Program-made: the position numbers and the translations under genes
Part shown: positions 1-64,000 of the stretch, piece by piece
Layout of the letters: each line of letters opens with the position of its first letter
Position numbering within the stretch: position 1 is the stretch's first letter
NCBI RefSeq assembly: GCF_008087625.1
Contig: NZ_CP042997.1
Coordinates: 4,960,001 to 5,024,000, forward strand
Direction: 5' to 3'
DNA length: 64,000 nucleotides
Source of the DNA: Aquisphaera giovannonii
Lineage (GTDB): Bacteria > Planctomycetota > Planctomycetia > Isosphaerales > Isosphaeraceae
Notes under the pieces: generated by a model
What the model saw: the letters and a program-made list of their open reading frames with translations, nothing else
Databases searched by the model: none
Told to the model about the DNA's origin: nothing

Positions 1-162
1 GCCCGATTCCCCGGCCTCCGGGAACCAGCCGTAGAGAACCTCGCCCAGGCCGAAGGCCACGAGCCCGGCCGCCAGGCCGCCCAGCAGCGCCACGGCGGCC
101 GGATTCCGCCGGCGCACGCCGGCGGGCACATCGCTCACGCCGGGCGACGAATCACTCACCAT
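1..162 (-). CDS. Membrane protein, N-terminal fragment (runs off the window)
   Basis: Reading leftward from ATG at 162, this frame stays open for 54 codons to the window edge. It starts MVSDSSPGVSDVP, then a basic stretch (VRRRNPAAV), then a hydrophobic segment at about residues 23-45 (ALLGGLAAGLVAFGLG) followed by EVLYGWFPE. This is the shape of a cytoplasmic N-tail followed by a first membrane helix with a positive-inside charge pattern. The frame is short and was identified by eye. The start is the only ATG in frame and no strong ribosome binding site precedes it. I do not recognise the family. It could be an anchored signal-transduction or small membrane protein; the missing remainder would decide. 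Confidence 0.55.
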   Translation of the reverse strand, partial: MVSDSSPGVSDVPAGVRRRNPAAVALLGGLAAGLVAFGLGEVLYGWFPEAGESG

Positions 163-622
163 GACGACCTCCGCACGAGCATGATCCATGTAGATGGAGG
201 GCAGGAGGCCCTATCATGACCTCCGGACGACGCAAATCCAAGCCCCGGGAGGATTGGGACGGAATCCACGGCCGTCTTGACAGGCCTCGGCGGACGCGCG
301 ATGATGATCGCGCGGAGATCGATTCGAAAGGTCGGCTGCGGGTCACCCTTGCAGGAAGCTGCCTACCTCGGATCGCCAGGCCCGCGAGATGGTCCGGAGC
401 GGCCCCGGCCAGAGTCGGCCAGGAGCGTGCGATGCATCGCACATCCGGGGGCGGGATCCGCCCGACGCGCGATCGTCGGGACGGTCTCGAGGCTCTCCAT
501 TCCGGAGGGCTCTCCCCTCGGCCCACTCCGATCGGGGTGTGTCCTCCGGCGCCACCCGGGCCAGGCGCGAACGGTCTCGTTTCGTCAAATCATCATCTTT
601 GCCTTACTAACGAGTCTATCCC
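163..622. other. Gene-free stretch
   Basis: About 460 bases between the leftward membrane protein and the rightward lipoprotein. Several open frames cross it on both strands, but their translations are arginine- and proline-rich with no recognisable motif, as expected by chance at this base composition. It must hold the promoters of both flanking genes. The last 40 bases are less GC-rich, but I could not pick a convincing -35/-10 pair. Confidence 0.4.
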
Positions 623-826
623 ATGAACCAAATCATCGATCGGCGCCGCTTTTGCGGACTCACCGGACTCCTGGCTCTCGGCGGGCTCGTCGCCTCCGGC
701 TGCGGCGAGGACATGTCCCAGACCAAGAACATCCAGGTGGACACGCCGCCCCTCGAGAGCGCCAAGGACTCGATGGAGAATTACAGGAAGCAGCACGAGA
801 ACGACTCGAAGTCGAAGAAGAGGTGA
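623..826 (+). CDS. Small lipoprotein (67 aa)
   Basis: The protein starts MNQIIDRRRFCGLTGLLALG and carries a signal peptide ending in a lipobox-like LVASGC, so Cys27 or thereabouts would be lipidated after cleavage by signal peptidase II. The twin arginines (DRRRF) before the hydrophobic core also resemble a Tat signal. The mature part is about 40 residues, acidic then lysine-rich (ending KSKKR), with no domain I recognise. It sits about 200 bases upstream of the DUF1559 gene on the same strand. Pairs of a short lipoprotein and a DUF1559 prepilin-like protein are common in planctomycetes, which supports it as a real gene. Its function is unknown. The start lacks an obvious Shine-Dalgarno sequence. 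Confidence 0.6.
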   Translation: MNQIIDRRRFCGLTGLLALGGLVASGCGEDMSQTKNIQVDTPPLESAKDSMENYRKQHENDSKSKKR

Positions 827-1034
827 GGGGGAGCCCTCCGGCTCCGGAGGGCCCGGACCGCTCCACCGCCTTCGACCGCCCGCGCCGACTCGATCGCTGC
901 TCGCCACGGCCTCCTCGCATACTCATCATTACGTGTAGAGGCCGCGCGCGATTCCCAGGATGCAATGTGATGGCGGTGTTCGCCGCCATCGTCTCGGTCG
1001 TCTCATCATCGTCTTCCTTCAAGGGGCACAGTTC

Positions 1035-2135
1035 ATGAGCAAAGTCTCGAGATCGCGGAGCGGCTTCACGCTGATCGAGCTGCTGGTCGTGATCGCCATC
1101 ATCGCCGTCCTCATCGCGCTACTGCTCCCGGCCGTGCAGTCGGCCCGCGAGGCCGCCCGCCGCGCCCAGTGCGTCAACAACCTGAAGCAGATCGGGCTGG
1201 CGCTCCACAACTATCACACGACCAGCAACTCCTTCCCGATGGGGGTCTCCGCCACCATCAACCCGCTGAATGGCAGCAACCCCTGCATCCAGTGGATGGG
1301 CTGGAGCGCCCAGGGCCTGATGCTGTCCTACATTGAGGCTGGTCCGCTCTACAACGCGATCAACTTCACGATGGATCCGATCAACTCGCCGACGTGGCCG
1401 TACAACACCACGGTGACCACGGCCCGGCTGGCCGCGTTCCTCTGCCCCTCCGACCCGCTCGCCGGCAAGCAGTACACGAACAACTACCACGCCTGCGTCG
1501 GGACGACGGCAACGGCCGACTGGGGCACCGACGGCAACCGGTGCACGGGCAAGGATTCGACCGGCCTGTTCAGCTACATCAACACCTACGGGCTGACGGA
1601 CTGCCAGGACGGGTCGTCGAACACGGTCGCCTTCAGCGAGGCGGTCGTCGGCAACGGCAGCAACCAGAAGAAGAACTACGCCAGCGGCACGAACCTCCCG
1701 GACGGCGCGCAGGGCGGGATCCAGGACGCCTGGTCGCTGGTCCCCACCGGCCAGCAGGCGCCGGGCACGTTCGTCAGCGTGCTCCAGACCTGCACCGCCC
1801 GGTTCCTGCAGGCGACCGACGGCAACGGCCTGTCCAACAGCCGCGGCCGGTTCTGGGCCTGGGGCTCCGACGGCGAGACCATGTTCAACACGCTCGTGCC
1901 CCCGTCGTCCAACCAGTACCAGTGGTCGGCCTGCCGGTTCGGCTGCGGCGGCTGCGGCTGGGATTCGTCCGACCACTCGCACATCTCCAACGCCAACAGC
2001 TACCACCCCGGCGGGGCCAACGTCTGCTTCGCCGACGGCTCGGTGAAGTTCGTCAAGAGCACCATCAGCATGCAGACCTGGTGGTCGCTGGGCACGAAGG
2101 CGAACGGCGAGGTCGTCTCCGCCGACGCCTATTGA
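1035..2135 (+). CDS. DUF1559 protein with type IV prepilin-like N-terminus
   Basis: The 366-residue product starts [20 protein letters not shown], a classic prepilin signal: a basic leader, the G|FTLIE cleavage and methylation site at about residue 10-11, then a 20-residue hydrophobic helix and [11 protein letters not shown]. The C-terminal part contains the DUF1559 hallmarks: the [14 protein letters not shown] block near residue 60, and [17 protein letters not shown] near the end. Planctomycetes encode tens of these proteins, thought to form pseudopilus-like or surface structures after processing by a prepilin peptidase; the exact role is unproven. I chose ATG 1035, not the in-frame ATG at 960, because only 1035 places the basic leader directly at the N-terminus. 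A strong terminator follows at about 2200. Confidence 0.92.
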
Positions 2136-2198
2136 TCCGACCCGACCGGCAACCCGGAGTGCCTCGCGCCGCGGGGGACTCCGGCCCGTTCCCCCACG

Positions 2199-2247
2199 AA
2201 CACCGACCGGAGGCGGCCCCTCGGCTTGCCTCCGGTCGGTGTTTTTG
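2199..2247 (+). terminator. Rho-independent terminator after the DUF1559 gene
   Basis: A perfect 15-bp stem (AACACCGACCGGAGG at 2199-2213, pairing with 2229-2243) around a 15-base loop is followed by a run of T. It lies about 65 bases beyond the stop codon at 2135. It is the cleanest intrinsic terminator in the window. Confidence 0.88.
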
Positions 2248-2309
2248 TTGGCATGGAGGTGAAGGACCGACTGTCCCTCCCCGAGGCCGCTGAGGCTGCG
2301 GGCACCCAT

Positions 2310-2575
2310 CCGGCTCTCCCCCTTACGAAGGGGGAGTTAGAGCGGGTGGATGGCGCAGGCCGAGCCGATCGAATCCGGTTCTCCCCCTTACGAAGGGGGA
2401 GTTAGAGGGGGTGGATGGCGCAGGCCGAGGCGATCGAATTCACCCCCCTGTATCCCCCCTTCGTAAGGGGGGAAGCAGGATCCGGCTCTTTCTCTGACCG
2501 AGGTGGATGGCCCAGGCCGAGGCGATCGAATTCCCCCCCCTGTATCCCCCCTTCGTAAGGGGGGAATCGGATTTG
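2310..2575. repeat. Cluster of four palindromic repeats (CCCCCTTACGAAGGGGG family)
   Basis: Four copies of a short palindrome lie here, at 2316-2336, 2381-2401, about 2453-2473 and about 2545-2565. The first two have core CTCCCCCTTACGAAGGGGGA. The last two are the reverse orientation (TCCCCCCTTCGTAAGGGGGG). They are joined by a partly conserved spacer containing GGTGGATGGCGCAGGCCGAG and a GCGATCGAATT block, giving a period of 65 bases for the first two copies. Related copies recur near 21050-21220 and 47965-48060. Each can form a hairpin on either strand. This is a REP-like dispersed family, always between genes here. Confidence 0.75.
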
Positions 2576-2667
2576 GCCCTCATCCTGACCAGGGGGAACT
2601 TGGAGGCCGAGAGCCCGACCAACTTCACCCTATCCTCGCCGGCCTCGACGCCCGGCCCCTCGACGAG

Positions 2668-5600
2668 ATGACCATGCAGGCCCCCACCGCGAAGGCTCGC
2701 CCGCGTACGTACCTCATCATCGGCCTCGGCGTCCTCGGGCTGCTCGGGGCGATCGCGTACGTGGGCGGGCGGGGCTGGTTCGACTCCCAGCTCGCCGCCG
2801 CCGAGGCCGACCTCCTCTCCGGCCGGCCCGACGAGGCGGCCGGGCGGCTGGGGCGGCTCGCGCGCTTCGCCCCGCGCGACCCGGACGTCCTATTCTTCTC
2901 CGGGGTGGCGGCCGAGGCCCGCAAGGACGCGGCGGCCGCCAGGGCGGCCTGGGAGGCGGTCCCCCGCGGCTCCTCCCGCTGGGCCGACGCCTGCGCCCGG
3001 CGGGCCCAGCTCGCCCTCGCCGAGGGGCGGCTCGCCGAGGTCGAGGACATCGCCACGCACGCCGAGATCCCGGCCGCCCATCCCGCCGCCGAGTCGATCG
3101 AGAGCAGCCTCGTCCAGGCCTACCTCTTCACGGTCCGATACGACGACATCGCGGCGATCAAGCGGAGGCAGTGGGAGCGGACCGGCAAGCCGGAGCCCCT
3201 GCGGCTGCTCTGGCTCCTCGGCGAGACCAAGAGCTTCGCCCTGTCCGCCACGGAGGCCCGGCTGGAGGCCGCCGGCAAGCTCGCCCCGGACGACGACCGC
3301 GTCTGGCTGGGCAAGGCGAACCTCGCCACCCGGGCCAACCGCAAGGACGAGGCCGACGGTTGGATCAAGAAATGCCTCGATCGACGGCCCGACGACCCGG
3401 CGGCCTGGCGCGCCCGCCTCGACTGGGCGATTGCCTTCGACGAGCCGGCCGCCGCCGCGGAGGCCGCCCGCCACATGCCGGCCGACTCCCTGACGCCCGC
3501 CCGCGTGCTGGCCCTCCGCGCCTGGCTGGCCGCCCGCCGCAAGGACGACGCGCTGGAGCGGCGGGCCCTCGAGGAGCTGCACGACCGCGAGCCGGGCAAC
3601 CCCGCCGTCCTGACCCGGCTGGCGGACCTCGCCGCCCGCGCCGGCCAGCCCGACCTCGTCGCCCGCTATCGCGAGGAGAAGCGCGCGATGGACCGGATCA
3701 ACGACGAGTACCGCCTCCTCCTCACCGAGGACCCCTTCTTCCGCTCCGCCGCCAGCACCCGCGAGAGCGCGGAGAACACCGAGCTCATCCTGGCGAGGAG
3801 CGCCACGGCGCTCGGCCGCTGGTTCGAGGCCCGCGGCTACTGGCAACTGGTCCGGAGACGCAGCCCGTCCAGCAAGGAGGCGGCCGACGCCCTGGCCCTC
3901 ATCGACGCGCGCGAGGCCGCCCTCCGCCGCGGCCCCATCGAGGCCCGCCTGAAGTCCGCGAGCTCCCTGGCCGACGCCGTCTCCGACGCGATCGGGCCCG
4001 CCCCGCCCGGCGAGGCCGTCGCGGCCGATGACGCCCCGGTCGTGCCGCAGTTCCGCGACCTCGCCGCGTCGTCGGGCCTGGTCCACACCTACGACAACGA
4101 CCCCTCGCCCCTGGCCCGGATGCCCGAGTCCATGGGCGCCGGCATCGGCCTGATCGACTACGACGGCGACGGCTGGCTGGACGTCTACGCGGTGCAGGGG
4201 GGCAGGCTCACGATGTCGCCGGACGAGCCGCGGGGCCCCCAGCGCGACCGGCTCTTCCGCAACCGCCGCGACGGCACCTTCGAGGACGTCACCGCCAAGG
4301 CGGGCCTCGCCGCCTTCCCCGGCGGGTACGGCCACGGCGTGACCGTGGGCGACTACGACGGCGACGGACACCCCGACCTCTTCATCACCCGCTGGTGGTC
4401 CTACGCGCTCTACCGCAACAGGGGCGACGGCACGTTCGAAGACGCGACCGAGCGGGCCGGCCTGGGGGGCCACCGCGACTGGCCGACCTCCGCGGCCTTC
4501 GCCGACCTCGACGGCGACGGCGACCTCGACCTGTACGTCGCCCACTACGCCCTCTGGGACCCCAAGACCGCGCCCCCCTGCCAGCACCCGAGGGACCCGA
4601 AGCGGTTCATGTACTGCGGCCCCCGGATGTGGCAGGCGATGCCGGACCACCTCTTCCGCAACGACGGCGGCCGCTTCGCGGACGTCTCCGCGGAGGCCGG
4701 CATCACCGCGGCCGACGCGGACGGGCGCGGGCTGGGCGTGCTGGCGACGGACCTGAACGGCGACGGCAAGGTGGACCTCTTCGTCGCCGACGACCTCACG
4801 GCCAACCTGCTGTTCCGCAACGAGGGGGGCCTCCGCTTCACGGAATGCGCCATGACCTCCGGCGTCGCCGCGAACGCCGACGGCGGGTACCTCTCCGGCA
4901 TGGGCATCGGCTGCGCCGACCTCGACGGCGACGGCCTGGTGGACCTGGCCGTGACGAACTTCTACGGCGAGTCCACGACGTTCTACCGCAACCTGGGCGA
5001 GGGCCAGTTCGCCGACGAGACGCGGGGCTTCGGGTTCTCGACCGCGACGCGATACCTGCTGGGGTTCGGCACGAGCTTCCTCGACGCGAACAACGACGGG
5101 GTCCCGGACCTCGTCACGGCCAACGGCCACGTCAACGACCTGAGGCCGAGCGTGCCCTACGCGATGCCGGCCTCGCTCCTGCTGGGCAAGCCCGGGGGCC
5201 ACGTCGTGGACGCCTCGTCGCGCGCGGGAGAGCCGTTCGGCGTGCTCCGGGTGGGCCGCGGCCTCGCCGCCGGCGACCTCGACAACGACGGCCGGCCGGA
5301 CTTCCTGACGATCAACGAGCAGACGCCGGTGGCCTACTTCCACAACGAGGGCCCGGCCGGGCACTGGATCACGATCCGCCTCGAGGGGACGAAATCCAAC
5401 CGCGACGCCGTCGGCGCGGTGGTCACCCTGACGACCGCCGAGGGCCGCCGCATGGTCGCCCACCGCTTCGGCGGCGGCAGCTTCCTCTCGGCGAACGACG
5501 CCCGCCTCCACTTCGGCCTGGGCGCCTCGGCGACCCCGCCGGGCCGGGCCGCGTCGATCGAGGTCCGCTGGCCCTCCGGCCTCGTCGAGCACGTCGCCGA

Positions 5601-5691
5601 CCTCGCCGCCGACTCCGCGTACCTGGTCCGCGAGGGCGAGGGCAAGGCCCGCGAATTGCCCGGCTGGAAGGCGAAGGCCGGGGCGCGCTGA
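2668..5691 (+). CDS. TPR plus FG-GAP (VCBS) plus ASPIC/UnbV protein (CRTAC1-like)
   Basis: A 1007-residue protein. Residues 1-35 give a short cytoplasmic tail and one membrane helix (YLIIGLGVLGLLGAIAYVGG). Residues about 40-420 are alanine-rich helical repeats of TPR type. From about 470 there is a beta-propeller of FG-GAP repeats with at least seven calcium-binding loops (for example DYDGDGWLD, DLDGDGDLD, DLNGDGKVD, DANNDGVPD, DLDNDGRPD). Residues about 905-990 are an ASPIC/UnbV domain (GAVVTLTTAEGRRMV, VRWPSGLVEHV). Such proteins are anchored outside the cytoplasmic membrane and probably bind ligands or matrix; no enzymatic activity is known. I chose ATG 2668 because it begins just before the membrane helix. 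ATG 2674 is an equal alternative; the frame upstream is repeat DNA. Confidence 0.85.
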   Translation: MTMQAPTAKARPRTYLIIGLGVLGLLGAIAYVGGRGWFDSQLAAAEADLLSGRPDEAAGRLGRLARFAPRDPDVLFFSGVAAEARKDAAAARAAWEAVPRGSSRWADACARRAQLALAEGRLAEVEDIATHAEIPAAHPAAESIESSLVQAYLFTVRYDDIAAIKRRQWERTGKPEPLRLLWLLGETKSFALSATEARLEAAGKLAPDDDRVWLGKANLATRANRKDEADGWIKKCLDRRPDDPAAWRARLDWAIAFDEPAAAAEAARHMPADSLTPARVLALRAWLAARRKDDALERRALEELHDREPGNPAVLTRLADLAARAGQPDLVARYREEKRAMDRINDEYRLLLTEDPFFRSAASTRESAENTELILARSATALGRWFEARGYWQLVRRRSPSSKEAADALALIDAREAALRRGPIEARLKSASSLADAVSDAIGPAPPGEAVAADDAPVVPQFRDLAASSGLVHTYDNDPSPLARMPESMGAGIGLIDYDGDGWLDVYAVQGGRLTMSPDEPRGPQRDRLFRNRRDGTFEDVTAKAGLAAFPGGYGHGVTVGDYDGDGHPDLFITRWWSYALYRNRGDGTFEDATERAGLGGHRDWPTSAAFADLDGDGDLDLYVAHYALWDPKTAPPCQHPRDPKRFMYCGPRMWQAMPDHLFRNDGGRFADVSAEAGITAADADGRGLGVLATDLNGDGKVDLFVADDLTANLLFRNEGGLRFTECAMTSGVAANADGGYLSGMGIGCADLDGDGLVDLAVTNFYGESTTFYRNLGEGQFADETRGFGFSTATRYLLGFGTSFLDANNDGVPDLVTANGHVNDLRPSVPYAMPASLLLGKPGGHVVDASSRAGEPFGVLRVGRGLAAGDLDNDGRPDFLTINEQTPVAYFHNEGPAGHWITIRLEGTKSNRDAVGAVVTLTTAEGRRMVAHRFGGGSFLSANDARLHFGLGASATPPGRAASIEVRWPSGLVEHVADLAADSAYLVREGEGKARELPGWKAKAGAR

Positions 5692-5801
5692 AAGGCCCGA
5701 CCATCCGGCCGGGGCACGCGGGCCCCTCGGAGACCGAGGCCACGACGCGAGCGGCGACGGCGGGCGGAGGAGACCGCGCCACGGCTCGATCCGATCCGGT
5801 C

Positions 5802-6091
5802 CCCGGGCGGCCGTGGCGGAAGCGCAGCGACGCCGCGGGACCGCCGAGGCCGGCGAGAGAGACGCGGGCACCCCGCCTACCGAGGCGGTCCCGCGGCATC
5901 GCCTCCGGCCCTGCCGCAGCCACCCGGAGGGGCCTGCCTGATCGTCCACGCCGCGCCGGGGCCGGCCGGGTGGCTGTGGCGGAAGCGCAGCGACGCCGCG
6001 GGATCGCCGAGGCCGTCGCGAGGGGCCTGGGCACCCCCACTCACCGGGGCGGTCCCGCGGCATCGCCTCCGGCCCTGCCGCAGCCACCCGG
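5802..6091. repeat. Two tandem inverted-repeat elements (GTGGCTGTGGCGG family)
   Basis: Two copies, about 5802-5927 and 5967-6091, lie head to tail in a gene-free 560-base stretch. Each begins with a sequence like GGGTGGCTGTGGCGGAAGCG and ends with its imperfect complement (GCCGCAGCCACCCGG), so each can fold into a long hairpin of about 40-base arms. The interior of both carries AGCGACGCCGCGGGA and CGGTCCCGCGGCATCG. Related copies occur at 20671-20791 and, as a half element, near 47860-47905. No coding frame inside is convincing. Confidence 0.7.
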
Positions 6092-6167
6092 GGGGCAGGC
6101 CCGGCGCCGCCCCCTCGTGTGCAGCCACCCGTGATGCGCCCTCGCTCGCCCGGAGAGGGAACGAAGA

Positions 6168-6194
6168 CGCCCCGGCCGATGGGCGGCCGGGGCG
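6168..6194 (-). terminator. Likely terminator of the H1-like gene
   Basis: An 11-bp perfect stem (CGCCCCGGCCG at 6168-6178 with 6184-6194) and a 5-base loop lie about 55 bases beyond the stop of the leftward H1-like gene. Read on the minus strand the stem is followed by TCTTCGTTCC, a weak T-rich tail. Strong stem, poor tail. Confidence 0.55.
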
Positions 6195-6249
6195 GTCGGT
6201 GTGGATCGGTCGGCGTAGGGGCCGCGTCGCCGCGGCGGGCCGGGCTCGC

Positions 6250-6696
6250 TCACTCCTTGGTGAAGGGGGCGGACAGGGTATCCAGGACCTTCTTGCCCTC
6301 CTTGGAGATGGAGACGTAGAAGCTCTTGGACTCGGCGTGCTTCTTCCCCTTCTTGATGAGCTTGTGCTTGAGGAGGGTGTCGATGATCTTCTGCTCGATC
6401 TTCTTCGGGGAGAAGAAGCCGAGGGGCTCGGTGACCTTGGAGATCGTCTCGAGGAGGGACTGCTGGGTGGGGCTCAGCTTGGGGGAGGCCTTCTTGGGGG
6501 CGGCCTTCTTGGTCGCCGCCTTGGGGGCGGCCTTCTTGGTCGTCGCCTTGGGGGCGGCCTTCTCGGCCGTGGCCTTGGGGGCCGAGGCCTTGGAAGCCGC
6601 GGCCTTGGGGGCGGCCTTCACGGCCGTGGCCTTGGGGGCGGCCTTCTTGGGAGCAGCCTTGGCCTTGGTCTCGCTGGCCTTCTTGGTCGTCGCCAT
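6250..6696 (-). CDS. Histone H1-like Lys/Ala-rich protein with C-terminal winged-helix-like domain
   Basis: A 148-residue, very basic protein. Residues 1-78 are low complexity, built of KAAPKA and KKAAPK repeats like the tail of eukaryotic H1 or bacterial AlgP and Hc1. Residues 80-148 (LSPTQQSLLETISKVTEPLG onward) form a compact helix-rich domain ending in a beta hairpin (ESKSFYVSISKEGKKVL), which looks like a winged helix. The likely role is chromosome compaction or nucleoid organisation; the tail would bind DNA without sequence preference. The order, tail first and folded domain last, is reversed relative to many H1-like proteins. A ribosome binding site GAGGG lies 9 bases before ATG 6696. 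A minus-strand promoter is visible at 6769-6796. It diverges from the PHB cluster. Confidence 0.8.
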   Translation of the reverse strand: MATTKKASETKAKAAPKKAAPKATAVKAAPKAAASKASAPKATAEKAAPKATTKKAAPKAATKKAAPKKASPKLSPTQQSLLETISKVTEPLGFFSPKKIEQKIIDTLLKHKLIKKGKKHAESKSFYVSISKEGKKVLDTLSAPFTKE

Positions 6697-6768
6697 GGTG
6701 CAAAACCCTCAGAGTCGTTGGAACCCGTAGATCGGGCCATTCGCCGATCTCCCACGGTATCATTAGTT

Positions 6769-6796
6769 AATATAAGGCCTTAGAACGGGGCATCAA
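6769..6796 (-). promoter_or_regulatory. Promoter for the H1-like gene
   Basis: Read on the minus strand: TTGATG (6796-6791), 16 bases, TATATT (6774-6769). The start of transcription would be near 6762, giving a leader of about 65 bases. This is one of the few AT-rich patches in the window. Confidence 0.55.
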
Positions 6797-7020
6797 GCCT
6801 GCAAATCGAGATTTTCTCGGGTTTGTCGTCGTTTCTATCCCCGTCGGCACGACCGCGCGCCCTCCCCGCGCGCAGCGGCCCCCCCGGCGGCCCGGGGACC
6901 GCGGCCCCGGCCCGCACCCGACGCCCCACCCGCCGGGCGCCGCGGGGACGGCGTGCCGAGCCCGAGACACAGGTATAAAATCATGTTATTTTCATACTTA
7001 ACATTCATGCCCGCCACCCC

Positions 7021-7049
7021 TTGACCCGCGCCCGGGGTCCGTTTATGCT
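7021..7049 (+). promoter_or_regulatory. Sigma-70-type promoter for the PHB cluster
   Basis: TTGACC at 7021-7026, a 17-base spacer, then TATGCT at 7044-7049. Just upstream (about 6970-7010) is an AT-rich tract containing TATAAAATCATGTTATTTTC, in the position of an UP element. Transcription from here would leave a leader of about 270 bases before the phasin-like gene at 7326, long enough to hold regulatory RNA structure. The 630-base divergent spacer has no other gene I can support. Confidence 0.65.
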
Positions 7050-7325
7050 CGGGGCGGGTTGAGGGGCCCGCCGCCGGGCCCTCGCGCCGGATCGCCATCG
7101 TCGTGGACCGCGTCCTTGCCCATCCGCCGGGCGGCCGTCCCGGCGCGCGCGGGCTCCTGTGCAATTGCACCATCGGACCGCCTCGACACGCTAGAAAACC
7201 CGCGAATCGCCGGGAAATCGGGGCTTTCGAGTTTTTTGCGTTTGCAGCATTTTCTCTTGACTCGGGGGGCGGGCGGCGCGAGGATGGGCCCTGGGATCGA
7301 TCAACACCTCTTGGGGAGGCAAGCC

Positions 7326-7790
7326 ATGTTCGACGTGATCCTGGAGAACTACCGCAAGGCCGCGGAATCGACGATGAAGATGCAGCAGGACATGATGCGG
7401 AACTGGGCCATGCAGTGGCCGCAGATGCTGGGCGGCCAGGGGTTCGGGCTCCCGGTCGTGGGCGCCGGCTCGGCCCTGCCGGGGGCGGCCTGGCTCGAGC
7501 AGATGGGCGAGGCCCAGAAGAAGTGGGCGCAGTCGGTGACGGAGATGCTGGACAAGCACCGCGAGTCGCTGGACGCGCAGTACCGCGCGGGCATCCGGAC
7601 GATCGAGGACGCATTCAAGGTCGGCCAGGCGAAGGATCCGCAGCAGTTCCAGAAGCTGACCGAGGAGCTGTGGAAGCAGAGCTTCGACTGCCTCAAGACG
7701 GTGGCCGAGGCGCAGGTCCGCGACGTGCAGACGGCCATGCAGAAGTGGTACGAGGCCGCATCCAAGGCGGCGGCCGGCATCAAGGTCTGA
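7326..7790 (+). CDS. Phasin-like PHA granule protein
   Basis: A 154-residue, mostly helical protein (MFDVILENYRKAAESTMKMQ onward) with many Met, Gln and Lys residues and long amphipathic helices at about residues 1-30, 58-95 and 100-150. A Gly/Ala/Pro-rich break lies near 37-57. Phasins are small amphipathic proteins that coat polyhydroxyalkanoate granules. The sequence pattern and its place as the first gene before phaA, phaB and phaC make this the best reading. It has no signal peptide and should be cytoplasmic or granule-bound. ATG 7326 follows GGGGAGG by about 8 bases, which fixes the start over the longer frame upstream. It could instead be an accessory subunit of the synthase. Confidence 0.7.
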   Translation: MFDVILENYRKAAESTMKMQQDMMRNWAMQWPQMLGGQGFGLPVVGAGSALPGAAWLEQMGEAQKKWAQSVTEMLDKHRESLDAQYRAGIRTIEDAFKVGQAKDPQQFQKLTEELWKQSFDCLKTVAEAQVRDVQTAMQKWYEAASKAAAGIKV

Positions 7791-7931
7791 TCGGGCCGGT
7801 CGGCGGCGAACCCCCGGGCGCGGGTGCCTCGGCGGCGAGGGGGGCCGCGGGACCGCACCGACGAGGGGGCGATCGAAGGGTCCTACACCACATCTCGGAC
7901 GAGTTCTCCAGAGGGTCGAGGAGGTCGAGCG

Positions 7932-9113
7932 ATGGCGGGCACGAGCACCCTGATCGTGACGGGCGTGAGGACCCCTATGGGCGCGTTCATGGGCTCCCTG
8001 GCGGGGGTCCCGGCGGCCCAGCTCGGGGCCACCTGCGTGAAGGCCCTGGTGGAGCGCACCGGCATCCCGGCCGGCGCCGTGGACGAGCTGATCTTCGGCA
8101 CCTGCATCGGCGCCGGGCAGGGGATGAACCCGGCCCGCCAGGTCGCGGTCTTCGGCGGGCTCGACAAGAGGACCCACGCCCTGACGGTCAACGAGGCGTG
8201 CGCCTCGGGCATGCGGGCGGTGATGCTGGCCGACCAGATCATCCGCCTGGGCGAGGCCGGAGTGGCGGTCGCCGGCGGGATGGAGAACATGAGCCGGCCC
8301 CCCTACATGCTGCTGAAGGGCCGCGAGGGCTACCGCCTGGGCAACGCCGAGGTGGTGGACGCCCTGATGCACGACGGCCTGACCGACGCGTACAGCAACA
8401 AGCCGATGGGCGTCTTCGCCGACCAGTGCGCCGCGAAGTACGAGGTCAGCCGCCAGGCCCAGGACGACTTCGCGGTCGAGAGCCACGCCCGCGCCCGCAA
8501 GGCCGTGGCCGACGGGGTCTTCGCCGAGGAGATCGCGCCGGTGTCCATCGTCGCGAGGGGCAAGACGACGGTCGTGGCCGAGGACGAGGGCCTGAACAAG
8601 TTCGACGAGGCCAAGATGCGCGGCCTCCGCGCCGCGTTCAACCCGGAGGGCACCGTCACCGCCGGCAACGCCTCCAGCATCAACGACGGGGCCGCGGCGC
8701 TCCTGCTGGCCTCGCCGGCGCGGTGCGAGTCCCTGGGCCTGAGGCCGCGGGCGCGGATCGTCGCCGCCTGCCTGCACAGCCAGGAGCCCGAGTGGTTCAC
8801 GACGGCGCCGGTCGGGGCCGTCCAGGGCGTGCTCGAGAAGGCGGGCTGGAACGTCTCCGACGTGGACCTCTTCGAGCTCAACGAGGCCTTCGCCGTCGTG
8901 GCGCTCACCTGCGGCAAGCAGCTCGGCCTGCCGGCCGAGAGGACGAACATCTACGGCGGCGCCGTGCCGCTGGGGCACCCGATCGGCTGCAGCGGGGCGC
9001 GGCTCCTCGTCACGCTCCTGACCGGCCTGAAGCACACCGGCGGCCGTCGCGGCGTGGCCGCCCTCTGCGTCGGCGGCGGGGAGGGCATCGCCATGGCCGT
9101 CGAGGCGGTCTGA
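7932..9113 (+). CDS. phaA: Acetyl-CoA C-acetyltransferase (beta-ketothiolase)
   Basis: A 393-residue thiolase that condenses two acetyl-CoA to acetoacetyl-CoA, the first step of polyhydroxybutyrate synthesis (it also works in the reverse, degradative direction). Catalytic residues are visible: Cys90 in NEACASGMRA, His349 in VPLGHPIGCSGAR and Cys379 in ALCVGGGEG. The length is that of a typical biosynthetic thiolase. ATG 7932 is preceded by a good GAGGAGG at 7 bases; the frame is open further upstream, but that part is arginine-rich and not thiolase-like. It is the second gene of the cluster, 140 bases after the phasin-like gene. The neighbouring phaB and phaC support PHB synthesis over general fatty-acid breakdown. 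Confidence 0.93.
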   Translation: MAGTSTLIVTGVRTPMGAFMGSLAGVPAAQLGATCVKALVERTGIPAGAVDELIFGTCIGAGQGMNPARQVAVFGGLDKRTHALTVNEACASGMRAVMLADQIIRLGEAGVAVAGGMENMSRPPYMLLKGREGYRLGNAEVVDALMHDGLTDAYSNKPMGVFADQCAAKYEVSRQAQDDFAVESHARARKAVADGVFAEEIAPVSIVARGKTTVVAEDEGLNKFDEAKMRGLRAAFNPEGTVTAGNASSINDGAAALLLASPARCESLGLRPRARIVAACLHSQEPEWFTTAPVGAVQGVLEKAGWNVSDVDLFELNEAFAVVALTCGKQLGLPAERTNIYGGAVPLGHPIGCSGARLLVTLLTGLKHTGGRRGVAALCVGGGEGIAMAVEAV

Positions 9114-9239
9114 TGAGAGAGGGACCGCCCGACCCTCCCTCACCATGCTTCGCCCGCGAGAGGCCCTCGCGGAGGCCCGTCGAGACTTCCTCAGCCGCGG
9201 GCGCCGAGGTCTCCATGAGCCTCGAGCCGAGAGCCAAAC

Positions 9240-9416
9240 GACCTCTCCCTCTCCCGCTCGGCGGGAGAGGGGTGGGGTGAGGGTGGGGCCAGCCTTGGGC
9301 GACGAGAGGCGGCCGGGGCCGGGCGAGATGTCCCGAGGGCCGAACGGTCTCCCGGGGGGCCGGGCGCGGAGCCCCTCACCCTAGCCCTCTCCCGCCGAGC
9401 GGGAGAGGGGAAAGAG
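9240..9416. repeat. Inverted-repeat element between phaA and the PhaE-like gene
   Basis: A left arm at about 9242-9290 (contains CTCTCCCGCTCGGCGGGAGA) and a right arm at about 9370-9416 (contains CTCTCCCGCCGAGCGGGAGA) are near-complementary over about 40 bases. About 80 bases of unrelated sequence separate them. Each arm also holds its own 9-bp hairpin. The element splits the PHB cluster: the 443-base gap between phaA and the next gene holds nothing else I can support. The architecture matches that of the element at 16691-16869, although the sequence differs. Confidence 0.7.
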
Positions 9417-9556
9417 CTCCGCAAGCTCGCTCGTGAGTCAAGGTCCCTCATACCGAGGGGACGGGCCGAAGATAGCTCTCTGACAGGGCAAATCCGGGTT
9501 CAGCGTCCGACTCGGGGATCGGCCCGAGCCCCCCTCATTCGCCAGGAGTCCGAGAG

Positions 9557-10003
9557 ATGAGCACCACCCACAGCAAGCCCAAGCCCGAGGCCGCGAATGG
9601 GCCCGCGACGCCGGCCCCGGCCGACCCGTTCTCCGAGGTCGCCTCGTTCTGGGCCCGCTGGCTGGAGCAGTCCAGCCGCGGCACCCAGGCGCTGCTCGAG
9701 GCCTTCCAGGCCGCGGGCGACCCGCAGCAGGTCCAGCAGCGCTGGCTCGACGCGTTCAGCAAGGGCGCCGAGTCCTTCATGCGGTCGCCGGCGTACCTCG
9801 ACCTGATGAAGAACACCCTGCGGGGCGTCGTCGAGCTCAAGGTCATGCAGGACCAGGCGATCTCGGACTTCGCCTCCCAGTTCGGCCTCCCCCTGGCGGC
9901 CGACATCAAGGGCCTCTTCGAGCGCCTGCACAGCACCGAGCAGACCATCCTCCGCCGCCTCGACGCGATCGAGGAGCGGATCAGGGCCATCGAGCCGAAG
10001 TAA
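9557..10003 (+). CDS. PHA synthase accessory subunit-like protein (short PhaE-like)
   Basis: A 148-residue protein with a Pro/Ala-rich start and then continuous helix. The segment SPAYLDLMKNTLRGVVELKV followed by MQDQ resembles the conserved region of PhaE, the non-catalytic partner of class III PHA synthases. The end (TEQTILRRLDAIEERIRAIE) is a likely coiled coil. Typical PhaE proteins are about 350 residues, so this is a much shortened form. It lies directly upstream of phaB and phaC, which fits a role as partner of PhaC or as a second granule protein. A GGAG lies about 8 bases before ATG 9557. No signal peptide. The family call is by eye and moderately sure. Confidence 0.6.
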   Translation: MSTTHSKPKPEAANGPATPAPADPFSEVASFWARWLEQSSRGTQALLEAFQAAGDPQQVQQRWLDAFSKGAESFMRSPAYLDLMKNTLRGVVELKVMQDQAISDFASQFGLPLAADIKGLFERLHSTEQTILRRLDAIEERIRAIEPK

Positions 10004-10064
10004 GTCCGACCGCGCAGCGACGTCGCAGCATCGCCCCCCAACCTCCTCGCATGGAGCCCCGAGC

Positions 10065-10865
10065 ATGGCCAGCGGCAGCGTCATCCTGGAAGAGAACGAC
10101 CTCGAGAACGCGATCCCCGACTTCAGCCTCGCCGGCAAGAAGGCGTTCGTCACCGGCAGCTCGCGAGGGATCGGCCGCGCCGTGGCATTGGCCCTGGCCC
10201 ACGCCGGCGCGGACGTCGCCATCAGCTGCAACACCGGGGGCGACGCCGCCGAGGAGGCCTGCCGGCGGATCCGCGAGATGGGCCGGCAGGCGCAGTTCTA
10301 CGCCCACAACGTGGCGATGGAGTCCGAGGTCGAGGCGATGTGCGGCGAGGTCCTCCGCGACTTCGGCCGGGTCGACATCCTCGTGAACAACGCGGCCATC
10401 AACCGCGACCGGGCCTTCAAGAAGCTCACCAAGGACCTCTGGGACGAGGTGATCACCACCGACCTGACGAGCGTCTTCCTGGTGACCAAGCACTTCATCG
10501 ACGACATGGCGGCCCGGGGCTGGGGGCGGGTGATCAACATGTCGAGCATGTCGGGGGAGATCGGCAACTTCGGCCAGGCCAACTACGCGGCCGCCAAGGC
10601 CGGGATGATCGGCCTGACCAAGACGCTCGCCCGCGAGTACTCGCGCAAGGGGGTCACGGTGAACGCCGTGGCGCCCGGCTTCACCCGCACGCGGATGACC
10701 GAGGGCATCCCCGACAAGGCCATGGAGATGGTCCTGGCGGCCACGCCCATGGGCCGGATGGGCGAGCCCGTGGAGATCGCCGCGGGCGTCGTCTACCTGG
10801 CCTCGAACTCGGCCGGCTTCATCACCGGCCACGTCCTCGACATCAACGGGGGGTTCGCGATGTGA
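10065..10865 (+). CDS. phaB: Acetoacetyl-CoA reductase (SDR family)
   Basis: A 266-residue short-chain dehydrogenase that would reduce acetoacetyl-CoA to (R)-3-hydroxybutyryl-CoA with NADPH. The cofactor loop is TGSSRGIGRA near residue 28-37, the NAG-equivalent is NNAA, and the catalytic residues include Ser in MSSMSG and Tyr174-x3-Lys178 in NYAAAKAG. The C-terminal GHVLDINGGFAM is typical of the FabG/PhaB group. By sequence alone it could be a 3-oxoacyl-ACP reductase (FabG), but its place between the PhaE-like gene and phaC points to PHB synthesis. It starts 61 bases after the previous gene; an extra N-terminal stretch of about 20 residues precedes the Rossmann fold. Confidence 0.88.
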   Translation: MASGSVILEENDLENAIPDFSLAGKKAFVTGSSRGIGRAVALALAHAGADVAISCNTGGDAAEEACRRIREMGRQAQFYAHNVAMESEVEAMCGEVLRDFGRVDILVNNAAINRDRAFKKLTKDLWDEVITTDLTSVFLVTKHFIDDMAARGWGRVINMSSMSGEIGNFGQANYAAAKAGMIGLTKTLAREYSRKGVTVNAVAPGFTRTRMTEGIPDKAMEMVLAATPMGRMGEPVEIAAGVVYLASNSAGFITGHVLDINGGFAM

Positions 10866-10978
10866 CCCACGGCCGGGCGGGCCCGGGCGGTGCCGGCGAC
10901 GGGGCCGCCCGCCCGGCCCGCCCTCCGCGTCGGCGACCCCATCCGGCACGAGACCTCCTGACGGGAAAGGCTTTCGCC

Positions 10979-12133
10979 ATGGCCAGCACGAGCACGACGA
11001 CCGACGCGGCGGCGGCCGCGGCGGGCTTCCAGCGGCAGTGGTTCGAGCAGGCGCTCGCGCAGCAGCGGGCCGCCTACGAGGCGACGCTCAAGATGTGGAG
11101 CCGCCTCTTCGCCGTCCCCCGGGTCATGGACTGGGCCCGCGACGTCAAGGTCGGCACCACGCCCTCGGACGTCGCCTACGAGGAGGACACGCTCAAGCTC
11201 CTGCACTACCGGCGCGAGGCCCCGGCGGTCTATCGGGAGCCCATCCTCATCTGCTACGCGCTGGTGAACCGCCCCTACATCGTGGACCTGCAGCCCGACC
11301 GCAGCGTCGTCCGGCAGCTCCTGGCGCGGGGGTTCGAGGTCTACCTGATCGACTGGGGCGTCCCCTCCGCCGCCGACCGCAGCATGACGCTGACGGACTA
11401 CGTGGACGGCCTGATGCGGAACTGCGCCGAGGTCGTCCTCAAGCGGCACGGGGCGCAGGCCCTCCACCTGGTCGGCTACTGCATGGGCGGCACGATGTCC
11501 ACGATCTTCGCGGCCCGCAACCCGGACACCGTGAAGACCCTGACCACGATGGCCGCGCCGATCGACTTCGCCGCCGGCGCGGACCAGACCCTGGTCTCGT
11601 TCTGGTCCAACCCGGACTACTTCGACGTGGACGCCCTGGTGGACGCCTTCGGCAACGTCCCGGCCACGTTCCTCCAGGCGAGCTTCGCCATGATGAAGCC
11701 GGTCCAGAACTTCTACGGGAAGTACCTCACCTTCTTCGAGAAGATGGACGACGACAAGTTCATGGAGAACTACTTCGCCATGGAGAAGTGGAGCAACGAC
11801 AACATCCCGGTCGCCGGCGAGACCTTCCGCGAGTTCGTCAAGAAGCTCTACCAGCGGAACGAGCTGGCGAGGAACGCATTCACCCTGGGGGACTCCCCGG
11901 TGGACCTGAGGCGGATCACCTGCCCGGTGCAGATCCTGACCGCGACGGCCGACCACCTGGTGCCCCCGTGCCAGAGCGACGCGCTGAAGGACCTGGTCGG
12001 CTCCAAGGACGTGAAGCTCCGCGGCCTGAGCGCCGGCCACATCGGCCTGTCCGTCAGCTCGAAGGCCCACAAGGCCTTCTGGCCCGAGGTCACCCAGTGG
12101 CTCGCCGACCGCTCCGGGCGGGTGAGCTACTGA
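10979..12133 (+). CDS. phaC: Class III-type polyhydroxyalkanoate synthase
   Basis: A 384-residue alpha/beta hydrolase-fold enzyme that polymerises (R)-3-hydroxyacyl-CoA, with release of CoA, at the granule surface. The lipase-like box is GYCMGG with the catalytic Cys168. The other triad members are Asp325 (TATADHLVPP) and His354 (SAGHIGLSV). The length (about 355-390) and the lack of the long N-terminal domain of class I enzymes place it with class III or IV synthases, which need a small partner (PhaE or PhaR). The short gene at 9557 is the candidate partner. ATG 10979 follows a GGGAAAGG-like site. It is the last gene of the cluster. Confidence 0.93.
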   Translation: MASTSTTTDAAAAAAGFQRQWFEQALAQQRAAYEATLKMWSRLFAVPRVMDWARDVKVGTTPSDVAYEEDTLKLLHYRREAPAVYREPILICYALVNRPYIVDLQPDRSVVRQLLARGFEVYLIDWGVPSAADRSMTLTDYVDGLMRNCAEVVLKRHGAQALHLVGYCMGGTMSTIFAARNPDTVKTLTTMAAPIDFAAGADQTLVSFWSNPDYFDVDALVDAFGNVPATFLQASFAMMKPVQNFYGKYLTFFEKMDDDKFMENYFAMEKWSNDNIPVAGETFREFVKKLYQRNELARNAFTLGDSPVDLRRITCPVQILTATADHLVPPCQSDALKDLVGSKDVKLRGLSAGHIGLSVSSKAHKAFWPEVTQWLADRSGRVSY

Positions 12134-12242
12134 CCGACGCCGGCCCGGCGGAGTCGGCGTCGCCCGCGGCCCCCTCCCTCGCCCGTCGCCGGGGCGGGAG
12201 GGCCGCCCCGCGCGCGGCCGGCGGGCATCCCGGCCGGGTCGC

Positions 12243-12271
12243 TTGTGGGGCGGCGGCGGGGCGCCTAGAAT
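12243..12271 (+). promoter_or_regulatory. Promoter for the TPR kinase gene
   Basis: TTGTGG at 12243-12248, 17 bases, TAGAAT at 12266-12271, about 67 bases before the kinase start at 12338. The same TAGAAT box recurs before the genes at 22745 and 54596. Confidence 0.6.
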
Positions 12272-12337
12272 GAGCGACGTCCCGACGCCCCGCATGGCCG
12301 CCGGGCCGCTCGCACGACGAAACCCCGAGCCCAGCCC

Positions 12338-15286
12338 ATGCCCGCCGGCCCCGATCCGACCGACCCCGCCGCCGGCCTCGATCGGGTCGGGGACTTCCGC
12401 CTCCTCCGGGAGGTCGGCCGCGGCGGCATGGGTGTGGTCTACGAGGCCGAGCAGGTCTCCCTCGGCCGCCGCGTCGCCCTCAAGCTCCTCCCCGCGAGGA
12501 TGGGGGCCGACGCGAAGCACCGCGGCCGCTTCGAGCGGGAGGCCCGCGCCGCGGCGAAGCTCCACCACACCAACATCGTGCCGGTCTTCGGCGTGGGGGA
12601 GCACGAGGGGACGCCCTACTACGTCATGCAGTTCATCGAGGGCCGCGGCCTGGACGCCGTGATCGGCGAGCTCCGCCGCGGGCCCGAGGCCGCGGCCGAG
12701 ACCGAGGCGCCGGCCCCCGGCCCGCCGGCCGACGACCCCTCCGGCAGGCCCCCGGACACCGCCTTCGTCCGATCGCTCCTCAACGGCCTGCTCGCCATCG
12801 ACACCGACGCGACGATCGACGCGGACGCGACGACCGACCGGGACGCGACGTCCGACGGCGACGCCACGACAGCCCGCGGCACCGGCGAGGGCCCCGACGC
12901 GGCGCCGGGCCCCGCGGCGGTTCGGCCGCCGCCCGGCGCGACGGCCCCCGGCCCCTCGCCGCCCGCATCCGCGGCCTCGGTCGCGGGCCGGGCGGGGACG
13001 CGGGCGTACTGGCGGGCGGTGGCCAGGGTGGGCGTCCAGGTCGCGGAGGCCCTGGATCACGCCCACGGCCGGGGGGTCGTCCACCGCGACATCAAGCCGT
13101 CGAACCTCCTCGTGGACGCGACGGGTTCGGTCTTCGTGGCCGACTTCGGGCTGGCCAAGAGCGAGGACGGCCCGGCGCTCACCGAGACGGGCGACGTGCT
13201 GGGCACGCTCCGCTACATGCCCCCGGAGGCCTTCGAGGGGAAGTCCGGCCCGCGCGGCGACCTCTACTCGCTGGGCCTCACCCTGTACGAGCTCGCCGCG
13301 CTGCGGCCGGCGTTCGACGAGCCCGACCGGGCGGGCCTCATCCGCGCCGTGACCGCCGGGACGCCGCCCCGCCTCCGCCGGGCGGAGCCCGGCGTGCCGC
13401 GCGACCTGGAGACGATCGTCCAGAAGGCCATCGAGCGCGACCCGTCGCACCGCTACGCCTCGGCCGGCGCTCTGGCCGAGGACCTGCGGCGGTTCCTCGA
13501 CGACCGGCCGATCGCGGCCCGCCGGGCGACCGGGGCGGAGAGGCTCTGGCGGTGGTGCCGCCGCAACCCGCTGCCGGCCTCGCTGGCCGCCGCGTTCCTC
13601 CTCGCCCTCCTGATCGGCATGGCCGCCACGACGTATTACGCCCGCCGCGAGGCGCTCGCCAACGGCGAGCTCCGCGCCTCGGCGTCCCGCGAGCAGGAGC
13701 GGTTCGACCTGGCCCTGGACGCCATCCGCTCCACGCGGGAGGCGGTCGCCGACGACGCCCTGCTGAAGGAGAAGCGGTTCGAGGCCCTGCGATCCCGGCT
13801 CCTGGGCGACGCCGGGGCCTTCTACCGGCGGCTCGAGGCCCAGGTCCGCGGCCGCCCGGACCGTCGGTCGCGCGCGGCGCTCGCCGCGGCCCTCTTCGAG
13901 CTCGGCGAGCTCGCCTCCGAGGTCGAGTCCAAGGAGGAGGCGCTAGCGGTCCATCGCCGGGCGCTGGAGATCCGCCGCGGCCTCGCCGCGGGGGCCGACG
14001 CGGGCCCCCAGGACCGGGCCGCGCTGGCTCGCAGCGAGCAGGCGATCGGCCGGGTCTGCCGCGACCTGGGGCGGGTCGAGGAGGGCCTGGCCGCGCAGGG
14101 CAGGGCCCTGGAGGTCCTCCGGCCGCTGGCGGCGGCGTCGCCCGACGACGCCCAGATGCAGCTCGACCTGGAGCGGACCTACGACGGCCTGATGCACCTG
14201 CACGCCGACGCCGGCCGCTTCGACGAGATGCTCGCGGTCAGCGAGGAGGCCCTGCCGCTGCAGTTGAGGCTGGCGGCGGCCCGGCCGTCCGACCCCCGAT
14301 TCAAGGTCGACGCGGCCAAGACGCACTTCGACCGGGCGATCGCGTACGGCCGCTCGGGGGAGACGCTCGCGAGGGCCCGCCCGTCGCTCGACGCGGCGGT
14401 CGCGCTGCTCCGCGAGGCGCTCTCCCTCGACCCCGCCCACCCGGAGGCGCGGCAGGTCCTGGGCACGTGCCGGCACCAGATCGCGCTGCTCCTCGAGCGA
14501 GAGGGGCGGGACGCCGACGCCGCCCGGGAATACGAGGCCGCGCGGGAGGGGCTCGAGGCGCTGGTCGCGGAGTATCCGTCGTCGTACGAATACCGCACGC
14601 GGCTTGCGGAGGCCCTGACGTACCACGGGCGCTTCCTGGCGAGGACCGGCGAGGCGGCCCGCGCCGCCGCGATCCTGGATCGCGGGCTGGAGCTGGTGGA
14701 GGGCGTCGAGAGGACGAATCCGCGATCCCTCCGCACGGCCGCCCTCTTCGTGCGCCTGGCGGCTTCCCGCATCGCGCTGCTCGCCCACGCGGGGGGCGAG
14801 GAGGCGGCCGTGGCGCTGGTGGAACGGGCCCGGCCGGCGATGGAGCGGGTCGCCTCGTCCGAGCGAGGCCTTCGAAACCACGCGTACGCGCTCTTCGAGC
14901 TGGAGCACTACGGCGGCGAGGCGTACCAGGCCTCGCTGCCCCGCGAGGCGGTGGCCTCGCTGCGGCGGGCGATCCTGGTCATCGAGCGGGGCTTCGAGCC
15001 GGGCGCGAGCCGCGAGATCTCCCTCGCCGCCGAGTACGCCGCGATCCTGGCCATGTCCGGCTATCCGGGCGCCCAGGTCTGGTCCTACGACGCGAGGTGG
15101 GCGGGCGAGGCGGCGATGGCCGCGCTCCGCCGCGCCGCCGCGGCCGGCTTCCGGGACGCGACGTTCCTCCGCGAGTCCGAGCAGCTCGCGCCCCTCCGGG
15201 GCCGGCCCGACTTCCAGCTGTTCCTGATGGACCTGGCCTTCCCGGCGGAGCCGTTCGCGGGCCAGTTCCGCCGCCCCGGGCCGTGA
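12338..15286 (+). CDS. Ser/Thr protein kinase with transmembrane segment and TPR-like repeats
   Basis: A 982-residue Hanks-type kinase. Seen: glycine loop GRGGMGVVYEAE at about 27-38, Lys49 in VALKLL, HRDIKPSN at about 249, DFG at about 269, PPEA in place of APE. A roughly 100-residue low-complexity insert (about 115-220) sits between the N-lobe and HRD. It holds repeats of the D-A-T type (DTDATIDADATTDRDATSDG) and a Pro/Ala stretch. A membrane helix lies at about 412-430 (LAAAFLLALLIGMAATTYY). The rest (about 450-960) is alpha-helical repeat, TPR-like, and probably outside the cytoplasm. Planctomycetes carry many such kinases; substrates are unknown. The promoter at 12243 gives a leader of about 60 bases. 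It converges on the next gene with 22 bases between stops. Confidence 0.88.
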   Translation: MPAGPDPTDPAAGLDRVGDFRLLREVGRGGMGVVYEAEQVSLGRRVALKLLPARMGADAKHRGRFEREARAAAKLHHTNIVPVFGVGEHEGTPYYVMQFIEGRGLDAVIGELRRGPEAAAETEAPAPGPPADDPSGRPPDTAFVRSLLNGLLAIDTDATIDADATTDRDATSDGDATTARGTGEGPDAAPGPAAVRPPPGATAPGPSPPASAASVAGRAGTRAYWRAVARVGVQVAEALDHAHGRGVVHRDIKPSNLLVDATGSVFVADFGLAKSEDGPALTETGDVLGTLRYMPPEAFEGKSGPRGDLYSLGLTLYELAALRPAFDEPDRAGLIRAVTAGTPPRLRRAEPGVPRDLETIVQKAIERDPSHRYASAGALAEDLRRFLDDRPIAARRATGAERLWRWCRRNPLPASLAAAFLLALLIGMAATTYYARREALANGELRASASREQERFDLALDAIRSTREAVADDALLKEKRFEALRSRLLGDAGAFYRRLEAQVRGRPDRRSRAALAAALFELGELASEVESKEEALAVHRRALEIRRGLAAGADAGPQDRAALARSEQAIGRVCRDLGRVEEGLAAQGRALEVLRPLAAASPDDAQMQLDLERTYDGLMHLHADAGRFDEMLAVSEEALPLQLRLAAARPSDPRFKVDAAKTHFDRAIAYGRSGETLARARPSLDAAVALLREALSLDPAHPEARQVLGTCRHQIALLLEREGRDADAAREYEAAREGLEALVAEYPSSYEYRTRLAEALTYHGRFLARTGEAARAAAILDRGLELVEGVERTNPRSLRTAALFVRLAASRIALLAHAGGEEAAVALVERARPAMERVASSERGLRNHAYALFELEHYGGEAYQASLPREAVASLRRAILVIERGFEPGASREISLAAEYAAILAMSGYPGAQVWSYDARWAGEAAMAALRRAAAAGFRDATFLRESEQLAPLRGRPDFQLFLMDLAFPAEPFAGQFRRPGP

Positions 15287-15308
15287 GCCGCCGCCGCGGG
15301 TGCGGCGG

Positions 15309-16616
15309 TCAGAACGCCTTCGTGATCCCCGGCATGGCGCAGGGGTAGATGCCGTCGGGGCCGGGCTTCGTCCTCGGCGGGGCGTCCCAGGCGATGCGGT
15401 CGGGGGCGTAGGACAGGTCGGACTTCACGGCCTCGTCCCAGGTGACGAGCTGGCCGGAGTAGGTGGCCATCCGGCCGAGGATCGCGGTCATCGTGCTGTC
15501 GGCGGCGCCGTCGAGCTCGTCGTAGCGCCTGCCCGCGACGATCGCGGCGAGAAAGTCGTCCCACTCCACCTGGTGGCCGTCGCGGCCGGGCTTCAGCGTC
15601 CGCGCGGGCTTGCCCTTCTCGCGGATCGTCACCAGGTCGTTGCCGTCGAAGTTCACGTAGCCCTTCGTGCCGTACGCCTGATGGCTGAAGTTGCTGTAGG
15701 TCCCGGCGATCTGGCTGCACTCGCTGAAGCTGAACGTGCCGTCGCCGTAGGCGTACTGGACGCAGTGGTGGTCGTAGATCTCGCCGATGCCCGGCTCGGC
15801 GCGGACCTGCCGCCCGCCCAGGCCGGTCGCCTGCACGGGCACGCCCCGGGCGATCCAGTTGCAGGCGTCGATGCCGTGGACGTGCTGCTCCACATTATGG
15901 TCGCCGCTCAGCCAGACGAAGTGGTACCAGTTGTTCACCTGATACTGCATCTCCGTCATCCCCGGCTGCCGGGGCCGGTTCCAGATGCCCTGGGTGCGGA
16001 AGAAGGCCCGGGTGAACATCAGGTCGCCGATCAGGCCGTCGTGGATCCGCGCCACGACCTCCTTGTGGTTCTTCGCGTGGCGCAGGTGGTGGCCGACCGC
16101 GATGGACAGCCCCCGCCGCTTCGCCTCCTCGCCCGCGGCCTTCACGGCCCGGTATCCGGGCGCGTCGACGGCCACCGGCTTCTCCAGGAAGACGTTCTTC
16201 CGCGCCGCGACCGCCGCGGCGAGGTGCGCGGGGCGGAACCCCGGCGGGGTGCAGAGCATCACGACGTCCGCGCCGGCGGAGATCGCCTTCTCGTAGGCGT
16301 CCAGGCCGACGAACCGCCGGTCCGGCGGGACGTCCACCTTGTCGTGGAACTGCCCCTTCAGGTCGTTCAGGGCCCTCTCGACCGGCCCCTCGAAGGCGTC
16401 CGCCAGGGCGACCAGCCTCACGTTGCTGTGCGTGCGGTTGCCCAGCGCGTCGGCCGCCGCGCCCGTGCCCCGGCCGCCGCAGCCGACCAGCGCGAGCTTG
16501 ATCTCGTCGCCCCCGGCCGCGTGGGCGTTCGCCGGCGCGAGGGCGGCCGTCGAGGCCGCCGCGGCACCCTTCACGAAGTCGCGGCGGGAGAGGTCGGAGG
16601 AGGAGGGCGGTCGCAT
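15309..16616 (-). CDS. Gfo/Idh/MocA family oxidoreductase with Tat signal
   Basis: A 435-residue protein. The N-terminus has the twin-arginine motif SRRDFVKG followed by an alanine-rich hydrophobic stretch, so it should be exported folded, with cofactor bound. The Rossmann fold follows (LALVGCGGRGTGAA). The family Lys is in FLEKPVAVD, and HGIDACNWIARG plus the C-terminal beta-sheet domain complete the fold. It would oxidise or reduce a sugar or sugar derivative with NAD(P); many exported planctomycete and Bacteroidetes members act on glycans. No neighbour fixes the substrate. AGGAG lies 7 bases before the ATG at 16616. Confidence 0.88.
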   Translation of the reverse strand: MRPPSSSDLSRRDFVKGAAAASTAALAPANAHAAGGDEIKLALVGCGGRGTGAAADALGNRTHSNVRLVALADAFEGPVERALNDLKGQFHDKVDVPPDRRFVGLDAYEKAISAGADVVMLCTPPGFRPAHLAAAVAARKNVFLEKPVAVDAPGYRAVKAAGEEAKRRGLSIAVGHHLRHAKNHKEVVARIHDGLIGDLMFTRAFFRTQGIWNRPRQPGMTEMQYQVNNWYHFVWLSGDHNVEQHVHGIDACNWIARGVPVQATGLGGRQVRAEPGIGEIYDHHCVQYAYGDGTFSFSECSQIAGTYSNFSHQAYGTKGYVNFDGNDLVTIREKGKPARTLKPGRDGHQVEWDDFLAAIVAGRRYDELDGAADSTMTAILGRMATYSGQLVTWDEAVKSDLSYAPDRIAWDAPPRTKPGPDGIYPCAMPGITKAF

Positions 16617-16690
16617 GGGAAGGCTCCTGTGAATACGGGGGAGGGCGGGAGAGGGTCACCTGTCATGACCCACAAGAAAGGGACCAAGAC

Positions 16691-16869
16691 TCCGGTCCCC
16701 TCCCCCCACGGTGGGGGAGGGTTAGGGAGAGGGGGTCCGGGGGCTTCGATTGGCGGGCGGGGCGACGCGTACGAGCGGGTCGCGGCGGATGCCCCGGGTC
16801 TGCTAGGCATGTCGTAGGCGGTCGCCCCCTCTCCCTAGCCCTCCCCCACCGTGGGGGGAGGGGACCGGA
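16691..16869. repeat. MITE-like element with 45-base inverted arms
   Basis: A left arm at 16691-16735 (starts TCCGGTCCCCTCCCCCCACG) and a right arm at 16825-16869 are complementary over 45 bases with one mismatch, around an 89-base centre. Each arm also contains a small hairpin (CCCCCACGGTGGGGG). No open frame inside is plausible. It occupies most of the 340-base spacer between the exported oxidoreductase and the carboxylase alpha gene, both leftward, so it could also act as a terminator. Confidence 0.75.
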
Positions 16870-16956
16870 AAGACTGCTCATCTCGAGTGGTCCGTGACGA
16901 TGAGCCTTGGTAAGGGAGGAATCGGCGGGTGCACAGGCTCTCCTCCCGGTTCGCCC

Positions 16957-18945
16957 CTACCGGAACCGCACGATCGGCTGGTCGACGGCCAGGCTGTCGC
17001 CCGGCTTCGCCAGGACCTCGGCGACGACGCAGTCGGTCTCGGCGCGGAGGATGTTCTGCATCTTCATCGCCTCGATGACGGCGAGGTTCTCGCCGGCGCG
17101 GACCTCCTGGCCGGCCCTGGCGCCGAGCTGGGTGAGGAGGCCCGGCATGGGGGAGAGCAGGAACTTGGAGAGGTCCGGCGGCGGCTTCTCGGGCATCAGG
17201 GCCAGCAGCTCCGCGGCGCGGCCGGTCATGACGACGGCGTCCGCCTGCGTCCCCCAGTGGTAGACGCGGTACTTCAGCCCCATCCGCTCGACCTGCATGC
17301 AGATCGGCACGCCGTCCCAGGTGCCGCGGAGGAGCAGGTCGCCGAGCCTCCAGTCGGTCCGCAGGGCGTGGTCCCGGCCGCCGTGGCGGACGTCGCAGCC
17401 GCCGGGGACGAGGTGCACCTCCAGGTGGTAGCGCTTGCCCTGCATGAGCACGACCCACGCCGGGCCGACCCGGCGCTCGTGGCCCTTCATCTGGCCGGTC
17501 GTCCGCACGGCGCGGTGGATGTAACGGCGGCGGGCGTACGCGGCCGCGGCCGCCAGCAGCAGCGGGTTCTCGTGCTCGAGCGCCGCCGGGGAGAAGCCCC
17601 CGGGGAACTCCTCGGCGATGAAGCCGGTGTTGAACCGGGCGGAGGCGAACCGCGGGTGCCTGGTGAGCGCCGCCTGGAACGCCAGGTTGGACGAGATCCC
17701 GCGGATCACGAACGCGTTCAGCGCGGCCTGCATCCTCGCGATGGCGCGGGCGCGGTCCGGCCCGTGGACGATCAGCTTGGCGATCATCGAGTCGTAGTGC
17801 ATCGAGATCTCGTCCCCCTCGAAGACCCCGGTGTCCACGCGGACGGCGCCGGGCTCCTCCTCCGGCGGCAGGAAGCGGACGAGCCGGCCGGTGGAGGGGA
17901 GGAAGTTGCGGAACGGATCCTCGGCGTTGATCCGGCACTCGATCGCCCAGCCGTCGCGGCGGACCTCCTCCTGCCTGAAGGGGAGCCGCTCCCCGGCGGC
18001 GACGCGGATCATCAGCTCGACGAGGTCCAGCCCGGTGATCATCTCGGTGACCGGGTGCTCGACCTGGAGCCGGGTGTTCATCTCCAGGAAGTAGAAGCTC
18101 CTATCCTTGCCGACGACGAACTCCACGGTGCCGGCCGACTGATACCGGACGGCCTTCGCCAGCGCCACGGCCTGCTCGCCCATCGCCCGGCGGGTCTCGT
18201 CGTCGAGGAACGGGGAGGGGGCCTCCTCGATGACCTTCTGGTGCCGCCGCTGGAGGGAGCACTCGCGCTCCCACAGGTAGACGACCTCGCCGAAGGCGTC
18301 GCCCAGGACCTGGATCTCGATGTGCCGGGGCTCCTCGACGAACTTCTCGATGAAGACCCGATCGTCGCCGAAGGCGTTCTTCGCCTCGGCGCGGCAGGAC
18401 TCGAAGCCCTCGGCCGCCTCGCGGTCGTCGCGGGCCACCCGCAGGCCGCGCCCGCCGCCGCCGGCGGAGGCCTTGATCATCACCGGGTAGCCGACCTCGC
18501 GCGCGACCTGGACGGCCTGGGCCGCGGACTCGATCGGGTCGTTGAAGCCCGGGATCGTGCTGACCCCCGCGTCCCTCGCCAGCTTCTTGGAGGCGATCTT
18601 GTCGCCCATCGCGGCGATGGAATGCGGCTTCGGGCCGATGAAGACGACCCCCGCGTCCTCGAGCCGACGGGCGAACTCCTCCTTCTCGGAGAGGAAGCCG
18701 TAGCCGGGGTGGACGGCCTGGGCGCCGGCCCCCTCGCAGGCGGCGAGGATCCGGTCGATGTCCAGGTACGACTCCCGCGACGGCGGGGGGCCGATGCAGA
18801 TGGCCTCGTCGGCGAGGTCGACGTGGCGGGCGTTCCGGTCGGCATCCGAGTACACGGCGACCGTGCGGATGCCCATCGCCCGCGCCGTCCGGATCACGCG
18901 GCAGGCGATCTCGCCCCGGTTGGCGATCAGGATCTTCTGGAACAT
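16957..18945 (-). CDS. pccA: Acetyl/propionyl-CoA carboxylase alpha subunit (biotin carboxylase + BCCP)
   Basis: A 662-residue biotin-dependent carboxylase subunit. The N-terminal biotin carboxylase starts FQKILIANRGEIACRVIRTA and contains the ATP-grasp glycine loop (KASAGGGGRGLR), EKFVEEPRHIE and the active-site MNTRLQVEHPVTE. A linker (BT-type) domain follows at about 470-590, then the biotinyl domain with EAMKMQNIL, biotin-accepting Lys628, 34 residues from the end as is usual. It carboxylates biotin with bicarbonate and ATP. Together with the beta subunit just upstream (43 bases between) it forms an acyl-CoA carboxylase, most likely propionyl-CoA carboxylase making methylmalonyl-CoA. Acetyl-CoA or methylcrotonyl-CoA remain possible. 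MeaB nearby favours propionyl-CoA. Confidence 0.88.
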   Translation of the reverse strand: MFQKILIANRGEIACRVIRTARAMGIRTVAVYSDADRNARHVDLADEAICIGPPPSRESYLDIDRILAACEGAGAQAVHPGYGFLSEKEEFARRLEDAGVVFIGPKPHSIAAMGDKIASKKLARDAGVSTIPGFNDPIESAAQAVQVAREVGYPVMIKASAGGGGRGLRVARDDREAAEGFESCRAEAKNAFGDDRVFIEKFVEEPRHIEIQVLGDAFGEVVYLWERECSLQRRHQKVIEEAPSPFLDDETRRAMGEQAVALAKAVRYQSAGTVEFVVGKDRSFYFLEMNTRLQVEHPVTEMITGLDLVELMIRVAAGERLPFRQEEVRRDGWAIECRINAEDPFRNFLPSTGRLVRFLPPEEEPGAVRVDTGVFEGDEISMHYDSMIAKLIVHGPDRARAIARMQAALNAFVIRGISSNLAFQAALTRHPRFASARFNTGFIAEEFPGGFSPAALEHENPLLLAAAAAYARRRYIHRAVRTTGQMKGHERRVGPAWVVLMQGKRYHLEVHLVPGGCDVRHGGRDHALRTDWRLGDLLLRGTWDGVPICMQVERMGLKYRVYHWGTQADAVVMTGRAAELLALMPEKPPPDLSKFLLSPMPGLLTQLGARAGQEVRAGENLAVIEAMKMQNILRAETDCVVAEVLAKPGDSLAVDQPIVRFR

Positions 18946-18988
18946 GGCGGCCTCGGATCTCGCGGGGCTCCCCGCGTTCTGTCTCGCG

Positions 18989-20521
18989 TCAGAGCGGGAT
19001 GTTGCCGTGCTTGCGCCAGGGGTTCTCGAGCTGCTTGTGGCGGAGCATCGCCAGCGACCGGCAGATCCGCTTGCGGGTCTCGTGGGGCATGATCACGTCG
19101 TCGATGAAGCCCCGGTGGCCGGCGATGAACGGGTTGGCGAACTTCTCCTTGTATTCCTTCTCACGCGCCGCGATCCGCCCCGGGTCGCTTTTCTCCTCGC
19201 GGAAGATGATCTCCACGGCGCCCTTCGGGCCCATGACGGCGATCTCGGCGGAGGGCCAGGCGAAGTTGACGTCGCCTCGCAGGTGCTTGGACGACATGAC
19301 GTCGTAGGCGCCGCCGTAGGCCTTGCGGGTGATCACCGTCACCTTGGGCACGGTGCACTCGGCGTAGGCGTAGAGCAGCTTGGCCCCGTGCTTGATGATC
19401 CCGCCGTACTCCTGCGCCGTGCCCGGCATGAAGCCCGGCACGTCCACGAAGGTGACGATCGGGATGTTGAACGCGTCGCAGAAGCGGACGAACCGCGCCG
19501 CCTTGATGGCGCTCTTGATGTCCAGGCAGCCGGCCAGGACCAGCGGCTGGTTGGCGACGAAGCCGACGGACTCGCCGTCCATCCGCCCGAAGCCGATGAC
19601 GATGTTCCTCGCGTGGTCGGGCATCAGCTCGAAGAAGTCGCGCTCGTCCACGACCTTGGCGATCAGCTCCTTGATGTCGTACGGCTTGTTGGGGCTCTCG
19701 GGCACGAGGGTGTCCAGCGACATCTCGATGCGGTCGGGCGTGTCCTCCGTGGGGACCGTCGGCGGCTTCGCCTTGTTGCAGGAGGGGAGGAAGCCCAGGA
19801 GCCGCCGGGTCATCATCAGGGCCTCGACGTCGTTCTCGAACGCGAGGTCCGCGACGCCCGACCGCGACGAGTGGGTGACCGCGCCGCCGAGCTCCTCCGC
19901 GGTGACCTCCTCGTGCGTGACCGTCCTCACGACCTCCGGGCCGGTCACGAACATGTAGGAGGAGTCCTTCACCATGAAGATGAAGTCGGTCATCGCCGGC
20001 GAGTACACCGCGCCGCCGGCGCACGGGCCCATGATCAGGGAGACCTGGGGGATCACCCCGGAGGCCAGGACGTTGCGCTGGAAGACGTCGGCGTAGCCGC
20101 CGAGCGAGGCGACGCCCTCCTGGATCCGCGCCCCGCCGGAGTCGTTCAGGCCGATCACCGGCGCGCCGACCTTCATGGCGTGGTCCATGATCTTGCAGAT
20201 CTTCTCGGCGTGGGCCTCCGAGAGCGAGCCGCCGAAGACGGTGAAGTCCTGGCTGAAGACGAACATGACGCGGCCGTTGACGGTTCCGTAGCCGGTGACG
20301 ACGCCGTCGCCGGGCACCGACTGGCCGGCCATGCCGAAGTCCGTGCAGCGGTGGCCCTTGAACATGTCCCATTCTTCGAACGAGCCGGGGTCCAGCAGCA
20401 GCTCGATCCGCTCGCGGGCGGTGAGCTTCCCCTTGGCGTGCTGGGCGGCGATCCGCTTCTCCCCGCCCCCCAGCCGGGCCGCGGCCCGCTTCTCGTCAAG
20501 CTGTCGGATGATGTCGTACAT
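18989..20521 (-). CDS. pccB: Acyl-CoA (propionyl-CoA) carboxylase beta subunit
   Basis: A 510-residue carboxyltransferase of the crotonase superfamily that moves CO2 from carboxybiotin to the acyl-CoA. Seen: the N-terminal [20 protein letters not shown], the oxyanion and acyl-CoA region [20 protein letters not shown], the biotin-binding half with [20 protein letters not shown], and [19 protein letters not shown]. The length matches PccB. I chose ATG 20521 because GAGG precedes it by 6 bases and homology starts there; the frame is open much further upstream, but that part is repeat DNA. It is the first gene of a two-gene unit with the alpha subunit. The product should be cytoplasmic, forming an alpha6beta6-type complex. 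Confidence 0.9.
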
Positions 20522-20670
20522 GGGCACCTCGGCGAGTCGGGATGACTTCGGAACCGGGTCCTGGACCGCGGGCGGCGGAGGTTGGCAGCGCCCGCCCGGG
20601 CCGCGCGGCGTGGAGGTGCGGGCGGGCGAACGGCCGTCCCATCTGTCGGGCGAGGGACGGAGGCAGTACG

Positions 20671-20791
20671 TCCGGGTGGCCGTGGTGGAGCGCGGCGACA
20701 CCGCGGGATCGCGGTGTCGGGAGGAAGGGCCTCGACGCGGCCAATGGCTTGCGTACCGTGGTGCCGCTGCGCTCCACCACGGCCACCCGGA
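20671..20791. repeat. Inverted-repeat element (GTGGCTGTGGCGG family), 23-base perfect arms
   Basis: The arms TCCGGGTGGCCGTGGTGGAG(CGC) at 20671-20693 and 20769-20791 are perfect complements, 75 bases apart. Just inside the left arm is a second perfect hairpin, CGACACCGCG (20696-20705) pairing with 20710-20719. It is related to the pair at 5802-6091. It lies in the 830-base spacer between the pccB and meaB genes. Confidence 0.72.
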
Positions 20792-20868
20792 GTTTCTCGC
20801 GCAAGGGCCATCCCGCATACCCGGGGCGGTTGCCCCCTTTTCCCGGTGCTCTGTCACGGTCTGATTTT

Positions 20869-20927
20869 CGGGAGGGCGAGGCTCCCGCCGAGCGCCCACG
20901 CGGCTCGGCGGGAGCCTCGCCCTCCCG
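20869..20927. repeat. Large perfect hairpin, 25-bp stem
   Basis: CGGGAGGGCGAGGCTCCCGC and on (20869-20893) pairs perfectly with 20903-20927 around a 9-base loop (GCCCACGCG). No T-run follows on either strand. The stem is too long and perfect for an ordinary terminator; it looks like a dispersed palindromic repeat. Confidence 0.75.
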
Positions 20928-21049
20928 GGAATGCGACCCGAACTCCAAGGCATGATGAAGCACTAGCCCTCCCTTACAGTGGGGGGAGAGGGCGCGGAGC
21001 GGGTGCCCCACCTCTGCGTCACGACGAGCCCGGTAAGGAGCATCACCAG

Positions 21050-21220
21050 ATCCACTTCCCCCCTTACCAAGGGGGGATACAGGGGGGTGATTTCGACGGC
21101 CGCGGCCCGAGCAATCCACCCCCTCCAACTCCCCCTTGGTAAGGGGGAGAACCGGACTCGATCGCCCCGGCGTGCGAGAGGCACCCCCTGCAACTCCCCC
21201 TTGGTAAAGGGGAGAGCCCG
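21050..21220. repeat. Three palindromic repeats (CCCCCTTACCAAGGGGG family)
   Basis: Three copies of the palindrome family also seen at 2310-2575, here with core CTTACCAAG or CTTGGTAAG in place of CTTACGAAG. They lie at about 21056-21076, 21129-21149 and 21196-21216. The change of the central bases is mirrored in both half-sites, so the palindrome is kept. Spacers share CACCCCCTCCAACTCCCCC-like blocks. Nothing else is recognisable between here and the end of meaB. Confidence 0.7.
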
Positions 21221-21353
21221 AGGGTATCCCGAATCGCCATCGGCCCGGGGCGGGCTCGGCGTCTCTCAACAGGCTCAGCCGGAAGGTCGTCACGGTTGCC
21301 CCCGTCCTCGTCAGTCCAGCCTCGCCCGCCCCCGGCGACGCCGCGGGCGCGGG

Positions 21354-22409
21354 CTACATCGCCGTCTCGGCGGCCCTCATCTGCGCCGACGCCGGCGTCG
21401 GCGTCGGCGCGTCCAGGTAGCCCAAAAGCTGGTAGGCCGCGGCGGAGGGGCTCTGCTCGCCGCCGGCCACGGCGGCGACGACCGGGTCCAGGTCGCGCCT
21501 GACGCGCGGGTGCTGGCGGAACCGGGCCCGGAGGCCGCCGTCGATCATCGCCCACATCCAGTCCACGGCCTGGCGCCGCCGCCGGGCCTGGAACTCCCCC
21601 GTCTCGGCCATCACCCTCGCGTACTTCTCGACCTCGGCCCAGAAGGCGTCGATCCCCTTGTTCGTCGCCGCGCTGGCCTCCATGACCGGCGGCCGCCAGT
21701 GGGGCGAGGCGGAGCGGAGCAGGCCCAGCGCCCCGGAGATCTGCCCGCGCGCGATCGCCGCGGCCTTGGGGTCGATGTCGGCCTTGTTGACCACGATGAT
21801 GTCGGCCAGCTCGATGATCCCCTTCTTGATGGCCTGGAGGTCGTCCCCCGCGTTGGGGAGCTGGACCAGGACGAACATGTCCGACATGCCGGCCACGGTC
21901 GTCTCCGACTGGCCGACGCCGACGGTCTCGATCAGGACGACGTCGTAGCCGGCCGCCTCGCAGATCAGCATCGCCTCCCGCGTCTTCTCGGCCACGCCGC
22001 CGAGCGACCCGTGCGACGGCGAGGGCCGGATGAACGCGTCCTTCTCCTGGCAGAGCCGCTCCATCCGCGTCTTGTCGCCCAGGATGGAGCCGCCGGAGAT
22101 CGCGCTGGAGGGGTCCACCGCGAGCACCGCGACCCGCTTCCCCAGGCCGATCAGGTGCACGCCCAGGGCCTCGATGAACGTGGACTTCCCCGCCCCCGGC
22201 GCACCGCTGATCCCCAGCCGGATCGACTTCCCCGTCGAGGGCAGCAGCTTGTCGAGCACCGCGCCGGCGCGGGCCTGGTGGTCGGGGCGGGTGGACTCGG
22301 CCAGGGTGATCGCCTTGGCCAGGGCCCGGGGCTGCCGGGCGAGCACCCCCTCCACCAGCTTCAGGTCGGCGGGCATCAGCAGCGGCTTGCCGGTCGTGAG
22401 GTCTTTCAT
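21354..22409 (-). CDS. meaB: Methylmalonyl-CoA mutase-associated GTPase MeaB
   Basis: A 351-residue P-loop G3E-family GTPase that loads and protects the B12 cofactor of methylmalonyl-CoA mutase. Seen: Walker A in [35 protein letters not shown] (switch region), [10 protein letters not shown] (Walker B/switch II type), VVNKADID (NKxD base recognition). The N-terminus [20 protein letters not shown] and the helical C-terminal arm are standard. I chose ATG 22409 because the frame further upstream is arginine-rich and unlike the family. The carboxylase pair directly downstream makes methylmalonyl-CoA, so the three genes fit one propionyl-CoA to succinyl-CoA route. The mutase itself is not in the window. 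Confidence 0.9.
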
Positions 22410-22744
22410 CGTGCGATGCGGCGCGGTGCATTCCTGCGGGCGTAGAGGGCGTCCGCCCTCCCGGAGAGCTTCGAGACGGACTCCATTATGGAGCCCCCGC
22501 GGGGCCGAAGCCAGCCACCCGTCGTCCCCGCCCCGCGAATCCGCACGGGCTGCGAGCCGCGCGCCGCGGCCGCCGCGGGGCCGATCCGCGCCGGCGGTGA
22601 GAGGACGCAACGCGTCGCGGATCGGCTGGGCGGCCGGGAAGCCGGCATGCTAGAATGCGGCCCCGGCCCGGAGCCCGGCCGCGACCGGAGAGGCCCGCCC
22701 GGCGACCAGGTCGCCCCCCCTCCCAGGACACGAGAACCGAGCCC
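22410..22744. other. Divergent spacer between meaB and the glycosyltransferase
   Basis: About 335 bases with no gene I can support. It contains a 13-base palindrome CTCCATTATGGAG at 22481-22493; the minus-strand CATAAT inside it could be the -10 box of meaB, but I see no matching -35. The rightward TAGAAT box at 22651 is described separately. Confidence 0.4.
22648..22656 (+). promoter_or_regulatory. Extended -10 box before the glycosyltransferase gene
   Basis: TGCTAGAAT: an extended -10 (TGn) with TAGAAT at 22651-22656, about 90 bases before ATG 22745. There is no good -35 at the right distance, which an extended -10 can compensate for. Confidence 0.4.
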
Positions 22745-24055
22745 ATGATCCCAGACGCCGCCCGCGATCACGCCGCCCCGCCGGAGGCCCCGGACGGGGC
22801 GGATCGGGCCCCTCGAGTCCTGATCGTCGGCGAGAACGCGTCGGCCCGCTTCGGGGGGGAGGCGGTGCTCCCCTGGCATTACTTCCGCCTCCTCCGCAAG
22901 CGGGGCGTCGAGGCGTGGCTGCTCGCGCACGACCGCACCCGGAATGAGCTGACCGCGCTCCTGCCGGGCGAGGCCGACCGCATGTCCTTCGTCCCCGACA
23001 CGAAGTTCGACCGGAAGGCCTCCCGGCTCGGCGCGCGGCTCCCGGCGCGGCTGGCCTACGTGACGGTCGGAGGCGCCGCCCGGCTGAAGTCCCAGCTCCT
23101 CGCGCGCACGATGGCGAGGCGGCTCGTCCGCGAGCATCGCATCGACGTCATCCACGAGCCGATCCCGGTCGGCCCGCGCATCGTGTCGGTCCTGCACGAC
23201 ATGGGCGCGCCGGTGGTGATCGGGCCCATGAACGGCAACATGAGCTTCCCCCCGGGCTTCGGCTACAAGGACCGGGCCTACGGCCTGATGCGCAAGGGGA
23301 CCAACGCCATGAACCGCCTGTTCCGCGGGAAGCTGAAGGCCGAGGTCCTGCTCGTGGCCAACGAGCGGACGCGGCGGGCCCTCCCCTCGGGCTGCCGCGG
23401 CGAGGTGATCGAGCTGGTCGAGAATGGCGTGGACTTCTCCCTCTGGTCCCCCGCGCCGGAGCGACCGGCGCGGCCCGGGGAGCCCGTCCGCTTCCTCGCG
23501 ATGGGCCGGCTCGTGGACTGGAAGGTCTTCGACGTGGCGCTCGACGCCCTGGCGAGGGTGCAGGCCCAGCCCCCGCCCACCCTCGACATCCTGGGCCGTG
23601 GCCCCATGCGGGAGCCCCTGGAGCAGCACGCGGCCCGCCTCGGCCTGGGCGACCGGGTGCGGTTCCTGGGCTGGAAGTCCCAGGAGGAATGCTCGCGGAT
23701 CCTCCCCGAATACGACGCCCTGATCCACCCCGCGATCTACGAGTGCGGCGGCGCCGTGGTCCTGGAGGCCATGGCCAGCGGCCTGACGGCCGTCGTGGCC
23801 GACTGGGGCGGCCCTGCCGACTACCTGGACCCCGGCTGCGGCTTCCTCATCCCCCCCACCTCCCGCGAGGACCTCGTCGACGGCTTCGTCGACGCGATGA
23901 CCCGGCTGGCCCTCGACCCGGAGCTCCGCCGCCGCCTCGGCCGCGCCGCCCTGCAGAAGGTCCGCGAGCGGTTCGATTGGGAGGCGAAGATCGACGCGAT
24001 CCTCGACGTCTACGGCCACGCCATGGCGGCCAGGCGCCGGACGTCCGCCTCCTGA
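22745..24055 (+). CDS. Glycosyltransferase family 4 protein
   Basis: A 436-residue GT-B fold enzyme. The N-terminal half begins VLIVGENASARFGGEAVLPW and contains the acceptor-side motifs. The C-terminal half has the nucleotide-sugar site: VENGVDFSLWSP, FLAMGRLVDWKVFDVALDAL, and the E-x7-E motif in IYECGGAVVLEAMASG (Glu333 and Glu341). It transfers a hexose or similar sugar from an NDP-sugar, probably to a cell-surface glycan or lipid; the donor cannot be read from the sequence. It has no signal peptide or membrane helix and is likely a peripheral cytoplasmic protein. It stands alone, converging on the DUF1501 gene with 24 bases between. Confidence 0.88.
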   Translation: MIPDAARDHAAPPEAPDGADRAPRVLIVGENASARFGGEAVLPWHYFRLLRKRGVEAWLLAHDRTRNELTALLPGEADRMSFVPDTKFDRKASRLGARLPARLAYVTVGGAARLKSQLLARTMARRLVREHRIDVIHEPIPVGPRIVSVLHDMGAPVVIGPMNGNMSFPPGFGYKDRAYGLMRKGTNAMNRLFRGKLKAEVLLVANERTRRALPSGCRGEVIELVENGVDFSLWSPAPERPARPGEPVRFLAMGRLVDWKVFDVALDALARVQAQPPPTLDILGRGPMREPLEQHAARLGLGDRVRFLGWKSQEECSRILPEYDALIHPAIYECGGAVVLEAMASGLTAVVADWGGPADYLDPGCGFLIPPTSREDLVDGFVDAMTRLALDPELRRRLGRAALQKVRERFDWEAKIDAILDVYGHAMAARRRTSAS

Positions 24056-24079
24056 GCGGGGTTCCCTCGAGGGGCCGGC

Positions 24080-25525
24080 TCAGGCGCGGAGGATCGACTC
24101 GGAGACGACCCCCTCGTTCTGGGTGGCGCGCTCCGGCCGGCCCTTGTGGAGGTAGACGAGCCGGGAATGGTCCGCGCCCATCAGGTGCAGGATCGTGGCG
24201 TGCAGGTCGTGGACGTGGAGCCGGTCCTCGACGGCGTGCAGGCCGACCTCGTCGGTCGCGCCCACGGTGCGGCCCCCCCGCAGGCCGGCTCCGGCCATCC
24301 ACATGGTGAAGCCGTAGGGGTTGTGGTCGCGGCCGTCCCCCTTCTCCGACATCGGGGTGCGGCCGAACTCGCCGCCCCAGACGACGAGCGTCTGGTCCAA
24401 AAGGCCCCGGCGCTTCAGGTCCCTCAGCAGGCCGGCGACGGGCCGGTCCATCGACCGGCAGAGCTCGGCGTGGTTCTTCTCGATGCCCGAGTGGGCGTCC
24501 CACTTCGCCCCGGCACCATGGTAGAGCTGGACGAAGCGGACCCCGCGCTCGACCAGCCGGCGGGCCAGCAGGCAGTTGCGGGCGAACGCGGAGGTCTCCT
24601 TCCGGTCCAGGCCGTAGAGCGACCTCGTCTCCTCGGACTCGTCCGCGAGGTCCACCGCGCCCGGGGCCTCGGCCTGCATCCGGAAGGCCAGCTCGTAGGC
24701 GCGGATCCGGGCGTCGAGCTCGGTCTGGTCGGGGTGCCTCTCGGCGTGGCGGGCGTTGAGCCGGCCGAGGAACGCGAGCTTGCCGCGCTGGCGGGCCTCG
24801 CCGACGTCCCCGGGGGTGCTCAGGTTCGGGATCAGCTCGCGCGAGCCGCTGCCCAGTCGGATCCCCTGGTGAGTCGCCGGCATGAAGCCCGAGCCCCAGT
24901 TGCGCGGGCCGCCGGCGACGAGCCCGTTGCTGTCCTGGAGCACGACGTAGCAGGGCAGGTCGCGGTTCTCGGTCCCCAGGCCGTAGCTGACCCAGCTCCC
25001 CAGCGAGGGCCGCCCGGCGAGGATCGAGCCGGTGTTCATCTGGCAGACGCCGCCGACGTGGTTCAGCCCGTTCGACCAGCACGAGCGGATCACGACGAGG
25101 TCGTCGGCGCAGCCGGCCAGGTGGGGCAGCCAGTCGGAGACCCAGAGGCCCCCCTCGCCGTGCCGCGCCCACTTGCGCTGGACGGGCAGGATGGGCGAGC
25201 CGGCCTCGCCCATCGGCGTGATCACCGGCTTGAAGCTGGCCGGCAGCGGCTTGCCCGCCAGCGCGTTGACCAGGGGCTTGGGGTCGAACGTGTCGATGTG
25301 GCTGGGCCCGCCCTCCATGAACAGGAAGATGCAGCTCTTCGCCCGGGCGGGGAGAGTCCACGACGCGCCACCCGCCGCGGGCGTGCCGGCGGGCGTGGTG
25401 GCCGCCAGGAGCGGGCTGTCGCCGAGCATCCCGAGGAGCGCCAGCGAGCCGAAGCCGGCGCCGCCGCGAAGGAGCATCTCGCGGCGGGTGAGCGGGACTT
25501 CCGCGTGCGGAATCGGGTCGTTCAT
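24080..25525 (-). CDS. DUF1501 family exported protein
   Basis: A 481-residue protein of the sulfatase-like DUF1501 family. The N-terminus has a twin-arginine signal (LTRREMLLRGGAGFGSLALL), so it should be exported folded. Family landmarks are FLFMEGGPSHIDTFDPKP, RSCWSNGLNHVGGVCQMNTG, FVQLYHGAGAKWDAH and VVWGGEFGRTPMSEKGDGRD, with HLMGADHSRLVYLHKGRPER near the end. These resemble the metal-binding blocks of alkaline phosphatase and sulfatase folds, but no activity is proven. It is the second gene of a unit with the PSD1 protein (42 bases between), a pairing found many times in each planctomycete genome and thought to act on complex carbohydrates. Confidence 0.9.
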   Translation of the reverse strand: MNDPIPHAEVPLTRREMLLRGGAGFGSLALLGMLGDSPLLAATTPAGTPAAGGASWTLPARAKSCIFLFMEGGPSHIDTFDPKPLVNALAGKPLPASFKPVITPMGEAGSPILPVQRKWARHGEGGLWVSDWLPHLAGCADDLVVIRSCWSNGLNHVGGVCQMNTGSILAGRPSLGSWVSYGLGTENRDLPCYVVLQDSNGLVAGGPRNWGSGFMPATHQGIRLGSGSRELIPNLSTPGDVGEARQRGKLAFLGRLNARHAERHPDQTELDARIRAYELAFRMQAEAPGAVDLADESEETRSLYGLDRKETSAFARNCLLARRLVERGVRFVQLYHGAGAKWDAHSGIEKNHAELCRSMDRPVAGLLRDLKRRGLLDQTLVVWGGEFGRTPMSEKGDGRDHNPYGFTMWMAGAGLRGGRTVGATDEVGLHAVEDRLHVHDLHATILHLMGADHSRLVYLHKGRPERATQNEGVVSESILRA

Positions 25526-25567
25526 GGTCGGACCTCGGGCCTGGGTGCCCGCCCCGCGAGGAATATC

Positions 25568-28132
25568 TCAATCGACGTAGAGGAATTCGCTGGAATTCAG
25601 CAGGGCATGGCAGAGATCGACGAGCGCGTCCGCGGCCCCCTTGCTTGAAGCCGTTGAGGGCGGCGCGGCGCGGAGGGCCTGGTCGTGGAGGAAGGCGATC
25701 GCGTCGCCCCGCTCGTCGGGCGAGGGATCGCGTCCGAAGGCCAGGCGGTAGGCCAGGTCGATCCGACCCAGGTCGTCGGAGGCCGTGGCGGAGAGCCGCG
25801 CGGCCATCGCCCGGGCGCGGGCCATCGGCCAGGAGCCATTGATCATGAGGAGCGCCTGGATCGGCGTCACGGTGGCGTCGCGCCGGGGGGTGGTGATCGA
25901 GCCGTCAGGCCCGTCGAACGCCTCGGACAGCGGGTCGCGGGTGTTCCGCATGACCTTCGTGTAGACCGACCGCCGGGGCTCGGCGTGGACCGAGGCGGGC
26001 CCGCCCATCGCCGCCAGGTCGAGCTCGCCGCTGGCGGCCAGCATCGCGTCCCGGATCGGCTCGACCTCCAGCCGGCGGGTGGACCAGTGCCAGAGCAGGC
26101 GGTTCTCGGGGTCGAGCTTCTGCGCCAGCTCCGGGCTCGGGTGGCCGGACGCCTGGCGGTAGGCCGTCGACGTCACGATCAGGCGGTGCAGGTGCTTCAG
26201 GCTCCACCCATGGGCGACGAACTCGGCGGCGAGCCAGTCGAGCAGATCCGGGTGGCTGGGCCGCTCGCCGAGCCGGCCGAAGTCGCTGGAGGTGCCCACC
26301 AGGCCGCGGCCGAAGTGGTACTGCCAGACGCGGTTGACGGCCACGCGGGTCGAGAGCGGGTTGTCCGCCCGGGTCAGCCAGCGCGCCAGGGCCGTGCGCC
26401 GGCCCGTCGAACTCGGCGCCGCGGCCGGCCGATCCACGCGGGCCGGCTCGGGGTCGAGGAGCGTCAGGAAGCCCGGCTCCACCGGCCGCTTCGCGCGGTC
26501 GCCCGGGATCGTCGTGGGCGGCGCGACCGGCCCGACGTCGGTGACCGTGGGGGGACGCGGCGGGGCCTTCGGCCGGTCGCGATCGTGGGCGGCCAGGCGA
26601 CTCAGGAGCTGCTTGTAGGCCGGCGCGTCCTTGCCCTTCTTCATCACCGCGTCGATCTTGTCGTGCTCCTCGGTCACCTGGCGATAGGCGAGCTGGGCGA
26701 GCTGCTCCTCCAGCGGGGTCCGCCGGGCCGCCGGGCGGTCGAGGATCTCCCGCATCTCGGCCGGGAACTTGGCGAGCGCGCCGCCTCCGAGCTGCTCGAG
26801 GTAGGGCCGCTCGAGCGCGGCGATCTCCGCGCGGATGTCGGCCGTCTTCGCCTCCCAGGCCGCCAGGGCGTCCTCGTACCGGCGACGCTCGGCGTCCGAC
26901 GCCAGGCCCAGGTCGTCGCGGAGGGCGATGGGCGCGAAGAAGGCCTGGAGCCGGTAGTAGTCCTTCTGGAGGATCGGGTCGAACTTGTGGTCGTGGCAGC
27001 GGGCGCAGCCCATGCCCAGGCCGAGGAAGACGTCGCCCGTGACGTCGGTGATCTCGTTCAGGATGGTGGCCCACTGGCCCGGCACGTCGCGCTGGTTGTG
27101 CTCGTAGGTGCCCAGCCGCAGGAAGCCGACGGCGATCCGCAGCTCGGGGTCGTCCGGGTCGATCTCGTCGCCGGCGAGCTGCTCGAGGATGAAGCGGTCG
27201 TAGGGGCGGTCCTCGTTGAACGCCTTGATGACGTAGTCGCGGTACCGCCAGGCCTCGGGGCGGTAGTCGTCGGCGCGGTAGCCGTCCGACTCGGCGTAGC
27301 GGACCAGGTCCAGCCAGTGCCGCCCCCAGCGCTCGCCGTAGCGGGGGCTGGCCAGCATGCGCCCCACCAGGGCCTCGTACGCATCATCGGCCGGGTCGGC
27401 GACGAACGCCTCGACCTCCTCGGGCGTCGGGGGCAGGCCCCGCAGGTCGAAGGAGAGCCGGCGGATGAGCACCCGGCGGTCCGCCTCGGGGGCCGGCGAC
27501 AGCCCGGCCGCCTTCAGCCCCGCGAAGAGGAAGCGGTCGATCGGATTGCGCCCCCAGCCGCCGTCGTCCACGGCCGGGACGTCCGGCCTCCGCAGGGGCT
27601 GGAACGACCAGAACGCCCGGTCCTCGTCCGTGATCCTCGGCCGCTTCGCCGGGACGGTGGTCGGCGCGGATGCGGCCCGGGAGTCCGCCTCCGGCCAGGG
27701 CATCCCCATCGCGATCCATCGCGAGAGCGCAGCCCGCTGGGCCTCATTGAGCTGCCCGTTGGGGGGCATCTTGAGGTCGTCGCTCGCGTAGTTGACCGCC
27801 TCGACCAGCAGGCTCTCGCCCGGCCTGCCCGGCACGACCGCCGGCCCGCTGTCCCCGCCGGCGACGATCGCCGCCTTCGAGTCGAGTCGCAACCCGCCCT
27901 TCTGCTTCCCCGCGCCGTGGCAGCCCATGCAGCTCGTCGCCAGGAGGGGCCGGATCTCGGTCTCGAAGTACCTGACCTGCTCGGGGCCCGCCGCCTCGCC
28001 CGCCATTCCGTCGGGCGAAATCCCGATCGCCGCGAACACCGCCGCGATCGCCATCGCGACGGTCTCCCGCGTGCGGCTCGCGACGTTGCTCGATGTCGCG
28101 GCCCGGCGTCCCGTCCCTCGCACCGTTTCCAT
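25568..28132 (-). CDS. PSD1 cytochrome-type protein with DUF1549 and DUF1553
   Basis: An 854-residue exported protein. A signal peptide lies at about 20-45 ([21 protein letters not shown]). The PSD1 domain follows with one c-type heme site, CMGCH, in [20 protein letters not shown], and a downstream Met ligand region ([10 protein letters not shown]). DUF1549 begins near [20 protein letters not shown]. After a central linker with predicted coiled coil (about 400-520) comes DUF1553 ([40 protein letters not shown]). Function is unproven; the heme suggests electron transfer in the periplasm. It is followed at 42 bases by its usual partner, DUF1501. A minus-strand promoter is visible at 28226-28254. 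Confidence 0.9.
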
Positions 28133-28225
28133 CGGGGTGGGCTCCTCAAGCGGCAGGGATCAAATCGCTCGGGACGCTACGCCGGTCGCGTGATCTATCG
28201 GCAGGCGGGAGGTGGCAGAAACTCC

Positions 28226-28254
28226 ACCATAGTCGCTTGCCGGTCCCTCGACAA
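28226..28254 (-). promoter_or_regulatory. Promoter for the PSD1-DUF1501 unit
   Basis: Read on the minus strand: TTGTCG (28254-28249), exactly 17 bases, TATGGT (28231-28226). Transcription would start near 28219, about 87 bases before ATG 28132. Confidence 0.6.
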
Positions 28255-28335
28255 CCGTTTCATCGGTCGAATCGGCAACCTCGAGGGGGCCGCCGCCGGC
28301 CGACGCCCGCGGGCGGCGCGATTGAGCCGGAGGCC

Positions 28336-28620
28336 CTACGACCGGGGCGGGGCCTTGATCCGCTTCACGGCGACGTGCCGCCGGACCGAGCCCATGCCCC
28401 CCTCGCCGATCGGCTCGAGCAGCGCGTACTTGCCGGCGACCACGGCCCCGGCCCGCCCGCCCCGGCCGGCGTGGCCCTGGGCCGGCACGGCGGCGGTCGC
28501 CTCGGGCTCGGCGGTCGTGCCCCCGGCGATCGCCGCGCCGTCGACCGCCGCGGTCGCGTCGTCGGTGTCGGCGGCGACCGGGCCCGGCCCCGGTGCGCCG
28601 GCATGCGTCCGGAGCGGCGT
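28336..28620 (-). pseudogene. Remnant of a Ser/Thr kinase N-terminus
   Basis: The minus-strand frame ending at the stop at 28336 reads AGKYALLEPIGEGGMGSVRR and then HVAVKRIKAPPRS. This is the glycine-rich ATP loop and the VAxK lysine strand of a Hanks-type kinase. In intact relatives about ten residues (of the YLAEQTEPVKR kind) lie between GSV and VAVK; here they are missing. The protein stops ten residues after the lysine, so no catalytic loop remains. The Ala/Thr-rich linker typical of these kinases precedes it (ADTDDATAAVDGAAIAGGTT). I see no start codon with a binding site. It is a truncated, internally deleted relic lying between the PSD1 promoter and the XylR-type gene. Confidence 0.6.
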
Positions 28621-28686
28621 CCCGACCTCCCGGCGGACGCCCGAGGCCCTTCTCCGCGATCTGGTGCGCGAGGTAAGCTCGGGGCC

Positions 28687-29853
28687 ATGGGCACGGTCAC
28701 CGCACGCATCGGGCTGGTCTTCGGCTACGGGCTCGGGTACTACCGGGACATCCTGCGCGGCATCCGCCTGTTCGCCGCGTCGAGGCCGGGCTGGCTCCTG
28801 ACGCCCATCGCGCCGGAGCCGGTGGCGGTCCAGTCGCTCCGCCTGCTCGAGCCGGACGGGTTCATCGCGCAGATCTTCGACCCCGAGCTGGCGCGCTCGC
28901 TCCAGGGGCTGGGCAGGCCGCTGGTGAACGTCTCGGGCGTGCTGCCGGAGCTCCGCGTGCCGCGGGTCGGGGTGGACCACGAGGCCGTGGGCCGGATGGC
29001 GGCCGAGCACCTCCTGGACCGGGGCCTCCGCCGGTTCGGGTTCCTGGGCTACCGCGACCACGCCTTCTCGCTGGGGCGGCAGGAGGGGTTCCGCCGCGTC
29101 GTCCGCGGGGCGGGCTGCGAGGTCGACGTGTACCACCAGGCCGAGACGATCCGCTGGGAGACCTCCGGCCTGTGGCGGTGGGACGAGGGGCTGGAGGCCT
29201 GGATCCGGCGGCTCGCCGGGCCGGTCGGCGTCCTCGCCAGCCACGACCTCCAGGGGCTCCAGCTCTGCGAGGCCTGCCGCCGCGCCGGCGTGCGCGTGCC
29301 GGAGGAGGCGGCCATCGTGGGGGTCGACGACGACGACCTGCTCTGCGAGCTGGCGCGCCCGCCGCTGTCCAGCGTGGGGCTGCCCGCGGAGCGCATCGGG
29401 TTCGAGGCGGCCCGGCTGCTGGATCGGCTGCTGTCGGCGCCGGCCCGCCGCGCCGTCCCCCGGCCGATCCTGCTGCCCCCCGGCGGCGTCGTGTCGCGCG
29501 GGTCCTCGGACATGCTGGCGATCGACGACCCGGTGCTCGCCGAGGCGCTGAGGTTCATCCGCGAGCAGGCCCATCGACCCCTGCCCGTGGGGGAGGTGGC
29601 CCGGGCGGCCTCGGTCTCGCGCCGCTCGCTCGAGCGGCGGTTCCGGTCGGGCCTCGGGCAGAGCGTCCTCCAGCAGATCCGCCGGGCCCGCGTCGAGCGG
29701 GCGAGGGCGCTGCTGGCCCGGACCGGGATGCCGATCGGCGAGGTGGCCCTCGCGTCCGGGTTCGGGGAGCCCAAGCAGCTCTCCACCGTCTTCCGCCAGG
29801 AGACCGGGATGACGCCGACGGCGTACCGCGGGACCGTCCGCGCCCGGGGCTGA
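28687..29853 (+). CDS. XylR-type AraC family regulator
   Basis: A 388-residue regulator. Residues 5-275 form a periplasmic-binding-protein-like (LacI/GalR) sensor domain: RIGLVFGYGLGYYRDILRGI, VGVDHEAVGRMAAEHLLDRG, FLGYRDHAFSLGRQEGF, IVGVDDDDLLCELARPPLSS. Residues 285-385 carry the double helix-turn-helix of AraC (VGEVARAASVSRRSLERRFR and IGEVALASGFGEPKQLSTVF). This arrangement is that of XylR, which binds xylose. It stands just upstream of, and in the same direction as, ten sugar-catabolism and transport genes, so its ligand is probably the sugar they use, which I infer to be apiose. The start ATG 28687 has GCTCGGGG upstream, a weak site. The 195-base spacer that follows must hold its operator. 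Confidence 0.88.
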   Translation: MGTVTARIGLVFGYGLGYYRDILRGIRLFAASRPGWLLTPIAPEPVAVQSLRLLEPDGFIAQIFDPELARSLQGLGRPLVNVSGVLPELRVPRVGVDHEAVGRMAAEHLLDRGLRRFGFLGYRDHAFSLGRQEGFRRVVRGAGCEVDVYHQAETIRWETSGLWRWDEGLEAWIRRLAGPVGVLASHDLQGLQLCEACRRAGVRVPEEAAIVGVDDDDLLCELARPPLSSVGLPAERIGFEAARLLDRLLSAPARRAVPRPILLPPGGVVSRGSSDMLAIDDPVLAEALRFIREQAHRPLPVGEVARAASVSRRSLERRFRSGLGQSVLQQIRRARVERARALLARTGMPIGEVALASGFGEPKQLSTVFRQETGMTPTAYRGTVRARG

Positions 29854-30048
29854 TCGGCCCCCGGCCCCTGTCGCAAAAAAGGAAGAGAATCCCGCAATCT
29901 CGTATGGCCCCCGCCGCCCTCGCGGCCGAGATTGGAGGGCGGGCCGGGAGGGGTCAGGCCGGTGGGGCCGGCCCCTCGGGCTGAGCATGGCGGGGATCGG
30001 GGGGCCGCCCCGTTCCCAGGGTCCCGTCGTTCCGGGGCGGTGCGAGAC

Positions 30049-31104
30049 GTGAAGGCTGCGGATCGAACCCTGCGTGTCGGAATGATCGGCTGCGGCTTCT
30101 GGGCCCCGTACCAGGTCGCGGGGTGGAGGGAAGTCCCCGGCGTCGAGGTCGCGGCCCTCTGCAACCGGACGCGCCCCCGCGCCGAGGCCCTGGCCGGGCG
30201 CCTCGGCGTGCCGGCCGTGTACGACGACGCCGAGGCCATGATCGCGGGCGAGCGGCCGGACGTGGTGGACGTCGTCACGGACGTCGGGACGCATCCCCGG
30301 TTCGTGAAGCTCGCCGCGAGCCGGGGCGTGCCCGTGATCTGCCAGAAGCCCCTGGCCCCGACGCTCGAGGAGGCCGAGGGCATGGTGGCGGCCTGCCGGG
30401 AGGCCGGGGTGCCCCTGTTCGTGCACGAGAACTGGCGCTGGCAGGCGCCCATCCGCGCCTTCCGCGAGGCCCTCCGCGGCCCCGGCCTCGGGCGGGTCTT
30501 CCGCGCCCGGATCGACTTCCTCAGCGGCTTCCCGGTCTTCCGGAACCAGCCGTTCCTCCGCGAGCTCGACCAGTTCATCCTGACCGACATCGGCAGCCAC
30601 GTCCTGGACGTGGCCCGCTTCCTCTTCGGCGAGGCGTCCCGGCTCTACGCCCAGACGCAGACGGTCCACCCCGACATCCGGGGCGAGGACGTCGCCACGG
30701 TGATGATGCGGATGGCGGGGCCGGCGACGGTGCCCGGGGGGGCCACGGTCGCCTGCCAGATGGCCTACGCGGAGAACCACCTGGAGCACGACCGGTTCCC
30801 CGAGACCTACCTCTTCGCCGAGACCGAGCACGGGTCGGTCGAGCTGGGGCCCGACTACTGGGTGAGGACGACCACGGCGGACGGGACGCGATCCCGCCGC
30901 CACCCGCCGCCCCGCCACGCCTGGGCCGACCCGGCCTACGACGTGGTCCAGGCGAGCATCGTCCCCTGCTGCGCCGACCTCGCCGCCGGCCTGCGGGGTA
31001 CGTCCCCGGCCGAGACGACGGGCGAGGACAACCTCCGGACCGTCCGCCTCGTCTTCGGGGCCTACGAGTCGGCCCGGTCCGGCCGGGCGGTGTCCCTGCC
31101 ATGA
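30049..31104 (+). CDS. Gfo/Idh/MocA oxidoreductase, probable D-apiose dehydrogenase
   Basis: A 351-residue cytoplasmic NAD(P)-dependent sugar dehydrogenase. Seen: Rossmann loop VGMIGCGFWAPYQVAG, the family Lys in CQKPLAPTLEEAE (usually EKP, here QKP), and the catalytic Asp/His pair in LTDIGSHVLDVARFLFGE. The only start candidates are GTG: 30049 and 30040; I chose 30049, with GGGGCGG upstream. It is the first gene of the operon and overlaps the lactonase-like gene by ATGA. Known bacterial D-apiose dehydrogenases belong to this family and work beside D-apionate lactonase, so oxidation of apiose to apionolactone is the natural reading. The family is broad, and substrate assignment depends on the neighbours. 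Confidence 0.7.
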   Translation: MKAADRTLRVGMIGCGFWAPYQVAGWREVPGVEVAALCNRTRPRAEALAGRLGVPAVYDDAEAMIAGERPDVVDVVTDVGTHPRFVKLAASRGVPVICQKPLAPTLEEAEGMVAACREAGVPLFVHENWRWQAPIRAFREALRGPGLGRVFRARIDFLSGFPVFRNQPFLRELDQFILTDIGSHVLDVARFLFGEASRLYAQTQTVHPDIRGEDVATVMMRMAGPATVPGGATVACQMAYAENHLEHDRFPETYLFAETEHGSVELGPDYWVRTTTADGTRSRRHPPPRHAWADPAYDVVQASIVPCCADLAAGLRGTSPAETTGEDNLRTVRLVFGAYESARSGRAVSLP

Positions 31105-32939
31105 GGTCCTTCCCGGACGAACGCCCCCGAACCCTGAAGGCCGGGCCGCTGGAGGCCCTCTTCGCCGATGGTTCCCTGCGCCACGTCAAGGTCGACGGCG
31201 TCGAGGTCATCCGTCGCGTCGACATGCCGGTGCGCGACACGTCCTGGGGGACGGTGCCCGGGACGACCTCCGACGTGGCCGTGGCCGCCGCCGAGGACGG
31301 CTTCCGCCTGACCTTCGCGATGTCGCACGCCCGCGGCCCGATCGCCTTCGAGTCGGAGGGCGTGATCGAGGCGAAGGTGGCGGGGCATCCCCCCGAGGCC
31401 GTCGTCCGCTTCGAGGTGGCCGGCCGGGCGCGGGAGGCCTTCGACGCGAACCGCGTCGGGCTGTGCGTCCTGCACCCGCCCGGCACGAGCGCGGGGCGGC
31501 CCTGCGTCGTCGAGCACGCGGACGGCTCGCACGAGCCGGGGCGATTCCCGGACCACGTCGCGCCGGGCCTGCCGTTCGCCGAGGTCCGCGCCCTGTCCCA
31601 CGAGGCGGTCCCCGGCGTGCGGGTCGAGGTGCGGTTCGAGGGCGAGGTCTTCGAGACGGAGGACCAGCGCAACTGGGCCGACGGCTCGTTCAAGACCTAC
31701 GGCCCGCCGCTCTCCCGCCCGACGCCCTACGCCGTCGACCCGGGTCGGCCGATCCGCCAGGCCGTGACGGTGCACATCGAGGGGCGGCCCGGGCACGCCC
31801 CCGCCGCCGTGACCCGCCACGCCGGCCCACGCGTGCGGCTGCCCCGTCTCGGCGTCAGCGTCACGCGCTCGCTGGGCCTGCTGGACGGGGAGAAGGTCGC
31901 CCGGCTGCGCGAGCTGCGCCTGGACCACGTCCGGCTGGACCTGGAGCCCCACGCCGCCGACCTCGAGGCGAGTCTCGACGCGCTCTCCGGACTGGCGTCG
32001 GCGCTGAACGTGCCGGTCGAGTTCGGGGTCCACCTCCCCTCGGAGGATGCGGGAGTCCTCCGCCGCCTCCGCGACGCCGTCGCGCGGCGACGCCTGCGGC
32101 CCTGCCGGTGGGTCGTCCACGTGGACGGCCACCCGGTGACGCCGGACGCGGTGGTTGCGGCGGCGTGCGGGTCCCTAGGCGAGGGCTGGCCTGGCGTGGC
32201 CGTCGGGGGGGGCACGGTGGGCAATTTCGCCGAGCTGAACCGGCGACGGCCCGCGCCCGGCGTCGGCGGGCTGCTGGCCTACGCCGTCTGCCCCCAGGTC
32301 CATGCGACGGACGACCTCGCCCTGATCGAGAACCTGGAGGGCATCGCGCCGACGGTGGAGACGGCGAGGACGTTCGCGGCCGGGCGGGCCATCGCCGTCG
32401 GGCCGGTGCGCCTCCACCGCCAGCCGGACCCCTTCGCGAAGGGCGTGGGGCCGGGCGGGCCGGGGCCGGAGCCGGAGCGGCCGGACCCCCGGCAGAGCTC
32501 CCCCCTGGGCGCGGCGTGGACGCTCGGCGCGATCGCCGAGCTGGCCCGCGCGGGGGCCGATTCCGCCACGCTCTACGAGGCCGCCGGGCCGTTCGGGATC
32601 CTCGACGAGCGGGGGCCGTCCCCCGCCTGGAACGTCCTCTCCGAGCTCGGCGGCCTGGGCGGCACGCCCGCCGAGGTGTTCGCGTTCGGCAGCCCCCCCG
32701 TCGGGGCGGCGCTGCGGATCCACCCGGGCGGCGGCCCCATCGGGCTCGCGGCCAACCTGACCGGGGGGCCCTGGACGCTGCGATGGGCCCTGCCCAAGGG
32801 GGCGTACCGGGCGTGGCGATCCCGGGAGCGTTCCGTCGAGGCGGCCGATCCCGTGCGGGTCGCCGCCGGCCCGGGCGGGCTGACGCTCGACCTCGGCCCC
32901 TGGGAAATCGTCCGCCTCGATGAAGGGGGGTTCGCATGA
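31101..32939 (+). CDS. apnL: D-apionate lactonase family protein
   Basis: A 612-residue three-domain protein. Residues 1-240 form an N-terminal beta domain with RHVKVDGVEVIRRVDMPVRD and WGTVPG. The block EDQRNWADGSFKTYG at about 187-201 is, from memory of the family, diagnostic of D-apionate lactonase. Residues about 243-535 are a TIM barrel (RVRLPRLGVSVTRSLGLLDG, ENLEGIAPTVETARTF). Residues 535-612 are a small beta domain. The enzyme hydrolyses D-apionolactone, made by apiose dehydrogenase, to D-apionate. It starts at an ATGA overlap with the dehydrogenase and overlaps the next gene the same way, so the genes are translationally coupled. It is the key marker for the whole operon. Confidence 0.75.
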   Translation: MRSFPDERPRTLKAGPLEALFADGSLRHVKVDGVEVIRRVDMPVRDTSWGTVPGTTSDVAVAAAEDGFRLTFAMSHARGPIAFESEGVIEAKVAGHPPEAVVRFEVAGRAREAFDANRVGLCVLHPPGTSAGRPCVVEHADGSHEPGRFPDHVAPGLPFAEVRALSHEAVPGVRVEVRFEGEVFETEDQRNWADGSFKTYGPPLSRPTPYAVDPGRPIRQAVTVHIEGRPGHAPAAVTRHAGPRVRLPRLGVSVTRSLGLLDGEKVARLRELRLDHVRLDLEPHAADLEASLDALSGLASALNVPVEFGVHLPSEDAGVLRRLRDAVARRRLRPCRWVVHVDGHPVTPDAVVAAACGSLGEGWPGVAVGGGTVGNFAELNRRRPAPGVGGLLAYAVCPQVHATDDLALIENLEGIAPTVETARTFAAGRAIAVGPVRLHRQPDPFAKGVGPGGPGPEPERPDPRQSSPLGAAWTLGAIAELARAGADSATLYEAAGPFGILDERGPSPAWNVLSELGGLGGTPAEVFAFGSPPVGAALRIHPGGGPIGLAANLTGGPWTLRWALPKGAYRAWRSRERSVEAADPVRVAAGPGGLTLDLGPWEIVRLDEGGFA

Positions 32940-33937
32940 GCCGGGCCGTCCTCGTGACCGGCGGGGCCGGGTTCATCGGCAGCCACGTCGCGGCACAACT
33001 AGCCCGGCGGGGCGACCGCGTCGTCCTGTTCGATCAGCGGCCGCCCGCGGGCGCCGCGGAGTGGCTGCTCGGGCCCCACGCCGACCGGATCGCCTTCGTC
33101 CGGGGCGACGTCTCGGAGTGGCCCGACGTGCTGGGCGCGGTGCGGGAGCACGCGGCCGGGGCGATCGTGCACGCGGCGGCCATCGGCGACCCCGCGGCGG
33201 TCCAGCATCGCCCCCTGCTGGCGCTCCGGGTCAACGTGGAGGGGTCGCTGCACTGCCTGGAGGCGGCCCGGCTGCTCGGCCTGGGGCGGGTGGTCCTCTT
33301 CTCCAGCATCGGCGTGCTGCCGGGCATCCGGGAGGAGCCCGTCACCGCGTCCCACCCGGTGATCTGCGGCGACGAGGGCCCGGGGAGCGGCTTCTACGGG
33401 GCGAGCAAGGTGGCCGTGGAGGCGTTCGCCTACGGCTACCGCCAGGCGTTCGGCGTCGACTTCGCCGTGCTCCGCCCCTCGGCCGTCTACGGGCTGGGGA
33501 TGCAGCACCCCATCTTCATCAAGCCGATGGTGGAGGACGCCGTGGACGGGCGGCCGACCCGGTTCGCGACCGGCCGCGACTTCCCGCGGGACTACACGCA
33601 CGTCGAGGACGTCGCCGCGCTCGCCCTGCTGGCCCTCGACGCGCCGGCCGACGCCCTTCGCGATCGCGTCTTCTACGCGGCGACCGGCCGGCCGCTCCGC
33701 ACCGCCGGCGAGCTGGCGGAGGTCGTGCGGGGGCTCGTGCCCGGGGCCGACATCGAGATCGGGCCGGGCCTCTCGGACGCCGACCGGCTCGAGGTCCGCT
33801 ATCGCGGCGTCCTGGACATCTCCAACGCCCGGGAGCAGCTCGGCTACGCTCCGCGGTTCGGGCGGCTGGAGGACGGCGTGCGGCAATACGTGGACGAATA
33901 CCGACGCTACCGAGAGGCCCTTGCCGCGAGGAGCTAG
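32936..33937 (+). CDS. NAD-dependent epimerase/dehydratase family protein
   Basis: A 333-residue extended short-chain dehydrogenase. Seen: GGAGFIGSHVAAQLARRGDR (NAD site), an active-site Tyr-x3-Lys in FYGASKVAVEAFAYGYR, SSIGVLPG for the Ser, and RDYTHVEDVAALALLALD. The fold is that of UDP-sugar epimerases and L-threonate or tagaturonate-type dehydrogenases. It lies in the middle of the apiose-like operon, ATGA-overlapped with the lactonase gene and 3 bases before the SDR. The published apionate pathway has no step needing it; it may act on L-erythrulose, on a stereoisomer of the substrate, or on a different sugar. Its role is open. Cytoplasmic. Confidence 0.82.
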   Translation: MSRAVLVTGGAGFIGSHVAAQLARRGDRVVLFDQRPPAGAAEWLLGPHADRIAFVRGDVSEWPDVLGAVREHAAGAIVHAAAIGDPAAVQHRPLLALRVNVEGSLHCLEAARLLGLGRVVLFSSIGVLPGIREEPVTASHPVICGDEGPGSGFYGASKVAVEAFAYGYRQAFGVDFAVLRPSAVYGLGMQHPIFIKPMVEDAVDGRPTRFATGRDFPRDYTHVEDVAALALLALDAPADALRDRVFYAATGRPLRTAGELAEVVRGLVPGADIEIGPGLSDADRLEVRYRGVLDISNAREQLGYAPRFGRLEDGVRQYVDEYRRYREALAARS

Positions 33938-33940
33938 CGC

Positions 33941-34750
33941 GTGTCCGACTCCCTCGATCGGTACTTCAGCCTGTCGGGCAAGGTGGCCCTCGTGACCGGG
34001 GCCAGCGGCGGCATCGGCCGTGCGCTGGCGGCCGGCCTCGCCGGCGCCGGGGCGGCCGTCGCGCTGCACGGCCGGTCGGAGGGCGCCCTGGCCGAGACCG
34101 CCCTCGCCGTGGAGCGGGCCGGCGCGACGAGCCTCCGGCTCGTCGCCGACCTCTCCGACCCGGGGTCGTGCGACCGCGTCGTCGCCGCCTGCGTCGAGGG
34201 GCTGGGCCGGCTCGACGTCCTGGTCAACTGCGCGGGCATGAACCGGCGCAAGCCGATGGACGAGTTCACCGGGGAGGACTTCGACGCGATCGTCGGCGTG
34301 AACCTGCGGGCCCCGTTCCTGCTCAGCCGCGCGGCCCGCCGGGCGATGAAGGCGCAGGGCGGCGGCAAGGTCGTCCACGTGGCGTCGCTGACCAGCTCGG
34401 TCGGCCTGGCCCGCACGGCGATCTACGGCATGACGAAGGCGGCCCTCGCGCAGCTCGCGAAGACGCAGGCCGTGGAGTGGGCGGCGGACAACATCCAGGT
34501 CAACTGCCTGGCGCCCGGCTTCATCCTGACGCCGCTGACCGAGGGCCTCTGGTCCGACCCCGGGCGGATGGCGTGGCTCAAGGGCCGCGTCCCCGCGCGG
34601 CGGCCCGGGGAACCGGACGAGATGGTCGCCGCCGTGCTGCTCATGGCCGGGCCGGGCTCGTCGTACCTGACCGGCCAGATGATCACCGTGGACGGGGGCT
34701 TCCTCGCGGGCGGCTCGTGGGACGACGACGGCCCGGGGGCGGTCGAATGA
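33941..34750 (+). CDS. SDR family oxidoreductase
   Basis: A 269-residue short-chain dehydrogenase. Seen: VTGASGGIGRALAAG (cofactor), NCAGMNRRKPMDEF, Ser in ASLTSSVG, Tyr-x3-Lys in IYGMTKAALAQLA, and the C-terminal GQMITVDGGFLAGGSW. It resembles gluconate 5-dehydrogenase and related polyol or sugar-acid dehydrogenases. The start is GTG 33941, preceded by GAGGAG at 10-15 bases; no ATG fits. It overlaps the TIM-barrel gene (ATGA at 34747). A ketose or polyol step on L-erythrulose, or an alternative first oxidation, is possible. The exact substrate cannot be read. Confidence 0.85.
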   Translation: MSDSLDRYFSLSGKVALVTGASGGIGRALAAGLAGAGAAVALHGRSEGALAETALAVERAGATSLRLVADLSDPGSCDRVVAACVEGLGRLDVLVNCAGMNRRKPMDEFTGEDFDAIVGVNLRAPFLLSRAARRAMKAQGGGKVVHVASLTSSVGLARTAIYGMTKAALAQLAKTQAVEWAADNIQVNCLAPGFILTPLTEGLWSDPGRMAWLKGRVPARRPGEPDEMVAAVLLMAGPGSSYLTGQMITVDGGFLAGGSWDDDGPGAVE

Positions 34751-35559
34751 GGCTCGGGATCGGGTCGTACACGTACGGCTGGGCGGTCGGCACGGCGGCG
34801 GGGCGGCCGGAAGGCGCTCTCACCGCGCGAGACCTGCTGCGACGGGCGATTGCCCTCGGGGTCCGCGTGCTCCAGCTCTGCGACAACCTCCCCGAATCGA
34901 CCTGGGAGGCCGACGAGTTGGCCGCGCTCGGGGCCGAGGCACGCCGGGCCGGGGTCGAGGTCCAGGTCGGCACGCGGGGGAGCCAACCGGGCCACCTCCG
35001 GCGCTTCATCGCCGTCGCCCGGGCCGTGGGCTCGCCGATCCTCCGGCTCGTCATCGACGCCCCCGGCGACGAGCCGGACGCGGCCGAGGTGGTGCGCCGG
35101 CTGGACGCGGTGTCGGGGGACCTGGAGCGGGCGGGCGTGGTCCTGGCCCTCGAGAACCACGACCGCTTCCGGGCCGCCGCGCTCGCCGCCATCGTCCGGC
35201 AGGTCGGCCGGGGCTGCGTCGGGGTCTGCCTCGACACGGTCAACTCGTTCGGCGCGCTGGAGGGCCCGGAGGCGGTCGTCGAGACGCTCGGCCCCCTGGC
35301 GGTGAACCTGCACCTGAAGGACTTCGACGTGGTCCGGCTGCCGCACCTCCAGGGCTTCCTGGTCGAGGGGAGGCCGCTGGGCGGGGGGCGGCTCGACGTC
35401 CCGTGGCTCCTGGGGCGGCTCCGGGCGTTCGGGCGCGACCCCGACGCCATCCTGGAGCAGTGGACGCCGCCCGAGGGCTCGCCGGGGCGGACGATCGAGA
35501 AGGAAGCGGCCTGGGCCGAGGCGGGCGTCCGCGCCGCCCGCCGCTGGATCCATGACTGA
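34747..35559 (+). CDS. Xylose-isomerase-like TIM barrel, candidate 3-oxo-isoapionate decarboxylase
   Basis: A 270-residue sugar phosphate isomerase/epimerase-type TIM barrel. It starts MRLGIGSYTYGWAVGTAAGR. Probable metal ligands are Glu in VVLALENHDRF, Asp in VGVCLDTVNSFGALEGPE, His in AVNLHLKDFDVVRL and Glu in AILEQWTPPEG, the usual set for a divalent metal. The known enzyme OiaC, which decarboxylates 3-oxo-isoapionate to L-erythrulose, belongs to this superfamily. The next gene is ApnO-like and would make its substrate, so this assignment fits, but the superfamily also holds isomerases and epimerases. It starts inside the end of the SDR gene. No signal peptide. Confidence 0.6.
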   Translation: MRLGIGSYTYGWAVGTAAGRPEGALTARDLLRRAIALGVRVLQLCDNLPESTWEADELAALGAEARRAGVEVQVGTRGSQPGHLRRFIAVARAVGSPILRLVIDAPGDEPDAAEVVRRLDAVSGDLERAGVVLALENHDRFRAAALAAIVRQVGRGCVGVCLDTVNSFGALEGPEAVVETLGPLAVNLHLKDFDVVRLPHLQGFLVEGRPLGGGRLDVPWLLGRLRAFGRDPDAILEQWTPPEGSPGRTIEKEAAWAEAGVRAARRWIHD

Positions 35560-35583
35560 GCCCCGTCGGGGCGGGAGGGCCGG

Positions 35584-36417
35584 ATGAGGACGATCGCGAT
35601 CTGGGGGGCGGCCGGGAACATGGGGACCCGCGCCTGCAACCGGCTGAGGGAGAACCCGGAGTACGAGGTGCTCTGCGTCGAGCCGCTCGCCGCGGGCGTG
35701 GCCCGGCTGGAGGCCCGGGGGGACCGCCCCGTCCCGCCCGTCGAGGCGGCGGGCGCGGCCGACGTGATCGTCCTGGCGATCGCCGACAAGTTCATCAAGG
35801 CCGTCGCCCCGGACCTCGTGCCCCGGATGAAGCCGGGGGTGATGCTGCTGATGCTCGACCCGGCCGCCGCGTACGCCGGGATCATCCCCGAGCGGGCCGA
35901 CATCTCCGTCTTCGTCACGCACCCGACGCACCCGCCCGTGTTCAACGACGAGACCGACCCCGAGGCCCGCCGCGACTACTTCGGCGCGGGCAAGGCCAGG
36001 CAGTCGATCGTGAGCGCGCTGGTGCAGGGCCCGGAGGCCGACTACGACGTGGGCGAGGCGGTCGCGCGGACCTACTTCAGCCCGATCCTCCGCTCGCACC
36101 GGGTGACGCTCGAGCAGATGGCGATCCTCGAGCCGGCGATGTCGGAGACCTGCTCGGCCACGTTCATCGTGGCGATGCGCGAGGCGATGGAGGCCGCGAT
36201 CGCGCGCGGGGTGCCCCGCGACGCGGCCTTCGACTTCCTGATGGGCCACATCAACGTGCAGCTCGCCATCGTCTTCGAGCAGATCGACTGGAGGATGTCG
36301 GAGGGGGCCTACCACGTGATCGACCGGGCCATGAAGCGGATCTTCCGGCCGGACTGGAAGGGCGTCTTCGACCCCGAGGAGGTCAAAGCCAGCGTCCGAG
36401 GGATCTGCAACGTCTGA
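35584..36417 (+). CDS. apnO: D-apionate oxidoisomerase-like protein
   Basis: A 277-residue protein. The N-terminal Rossmann domain begins RTIAIWGAAGNMGTRACNRL. The C-terminal helical domain is of the PGDH_C type, with VFVTHPTHPPVFNDETDPEA, RSHRVTLEQMAILEPAMSET and MGHINVQLAIVFEQIDW. D-apionate oxidoisomerase (ApnO) has this two-domain form; it rearranges and oxidises D-apionate to 3-oxo-isoapionate with NAD. Relatives of unknown substrate exist, so the call leans on the lactonase two kilobases upstream. It lies 24 bases after the TIM-barrel gene and 12 bases before the binding-protein gene. The start ATG 35584 has GGGAGGGCCGG just before it. Cytoplasmic. Confidence 0.68.
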   Translation: MRTIAIWGAAGNMGTRACNRLRENPEYEVLCVEPLAAGVARLEARGDRPVPPVEAAGAADVIVLAIADKFIKAVAPDLVPRMKPGVMLLMLDPAAAYAGIIPERADISVFVTHPTHPPVFNDETDPEARRDYFGAGKARQSIVSALVQGPEADYDVGEAVARTYFSPILRSHRVTLEQMAILEPAMSETCSATFIVAMREAMEAAIARGVPRDAAFDFLMGHINVQLAIVFEQIDWRMSEGAYHVIDRAMKRIFRPDWKGVFDPEEVKASVRGICNV

Positions 36418-36429
36418 GGGGGTGGACCC

Positions 36430-37440
36430 ATGAAGCGAACCCCGCCGGGCCTCCCGGCGATCGCCCTGGCGCTGGCGTCCCTGGCGCTGCCGGCCGGCTG
36501 CGCCCGGGAGGCCGACGGCCGCCCCCTCGTGGGCGTCTCGTTCGACACGCTCCAGACCGAGTACTGGGTGGCGAGCCGCGACGCGATGGCCGCCGAGATC
36601 GAGGCCCGGGGGGCCCGGATGCTGCTGGCCGTGGCCAACAACGACGCCAACCGGCAGTTCGAGCAGGTGAACAACTTCATCGCCCGCGGCGTGGACGGCA
36701 TCATCATCGCGCCGAAGGACTCCCAGATCGTCCTGCCGATGATCAAGCTGGCCAGCCGGGCGAAGATCCCGATCGTGCTCTACAACCGCCCCCCGGCCGC
36801 CGACGTGGGGCCGTGCGTGACGGTCGTCGCCGACAACTTCCAGATCACGCGGGACACCGTCGCGTTCCTCGCCGAGAAGGCGCGGGCCATCGGCGGGAAG
36901 CACAGGGCGATGATCCTGATCGGCGACCTGGGTGACGCCAACGCGATCGGCCGCCGCGACGGCTTCGACGCGGCGATTGCAGCCTTCTCGGACGTCATCG
37001 AGGTGGTCGCGCGGGTCCCCACGGAGTGGAACCAGGAGAAGGCGCTCGCCGGCGTCACCAACGCCCTCCAGGCCCACCCCGACATCGACTTCATCTTCAG
37101 CTCGTCCGACTTCCTCTTCCCGTCCGTCGTCTCGGCGCTCCAGCAGGCCGGGAAGTACGGGAAGGCCGGGGAGCCCGGCCACGTGCTGCTGGCGGGCTTC
37201 GACGGCGACGCCACGGCGTATCGGATGCTCGCCGACGGGCACCTCGACGCCGACGGCGTGCAGGACGTGGCCTACGAATGCCGCGAGTCGGTCCGGGCCG
37301 TGTTCGACCTGGGCGCCGGGCGCGACGTCCCCCGGGTGCTCCGAGACCCCGGCTTCGTGGCGCACCAGGGGAACCTGGACGAGGCACGCCGGCGCATGTG
37401 GGGGGCGAAGACCGCCCCGGGGGAGGGGTCGAGGCGATGA
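36430..37440 (+). CDS. Sugar ABC transporter substrate-binding lipoprotein
   Basis: A 336-residue periplasmic-binding protein of the ribose/xylose type (Peripla_BP_4). The signal peptide ends in a lipobox LPAGC, so Cys24 or so anchors it in the membrane. The mature part begins VGVSFDTLQTEYWVASRDAM, then VDGIIIAPKDSQIVLPMIKL and VVADNFQITRDTV, DFIFSSSDFLFPSVVSALQQ and HVLLAGFDGDATAYRMLADG, the usual hinge and ligand strands. It should bind the sugar for the following permeases and ATPase. GGGGGTGG lies about 7 bases before ATG 36430. It overlaps the next gene by 4 bases. Ligand inferred to be apiose from the operon; not provable by sequence. Confidence 0.88.
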   Translation: MKRTPPGLPAIALALASLALPAGCAREADGRPLVGVSFDTLQTEYWVASRDAMAAEIEARGARMLLAVANNDANRQFEQVNNFIARGVDGIIIAPKDSQIVLPMIKLASRAKIPIVLYNRPPAADVGPCVTVVADNFQITRDTVAFLAEKARAIGGKHRAMILIGDLGDANAIGRRDGFDAAIAAFSDVIEVVARVPTEWNQEKALAGVTNALQAHPDIDFIFSSSDFLFPSVVSALQQAGKYGKAGEPGHVLLAGFDGDATAYRMLADGHLDADGVQDVAYECRESVRAVFDLGAGRDVPRVLRDPGFVAHQGNLDEARRRMWGAKTAPGEGSRR

Positions 37441-38486
37441 CCCGTCCCGCGACGCCGGACCGGGCGGCCACGACGGCGGGCACCCCGCCCGCGCCCCGGG
37501 CGGGGGGGGAGGCGGCCCGCGCCCTGCTCTCCGAGTACGCCCCGCTCCTGCTGGCCGCCGCCTACTTCCTCGCCGCGTCGGCGACGGTGCCGGGCCTGGG
37601 GACGCCCCGGAACCTGTCCAACCTGGTGGTCAACGTCCTGCCGCTGCTGGTCGCGGCGCTCGGGCAGACCGCGGTGCTGATCGCGGGGGGCATCGACCTC
37701 TCGATCCCCGCGGTGGTCGCCGCGTGCAGCGTGGCGTCGGCCCGGCTGATGACCGCGGCCGGCCCGGGCGGGCTGGACGTGCCCTCGCCGCAGATGGTGC
37801 CCGCGGCGGTGGCGATCGCGCTGGGGCTTGGCGCGGGGATCGGCCTGTTCAACGGCCTGGCCGTGGCGGCGCTCCGGGTGCCCCCGTTCCTGGTCACGCT
37901 CAGCACGTCCATGGTGGTGGGCGGGGCCACGCTCTGGGCCACGCACTCCCGGAACATCGCCAACCTGCCGGCCTCCTTCACCGACCTGGCCTACGGGCGG
38001 GTCGGCGGGGTGCCGCTCTTCGTCCCGCTCGTCGCCGCCCTGGCGCTGGCGATGCACCTGATGCTGGGCCGCACCCTGATCGGGCGCTGGCTGTACGCGG
38101 TCGGGCAGAACGCCCGGGCGTCGCGGGTCTCGGGCGTCCCCGTGGGCCGGGTGACCGCCTGCGCCTATGCCGTCTCGGGCCTATGCGCCGCGGTCGCGGC
38201 CCTGCTGTACACCGCCCGGCTCGAGACGGGGCTGCCCACGATGGGCCGCGAGATCCTGCTCGACGTGGTCGGCGCCGCGGTGATCGGCGGCACGAGCCTC
38301 GCCGGCGGCAAGGGGACCGTCCTGGGCACGGTCTTCGGCGCGCTCCTGCTCGCCCTCATCGACAACTCGCTGAACCTGATCGGGCTGGAGTACTACGCGA
38401 TCATGATGGCGAAGGGGCTGGTCATCCTGCTCGCGGCGTCGATCGACCTGCTGCGCGCCCGCCTCCTCGGGAGGGCCACGCCATGA
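37437..38486 (+). CDS. Sugar ABC transporter permease (RbsC type), first
   Basis: A 349-residue inner-membrane permease. After a Pro/Ala-rich cytoplasmic start there are about ten hydrophobic segments from residue 35 on (for example LLLAAAYFLAASATV, VLPLLVAALGQTAVLIAGGI, LLALIDNSLNLIG). The conserved BPD_transp_2 blocks DLSIPAVVAACSVA, FLVTLSTSMVVGGATL and VGAAVIGGTSLAGGKGTV are present. It starts at an ATGA overlap with the binding-protein gene and ends in one with the ATPase gene. With the second permease at 40024 it probably forms a heterodimer around the ATPase. Confidence 0.88.
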   Translation: MTRPATPDRAATTAGTPPAPRAGGEAARALLSEYAPLLLAAAYFLAASATVPGLGTPRNLSNLVVNVLPLLVAALGQTAVLIAGGIDLSIPAVVAACSVASARLMTAAGPGGLDVPSPQMVPAAVAIALGLGAGIGLFNGLAVAALRVPPFLVTLSTSMVVGGATLWATHSRNIANLPASFTDLAYGRVGGVPLFVPLVAALALAMHLMLGRTLIGRWLYAVGQNARASRVSGVPVGRVTACAYAVSGLCAAVAALLYTARLETGLPTMGREILLDVVGAAVIGGTSLAGGKGTVLGTVFGALLLALIDNSLNLIGLEYYAIMMAKGLVILLAASIDLLRARLLGRATP

Positions 38487-40027
38487 CCCCCGGCGAGCCG
38501 GTCGCGTCGCTCGAGTTCCGCGACGTCCGCAAGGGCTTCTCCGGCGTGCCCGTGCTCCGGGGGGTCTCGCTGGCGGTCGAGGGCGGCGAGGTCCTCGGGC
38601 TGGTCGGCGAGAACGGGGCGGGCAAGTCCACCCTGATGAACCTCCTGGGCGGCGTCTTCCCGCCCGACGGCGGCGCGATGCTCCTGGACGGCCGCGTGTA
38701 CGCCCCGGCGAGCCCCCGCGACGCCGCCCGCGCCGGGGTCGCGTTCATCCACCAGGAGCTCAACCTCTTCCCCAACCTCTCGGTCGCCGAGAACCTCCTC
38801 CTTGACGGCCTGCCGAGGCTGGGCCTCGCCGGCCTGCGGCTGCCCCTGATCGACCGCCGCGCGCTCCGGGCCCGCGTCCGGCCGCTCCTGGAGGCGGTGG
38901 GCCTGGACCTGGATCCGGACACGGCGGTCGGGGAGTTGCCGGCGGGCCGTCGCCAGCTCGTCGAGATCGCCCGGGCGCTGGGGGCCCGGGCCCGCGTGCT
39001 GATCCTCGACGAGCCGACGACCTCGCTCTCGGCCCGCGAGGCCGACCGGCTCTTCGCCCTGCTGCGGCGGCTCCGCGAGCGCGGCGTGGCGATGATCTTC
39101 ATCTCCCACAACCTGCCCGACGTCCTCGGCCTCTGCGACTCGATCGCGGTCCTCCGCGACGGGGGGCTCATCAGCCACGGCCCGGCCGCCGGGTACGACG
39201 AGGCCCGCCTCTTCCGCGAGATGGTCGGCCGGGACGCCGCCCGGCAAAGCCCCTCGCCCCGCGCCGATGCGTCCGGGCCGATCCTCCAGCTCCGGGACCT
39301 GGCCCGCCCGCCGGCGGTCCGCGGGGTCAGCCTCGACCTGCGCGGCGGCGAGGTCGTCGGCGTGGCCGGCCTCATGGGCGCCGGGCGCACGGAGCTGTTG
39401 AGGCTCGTCTTCGGCCTGGACCGCATCGAGTCCGGATCCGTCCTGCTCGACGGCAAGCCCCTGGTCCCGTCGCCCCGACGGAGCATCCGCGCCGGCCTCG
39501 CCTTCCTCACGGAGGACCGCCGCGAGGAGGGTCTGCTGATGGACTCGGCCGTGGTCCCCAACGCGACCCTGGCCGCGCTGCCGGGCTTCGCGCGCACGCC
39601 CCTCCGCCTGGTCGACCGGAGCCGGGAACGGACGGCCGCCGCGTCGGCCGCGGAGGGCGTGCGGCTCCGCGCGGCCCGGATCGAGCGGCAGCCGGTCCGC
39701 ACCCTGTCCGGCGGCAATCAGCAGAAGGTCGTCCTCGCCCGCTGGCTGCTCACCCGGCCGCGGGTCCTCCTGCTCGACGAGCCGACCCGGGGCGTCGACG
39801 TGGCGGCCAAGCAGGACATCTATCAACTGGTCCGCGAGCTCGCGGCCGGGGGCGCCGGCGTCCTGGTCGTCTCGTCGGAGATCGAGGAGCTGACGACCCT
39901 CTGCGACCGGATCGCGGTCATGGCGGCCGGGCGGCTCGTCGAGTCCCTGGGACGCCCCGAGTTCGATCGCGAGCGGATCCTCCGCGCCGCGTTCCGGGGC
40001 GAGGGCCGCGGGGAGGGAGCGAGATGA
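38483..40027 (+). CDS. Sugar ABC transporter ATP-binding protein (RbsA type)
   Basis: A 514-residue ATPase with two fused nucleotide-binding domains. First half: Walker A GENGAGKST, signature-like LPAGRRQLVEIARAL, Walker B VLILDEPTTSL. Second half: a degenerate Walker A (GLMGAGRTELLRLV), signature LSGGNQQKVVLARW, Walker B VLLLDEPTRGVD. This is the usual RbsA/XylG pattern, where only the first site is fully canonical. It powers import of the sugar bound by the lipoprotein at 36430. It overlaps the genes on both sides by four bases. Confidence 0.92.
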   Translation: MTPGEPVASLEFRDVRKGFSGVPVLRGVSLAVEGGEVLGLVGENGAGKSTLMNLLGGVFPPDGGAMLLDGRVYAPASPRDAARAGVAFIHQELNLFPNLSVAENLLLDGLPRLGLAGLRLPLIDRRALRARVRPLLEAVGLDLDPDTAVGELPAGRRQLVEIARALGARARVLILDEPTTSLSAREADRLFALLRRLRERGVAMIFISHNLPDVLGLCDSIAVLRDGGLISHGPAAGYDEARLFREMVGRDAARQSPSPRADASGPILQLRDLARPPAVRGVSLDLRGGEVVGVAGLMGAGRTELLRLVFGLDRIESGSVLLDGKPLVPSPRRSIRAGLAFLTEDRREEGLLMDSAVVPNATLAALPGFARTPLRLVDRSRERTAAASAAEGVRLRAARIERQPVRTLSGGNQQKVVLARWLLTRPRVLLLDEPTRGVDVAAKQDIYQLVRELAAGGAGVLVVSSEIEELTTLCDRIAVMAAGRLVESLGRPEFDRERILRAAFRGEGRGEGAR

Positions 40028-41022
40028 CCGCGGAACCAACCGAAGCCCTCCCGGCAACCGGCCCCCGCCCCGGGCCCTGGAGGCGGCTGGCCCGGCATGC
40101 CCCGCTGCTCCTCCTGCTCGCGGTCGTGCTGGCCTTCGGCGCCATCTCGCCCGTGTTCCGGACCCCGGCGAACGCACGGAACATCCTGGTGCAGTCGTCG
40201 GGCGTGGCGGTGGTCGCCGTGGGCATGACGATCGTGCTCATCACCGGGGGGATCGACCTGTCGGCCGGGGCGGTGATGTTCCTCTCGGCCGCGGTGGCGG
40301 GGAAGCTCGTGATCGGCGGCTGGATCCCGGGCCTGGGGCCGATCCCCGTGCCGCTGGCCGTGGCGCTGATCGTGCCCCTCGGGCTCGCCTGCGGCCTGGT
40401 GAACGCGGCGCTCGTCGCGGGCGGCCGGATCGCCCCGTTCGTGGCGACTCTGGCCACGCTCTACCTGGCGCGGGGGCTGGCGCTTCAGATCACCCAGACG
40501 CGGCCCCTCCCGCTGCCCCCCGGCTTCCTCGAGCTCGGGCGGGCCGCCGTGCTCGGACTGCCGCTGCCGGCCTGGATCCTGCTCGCGGCCGCGGCCGCCG
40601 GCCAGGCCATGCTCTCGGCCACGCCGCTCGGGCGCCAGCTCTACGCGCTCGGGCACGACCCCGACGCCGCGCGCCGGGCGGGCCTGCGGACGACCCGGCT
40701 CCTGGCGTTCGCCTACGTGATCAGCGGCCTCTGCGCGTCGCTGGGGGGACTGATCGCGGTGGCCCAGCTCGGGACGGTGTCGCCCACCTTCGGGGCCCAG
40801 CGGGAGTTCGCCGCGATCGCCGCGGCCGTGCTGGGCGGGACGAGCCTCTTCGGCGGGAGGGGCAACGTCCTCCCGGGCACGCTCGTCGGCGTGCTCCTGG
40901 TGCAGACCCTGGAGAACGGGCTGAACATCCTCAACGCCGACCCGTACTCCTACCCGGTCGTCGTGGGGGCCGTCCTCTTCGTCGCGGTCCTGCTCGACCG
41001 GCTCCGCCGGCCCCGCGACTGA
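40024..41022 (+). CDS. Sugar ABC transporter permease (RbsC type), second
   Basis: A 332-residue permease of the same family as the one at 37437, but clearly diverged from it. Hydrophobic segments begin at about residue 24 (APLLLLLAVVLAFGAISPVF). Family blocks are VVAVGMTIVLITGGIDLSAG, PFVATLATLYLARGLAL, AYVISGLCASLGGLIAVAQL and AAVLGGTSLFGGRGNVLPGT. It is the last gene of the operon and starts at ATGA inside the ATPase gene. Having two different permeases suggests a heterodimeric channel, unlike RbsABC of E. coli. It converges on the BNR-repeat gene with 46 bases between. Confidence 0.88.
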   Translation: MTAEPTEALPATGPRPGPWRRLARHAPLLLLLAVVLAFGAISPVFRTPANARNILVQSSGVAVVAVGMTIVLITGGIDLSAGAVMFLSAAVAGKLVIGGWIPGLGPIPVPLAVALIVPLGLACGLVNAALVAGGRIAPFVATLATLYLARGLALQITQTRPLPLPPGFLELGRAAVLGLPLPAWILLAAAAAGQAMLSATPLGRQLYALGHDPDAARRAGLRTTRLLAFAYVISGLCASLGGLIAVAQLGTVSPTFGAQREFAAIAAAVLGGTSLFGGRGNVLPGTLVGVLLVQTLENGLNILNADPYSYPVVVGAVLFVAVLLDRLRRPRD

Positions 41023-41068
41023 TCGGGGCCCGACGCCGACGCGAGGGCGAGGCGAGGACGCGGCCGCT

Positions 41069-42253
41069 TCACCTCGCGCCCGCGGCCGGCCGCGAGGCAG
41101 GGGGGGCGTCCAGGACCGCGGCGAAGATGCCGCCCGCCTCGCCCTCCCAGGCCGCGACGACCGGCCCGCGCCCGCCGGGCCCGGCGGCGACGACGGGGTC
41201 ATTGCCGCGGTCGGCCAGCGTGAGCGGCGCGTCCCGGCCGGGGACCTGCGCGAGGACGCGGCCCGGCCGGGACGCCAGCCAGACGGCGAAGGGCCCACCC
41301 GGTCCCACCGCCGTCCACGCCTGGACGCCGCGGCCGAGCCGATGCTCGGGCTCGCCAGGCCGGGCCGCGAAGACCTCGCCCGCCCGCATCCAGGCCGTCT
41401 CCACCAGGCCGGCCGGCCCCACCGCGACGGCGCCGCCGTCCATCGGGCAGGCCTGGAGCGGCCAGGTCCCGCGGCCGAGCTTCCCGGCCGGGCCGAACGT
41501 CGAGCCGCCGTCGGTTGAGCGGGAGAGATACAGGTCCCGGGCACCCTCCACCTGGTTCCTCCACATCACAACGAGATCCCCGTCCGGGCCGAACGACACC
41601 GACGGGTGGCAGCACTCGCAGACGCTCCCGCCCGGCGACCGATAGACGAGGCGGTCCGGCTCCCAGGTCGCGCCGCCGTCGCGCGAGCGGGCGCCGTAGA
41701 CCTCGGTCCTCTTCGCGCGCAGGTCCAGCCAGGTGCAGTACACCGAGCCGTCCGGCCCCGCGGCCATGCCATGCAAGCCCTCCCGCGCCGAGCCCTCGAC
41801 GGCATTGACCCGCACCGGGCCGGCCCACGTGGCGCCCGCGTCGGCGGACCGCCAGGCGAGCAGGTCGCCGGACCAGCCCTCGCGCTCGAGGCCGCCGATG
41901 GCCGTGATCACGGCCCGATCCCCCGCCACGGCGATCCGGGGCCCCCGCCTCATGCCCACCATCAGCGCGTCCGCCCGGCCGACCTCCGCGACCCGATACG
42001 TCCGGCCCCCGTCGTCCGACCGCGCGCAGCGGATCGCGCCCGACTCGACGAAGGCCACGAAGATCCGCCCCCGCCCGTCCACCGCCGCCTGCGGCTGCCG
42101 CCCACCGCGCCCTGCCCCGCCCCCCGCCGGCGCCACCGTCGCGACGTCCGGCGCCGGGGCGTCGTCGGCCGCGGCCCGGGACACCGCCCCCGCCCATGCG
42201 GACAGCACCAGGCCGCCGAGCATCCACCGCGACAGCTCCCCTCGACGCATCAT
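41069..42253 (-). CDS. Exported BNR/Asp-box repeat protein (sialidase-like propeller)
   Basis: A 394-residue protein with a signal peptide (about 1-28, MLGGLVLSAWAGAVSRAAA) and a six-bladed propeller marked by four Asp-boxes: SDDGGRTY, SADAGATW, SRDGGATW and STDGGSTF. A CECCHP cysteine cluster sits near the middle. The propeller is typical of exo-sialidases, but the catalytic Arg triad and Tyr/Glu pair cannot be assigned by eye, so enzymatic function is open. I chose ATG 42253 because GGAGG lies 8 bases before it and it overlaps the stop of the upstream gene (ATGA); ATG 42268 is in frame but has no site. Confidence 0.75.
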   Translation of the reverse strand: MMRRGELSRWMLGGLVLSAWAGAVSRAAADDAPAPDVATVAPAGGGAGRGGRQPQAAVDGRGRIFVAFVESGAIRCARSDDGGRTYRVAEVGRADALMVGMRRGPRIAVAGDRAVITAIGGLEREGWSGDLLAWRSADAGATWAGPVRVNAVEGSAREGLHGMAAGPDGSVYCTWLDLRAKRTEVYGARSRDGGATWEPDRLVYRSPGGSVCECCHPSVSFGPDGDLVVMWRNQVEGARDLYLSRSTDGGSTFGPAGKLGRGTWPLQACPMDGGAVAVGPAGLVETAWMRAGEVFAARPGEPEHRLGRGVQAWTAVGPGGPFAVWLASRPGRVLAQVPGRDAPLTLADRGNDPVVAAGPGGRGPVVAAWEGEAGGIFAAVLDAPPASRPAAGAR

Positions 42254-43375
42254 CGGAACATCCTCCATAGCTCGCCGATTCCCGCTTCCCAGGACGGACG
42301 GTAACCGAGCGCCCGGGATGGATCCAGCGGCCGGCGCGTCGGCGGGCCGCTGGGATGCTTTCCCTCACGGCCGCAGCCGCGGCTGCCGACGTGCAGGGAC
42401 TCGATCGCGACGAGGCCGCGGCCGTCGGCCTGGGGCACGCGGCCCCCGCCGCCGGCGATGATGTACGGGATCGCCCTCGAGTCCGGCCCGGAGCCCACCG
42501 TGCGGGTGAACCGCTGGTAGTTGTGGACGTGGCCGGCCAGCAGGGCGTCGGGCCAGGCCCCGGCGGCGCGGAAGGCTTCGCCCAGGTCCGCCCCCATCTG
42601 GTCGCTGGGGGCGTGGCCCTCGTCGCGGGGGTCGAACAGCCTCTCCGTGATGGCGGGGCGGTGGATGGCGACGACCAGCGCCTTGCGCGGGCCGCGGTTC
42701 CGGCCGGCCGCGATCTCCGGCAGGACCTTGCCCTTGAACCAGTCGTATCGATGGTCGCCGGGGACCTTGCCGCGGAGGACGCCCGGCCCCTCGCCGCAAT
42801 TGGAGTAGAGGCCGACGAGGTCCAGGAAGGGCGCCTTCAGCCACCAGTAGACCCCCGGCTGCGCGCTCATCTGGCGGACGACCGGCGAGGCGGCGGGCGG
42901 GATCGTGGCGTGCGGTGGGCAGAAGTTCTTCATGAACTCCAGGCAGGTGGACGCCTGATGGCCCAGGAGCACCTCGCCGTCGTGGTTCCCCGGGATGGCG
43001 ATGATCTTCCCGCCGTTACAGCTCGTACGGCTCGTAGAACTGGGCGTGGTAGCCGGAGGGGGTGTTGTCGAAGTAGACGACGTCGCCGAGGCGGAAGCAG
43101 AACGCGGGAGACCAGCCGGGCGTCAGGGGGTTGAGGTCGTCGTTCATGACCCTGGCCACCGCCTTCTGCGCCTCCTCGACGGCCGCCGTGATGCCGCCGA
43201 AGGTGAGGTCGTGGGTCCTCTTGTCCACGGGGTATCGCCCGCCCCCGGAGTCGCCGACGGCGTGGAACCGCACGGCGCCGGTCGCCTCGATCTGCGAGGC
43301 CCGCTCCGCGCCCACGACGTCGGCGAGCGTCCAGACCGGGTCGTCGCTCAGCTCGGAGATCGGTTCGAGGGTCAT
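42250..43375 (-). pseudogene. Metallophosphoesterase with a two-base frameshift
   Basis: Read on the minus strand, the first part (from ATG 43375) gives FHAVGDSGG, then RLGDVVYFDNTPSGYHAQFY, and stops at TAA (43016-43018) right after FYEPYEL. A different frame then continues at once with NGGKIIAIPGNHDGEV, AIHRP and AGHVHNYQRF down to 42250. Together these are the five metal-binding blocks of a calcineurin-like phosphoesterase (GDxx, GD, GNHD, H, GHVH). Adding two bases (TAAC to TACAAC) would restore one frame of 375 residues. The C-terminal 50 residues look poorly conserved. Either a recent pseudogene or a sequencing error. The true start may lie further upstream in a proline-rich stretch with no ATG. 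Confidence 0.7.
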
Positions 43376-43611
43376 GTCCTCGACGTGCGTGAGCGTCCGC
43401 GTGTGGTCGCCCGGATCCGGCGGCCGCAGGCTCGCGGGGAGGTTGGAGAAGAACGGGTGCGCGAAGGGGAAGGGCTCCGTCGGCGAGAACGGCTTCGGGC
43501 GCTCTGGTCGCCGCGCGGGGCCGGTCCCGCGCGGCGACGGCGGAGTGGAGTGAGCGGGGAGAGGCGTCCTCCCCCCGCTCGATGTCTCGGGCCGCGATGC
43601 CGGGCGGCCGA

Positions 43612-45066
43612 TCAGCGGTGGGACGCGGCACGGTGGTGGCGGCCCGCCGAGCGGCCGTTGGCGGCCTCCTCCGCGGCGGCCTCCCCGTCCGGCTCGTCGG
43701 CCATGGACACCCTGAACGGCAGGTAGGCCCGGTCGCGGACGATGTTCCCGGCGCGGCGCACGAGCAGCGGCCCGAAGATCGGGTTGGCGTCGTGCTTGAG
43801 CTTCAGCAGGTCGAGCATCCGCTGGAAGAGGGCCGGGATGTTCGCCCCGGCGCGGAGCGCGGACATGGTCGCGGCCGCCACCATGTGGGCGGCGTAGATC
43901 TTGCTGGGCAGGTCCGTCGGCGTCGGGTTGGCCGTGGTGAGCGAATTCGTGAGCCGCTGGACGATCGACTCGTCCGAGTCCCGCCAGTTCTGGATCTCGC
44001 CCAGCGCGTGCATCTCCAGGCTGGGCATGGGCGTGGTGACGATCGCCCTGGACACGATCTCGGCGGACTTCCGGGCCACGGCGGCGGTGACCTTCGTCCC
44101 CGCCAGGCGGATCGTCGCCAGGTCCTTCTCGGTCTCGCCCTCGATGACGTCGGCCCAGTCGCCGGCGCCGGCGAACTCGAGCTGGCGGACCGTGGCGGCG
44201 GCGAGGAAGCCGCGGACGATGTCGGCGGGGTGCGGGTCCTGGTCGGGCCCGATCGTCCGCAGCTTCGCGGGGTTGCCGAACGCCGCGTTCAGGCCGCGGA
44301 AGAAGGCGACCAGGCCGATGCCCGCGGCCGGGCCCATGTTGAGGATCCCGAAGACGTCCGACGCGGTCTCGTCGATCCGGTCGGCCCAGTAGCCGGCCAG
44401 GCCCGCGGTGCTGTTGTCCTGCTGGAGCGCCGCGCGGACCGCGCCGCTGACCTGCGCCAGCAGGCCGGTGTCGGCGTGGAGGATGTCGTGACCGGACGTC
44501 TCGTGCGCCAGGGCCGGCCACGCCATCAGGCCGCGGCGGGCGTTCGCCGGCGGCAGGTTCACGACGGCCACCTTCAGGCCGAAGGTCTTCGTCGCGTCGG
44601 CCGGCCAGGTGTACGGCCCGGACGCCGGCTCGCCGAACTTCACCAGCGGCGGGTCCACCTCCAGGTCCGGCGGGTTCACGCCGCGGCGGTCCTCGGCGCT
44701 CAGGAAGCCGTCGTAGAGGTCGGCCACGACCTCCGCGAACGAGCCCAGGGCCTTGCCCTCGAACCGCTCGCCGCGCTGCAGCAGGGCCTGCGCGATGTCG
44801 AGCATCAGCCGGCCCGTCCCCTCGAGCGCCTGGTCGCGGAGGAGCACGCTCATGAAGCCGCTCTCCCCGATGCTGTCCAGCGTCGCGACGAACGGGTCGA
44901 AGGCCACCTGCTGGTAGAGCGGGGAGAACCGCGACCGGACGGCCATGAGCCGCCCCCTCAGGTTGTGGTAGTCGGTCGGGTCCGGCGGGCCCGGATCCTG
45001 GTCGAGCCCGGCGAGCCGGGCGTCCTCGATGCAAGCCGCGAGGTTGCTGATGTCGGGCTGGGCCAT
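43612..45066 (-). CDS. Putative zinc metallopeptidase-like protein with HEXXGH signature
   Basis: A 484-residue protein with no signal peptide. I do not recognise the family. It contains H188-E-T-S-G-H193-D, followed 39 residues later by D232-E-T-A-S-D237. Dipeptidyl peptidase III (family M49) uses the same pair, HELLGH and EECRAE/D, to hold zinc, about 50 residues apart. The surrounding helices (LMAWPALAHETSGHDILHAD, YWADRIDETASDVFGILNMG) would suit a gluzincin active site. Overall length and sequence are otherwise unlike DPP III, so homology is not shown. The C-terminal 30 residues are polar and low complexity. It starts 82 bases after the HAD gene; a GGAGCACC site lies before ATG 45066. 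Confidence 0.6.
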   Translation of the reverse strand: MAQPDISNLAACIEDARLAGLDQDPGPPDPTDYHNLRGRLMAVRSRFSPLYQQVAFDPFVATLDSIGESGFMSVLLRDQALEGTGRLMLDIAQALLQRGERFEGKALGSFAEVVADLYDGFLSAEDRRGVNPPDLEVDPPLVKFGEPASGPYTWPADATKTFGLKVAVVNLPPANARRGLMAWPALAHETSGHDILHADTGLLAQVSGAVRAALQQDNSTAGLAGYWADRIDETASDVFGILNMGPAAGIGLVAFFRGLNAAFGNPAKLRTIGPDQDPHPADIVRGFLAAATVRQLEFAGAGDWADVIEGETEKDLATIRLAGTKVTAAVARKSAEIVSRAIVTTPMPSLEMHALGEIQNWRDSDESIVQRLTNSLTTANPTPTDLPSKIYAAHMVAAATMSALRAGANIPALFQRMLDLLKLKHDANPIFGPLLVRRAGNIVRDRAYLPFRVSMADEPDGEAAAEEAANGRSAGRHHRAASHR

Positions 45067-45148
45067 CGTCGGTGCTCCTTGCTGAATTCCGGGTGGGCTG
45101 GGGGAGATGCGGGGCGAACGGGGGCGGGCAGGGCGGGGCCGCCCGCCG

Positions 45149-45577
45149 TCACGACGGCAGCTCGCGGCCGGGCGGCGAGGGCTTCAGGACCGCCTGCATG
45201 CCGGCCGCCATCGCGCCGAGGACCTCGATCAGATTCTCGCCGACGAAGAGGCAACGCTCCACCGGCACGCCGACCGCCGCCGCGGCGTGCGCGTAGATAT
45301 CCGGCTTCGGCTTGCCGGCGCCGCCGGGGACGTCGTGCTCCGACACGAACCCGGCGGCCTCGAAGAACCCGCCGAGGCCCGCGTCGTCCAGGAGGGCGCG
45401 GCCCTCGGCGTCGGTCAGCGGGCCGAGCGTCGTGATGACGCCCATCTTCAGCCCCATGTCGTCGCGGACCGATTCCAGCAGCCTCTTCGTGCTGGGGAAC
45501 GGCACGAGCTTGCCGGTGGCCGGATTCCGCTCGCCGAGCGTGCCCCCAATGTCGAAGAAGACGAAATCCACGGCCAT
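45149..45577 (-). CDS. HAD superfamily protein
   Basis: A 142-residue haloacid-dehalogenase-type protein starting MAVDFVFFDIGGTLGERN. Motif I is DIGGT, where phosphatases usually have D-x-D; the second Asp is replaced by Gly, so phosphatase activity is doubtful. Motif II is near VITTLG, the Lys in GKPKPDIY and motif IV in CLFVGENLIEVLGAMAAGM, the last with Glu for the usual Asp. It lacks a large cap domain. I chose ATG 45577 because homology begins there; the frame runs 18 residues further upstream without motif. It is the first gene of a leftward set with the metallopeptidase-like gene. Confidence 0.7.
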   Translation of the reverse strand: MAVDFVFFDIGGTLGERNPATGKLVPFPSTKRLLESVRDDMGLKMGVITTLGPLTDAEGRALLDDAGLGGFFEAAGFVSEHDVPGGAGKPKPDIYAHAAAAVGVPVERCLFVGENLIEVLGAMAAGMQAVLKPSPPGRELPS

Positions 45578-45886
45578 GATCGTCGCCCTGTAACGAGTGG
45601 ATGCGACCTCCATTTCGGCCGCCGGGAGCATGCCAGGGATGGGACGGGGCCGGCCGCGGGGGGATCCTCGACGACCCCCCGGCCGGCGGGATGACGGTAT
45701 CCCGCCCCGCCCGGGGGACGCGCCCTCGGGGGAGCGGGGGCCGATGCGCCGCCGATGCGGATCGGGAGGCCTCGCCCCGCCGCCGCGGCGCAGGTCCGCC
45801 TATGCCCTTCATCAAGGGAGGGAGCCGTTGGCCCGAAGCGCCCCGCCCCTTTTCCGGCCGCCGGCCCCGACCCGGCCGCGATCGGC
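45578..45886. other. Spacer with one long hairpin
   Basis: About 310 bases between two leftward genes. It contains an imperfect hairpin, arms at 45651-45663 and 45675-45685 (GGGGGG pairing with CCCCCC, flanked by CGGCC and GGCCG), that could end the DUF1304 transcript, although no T-run follows. No gene is supported on either strand. Confidence 0.4.
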
Positions 45887-46297
45887 CTACTCCACGCCCC
45901 TCGCCAGCAGGGCCGGGAGCCACGCCCCCAGGAGGGCGAGGAGGCCGGGCAGCGCCTGCTTGACCAGGAAGCCGGGCCGGTGGAACGTCGCATAGCCGAA
46001 GACGCCGGCCACCAGCGCCCAGGCGCCGAAGAACGTCGCGAGCTGCCGCCCCCACGCGGGATCCTGGAGCCGGAAGACGACCAGGGCCCAGGCCGCGCCG
46101 GCCGCGAGGGCCGCGTTGGAGAGCCCCTGATTGCGGCCCACCGCGGCGCAGGCCCTCGCAACCTCCGGCGGCATGCCGAGGACCTCGACCGCCGCCGCCT
46201 CCCAGTCGAAGATCTCCTTGTATGCGAACGCGGCGTGGACGATCGCGAGCAGCGCGAGCGCGGCGACCGGCAGCCAGGGCAGGAGCTCGGGACTCAC
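45887..46297 (-). CDS. DUF1304 membrane protein
   Basis: A 136-residue protein with four membrane helices, at about residues 7-27, 56-75, 85-103 and 112-130. The signature GRNQGLSNAALAAGAAWALV between helices 1 and 2 matches the NQG block of DUF1304, and the first helix is followed by KEIFDWEA. Function is unknown. It is a small integral membrane protein by itself, with 55 bases to the next gene upstream. Confidence 0.8.
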   Translation of the reverse strand: MSPELLPWLPVAALALLAIVHAAFAYKEIFDWEAAAVEVLGMPPEVARACAAVGRNQGLSNAALAAGAAWALVVFRLQDPAWGRQLATFFGAWALVAGVFGYATFHRPGFLVKQALPGLLALLGAWLPALLARGVE

Positions 46298-46352
46298 GGG
46301 GATCGTCCTCCGGGGTGGAGATGTGGGGCTCGTCGACTCGACCCGACGCGGG

Positions 46353-47039
46353 TCAGGGCCTCCCGACGGGGGGGAGGTGCGTCGTCAGCCAGGCGTCGGC
46401 CCTCGCCCGCGAGTCGGTGTCGGCCGGGCCGCCCGGGCGGAAGACGTGCCGGAAGCCGCCCTCCCAGTCGTCGTCGTACCCGTGGCGTTCGTTCGGGATC
46501 CCCGCGGCCGACAGGGCGCTGAGGAACGGGGCGGAGTTCGCGGCGACGGGGACGACCGGGTCGCGGTTGTTGTAGAAGACGATCGTCGGGGGGAACTTCG
46601 CGATGGCCCCGGTGGCGGCCGGGTCCAGCACGCCGTAGAAGTCCGCGAAGGCCCCGACGGCCCCGGCCGGGGACGCGGCGATGTACGACATCGCGATGCC
46701 CCCGCCCAGCGAGAAGCCGACCAGGCCGAGGCGGGTCATGTCCGCGTCGGGGCGAGTCGAAAGGTGGTCGAGGGCGGCCCGGAGCGTCGGCACGTGGGGT
46801 GCAATGCTCACCTCGGCCGGCGTCGTGCCCCCCGGGAAATAGCCCGGCAACGCGGCGAGGTAGCCGAGCGCCGCGATCTCCTCGGCGAAGTCGCGGAGCG
46901 GGGCCCCGAAGGGGGGCCGCAGCCCGGTCGTCCCGTGGATGAGGACGACGACGGGATATCGCTTCCCGCCGGCCGGCGCGGGGGCGATGTCGATGTCGAA
47001 GGATGCACCGGCCGGGGTCTTGAAGGTCTCGCGGATCAT
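46353..47039 (-). CDS. Dienelactone hydrolase family protein
   Basis: A 228-residue alpha/beta hydrolase starting MIRETFKTPAGASFDIDIAP. Seen: oxyanion strand VVVLIHGTTGLRPPFGAPLR, nucleophile elbow GLVGFSLGGGIAM with Ser at about 119 (dienelactone hydrolases have Cys there), Asp in NNRDPVVPV, and His in GFRHVF or near it. A carboxylesterase-like activity on small substrates is likely; no pathway neighbours are seen. I chose ATG 47039 because the longer upstream frame is arginine-rich and holds the hairpin at 47086. Cytoplasmic. Confidence 0.82.
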   Translation of the reverse strand: MIRETFKTPAGASFDIDIAPAPAGGKRYPVVVLIHGTTGLRPPFGAPLRDFAEEIAALGYLAALPGYFPGGTTPAEVSIAPHVPTLRAALDHLSTRPDADMTRLGLVGFSLGGGIAMSYIAASPAGAVGAFADFYGVLDPAATGAIAKFPPTIVFYNNRDPVVPVAANSAPFLSALSAAGIPNERHGYDDDWEGGFRHVFRPGGPADTDSRARADAWLTTHLPPVGRP

Positions 47040-47085
47040 GGAGGCGGCTCCGTGTTGGCGAATCGGTCCCCGGAGGTAGGATGCA

Positions 47086-47117
47086 CTCCCGCCCCGATTC
47101 GGAAATCGGGGCGGGAG
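47086..47117 (-). terminator. Hairpin between two leftward genes, possible terminator
   Basis: A perfect 14-bp stem (CTCCCGCCCCGATT at 47086-47099 with 47104-47117) and a 4-base loop lie 35 bases beyond the stop of the secreted hypothetical gene. No T-run follows on the minus strand, so it may act only as a roadblock or RNA-stability element. Confidence 0.45.
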
Positions 47118-47151
47118 CGACGCCCGCATGGGGCCGGTCGAATGCCCCCGG

Positions 47152-47727
47152 TCAATGCCCCCGCCGGTAGACGAGCGAGCCCTCGCCGGACCAGATGTAG
47201 CCGACCGGGTCCATGGCCCCGAACTCGAAGGGCTGGGTCACGGCGGTCATGATGAAGCTCCCCCCGGTGACCTTCGCGAACCGCCCGGTGCACAGGGCGG
47301 GGATGGGGTTGAACTCCGCGACGAAGACCGCCACGAACAGGCCCTCGCGCGTCGGATGGAGCGTCACCTCGCCCGGCCTGGCCGCGCCGTTGGAGGTGTC
47401 GCCGTAGGTGAAGGCCAGCCGGTCCCCGTTGGCGGCGACGAACACGAACGGCCGGGCGCTGTCGAAGTCGGCCGTGCCGTCGGCGTGGAATTCGAGGACC
47501 TGGAAGGCCCCCTCGCCGTAATACCTCCCCAGCTCCGTGGCCTGGCCGACCGCGAAGTGGCGGGACGCGACGTCCGGCACGACGGGGAGGTACTCCGCGA
47601 CCCCGCCGCCGACGACCTTGAACGGCTTGACGACCTGCGCGTGCGCGGGGGATCCCGCCAGGGAGAGCCCCGCGACCAGCAGGACGAGGGGGGACGCGGC
47701 GGCGATGCGACGAATCGGGTGGAGCAT
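47152..47727 (-). CDS. Secreted hypothetical protein
   Basis: A 191-residue protein with a clear Sec signal peptide: basic start MLHPIRRIA, core SPLVLLVAGLSLAG, cleavage likely after SPAHA (about residue 30). The mature part is beta-rich (QVLEFHADGTADFDSARPFV, GEVTLHPTREGLFVAVFVAE) with one Cys and ends VGYIWSGEGSLVYRRGH. I recognise no family; a small lipocalin-like or jelly-roll domain is conceivable. It is flanked by a hairpin downstream and by repeat DNA upstream. Confidence 0.7.
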   Translation of the reverse strand: MLHPIRRIAAASPLVLLVAGLSLAGSPAHAQVVKPFKVVGGGVAEYLPVVPDVASRHFAVGQATELGRYYGEGAFQVLEFHADGTADFDSARPFVFVAANGDRLAFTYGDTSNGAARPGEVTLHPTREGLFVAVFVAEFNPIPALCTGRFAKVTGGSFIMTAVTQPFEFGAMDPVGYIWSGEGSLVYRRGH

Positions 47728-47854
47728 GAGTGAACCTCGATGTCCGCGCGGCGTGTGAGGCCGGCCCCGCGCCGCGGACGAGCCGCCGGGGCCGGCCGAT
47801 GAGGGACGGGCATCCCTCGGGACGAAGATGGGCTCCTGGCCGGCCTCGATGCCT

Positions 47855-48065
47855 CCCGGGTGGCTGTGGCGGAGCGGAGCGACGCCACGGGATCGCCCCG
47901 GCGACGAGTCCGGCTCGGACTCGCTCCGACAGCCTTCGGTCCGGAGGAGGGCCGGATCCGCTTCCCCTTACGAAGGGGGGATACAGGGGGGTGCCTTCGA
48001 TCGCCCCGGCCCGGACCATGCAACCCCTCCAGCTCTCCTTGGCAAGGGGGAGAGCCGGACTCGCC
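47855..48065. repeat. Mixed repeat cluster (half GTGGCTGTGGCGG element plus two palindromes)
   Basis: Within the 400-base gap upstream of the secreted hypothetical gene lie a half element (GGGTGGCTGTGGCGGAGCGG then GCGACGCCACGGGATCG) at about 47858-47905, and two palindromes of the CCCCTTACGAAGGGG family (about 47967-47987, and a weak one CTCTCCTTGGCAAGGGGGAG at about 48033-48053). Two families that occur separately elsewhere are side by side here. No gene is supported. Confidence 0.6.
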
Positions 48066-48131
48066 TCGCCTTTTCCGGGGCAACGTGCATGCGTCTCAGC
48101 TCATGGGAGGGGCCCCGAGCCCGCTCGAGAT

Positions 48132-48878
48132 TCAGGCCGTCACGGGGCCCGATCCGCCTCGGCGACGGGATCGGGCGAGGGAGAGCCCGACCGCCGCCAT
48201 CGCGATCCCGCCCAGGCAGAACGCCGACGGCTCGGGCACGGCCGAGACGTAGATCGCGCCGTTGGTCGTGTAGCCGACGAGGAACCCGTTGGCCGGGTCG
48301 CCGTAATAGATCGGGTTCCGGTCGGTCGCCGAGCCCTGGAGGGTCGTCGCCGTCCGCGGGGGCAGGCCGTCGAGGGTCGCGGCCAGGGCGTAGACCCCGC
48401 CGGTCTCCAGGATGGTGCCGTCGGCGAGCTTGAAGAGGAACCGGTCGAGGTACGCCGTGTAGTCCCCGCTCGCGAAGCTCGACGGGTCGCCCGAGGCGAA
48501 CCCGGGGTCGGTCGGATCCTGGACGACGTTCTCGATCATCCCGTGGAAGCTCCCCCCGCCCAGCGGCGCCCCGGTGCCGAACGTGTAGCTCCCCAGCCCG
48601 GCATACGACCCGCTGAACAGCGAGTCGCCGCCCGCGAACTCGATCGTGCTCCCCACCTGGGCCTGGCGGTGGATCGTGAAGTAGCCGACCCCCGAGAGCC
48701 CGTACAGCGTGAACTCCGGCCCCGGGTTGAACGCCGTCCCGCCGAGGATCGTCACGTCCTGGACCGCCGTCCCATGGAACGTCGTATCCCCCGCGACGAT
48801 GGGCGCGGCCCGGGCGGATGCGGGGAGGCACATCGGGAGGGCGGCGAGCAGGAGCAGGCAGGCTCGGGAGCATCTCAT
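48132..48878 (-). CDS. PEP-CTERM sorting domain protein
   Basis: A 248-residue exported protein. The signal peptide is MRCSRACLLLLAALPMCLPA with cleavage near SARA-AP. The middle is a beta-rich Gly/Ser/Thr domain (DTTFHGTAVQDVTILGGTAF, FASGDPSSFASGDYTAYLDR). The C-terminus is a PEP-CTERM anchor: VPEPSAFCLGG, a short hydrophobic helix, then ARSRRRGG. Such proteins are cut by an exosortase (EpsH family) and linked to extracellular polymer; no exosortase is in the window. I chose ATG 48878 as the start because the signal peptide begins there. A second such protein ends the window. Confidence 0.85.
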   Translation of the reverse strand: MRCSRACLLLLAALPMCLPASARAAPIVAGDTTFHGTAVQDVTILGGTAFNPGPEFTLYGLSGVGYFTIHRQAQVGSTIEFAGGDSLFSGSYAGLGSYTFGTGAPLGGGSFHGMIENVVQDPTDPGFASGDPSSFASGDYTAYLDRFLFKLADGTILETGGVYALAATLDGLPPRTATTLQGSATDRNPIYYGDPANGFLVGYTTNGAIYVSAVPEPSAFCLGGIAMAAVGLSLARSRRRGGSGPVTA

Positions 48879-49228
48879 GGCGGGCTCTCTCGTTGAGGGA
48901 TGGAAGCGCGGCATCGGCCGAGTTCCCGGCGTGACCCCTCCGGGGGGCGTGTCGGCCCGCGGCGGGTGCGCGTGAGCGACGCGGCGGGGTTACTCCGAGG
49001 GGCCCCCGGGCCGGCGGCATCGCGGGACGGCTCCGCCCCTTCCCGGAGCGGGGGGCACACGGGCGATCCTGCTCGCCCCGCGGAAAGGTCACGACGATCC
49101 GGAAACATTCCGGCGCAACTCCCCGAGCCGATCCGCACGAAGGGGGTTGGCACGGGGCGGTGAAATTCTGTAAAAGACATGTGACGGCGACGCACCCTTC
49201 GGCAGGATTCCCATTGGCGGGCCCGCGG
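48879..49228. other. Divergent spacer between the PEP-CTERM gene and the sigma factor
   Basis: About 350 bases. The part up to 49080 holds nothing I can support. From 49085 on the sequence becomes less GC-rich and contains GGAAACATTCCGG at about 49099-49111, which resembles an ECF-type -35 (GGAAC), though no clear partner follows. The promoter at 49147 is listed separately. Confidence 0.4.
49147..49174 (+). promoter_or_regulatory. Promoter for the sigma factor-kinase unit
   Basis: TTGGCA at 49147-49152, 16 bases, TGTAAA at 49169-49174. Transcription would start near 49181, which makes ATG 49229 a natural start for the sigma factor and rules against GTG 49160. Confidence 0.5.
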
Positions 49229-49873
49229 ATGGAATCAGCACCTCCCGACGATCCGGGCGGCGGGGAGGAGGAACGGCTACTCCGCGAGGCCGCGCGCGGC
49301 GACCAGGAGGCGCTGCGGAGGCTGCTGGAGGGGCACCGGGGGAGGCTCAGGCGGATGGTCGCCCTGCGGCTCGACTCCAGGCTGGCGGCGCGGGTGGACG
49401 CCTCCGACGTGGTCCAGGAGGCCATGCTCGACGCGGCGCGGAAGCTCGCGGACTACGAGCGGGAGCGGCCGCTGCCGCTCTACCCGTGGCTGCACCGGCT
49501 CGCCGCCGAGCGGCTGGCCGCGGCGCACCGGAAGCACCTCTGCAAGAACCGCAGCGTGGACCGGGAGCGCGCCGAGTGCGACTGCCGGGATCCCTCCGCC
49601 GCGCTCCTCGTGGACCAGCTCGTCGCCGGCGACACGACGCCCGGGCACCACATGCTCCGCGAGGAGCAGCGCCAGCGCGTCCGCGAGGCGCTCGGCCAGC
49701 TCGCCGCGACCGACCGCGAGGTCCTCGTGATGCGATACCTCGAGGACCTGACGTTCCCGGAGATCGCGGCCATCCTGGGCGTCTCCGAGGGCGCGGCCAA
49801 GATGCGGCACCTGCGGGCCATCGAGAAGGTCCGCTCGCTCCTCAAGGACGACGACTCGGGGCCGCTCCGGTGA
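49229..49873 (+). CDS. ECF RNA polymerase sigma factor
   Basis: A 214-residue sigma-70 family protein with regions 2 and 4 only. Region 2 is LLREAARGDQEALRRLLEGH, VDASDVVQEAMLDAARKL and YPWLHRLAAERLAAAHRKHL. Region 4 is LAATDREVLVMRYLEDLTFP then EIAAILGVSEGAAKMRHLRA, the helix-turn-helix. A short acidic and polar linker joins them. This long-linker type is common in planctomycetes beside Ser/Thr kinase genes. I chose ATG 49229 by the promoter at 49147; GTG 49160 is in frame. Its stop TGA (49871-49873) overlaps the GTG start of the kinase gene, so the two products should be made together and probably act together, the kinase perhaps controlling the sigma factor. Confidence 0.88.
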   Translation: MESAPPDDPGGGEEERLLREAARGDQEALRRLLEGHRGRLRRMVALRLDSRLAARVDASDVVQEAMLDAARKLADYERERPLPLYPWLHRLAAERLAAAHRKHLCKNRSVDRERAECDCRDPSAALLVDQLVAGDTTPGHHMLREEQRQRVREALGQLAATDREVLVMRYLEDLTFPEIAAILGVSEGAAKMRHLRAIEKVRSLLKDDDSGPLR

Positions 49874-52800
49874 TCGCGCGGGACGCCCTCCCCGGCGGGG
49901 AGGATCCCGAGCTCGCCGAGGTCGCCGCGGAGGCCGGCGAGCGGCTGAGGCGGGGCGAGGACGTGCGGCCGGAGGACTACCCGCGCCACGCCGAGGCCCT
50001 CCGCGACCTGCTGCCGACGCTCCGGATGATGGCCGGGATGCCCGCCCCGGCGGCGGGCCACTCGCCCTGGTTCGGCCGGCTCGGGGACTTCCGGCTGGTC
50101 CGCGAGGTCAGCCGCGGCGGCATGGGGATCGTCTACGAGGCGGTGCAGGAGTCGCTCGGACGCCGCGTCGCGCTGAAGGTCCTGCCCGACGCCGCGGCGC
50201 TGGACCCCAGGAGCCTCCGCCGGTTCCAGCTCGAGTCCCAGGCCGCCGCCAGCCTGGACCACCCCCACATCGTCCCCGTCTACGCGACCGGCTCCGCCGG
50301 CGGCATCCCCTACTACGCCATGCGGTTCATCGACGGCCGCGACCTGGCGAAGGTCCTCCGCGCCCTGCGCCGCGACGATCCGGGGGAGACCGAGGCCGGC
50401 CCCGCTCGGCCGACATCGGCCGCGCCGGCGTCCACGCTGGGGCCGTCGCGTGCCCGCGAGGCCGCCCGGCTGGCGAGGCAGGCCGCGGAGGCCCTGGACC
50501 ACGCCCACGCCGCCGACGTCCTGCACCGCGACGTCAAGCCCTCCAACCTCCTGATCGACGATGCCGGCGGCCTCTGGGTCGCCGACTTCGGCCTGGCGCG
50601 GATCCGCGGCGGGCTCGACCTCACCCACACCGGCGACGCCCTGGGCACCCCCCGCTACATGAGCCCGGAGCAGGCCGCCGGCCGACGCGAGCCGCTCGAC
50701 GGCCGGTCCGACATCTACTCGCTGGGCGCCACGCTCTACGAGATGCTCACCCTCCGCCCCGCCTTCCCCGGCGACGACCGCATCGACGTCCTGCGGCGGA
50801 TCGCCCAGGAGGAGCCCCCCCGGCCGCGGTCCATCGACCCGACCATCCCCGTGGACCTGGAGACGATCGTCCTGAAGGCCATGGCCAAGTCGCGGCGGGA
50901 CCGGTACGCCACCGCCGCCGACCTCGCCGCGGACCTCGGCCGGTTCCTCGACGACCGCCCGATCCTCGCCCGCCGCCCCGGCCTGGCCGACCACCTCGCC
51001 AAGTGGACGCGGCGGAACCGGCGGCTCGTCCTGGGCGCCGCGGCCGCGCTCGCCCTCGTGCTGGCCGCCGCCGCCCTCGGCGCCGCGCGGTACATCAGCT
51101 GGCTCCGGCGGCACGAGGCCGTCCTCCAGGACGCCGTCGGCCTGGCCGGCCGGAACGCCGCGGAGGCGGAGCGGCTCGCCCTGGAGGCCGACCGCCAGCG
51201 CCGGCTGGCCCAGCGGCACTACCTCGCGGCCCAGTTGCGCCTGGCCCAGCAGGCCGTCGACGCGGGCGACCCCGAGGTCGCGCAGGAGCTCCTCGACGCC
51301 GTCACGCCCGCACCGGGCCCCGAGGGCTCCGGCCGCTTCGCCTGGGGCTACCTCCGCGCGCTCGCCCGCCGCGAGGTCGTCCGCCTGCCGGAGCTGGACA
51401 CGCCGATCCACGGCATGTCCCTGTCCCGGGACGGCCGCACGGTCGCGACCAACCAGGGCGACGCGACGCTCGCGATCTGGGACCTGCCCGCCGAGCGGAT
51501 CCGCCTCACGATCGCCGAGCCCGGGATGATGTACCGCGAGCCCCACCTCACCGGCGACGGCCGGATCCTGGTCGCCCCCATGATGCCGACCCCGCACCGG
51601 GACGAGCACACGCTGGGCCTCTGGGACGCGACCACGGGGGAGCTCCGGGCGATCCGACGGGCCGGACACCCGGCCCCCTTCGGGGTCCAGGAGCTGCTGA
51701 ACCGGGTGCACTTCCTGGCCGGCGAGCGGCTCGTCGCCCACGTGCTGGACGACGGGAAGGGCAGGGCGTCCCTCCGGATCTGGGCCCTCGACCCGGACCC
51801 CGCGAAGGCCCTCCCCCTGGTCGCCCTCGACGACGTCCGGGCGGCGGCCTTCGCGCCCGAGGGCCGGCTGTTCGCCACCCTCGAGGGGGGCGGCCTGAGG
51901 CTCCGCGACGCCTCGACCGGCGCCGTCGCCCGCGAGGCGGCGGCCGGGCCCGGCGCCCCCGGCCCGCTGGCCATCTCCCCCGACGGCCGGCTCCTCGCCG
52001 CGTGCTCGGGCGACGGGCGGGTCGTCGTCCGCGGCGTGGACCGCCTGGACGAACGCGCCCGATACGACCCCGGCGCCCCCGTCGTCGAGCCGAGATTCGA
52101 CCCGACGGGCAGGATCCTCGCGTTGGTCGCCGAGGGCGGGAAGGTCCACCTCTGGGACTGGGCCGCCGGCCGGTCCCGCGTCGCGATCCCCGACGACCTC
52201 GATCGCGCCCGCGACCGGGTGCGCCTGGCCTTCTCGCCCGACGGGCGCCGGTTCGCGACGCAGGCGCACGGCGATCCGGGCGGGGAAATGCCGCTCCTCG
52301 TCTGGGACGCGGAGTCGGGCCGCCGGCTCGGCGCGTTGCCTTACGGCGATCGCGGCGCCCCGGAATACCACCTCTTCGCCCCCGACGGCCGCTCCCTCGT
52401 CCTCGACCTGGGCCGGTCGCCGAAGATCTGGCGATTCGACCCGCCCCCCGAGCCGCCCCAGCCGGCCGGTCACCGGGACGAGGCGTGGGCCCTCGCCTTC
52501 TCGCCGGACGGCTCGCTCCTGGCGACCGGGAGCGACGACGACCGCAACCCCGAGAAGGTCAGCATCAAGCTCTGGGAACCGGCCACCGGCCGGCTCGTCC
52601 GCGGGTGGTACGCCGGCGAGGGGACGGTCGCGGCGCTCGCCTTCTCGCCCGACGGCAGGACGCTCGTATCCGGCCACCTCCTGCCCGGGAGGAACCTGCG
52701 GGCCTGGGACGTCTCGACCGGGCGGCTCCTGCGGGCGCACGCGGGCCACCCCCAGCGGGTCCGCGCCGTGGCCGTCGCGCCGGACGGCCGGACGGTCGTC

Positions 52801-53367
52801 GCCGCGGGCGGCCAGAAGCTCCGCCCGGATGAGGACTGGACGGTCCGCTCCTGGGAGCTCGGCGACTTCCGCGGCCTCCGCTCGCTCGCGGGGCACGAGG
52901 GCGGCGTGCGCTCGGTGAAGTTCTCCCCGGACGGCCGGCTCCTCGCCTCGGCGGGGGCCGACCACCTCGTGCGGACCTGGGACGCCGCGACCGGCGCCCC
53001 GCTGGCATCCCGCCGCCGGCCGTCCCCCATCGCCGGCCTCGCGTTCGCGCCCGACGGCCGGGCCCTGGCGGTCGCCGACGAGTCCGGCGGCGTGGCCCTC
53101 CTCGACCCCGACGGCCTGGCCGTCCGCTCCACGATCCGGGGCGCCACCGACCGCCTCCTCGGCCTGGCCTACGCCCCCGACGGCCAGTCCATCGCCACCT
53201 GCGGCCGCTCCGGCGTGATCCGCCTCTGGGACGCCGTGACCGGCCAGGAGCTCCTCGTCCTGAAGGGCCACAAATCCCAGGTCAACGCCCTCGCCTTCTC
53301 CCCCGACGGCTCCACGCTCGCCTCCTGCTCCCACGACGGCGAGGTCCACCTCTGGCGGGCCCGCTGA
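49870..53367 (+). CDS. Ser/Thr protein kinase with transmembrane helix and WD40 repeats
   Basis: A 1165-residue protein. Residues 1-70 form a polar N-terminal region (VRPEDYPRHAEALRDLLPTL). The kinase domain follows: glycine loop SRGGMGIVYEA at about 80, Lys near 102 (VALKVLP), HRDVKPSN at 219, DFG at 239, SPEQ in place of APE. A membrane helix lies at about 387-406 (VLGAAAALALVLAAAALGAA), then a coiled coil to about 450. From about 500 to the end WD40-type repeats form one or two beta-propellers (AFSPDGSLLATGSDD, SVKFSPDGRLLASAGADHLV, ALAFSPDGSTLASCSHDGEV). The GTG start at 49870 overlaps the sigma factor stop. The propeller is probably the sensing or binding part. Substrate unknown. Confidence 0.88.
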   Translation: MIARDALPGGEDPELAEVAAEAGERLRRGEDVRPEDYPRHAEALRDLLPTLRMMAGMPAPAAGHSPWFGRLGDFRLVREVSRGGMGIVYEAVQESLGRRVALKVLPDAAALDPRSLRRFQLESQAAASLDHPHIVPVYATGSAGGIPYYAMRFIDGRDLAKVLRALRRDDPGETEAGPARPTSAAPASTLGPSRAREAARLARQAAEALDHAHAADVLHRDVKPSNLLIDDAGGLWVADFGLARIRGGLDLTHTGDALGTPRYMSPEQAAGRREPLDGRSDIYSLGATLYEMLTLRPAFPGDDRIDVLRRIAQEEPPRPRSIDPTIPVDLETIVLKAMAKSRRDRYATAADLAADLGRFLDDRPILARRPGLADHLAKWTRRNRRLVLGAAAALALVLAAAALGAARYISWLRRHEAVLQDAVGLAGRNAAEAERLALEADRQRRLAQRHYLAAQLRLAQQAVDAGDPEVAQELLDAVTPAPGPEGSGRFAWGYLRALARREVVRLPELDTPIHGMSLSRDGRTVATNQGDATLAIWDLPAERIRLTIAEPGMMYREPHLTGDGRILVAPMMPTPHRDEHTLGLWDATTGELRAIRRAGHPAPFGVQELLNRVHFLAGERLVAHVLDDGKGRASLRIWALDPDPAKALPLVALDDVRAAAFAPEGRLFATLEGGGLRLRDASTGAVAREAAAGPGAPGPLAISPDGRLLAACSGDGRVVVRGVDRLDERARYDPGAPVVEPRFDPTGRILALVAEGGKVHLWDWAAGRSRVAIPDDLDRARDRVRLAFSPDGRRFATQAHGDPGGEMPLLVWDAESGRRLGALPYGDRGAPEYHLFAPDGRSLVLDLGRSPKIWRFDPPPEPPQPAGHRDEAWALAFSPDGSLLATGSDDDRNPEKVSIKLWEPATGRLVRGWYAGEGTVAALAFSPDGRTLVSGHLLPGRNLRAWDVSTGRLLRAHAGHPQRVRAVAVAPDGRTVVAAGGQKLRPDEDWTVRSWELGDFRGLRSLAGHEGGVRSVKFSPDGRLLASAGADHLVRTWDAATGAPLASRRRPSPIAGLAFAPDGRALAVADESGGVALLDPDGLAVRSTIRGATDRLLGLAYAPDGQSIATCGRSGVIRLWDAVTGQELLVLKGHKSQVNALAFSPDGSTLASCSHDGEVHLWRAR

Positions 53368-53424
53368 CGCTCGGGAGGGTGGATCGAAGGAGGCAGGAGG
53401 CCGGGAGGACGGACCGGGCCGGCA

Positions 53425-53453
53425 TTGCCTGTTCGCGAAGCACGAACTAAGAT
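53425..53453 (+). promoter_or_regulatory. HigBA promoter with operator in its spacer
   Basis: TTGCCT at 53425-53430, exactly 17 bases, TAAGAT at 53448-53453. The spacer itself is an inverted repeat: GTTCG at 53431-53435 and CGAAC at 53443-53447 with 7 bases between. A regulator bound there would block RNA polymerase, as expected for autorepression by the HigA antitoxin. The start of transcription would be near 53460, 26 bases before the toxin gene. Confidence 0.6.
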
Positions 53454-53485
53454 CGAACCCGGCCGATCGGGAGGCGCGGCGCGGG

Positions 53486-53848
53486 ATGCGGATCATCTCG
53501 AGGGCGAGGCTGAGGGCCTTCTGGGAGGTGCCCGGGCATGAGGACGCCGCGGGGCCGCTCCGGGCCTGGTACACCCACGCGAGCCACCGTTCGGTGGCCT
53601 GGCAATCGTGGGGCGACATCCGGGCCGCTTTCGGGAATGCCAGCCTGGTCGGCAACTGCGTCGTGTTCAACATCGCAGGCAACAAGTACCGACTCATCAC
53701 GCGCGTCCTCTATGCGAGCCAGAAGGTGTTCGTGCTCAGGGTGATGACCCATCGGGAATACGATGATCCGCGCTGGAAGGAGGAATGCGGCCGCTTCGCC
53801 CCTCCGCCCAGGCTTACGGATGCCGGCCCGAAGCGCCGGCGAGGTTGA
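53486..53848 (+). CDS. higB: HigB-type toxin (ribosome-dependent mRNA endonuclease)
   Basis: A 120-residue RelE/HigB-fold protein. It starts MRIISRARLRAFWEVPGHED; the core strands are AFGNASLVGNCVVFNIAGNK and YRLITRVLYASQKVFVLRVM, then THREYDDPRWKEECGRF. HigB toxins cut mRNA on the ribosome; the basic and aromatic residues YRL, H and Y near 70-95 would form the active surface. The toxin gene comes first and the antitoxin gene follows after three bases, the order typical of HigBA. GGGAGG lies about 11 bases before ATG 53486. A Pro/Arg-rich tail of 15 residues after the fold is unusual. Confidence 0.85.
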   Translation: MRIISRARLRAFWEVPGHEDAAGPLRAWYTHASHRSVAWQSWGDIRAAFGNASLVGNCVVFNIAGNKYRLITRVLYASQKVFVLRVMTHREYDDPRWKEECGRFAPPPRLTDAGPKRRRG

Positions 53849-53851
53849 GCG

Positions 53852-54325
53852 ATGGCTGCCCGCTCCCGTTTCGCCCTGAGGGGCAAGAGCCAGGACTCGT
53901 ACCTGGACCTCGTCCGCGCCTTCCCCCTGGCCGCGATCCGGTCCGAGGGGCACTTCGCGGAGGCGCAGGAGGTCATGGACGGCCTGCTCGCCCGCGGCGG
54001 GATGGGGCCCGGCGAGGCGATGTACCTGGACGCCCTGAGCGACCTCGTGGCGACCTACGAGGACCTCCGCCATGCGATCGAGCCCGCCTCCGACGCCGAC
54101 ATGCTCCGCCACCTGATGGAGGCGAAGGGGATCACCCAGGCGGAACTGGCCCGCGCCTCGGGGATCCCCCGCTCCTCGATCTCCGAGATGCTCTCCGGCA
54201 AGAAGCCCTTCACACGCCCGGTGATCCGCCGCCTGGCGGCCTACTTCCGGATCGACGCCAGCATCCTGGCGGCGAACTTCGGGAACCCGCCGCAATCCGA
54301 CGGCCGGGGGCCGAGCCCGCGATGA
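53852..54325 (+). CDS. higA: HigA-type antitoxin (HTH)
   Basis: A 157-residue antitoxin. The N-terminal half (residues 10-75, SYLDLVRAFPLAAIRSEGHF then YLDALSDLVATYEDLRHAI) is the helical region seen in HigA proteins of this type. The C-terminal half has a Cro/C1 helix-turn-helix: MLRHLMEAKGITQAELARAS, GIPRSSISEMLSGKKPFTRP, and ends with a short polar tail. It should bind HigB and repress the shared promoter at 53425-53453, where an inverted repeat lies between -35 and -10. The start is three bases after the toxin stop. Confidence 0.88.
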   Translation: MAARSRFALRGKSQDSYLDLVRAFPLAAIRSEGHFAEAQEVMDGLLARGGMGPGEAMYLDALSDLVATYEDLRHAIEPASDADMLRHLMEAKGITQAELARASGIPRSSISEMLSGKKPFTRPVIRRLAAYFRIDASILAANFGNPPQSDGRGPSPR

Positions 54326-54535
54326 ACCCTGCGCTCGGCGGGCGAGCCGGCACCGCCCCGCGACCAAGCCAGCCGAGGCTACCCTCCGCGTCCCGGGCGT
54401 CGAGCCCGGAAGGAGGGAGAATCCCCTCCCGGCGATCCGGCGAGATATATCCAATCCACACCATCTAACGCCATCAAACAACACATCGATTCCTACCCGG
54501 GGGGTCACCGCGTGGCGGCCGCGGATTCCCGCGAT

Positions 54536-54541
54536 TAGAAT
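54536..54541 (+). promoter_or_regulatory. Possible -10 box for the tricorn-type gene
   Basis: TAGAAT at 54536-54541, 55 bases before ATG 54596. The same box appears before the kinase gene at 12338 (with a good -35) and the glycosyltransferase gene at 22745. Here the region 17 bases upstream reads TGGCGG, a poor -35. The stretch just before (54440-54490) is relatively AT-rich. Confidence 0.4.
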
Positions 54542-54595
54542 CCTCAGGCCGACGAGATGTGCCGCCCCGTCCCCGCCACCCCGGAAGCCCGCCCC

Positions 54596-57500
54596 ATGCG
54601 AACCGCCCGACTCGCCGCCGCCCTGGCCGTCGCCCTGATCCCCTCGCGGGCCGAGTCCGGCACGGCCGGCTACTATCGCCAGCCGTCGATCGCGCGGGGC
54701 TCGATCGTCTTCGTCGCCGAGGGGGACCTGTGGAAGGTCCCCGCGGGCGGCGGCCCGGCGAGGCGGCTGACGACCCACCCCGGGAACGAGAACCTCCCGG
54801 CCTTCTCGCCCGACGGCAAGGCCATCGCGTTCGTCGGCCGCTACGAGGGGCCGGCCGAGGTCTACACGATCCCGTCCGACGGCGGGCTCCCCCGGCGCAG
54901 GACGTACAACGCGGCGAACCCCGTCTCGATCGGCTGGACGCCCGACGGCAAGATCCTCGTCGGCACGAGGAGCCGATCCGGCCTGCCCAGCGTCCAGCTC
55001 CTGGCGATCGACCCCGCCAATGATCGGCCCGAGCCCGTCCCGCTCGACGAGGCCGCCGAGGGGGCGTTCAACCCCGAGGACAAGCTCCTGGTCTTCACCC
55101 GCCTCCCGTTCCAGGGCAGCCACACCCGGCAGTACCAGGGCGGGACCGCCCAGAACCTCTGGAAGTTCGCCCCGGGGGCCGACGAGGCGCAGCCCCTGAC
55201 CGCCAACTACCCCGGCACGAGCAAGTCCCCCATGTGGCACCGCGGGCGGATCTACTTCGCCACCGACCGCGGCGGCACCATGAACCTCTGGTCGATGAAG
55301 CCCGACGGCACCGACCTCAAGCAACACACGAAGCACAGGGACTTCGAGGTCGCCTCGCCGCGGATCGACCCCGACGCCGGCCTGATCGCCTACCAGCTCG
55401 GCGCCGACCTGCGCGTCTACGACATCGCCGCCGACCGCGACGGCCCGGTGCCGATCGCCCTGGAGACCGACGTGGACCAGGAGCGGCAGAAGTGGGTCGA
55501 GAAGCCGGCCGAGTGGATCACCTCCGCCCACCTCAGCCCCGACGGCGACCGCGTCGCGCTGACCGCCCGCGGCAAGGTCTTCGTCGCCCCCCGCGGCCCC
55601 GGCCGGATCGCCGAGGCCTCGCACGCCGACGGCGTCCGCCATCGCGACGCCCGCTTCCTGCCCGGCAAGGAGAAGGACGCGAAGACCCTCCTCAGCCTCT
55701 CCGACCGCTCCGGCGAGGTCGAGGTGTGGACCCTCCCGGCCGACGGCGTCGGCGACGAGGCCCAGCTCACCAAAGGCGGCGAGGTCCTCCGCTGGGAGGC
55801 CGTCCCCTCGCCCGACGGCAAGCTCATCGCCCATCGCGACAAGAACCAGCGCCTCTTCCTCTTCGACGTCGAGGGCAAGAAGGACCGCAAGATCGCCGAG
55901 TCCGAGGTGGACGACCTCGGCGACCTCGCCTGGTCGCCCGACGGCAAGTGGCTCGCCTACACCGACCAGCTCGAGAACGGGTTCCGGCAGATCAAGCTCC
56001 ACTCCGTGGAGGACGGCGCGACCGTGCCCCTGACGACCGACCGCTACGACAGCTCCAGCCCCGCCTGGTCGGCCGACGGCAAGTTCGTCTACTTCCTCTC
56101 CGACCGCAACCTGGTCTCCGTCGTCGGCAGCCCCTGGGGGACCTACCAGCCCGAGCCCTACTTCGACAAGCCGACGCAGGTCTTCGAGGTCGCCCTCGCC
56201 AAGGGCCTCCGCTCCCCCTTCGCCCCGCCCGACGAGCTGCACCCCGACGACGAGAAGGACAAGGAGAAGGCCGACAAGGGCAAGGCCCCCGGCGATCCGG
56301 GCCCGGGCAAGAAGCCCGAGGGCGACGCGGGCGGCGACAAGAAGGCCGACGACGCCAAGAAGGCCCCGCCCAAGGTGACGATCGACCGCGAGGGCCTCGC
56401 CGCCCGCCTCACGCGCGTGCCGGTCGAGCCGGGGCGCTACCTCGGCCTGTCGGCGAACGCCAAGGGCCTGTTCTGGCTCGCCCCCACGCCCGGCGAGCGC
56501 AAGGCCGACCTGAAGGCCGTGAAGTTCGCCCGCAAGGACGTCGAGGTGAAGACCGTCGCGGGCGACATCCGGGGCTACGAGCTCTCGGCCGACGGCAAGG
56601 CCCTCCTGATCCGCAAGGAGAACGCGATGGCGATCGTGGACGCCGAGCCCGCCCCGGCCGACCTGGCGAAGAAGGACGTGGACCTCTCCGGCTGGTCCCT
56701 GGCGCTCAGCCCCCGGGACGAGTGGCGGCAGATGTTCGACGAGGCCTGGCGCCTGGAGCGGGACTACTTCTACGACCGGGGCATGCACGGCTCGGACTGG
56801 AAGGCCGTCCGGGGCAAGTACCGCCCGCTCGTGGACCGCGTCCGCTCCCGCGACGAGCTCTCCGACCTGCTCGCCCAGATGGTGGCGGAGCTGGAGGCCC
56901 TGCACATCTTCGTCCGCGGCGGCGACCTCCGCACCGGCCCCGACGACGTCCCCACCGCCTCCCTGGGCGCCGCGCTCGTCCGGGACGAGGGGAGGGGGGG
57001 GTACCGGGTCGAGCACATCTACAAGGCCGACGGCGACGAGCCCGACCTCGCCTCGCCGCTCGCCCGCCCCGGCGTGGACGTCCGGCCGGGCGACGTCCTC
57101 ACGCGGGTGGACGGCGTCCCGGCGCTCGACGCCCCGGACCTCCACGCCCTCCTCCGCCGCAAGGTCGGCCGCCAGGTCCTGATCCACGTCGAGCCGAAGA
57201 CGGGCGCCCCGCGCGACGTCGTCGTCCGCCCGATCAGCGCCGAGGCCGAGGCCGACATGCGCTACCACGAGTGGGAGCTGACGCGCCGCGAACGCACCGA
57301 GTCCCTCGGCGAGGGGAAGATCGGCTACGTCCACCTCCGCGCCATGGGCGGCCGCAACTTCACCGAGTTCGCGAAGGGCTTCTACCCCGTCTTCCACCGC
57401 CAGGGCCTGATCATCGACGTCCGCCACAACCAGGGGGGGAACATCGACAGCTGGATCATCGGCCGGCTGTTGCGCAAGCCCTGGTTCTACTGGGTCTCGC

Positions 57501-57952
57501 GCGTGGGCAAGCCGACGACCTGGAACATGCAGTACGCCTTCCGGGGCCACCTCGTCGTCCTCTGCGACTCGTTCACCGCCTCCGACGGCGAGGCCTTCTC
57601 CGAGGGCGTCAAGCGGCTCAAGCTGGGCACCGTCATCGGCACGCGGACCTGGGGCGGCGAGATCTGGCTCTCGTCCAGCAACGTCCTCGTCGACCGCGGC
57701 ATCGCCACCGCCGCGGAGACCGGCGTCTACGGCCCCGAGGGCACCTGGCTCATCGAGGGCCACGGCGTCGACCCCGACGAGGTCGTGGACAACCTCCCCC
57801 ACGCCACCTACCTCGGCAAGGACGCCCAGCTCGAGGCCGCCATCGCCCACCTGAAGGCCCGGATCGCCGACCAGCCGGTCGGCACCCCCAAGCCGCCTCC
57901 GTATCCCAGGAAGGCCGTCGAGGACATCCACGCCGCGGCCGGCGGCCGGTGA
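54596..57952 (+). CDS. Tricorn-type protease (S41 family) with beta-propellers
   Basis: A 1118-residue exported protein. A signal peptide lies at about 1-20 (MRTARLAAALAVALIPSRA). Residues 25-530 carry propeller repeats with SPDGK turns (LPAFSPDGKAIAFVG, LAWSPDGKWLAYTD). At about 550-595 there is a charged linker rich in Lys, Asp and Gly (DEKDKEKADKGKAPGDPG), an insert not usual in tricorn. The C-terminal part has a helical C1-like domain with DRGMHGSDWKAVRGKY (His about 731), a PDZ-like domain (about 800-880), and the S41 catalytic core with CDSFTASDGEAFSEG, nucleophile Ser996 and Asp997 next to it, as in tricorn. It should degrade peptides outside the cytoplasm. I chose ATG 54596, where the signal peptide begins. 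Confidence 0.88.
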   Translation: MRTARLAAALAVALIPSRAESGTAGYYRQPSIARGSIVFVAEGDLWKVPAGGGPARRLTTHPGNENLPAFSPDGKAIAFVGRYEGPAEVYTIPSDGGLPRRRTYNAANPVSIGWTPDGKILVGTRSRSGLPSVQLLAIDPANDRPEPVPLDEAAEGAFNPEDKLLVFTRLPFQGSHTRQYQGGTAQNLWKFAPGADEAQPLTANYPGTSKSPMWHRGRIYFATDRGGTMNLWSMKPDGTDLKQHTKHRDFEVASPRIDPDAGLIAYQLGADLRVYDIAADRDGPVPIALETDVDQERQKWVEKPAEWITSAHLSPDGDRVALTARGKVFVAPRGPGRIAEASHADGVRHRDARFLPGKEKDAKTLLSLSDRSGEVEVWTLPADGVGDEAQLTKGGEVLRWEAVPSPDGKLIAHRDKNQRLFLFDVEGKKDRKIAESEVDDLGDLAWSPDGKWLAYTDQLENGFRQIKLHSVEDGATVPLTTDRYDSSSPAWSADGKFVYFLSDRNLVSVVGSPWGTYQPEPYFDKPTQVFEVALAKGLRSPFAPPDELHPDDEKDKEKADKGKAPGDPGPGKKPEGDAGGDKKADDAKKAPPKVTIDREGLAARLTRVPVEPGRYLGLSANAKGLFWLAPTPGERKADLKAVKFARKDVEVKTVAGDIRGYELSADGKALLIRKENAMAIVDAEPAPADLAKKDVDLSGWSLALSPRDEWRQMFDEAWRLERDYFYDRGMHGSDWKAVRGKYRPLVDRVRSRDELSDLLAQMVAELEALHIFVRGGDLRTGPDDVPTASLGAALVRDEGRGGYRVEHIYKADGDEPDLASPLARPGVDVRPGDVLTRVDGVPALDAPDLHALLRRKVGRQVLIHVEPKTGAPRDVVVRPISAEAEADMRYHEWELTRRERTESLGEGKIGYVHLRAMGGRNFTEFAKGFYPVFHRQGLIIDVRHNQGGNIDSWIIGRLLRKPWFYWVSRVGKPTTWNMQYAFRGHLVVLCDSFTASDGEAFSEGVKRLKLGTVIGTRTWGGEIWLSSSNVLVDRGIATAAETGVYGPEGTWLIEGHGVDPDEVVDNLPHATYLGKDAQLEAAIAHLKARIADQPVGTPKPPPYPRKAVEDIHAAAGGR

Positions 57953-57978
57953 CCATGCCCTCCCCACCCCGGCCTCGG

Positions 57979-58344
57979 CGTGGCTCCACTCGTCGCGCGA
58001 CCCTGCTTCGAAAGCTGCGCCGCAAGTCCATCCGACGGAATACCTTGACTGCGGTTTTCGAACGGCTTCGCCGCCCATGAAGCGGAGAAGACCCACCACG
58101 GATGGCACGGAGAACACGGATGGAACGCGGGCCGCCCGCGCCGATCCGTCATCCGTGCCATCCGTGCCATCCGTGGTCGTTGAAGATGTCCGCATCGAAC
58201 GCTCCCCCATCGTGGCGCCTCCCCCGCCGCCACGCCGAGGCGTGGCTCCACTCGTCGCGCGACCCTGCTTCGAAAGCTGCGCCGCAAGTCCTTCTCCCGG
58301 ATCATCTTGACCTTGGTTTTCGAACGGCTTCGCCGGCCCCGTCC
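57979..58344. repeat. Two direct copies of a 100-base repeat around an inverted repeat
   Basis: Copy 1 from 57979 and copy 2 from 58241 (offset 262) share CGTGGCTCCACTCGTCGCGC then GACCCTGCTTCGAAAGCTGC, then a variable stretch, then TTTTCGAACGGCTTCGCC. Between them, ACCACGGATGGCACGGA (58096-58112) pairs perfectly with 58161-58177 (17 bp), with further copies of CATCCGTG near it. The ends of each direct copy also pair partly (TTCGAAAGC with TTTTCGAACGG). No coding frame here is convincing. Confidence 0.7.
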
Positions 58345-59027
58345 CGGGTCCTGCGACGACCACGCGACGCCCGGCCACCCGGTTGCGGACACGGCGACGC
58401 TTCGCCGTCCCCTCCGCCCGGCGGCCCGTCGACCCCCGGCCGATCCGACGGGCCGGGGCGGGCCCGAACGGCGACCCGGGCCGGGCCATGCCCCGCCCCA
58501 TCCCGGGCCTCGTCGGCAGCCCCGCGCCGCCGACGGCAAGAATCCGGGCCTCGGTCACCATGGGTCTGCGGACTCCGCGAGGAGGAGGAGGTCGGGGCGG
58601 ACGCGCGATTTCGCAGCTTTTACCCAGCACGCTCCCGCCATGGGGCTCGCCGGTTTCATCGACCCGAAGGTTCCGCCGAGATGGTCACGCGGCATGGACC
58701 GTCACGAGCCCCCGGCGTCGACCTCGAAACGGGATGACGCATCCGGGCCATCCCGGCGGAAAACGCCGGCACCGGAGATGCTGGGTATCTCGCCGCCGAT
58801 GCTTCACACGCCGGGCCCGCCGCCCGGGACCTCGGCGGGCGCGGAGGGTCGCCGTTCGAGCTCCGTCCCGGTTGCATCCGCTAAAGACGCGTCCGCCCCC
58901 CCGAGCGTAGACTTGCAACGGGTCGCCGGAGCCCGCCCCCGGCCGCGAAGCGCGTCGGCGGGCGACCGGGCCAATCCGGCGAGACTCGTCGCGGCAGGCG
59001 CCCGCTGTCAGACCAAGAGGCCCATCC
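58345..59027. other. Gene-free stretch before the histidine kinase
   Basis: About 680 bases. Frames are open on both strands, but the translations are arginine- and proline-rich without motifs. It must hold the promoter of the histidine kinase gene; I see no good pair of boxes. A decayed gene cannot be excluded. Confidence 0.4.
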
Positions 59028-62000
59028 ATGCACAAGCCGCCCGTCATCGCCCGCACCCTGACGACGGGCTATGCCGTGGCCGTCATCGCCAGCCTGGTGG
59101 CGTTCCTCCTCCGCTGGCCGTTGTCGCCGCTGATCGGCCGCGAGTTCCCGTTCTTCACGTTCTTCCTCGCCACCCTCGTCGCGGCGTACTCGGGCGGGCT
59201 CCGGGCGGGGCTGCTCGCGACGGCCCTGGGCGCGATCGGGGCCGCCTATTTCCTGATGGACCCGGTCTCCTCCTTCTGGGTCGCGGCCCCGGCGGACCGG
59301 ACGCGGCTGGTCCTCTTCCTCGGCATCGGATCGCTCATCAGCGGCTTCGCCGAGTCGGGCCTGCGGGCGAAGGAACGCGCGATGAGGGGCGAGCGCCGTT
59401 ACCTCCAATCCCTGGAGAGCATCTCCGACGCCTTCGCCCAGCTCGACCGCGACTGGCGGTACACGTACGTGAACGCCCGGGCGGCCGAGATCTCCGGCAT
59501 GACCGTCGCCGCGATGGTCGGCCGGACGATGTGGGACCTCTTCCCGGCCCTCCGCGGGACCGAGATGGAGGCGCGCGCCCGGGCGGCGATGTCGGACGGG
59601 AAGCCCGCCCACTTCGAGTTCTATTTCCCGCCCTTCGACCGGTGGTTCGAGCAGCGGCTGTACCCCTCGGACGCGGGCCTCGCCATCTTCTCGGCCGACA
59701 TCACCGAGCGCAGGCGGGCGGAGGAGGAGAACCGGAGGCTCCTCGCCATCCTCGAGGCGACCCCGGACCTCGTGACGACGGCCGCGGCGGACGGCAGCGT
59801 CCGGTACCTGAACCGCGAGGCCAGGCGGGTCCTCGGCTACGAGGGCGACGCCCACCCCGCCGACTATCAGCTCCTCGACGGGCAGCCCCAGTGGGCGGCG
59901 CGGGTCGTCCGGGAGGACGGGATCCCGGGGGTGGTCCGCGACGGCTACTGGCGGGGGGAGACCGCGATCCGGGCGCGGGACGGCCGGGAGGTGCCGGTCG
60001 ACCAGGTCATCATCCGCCATTCGGGCGGGGAGGGCCGCGACGCCTTCATCTCCACCATCGCGCGGGACATCACGCGGCAGAAGGAGGTCGAGGACCGGCT
60101 CCGCAGGGGGGAGGCCAGGTTCCGGACGCTCGCCGAGGCGGTGCCCCAGATCATCTGGGCCGCGGCGCCGGACGGGCGGATCACCTTCATCAACGGCCGG
60201 TGGACCGAGCTCACCGGGCTCTCCCTCGAGGAGACGAACGACCTGGAGGCGGCCAAGAAGGTCATCCACCCTGACGACGCGGGGCGGGTCTTCGCCCGCT
60301 GGGCCGAGGCCCTGGCGAACGGGACCCCGCACGAGGTCGAGTGGCGGTTCCGCGACCGGCGGGACGGCTCCTACCGATGGTTCCTGACCCGGGCCGTCCC
60401 GGCGCGGGACGAGGCCGGAATCCTGACCGAGTGGTTCGGCACGGCGACCGACATCGACGACCAGAAGCGGATCGAGGAGCGGCTCCGGACCAGCGAGGAG
60501 AGGCTCCTCTTCACGGCCCGGGCGACGCGGGTGACGATGTTCCAGCAGGACACGGACCTCCGCTACTCCTGGCTCACCAACCCGCTGCGGGGCTACCGCC
60601 AGGAGGAGATCGTCGGCCGGACCGACGAGGAGATCCGCCACACCATCGACGACGTCCCGGCGCTCGTCGGCGCGAAGCGCCGGGCGCTCGAGACCGGCCG
60701 CGGGACGCGGCTCGAGGTGTCGAACCGCGAGGGGGGCGAGGTCGAGTACCACCAGCTCACGATCGAGCCGATGCGCGACGACTCGGGGGCGGTGGTCGGG
60801 CTCCTCGGGGCGAGCATCGACGTGACCGAGCGGCACCGGGCCGAGGCCGAGAGCCGGCGGCTCGCCGCGATCGTCGAGGCGACGCCCGACTTCGTCACGG
60901 TCGCCCGGATGGACGGCCGCCTCGTCTACCTGAACCGGGCCGGCCGGCGGATGCTCGGGATCCCGGACGACGCCGAGGCCGGCACGCTCACCCGGCAGCG
61001 GCTCTCCCCCGGCTGGGTCTACGAGCGGACTCAGCGGGACTGGCTCCCCGCGGCCCTCCGGGACGGCTCGGCCGCGGGGGAGGGGGCGGTCCTCGCCTCG
61101 GACGGCCGGGAGATCCCCGTGTCCTTCGTCATGCTCGTCCACCGCGGCCCCTCCGGCGAGCCGGAGTACCTCTCGACCGTCGCCCGGGACATCGCCGGCC
61201 GGAAGAGGGACGAGGAGGAGCTCCGCAAGCGGGAGAGGGACTTCCGGGCGCTCGCCGACAACGCCCCGGCCCTCGTGGCCCGGTTCGACCGCGACCTCCG
61301 GCATCTCTTCGTGAACCGCCGGGTGGAGGCGGCGACCGGCCTCCCGGCCTCGGCCTTCGTCGGCCGCTCGAATCGCGAGATGGGCGTCCCGGAGGACCTC
61401 CACGCGCCTGGCGACGAGCGGCTCCGGAGGGTCTTCGAGACGGGGGAGGTGCAGACGCTGGAGTTCACCTACCCGTCGCCCGAGGGGCCCCGCCACTTCC
61501 ACTCGTGGTTCGGCCCGGAGCTCGGGGGCGCCGGCGAGGTCGAGTCGGCCATCTGCATCACCCGCGACGTGACCGAGCAGAAGCAGCTCGAGAACGAGCT
61601 CCGCCGCCGGAATGAGGAGCTCGCCGAGGCGGACCGGCGGAAGGACGACTTCCTCGCGACCCTCGCGCACGAGCTCCGGAACCCGCTGGCCCCGGTCCGG
61701 ATGGCGGTCGAGGTGCTGAAGGCCAGGGGGCCGGCGGACCCGGCCCTCATCCAGGCCCGCGCCATCATCGAGCGGCAGGTCCGGCACATGGCGAGGCTCC
61801 TCGACGACCTCCTGGACGTCTCCCGGATCACCCGGGGGAAGCTCGAGCTCCGCCGCCAGCCGGTGACCCTCGCCGCGGTGCTCGACGCCGCGCTGGAGAC
61901 GAGCCGGCCCCTCGTCGAGGCCGGCGGGCACGACCTCGTGCTCGACGTCCCGCCGGGCCCGGTCCACCTGGACGCCGACCCGGTCCGCCTCGCCCAGGTC

Positions 62001-62738
62001 TTCTCGAACCTCGTGAACAACGCGGCGAAGTACACCGAGCGCGGCGGCCGGATCGCGCTCTCCGCCTCGGCCGACGGCGACTCCGTGACGGTGTCGGTGC
62101 GCGACAGCGGGATCGGCATCGACCCGGAGATGATGCCGCGCCTCTTCGAGATGTTCGCCCAGGCGAAGCCCGCCCTCGAGCGCAGCCAGGGCGGGCTCGG
62201 GATCGGCCTCTCCCTCGTCCACGGCATCGTGCAGCTGCACGGCGGCTCGATCGAGGCCCGGAGCGACGGGCCCGGGCGGGGGAGCGAGTTCCTGGTCCGC
62301 CTCCCGATCACCCCCGCGGCGCCACCCCCGGCCCGCGACGCCGACCACGGCGGGGGGCGGACCGCGCCCCGGTGCCGGATCCTCGTCGCCGACGACAACG
62401 ACGACGCGGCGCGGACCATGGCGATGATGCTGGGGATCCTGGGCCACGAGGTGAGGACCGCGGCCGACGGCGAGGAGGCCGTCCGGTCGGCGGCCGAGTT
62501 CCGGCCCGAGGTCATCTTCCTGGACATCGGGATGCCCCGCGTGAACGGCTACCAGGCCGCCGAGCGGATCCGCGCCCAGGAGTGGGGCAGGGGGATGGTC
62601 GTCGTCGCCCTCACCGGGTGGGGCCAGGAGGAGGACCGGCGCCGGGCCAAGGCCGCGGGCTTCGACCATCACCTCGTCAAGCCGGTGTCCCCCGAGACGC
62701 TCGTCCGCCTGCTCGCCGAGGTGAAGGGCAGCCGCTGA
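59028..62738 (+). CDS. Multi-PAS hybrid sensor histidine kinase with receiver domain
   Basis: A 1236-residue membrane sensor. Residues 10-115 have three or four membrane helices in a DUF4118-like arrangement (YAVAVIASLVAFLLR, FFTFFLATLVAAYSGGLRAG, LVLFLGIGSLISGF). Then come about six PAS/PAC units to about 860, marked by repeats such as ILEATPDLVTTAAADGSVRY and IVEATPDFVTVARMDGRLVY and by PAC ends (FISTIARDITRQKEVEDRLR). The HisKA domain has the phospho-acceptor His881 in LAHELRNPLAPVR. The ATPase domain follows (FSNLVNNAAKYTERGGRIAL, DSGIGIDPEMMPRLFEMFAQ, GGLGIGLSLVHGIV). A receiver domain ends the protein with the phospho-accepting Asp1166 in VIFLDIGMPRVNG and Lys in HHLVKPV. No separate regulator gene is adjacent. 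Confidence 0.92.
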   Translation: MHKPPVIARTLTTGYAVAVIASLVAFLLRWPLSPLIGREFPFFTFFLATLVAAYSGGLRAGLLATALGAIGAAYFLMDPVSSFWVAAPADRTRLVLFLGIGSLISGFAESGLRAKERAMRGERRYLQSLESISDAFAQLDRDWRYTYVNARAAEISGMTVAAMVGRTMWDLFPALRGTEMEARARAAMSDGKPAHFEFYFPPFDRWFEQRLYPSDAGLAIFSADITERRRAEEENRRLLAILEATPDLVTTAAADGSVRYLNREARRVLGYEGDAHPADYQLLDGQPQWAARVVREDGIPGVVRDGYWRGETAIRARDGREVPVDQVIIRHSGGEGRDAFISTIARDITRQKEVEDRLRRGEARFRTLAEAVPQIIWAAAPDGRITFINGRWTELTGLSLEETNDLEAAKKVIHPDDAGRVFARWAEALANGTPHEVEWRFRDRRDGSYRWFLTRAVPARDEAGILTEWFGTATDIDDQKRIEERLRTSEERLLFTARATRVTMFQQDTDLRYSWLTNPLRGYRQEEIVGRTDEEIRHTIDDVPALVGAKRRALETGRGTRLEVSNREGGEVEYHQLTIEPMRDDSGAVVGLLGASIDVTERHRAEAESRRLAAIVEATPDFVTVARMDGRLVYLNRAGRRMLGIPDDAEAGTLTRQRLSPGWVYERTQRDWLPAALRDGSAAGEGAVLASDGREIPVSFVMLVHRGPSGEPEYLSTVARDIAGRKRDEEELRKRERDFRALADNAPALVARFDRDLRHLFVNRRVEAATGLPASAFVGRSNREMGVPEDLHAPGDERLRRVFETGEVQTLEFTYPSPEGPRHFHSWFGPELGGAGEVESAICITRDVTEQKQLENELRRRNEELAEADRRKDDFLATLAHELRNPLAPVRMAVEVLKARGPADPALIQARAIIERQVRHMARLLDDLLDVSRITRGKLELRRQPVTLAAVLDAALETSRPLVEAGGHDLVLDVPPGPVHLDADPVRLAQVFSNLVNNAAKYTERGGRIALSASADGDSVTVSVRDSGIGIDPEMMPRLFEMFAQAKPALERSQGGLGIGLSLVHGIVQLHGGSIEARSDGPGRGSEFLVRLPITPAAPPPARDADHGGGRTAPRCRILVADDNDDAARTMAMMLGILGHEVRTAADGEEAVRSAAEFRPEVIFLDIGMPRVNGYQAAERIRAQEWGRGMVVVALTGWGQEEDRRRAKAAGFDHHLVKPVSPETLVRLLAEVKGSR

Positions 62739-63395
62739 CGCCTTCGATCTCCGCCCCGGCGTCGGCTTCGGGGCCAGGGCTTCGCCGCCGGGACAGCTTC
62801 GGGTTCAGGCCGGCCCCGGCCGCTTGCCCCAGGCCGCGAGGGATCCGGGCCAGATCGACCGAAGCGCGGCGGCCTGACCCCGCACGGGAACGCATGAATT
62901 CATGTTGTTGAATGTACAACTAATCCAATGATCGGTTCAGCTCCCAACCCCTCCGACCCTGCCCGAAGGGTCATCGGGAGGGGGCCGGGCCCGAATTCCC
63001 CGACCCGGGGTCGCGATGAAGCGGCCGGCGAATGGGGCCGCCGTCCGGGCCGCGAGCTTGTGCTGGAAGCGCGGCGTCCTTGCCCTCTCCCGTCCTTGAA
63101 TCACCGGTCGCGTGCCCGGATGGGCGGCCCTGTTGCCAGCTAATGAAAGCAAGGGGCGTACCGGCCCGTGCGCAATCCTCTTCCCCTTTCGCACGCCCGC
63201 CGATCGGATCGTCGCACGTCCATCGAGTCGCCGCGGCTCGGCCGATGGGCCGGGGACGGCATGGGTTCGTCGGCCTTTCATGAAGATGAGGCGCCGCTCG
63301 CTGGCGGAAACCGGTGGCCCGCAAGGCGACAGGCCGATTGCCCGTCGAGAGGCTCGTGAGGGGGCGGGAGACCCTGAGGACACGGTCCCCGAGGG
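62739..63395. other. Gene-poor stretch
   Basis: About 650 bases with no gene I can support. At about 62890-62925 there is an unusually AT-rich patch (ATGAATTCATGTTGTTGAAT) with an inverted repeat GTTGT and ACAAC 7 bases apart at about 62904-62920; this is the kind of site seen before toxin-antitoxin genes. At about 63314-63360 the frame ARKATGRLPVERLVRGRE resembles the middle of a VapC toxin, but it is in a different frame from the remnant at 63396. Confidence 0.35.
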
Positions 63396-63509
63396 GTGCA
63401 GCCCGATCCGTTCGACCGCCGGCTCATCGCCCAGGCGCTCGTCGAGGGCGTCCCAATGGCCGGCGCGGGCCCGATTCTCGATCGCGACGGCGTCTCTCGG
63501 ATCTGGTGA
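63396..63509 (+). pseudogene. C-terminal remnant of a VapC-like PIN-domain toxin
   Basis: The frame reads DPFDRRLIAQALVEGVPMAG then AGPILDRDGVSRIW and stop. This matches the end of PIN-domain VapC toxins (usual pattern DPFDRLLIAQA, then a D in SxD, then YGVxxxW). The stop at 63375 closes the frame just upstream, and a possible continuation of the toxin (ATGRLPVERLVR) lies in another frame at about 63323-63360, so at least one frameshift has occurred. The acidic residue of the third PIN motif is changed to Gly (AGAGP where SGDxx is expected). No antitoxin gene is seen. A decayed gene. Confidence 0.55.
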
Positions 63510-63682
63510 ACCCGACCGACCGGGCCACGGGCCGTTGCCTGCTGCCCTCGTCCCTGGAGGCCTGAGGGCCGCCTGCGTCGTTCCGCCACCTGCGGGTCGT
63601 CCCCTGAAACACCCAGGCCGCGGAGAGGCATGGCGATGGCCGCTTCTCGGCCGTGCCCTGACCGGTGCGATGGCGATGGTCC

Positions 63683-64000
63683 TCACCGAGCCCGCTTCGG
63701 TTCCTCCTCGACGGCCCGGGCCCGTCGTCGCCTGGCCAGGACGGAGAGGCCCGCGAGGGCCGGCGCGACGAGCAGCCCCAGCGAGGGCGGCTCGGGCACC
63801 GCCGCGGCCGCGGTCGGGCCGGCGATGGAGCCGGTCACGCTCGCGAAGCCGAGCCCGAACGCGAGGTAAGTCTGGTCCCCCGGGCCCAGCGGGCTGAGGA
63901 AGCTCAGGACGGCCGACCGGCCCGGCTGGAGGTCGGTGTCCGGGCCCGGGCTGAGCCACGAGACGCCCGTGTCGCCGGGGACGTAGTCGACCTCCCAGCC
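63683..64000 (-). CDS. PEP-CTERM protein, C-terminal fragment (runs off the window)
   Basis: On the minus strand the frame is open from the window edge to TGA at 63683, 105 residues. It reads GWEVDYVPGDTGVSWLSPGP, a beta-rich stretch, then a PEP-CTERM anchor: AAAAVPEPPSLGLL, a hydrophobic helix (VAPALAGLSVL) and ARRRRARAV at the end, with a longer basic tail (EEEPKRAR). It should be exported and anchored through an exosortase. The start lies beyond the window, so no signal peptide can be checked. Confidence 0.8.
   Translation of the reverse strand, partial: GWEVDYVPGDTGVSWLSPGPDTDLQPGRSAVLSFLSPLGPGDQTYLAFGLGFASVTGSIAGPTAAAAVPEPPSLGLLVAPALAGLSVLARRRRARAVEEEPKRAR

Follow-up and report, generated by a model that had tools for sequence, protein, structure and literature searches.

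Among the closest described systems is the OiaC branch of the oxidative D-apiose pathway (Carter et al. 2018, Nat Chem Biol 14:696; cited here via PMC6302742). Another apiose gene cluster, that of Escherichia coli ST131 and Escherichia fergusonii, is missing apsI, and two putative oxidoreductases have been hypothesised to replace it; growth on D-apiose was shown for this cluster (PMC13001218). In E. coli SE15, the two oxidoreductases of the apiose cluster are adjacent SDRs.

We analysed a window of 64,000 nucleotides (contig positions 4960001-5024000) from the 10.5 Mb genome of Aquisphaera giovannonii. The locus consists, in order, of genes for a regulator, Gfo, ApnL, EPI, SDR, TIM barrel, PGDH_C, substrate-binding protein, permease, ATPase, and permease. 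The enzyme names used here are based on annotation, on papers citing the original apiose pathway study, and on general knowledge.

Table 1. Genes of the operon and its upstream regulator, in window positions.
Feature	Position	Strand	Evidence
XylR-like regulator (periplasmic-binding-like sensor and AraC-type HTH)	28687..29853	+	Pfam Peripla_BP_3, HTH_18
Gfo/Idh/MocA dehydrogenase, ApsD-like	30052..31104 (start approximate)	+	PDB 5uhw group, E 2.8e-74
ApnL-type lactonase	31101..32939	+	NCBIfam NF049900, 283 bits, under the 750-bit cut-off
EPI, extended SDR (epimerase/dehydratase superfamily)	32936..33937	+	ATG, 333 aa; Epimerase PF01370, E 3e-38
SDR, classical, KduD / gluconate 5-dehydrogenase kind	33941..34750	+	GTG, 269 aa; adh_short_C2 PF13561, 6e-57
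Xylose-isomerase-like TIM barrel, OiaC-like decarboxylase candidate	34747..35559	+	PF01261
ApnO-like D-apionate oxidoisomerase (PGDH_C domain), putative	35584..36417	+	PF16896; PDB 5t57, E 2.8e-80
Sugar ABC transporter substrate-binding protein	36430..37440	+	PF13407
Sugar ABC permease 1	37437..38486	+	PF02653
Sugar ABC ATPase	38483..40027	+	AraG/RbsA-type
Sugar ABC permease 2	40024..41022	+	PF02653

Counted from the Gfo gene, the operon comprises ten genes, which overlap by 4 bp at six of the nine junctions and are separated by gaps of 3, 24, and 12 bp at the other three. The 3-bp gap lies between EPI and SDR; the stop of ApnL overlaps the start of EPI by 4 bp, and the stop of SDR overlaps the start of the TIM-barrel gene by the same length. 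Judged by this layout, the genes form one operon with EPI and SDR seamlessly within it, and the overlapping or near-overlapping starts imply that the two are co-expressed with the rest. The GC3 values of EPI (0.958) and SDR (0.985) match those of the neighbouring genes (0.95-0.99), indicating that both are real coding sequences. The original prediction had placed EPI and SDR tightly packed between the lactonase and the decarboxylase candidates, and their coordinates and spacing were confirmed. The XylR-like gene, 198 bp upstream, is the probable regulator of the operon.

We assign the host operon to the OiaC-type oxidative D-apiose class, with putative enzyme activities. The ApsD-like Gfo protein would convert D-apiose to apionolactone, ApnL would convert this to apionate, ApnO would turn apionate into 3-oxo-isoapionate, and the TIM barrel, acting as OiaC, would yield L-erythrulose. 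The Gfo protein is 39-64% identical to Gfo genes adjoining ApnL and ApnO in other loci, and the ApnO-like protein is 43-49% identical to the PGDH_C gene that adjoins ApnL, OiaX, and OiaK in Rhizobiales and Rhodobacterales. Among solved structures the two proteins match 5uhw and 5t57, which we take to be ApsD and ApnO, respectively (the PDB titles do not state so). On the ApnL model, the protein of a Shinella apiose locus scored 813 bits versus 283 for that of the host, with the cut-off at 750. ApnL belongs to a fast-evolving family: planctomycetes with 53-61% identity in their Gfo proteins share only 35-43% in ApnL, so that the low model score may carry little weight.

The TIM barrel reached neither a curated model nor a solved relative. 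Among 41 other loci with both ApnL and ApnO, of which a few pairs are near-identical, 20 had the TIM barrel without OiaX or OiaK, 16 had OiaX/OiaK without the TIM barrel, three had both, and two neither. The TIM barrel thus stands in the place of the RuBisCO-like decarboxylase OiaX and the kinase OiaK, which would fit the expectation for OiaC. A 436-aa protein found in 18 of 27 TIM-type loci is a GH140 apiosidase, and the host genome contains three strong GH140 apiosidase genes outside the window, which argues that this class of operon serves apiose.

The comparison loci came from a scan for ApnL with one genome per species, in which 80 of 246 ApnL loci were kept, and further loci were added from genome and plasmid searches. 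Flanks of 8-10 kb were scanned, and some contigs were short, so that a distant copy of EPI or SDR could escape. None of the 41 ApnL + ApnO loci matched EPI, SDR, or their Aminobacter counterparts by tblastn at E 1e-8. EPI had no relative above 38% in 294 genomes of the phylum or in 45 of the family; SDR had many general relatives, at 36-47%, and none of the planctomycete relatives examined, including those 44-47% identical, adjoined ApnL. The view that the two genes are foreign to the known pathway thus agrees with their absence from all comparable loci; the addition is a rare one, coupled in translation and apparently co-expressed.

The motifs of SDR are intact (TGASGGIG at residue 19 and YGMTK at 162). 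Its best-scoring models were KduD, gluconate 5-dehydrogenase, and general SDR, and it stayed under the NCBIfam equivalog cut-offs, with 210 of 339 bits for kduD and 171-174 of 369-408 bits for the gluconate 5-dehydrogenase models. A solved gluconate dehydrogenase was second among its PDB relatives. The two best matches to SDR among 72,556 plasmid records were proteins of Rhizobium daejeonense and Shinella, both at 43%, and these joined it in a tree with support of 96/91 (94/85 in a second tree). In the alignment, SDR shares with them a stretch NRRKP, and the C-terminal tails are alike and end in W; SDR has HGRS after beta-2 where the relatives have HDLS. By the general rule on the residue after beta-2, which we used for all cofactor calls, this difference suggests a change of cofactor from NAD to NADP in SDR.

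Both Rhizobiaceae SDRs adjoin an ApnL-type lactonase (31-32%), a Gfo dehydrogenase (33-35%), and a sugar ABC transporter. An ApnO homologue was not found on either replicon and was present on three control replicons, which argues that the Rhizobiaceae SDRs do not follow the ApnO/OiaC route there; L-erythrulose is probably not their substrate. The Rhizobium daejeonense record is a 256 kb plasmid, and ApnO could sit elsewhere in that genome. The Rhizobium daejeonense and Shinella records are 86% identical and constitute one evolutionary case. A rough count gave 237 ApnL places versus more than 17,000 SDR places, and a pairing of SDR and ApnL by chance is expected at a few per cent at most. Since the two records are one case and SDR genes are common, the kinship between SDR and ApnL-linked SDRs is only suggestive.

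An L-erythrulose kinase had been noted as missing from the window. The absence of a dedicated kinase extends to the whole 10.5 Mb genome, where neither Dak1 (PF02733, the DAK-type L-erythrulose kinase) nor a DUF1537 kinase (PF07005) was found. From this gap it had been argued that SDR and/or EPI could start a non-phosphorylated L-erythrulose route in place of the kinase, and both genes do adjoin the OiaC-like gene, the expected product of which is L-erythrulose. The argument did not hold when other carriers were considered. Dak1 is absent from 21 of the 22 other OiaC-type genomes (the genomes of TIM-type ApnL loci) and present in one, yet the other OiaC-type operons contain neither EPI nor SDR, so that the missing kinase does not single out these two genes. 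A DAK-type kinase is thus unusable as a defining feature of the OiaC type in these organisms, and the lack of a known-type L-erythrulose kinase at the pathway end is a wider gap in most carriers.

Other evidence also speaks against a route from L-erythrulose. The kin of SDR lie in operons without ApnO, and OtnK, the DUF1537 kinase that to our knowledge all known C4-acid routes need, is absent. There are four FGGY kinases elsewhere in the genome: a glycerol kinase (710 bits, cut-off 590), a xylulokinase (558 bits, cut-off 380), a ribulokinase-like, and a rhamnulokinase-like protein, of which the first two might phosphorylate a ketotetrose. Glycerol kinases accept dihydroxyacetone, and a promiscuous L-erythrulose kinase is therefore possible. 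Our comparisons of sequence, relatives, and neighbourhoods gave no positive link of EPI or SDR to a C4 sugar. Taken together, it is quite improbable that SDR and/or EPI replace the kinase in this way. We consider it very improbable that OiaC-type users without a DAK kinase in general process L-erythrulose by an undescribed step, of which EPI and SDR would here be the non-phosphorylated redox version.

The position of SDR's relatives beside ApnL-type lactonases favours action at the level of the sugar or sugar acid. Our preferred explanation, held tentatively and with slightly less than even confidence, is that SDR is a sugar-acid dehydrogenase with EPI as its NAD-linked partner, and that the pair gives the operon access to a second sugar acid; substrates, cofactors, and direction are inferred. 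SDR would work much as gluconate 5-dehydrogenase or KduD does, oxidising or reducing a hydroxyl or keto group of a compound formed by the ApnL-type lactonase, probably with NADP(H); EPI, an extended SDR linked to NAD(H), would act on this second substrate too. Equipped with the two enzymes, the operon would be able to accept a sugar acid different from D-apionate, or to clear it. Counting against this reading, the kinship of SDR amounts to only 43%, comes from a single pair of loci in related alphaproteobacteria, and concerns a superfamily that is huge.

The motifs of EPI are likewise intact (TGGAGFIG at residue 8, YGASK at 154), and it keeps FDQR, with Asp, after beta-2, suggesting that it is NAD-linked. 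It reached no NCBIfam cut-off. GalE and RmlB were rejected as identities (84 of 262 bits for galE and 75 of 365 for the dTDP-glucose dehydratase), as was the D-erythronate dehydrogenase DenD (41 of 325 bits), and EPI gave no tblastn match at 1e-5 to a denD gene that adjoins ApnL. A structure prediction from the single sequence had a mean pLDDT of 42 and was set aside. The best relative was a Caballeronia plasmid protein at 38.6%; no relative exceeded 39%, and none lay beside ApnL.

Relatives of EPI at 34-37% were found in Skermanella, Aminobacter, Paenarthrobacter, and Paracoccus. On plasmids of these bacteria the EPI-like gene is followed directly by a classical SDR gene, in hydantoinase/amidohydrolase clusters. 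This raises the alternative that EPI and SDR belonged to a different catabolic pathway, entered the operon as a cassette, and have no role in apiose use, and the lack of a close EPI relative in the 294 and 45 planctomycete genomes is consistent with such an origin. In the tree, however, the SDRs that accompany the EPI-like genes form a separate clade, only 33-38% identical to the SDR of the window, and for SDR an origin from the EPI-SDR-hydantoinase cassette was rejected on this ground; the nearest kin of SDR lie in ApnL operons instead. With their 4-bp overlaps and a GC3 like that of the neighbouring genes, EPI and SDR appear, moreover, to have retained a function. We therefore regard a cassette without a role as unlikely. 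The EPI-SDR-dihydropyrimidinase cassettes of Skermanella, Aminobacter, and Paracoccus plasmids accordingly resemble the locus in having an extended SDR followed by a classical one, and differ in the clade of the SDRs and in their context, a hydantoinase with an ABC transporter.

The Escherichia precedent, in which two putative oxidoreductases were hypothesised to replace apsI (PMC13001218), points to yet another possibility, namely that EPI and SDR are an NAD/NADP redox pair catalysing the isomerisation or epimerisation of a sugar, for instance from apiose via apiitol to apulose. Asp after beta-2 in EPI and Arg at HGRS in SDR would fit the use of NAD by one and NADP by the other. Three observations argue against this: (i) the E. 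coli SDRs are only 28-32% identical to SDR, and neither aligns with EPI along its length; (ii) the operon appears to have a complete oxidative branch and contains no FGGY kinase or transketolase; and (iii) the closest match in the genome to the E. coli cluster kinase is a true glycerol kinase. The E. coli proteins were rejected as orthologues of SDR on the basis of this identity and are at most analogues of the EPI/SDR pair, and the FGGY kinase, 42% identical to that of the E. coli apiose cluster, was rejected as an apulose kinase by the glycerol kinase score given above. An isomerising pair is in our view rather unlikely, though still a serious alternative. Like the locus, the Escherichia cluster is an apiose gene cluster that contains two genes of the SDR superfamily side by side; it differs in being non-oxidative, with a kinase and transketolases, in having two classical SDRs, and in lacking a lactonase.

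The apiose operon has thus taken in two extra dehydrogenases, one of them kin to SDRs that lie beside ApnL-type lactonases in other bacteria, and lactonase-linked sugar-acid routes may be built from exchangeable parts. The locus resembles the operons of Rhizobium daejeonense and Shinella with ApnL, Gfo, and SDR in that genes for an ApnL-type lactonase, a Gfo protein, and an ABC transporter accompany an SDR from one and the same small clade, whereas in those operons the SDR gene is divergently transcribed, an aldo/keto reductase is added, EPI is missing, and the replicon has no ApnO. Unlike the OiaC branch of the oxidative D-apiose pathway, the host has two inserted dehydrogenases, an ApnL under the curated cut-off, and a genome without a DAK-type L-erythrulose kinase; it shares with that branch the ApsD-, ApnL-, and ApnO-like genes, a TIM barrel at the place of OiaC, the sugar ABC transporter, and, elsewhere in the genome, GH140 apiosidases.

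A Dak1-type kinase (PF02733, the domain of DAK-type L-erythrulose kinases) was absent from 21 of the 22 OiaC-type genomes, i.e. those carrying the TIM-type ApnL loci among L014–L093. The genome of the window contains three strong GH140 apiosidase genes, all of which are distant from the D-apiose-type operon.

A conserved gene pair of an extended SDR and a classical SDR was observed on plasmids of several genera (loci L130, L131, L134, and L135), where it is accompanied by dihydropyrimidinase or amidohydrolase genes and transporter genes.

In Paroceanicella, the gene following an ApnL-type lactonase is annotated as D-erythronate dehydrogenase.

Coordinates of the apiosidase genes and the Paroceanicella locus
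Feature	Sequence	Position
GH140 apiosidase gene	G000:C1 (contig of the window, A. giovannonii)	711112
GH140 apiosidase gene	G000:C1	1026148
GH140 apiosidase gene	G000:C1	6256780
Lactonase and annotated dehydrogenase	L137 (Paroceanicella)	7938-10896

At other loci of planctomycetes and rhizobia, the ApnL-type lactonase is adjoined by a D-2-hydroxyacid dehydrogenase (PF02826) together with an aldolase of the HpcH type (L009/L027, L010, L139, and L144; partially at L044), and this grouping possibly constitutes a second lactonase pathway.
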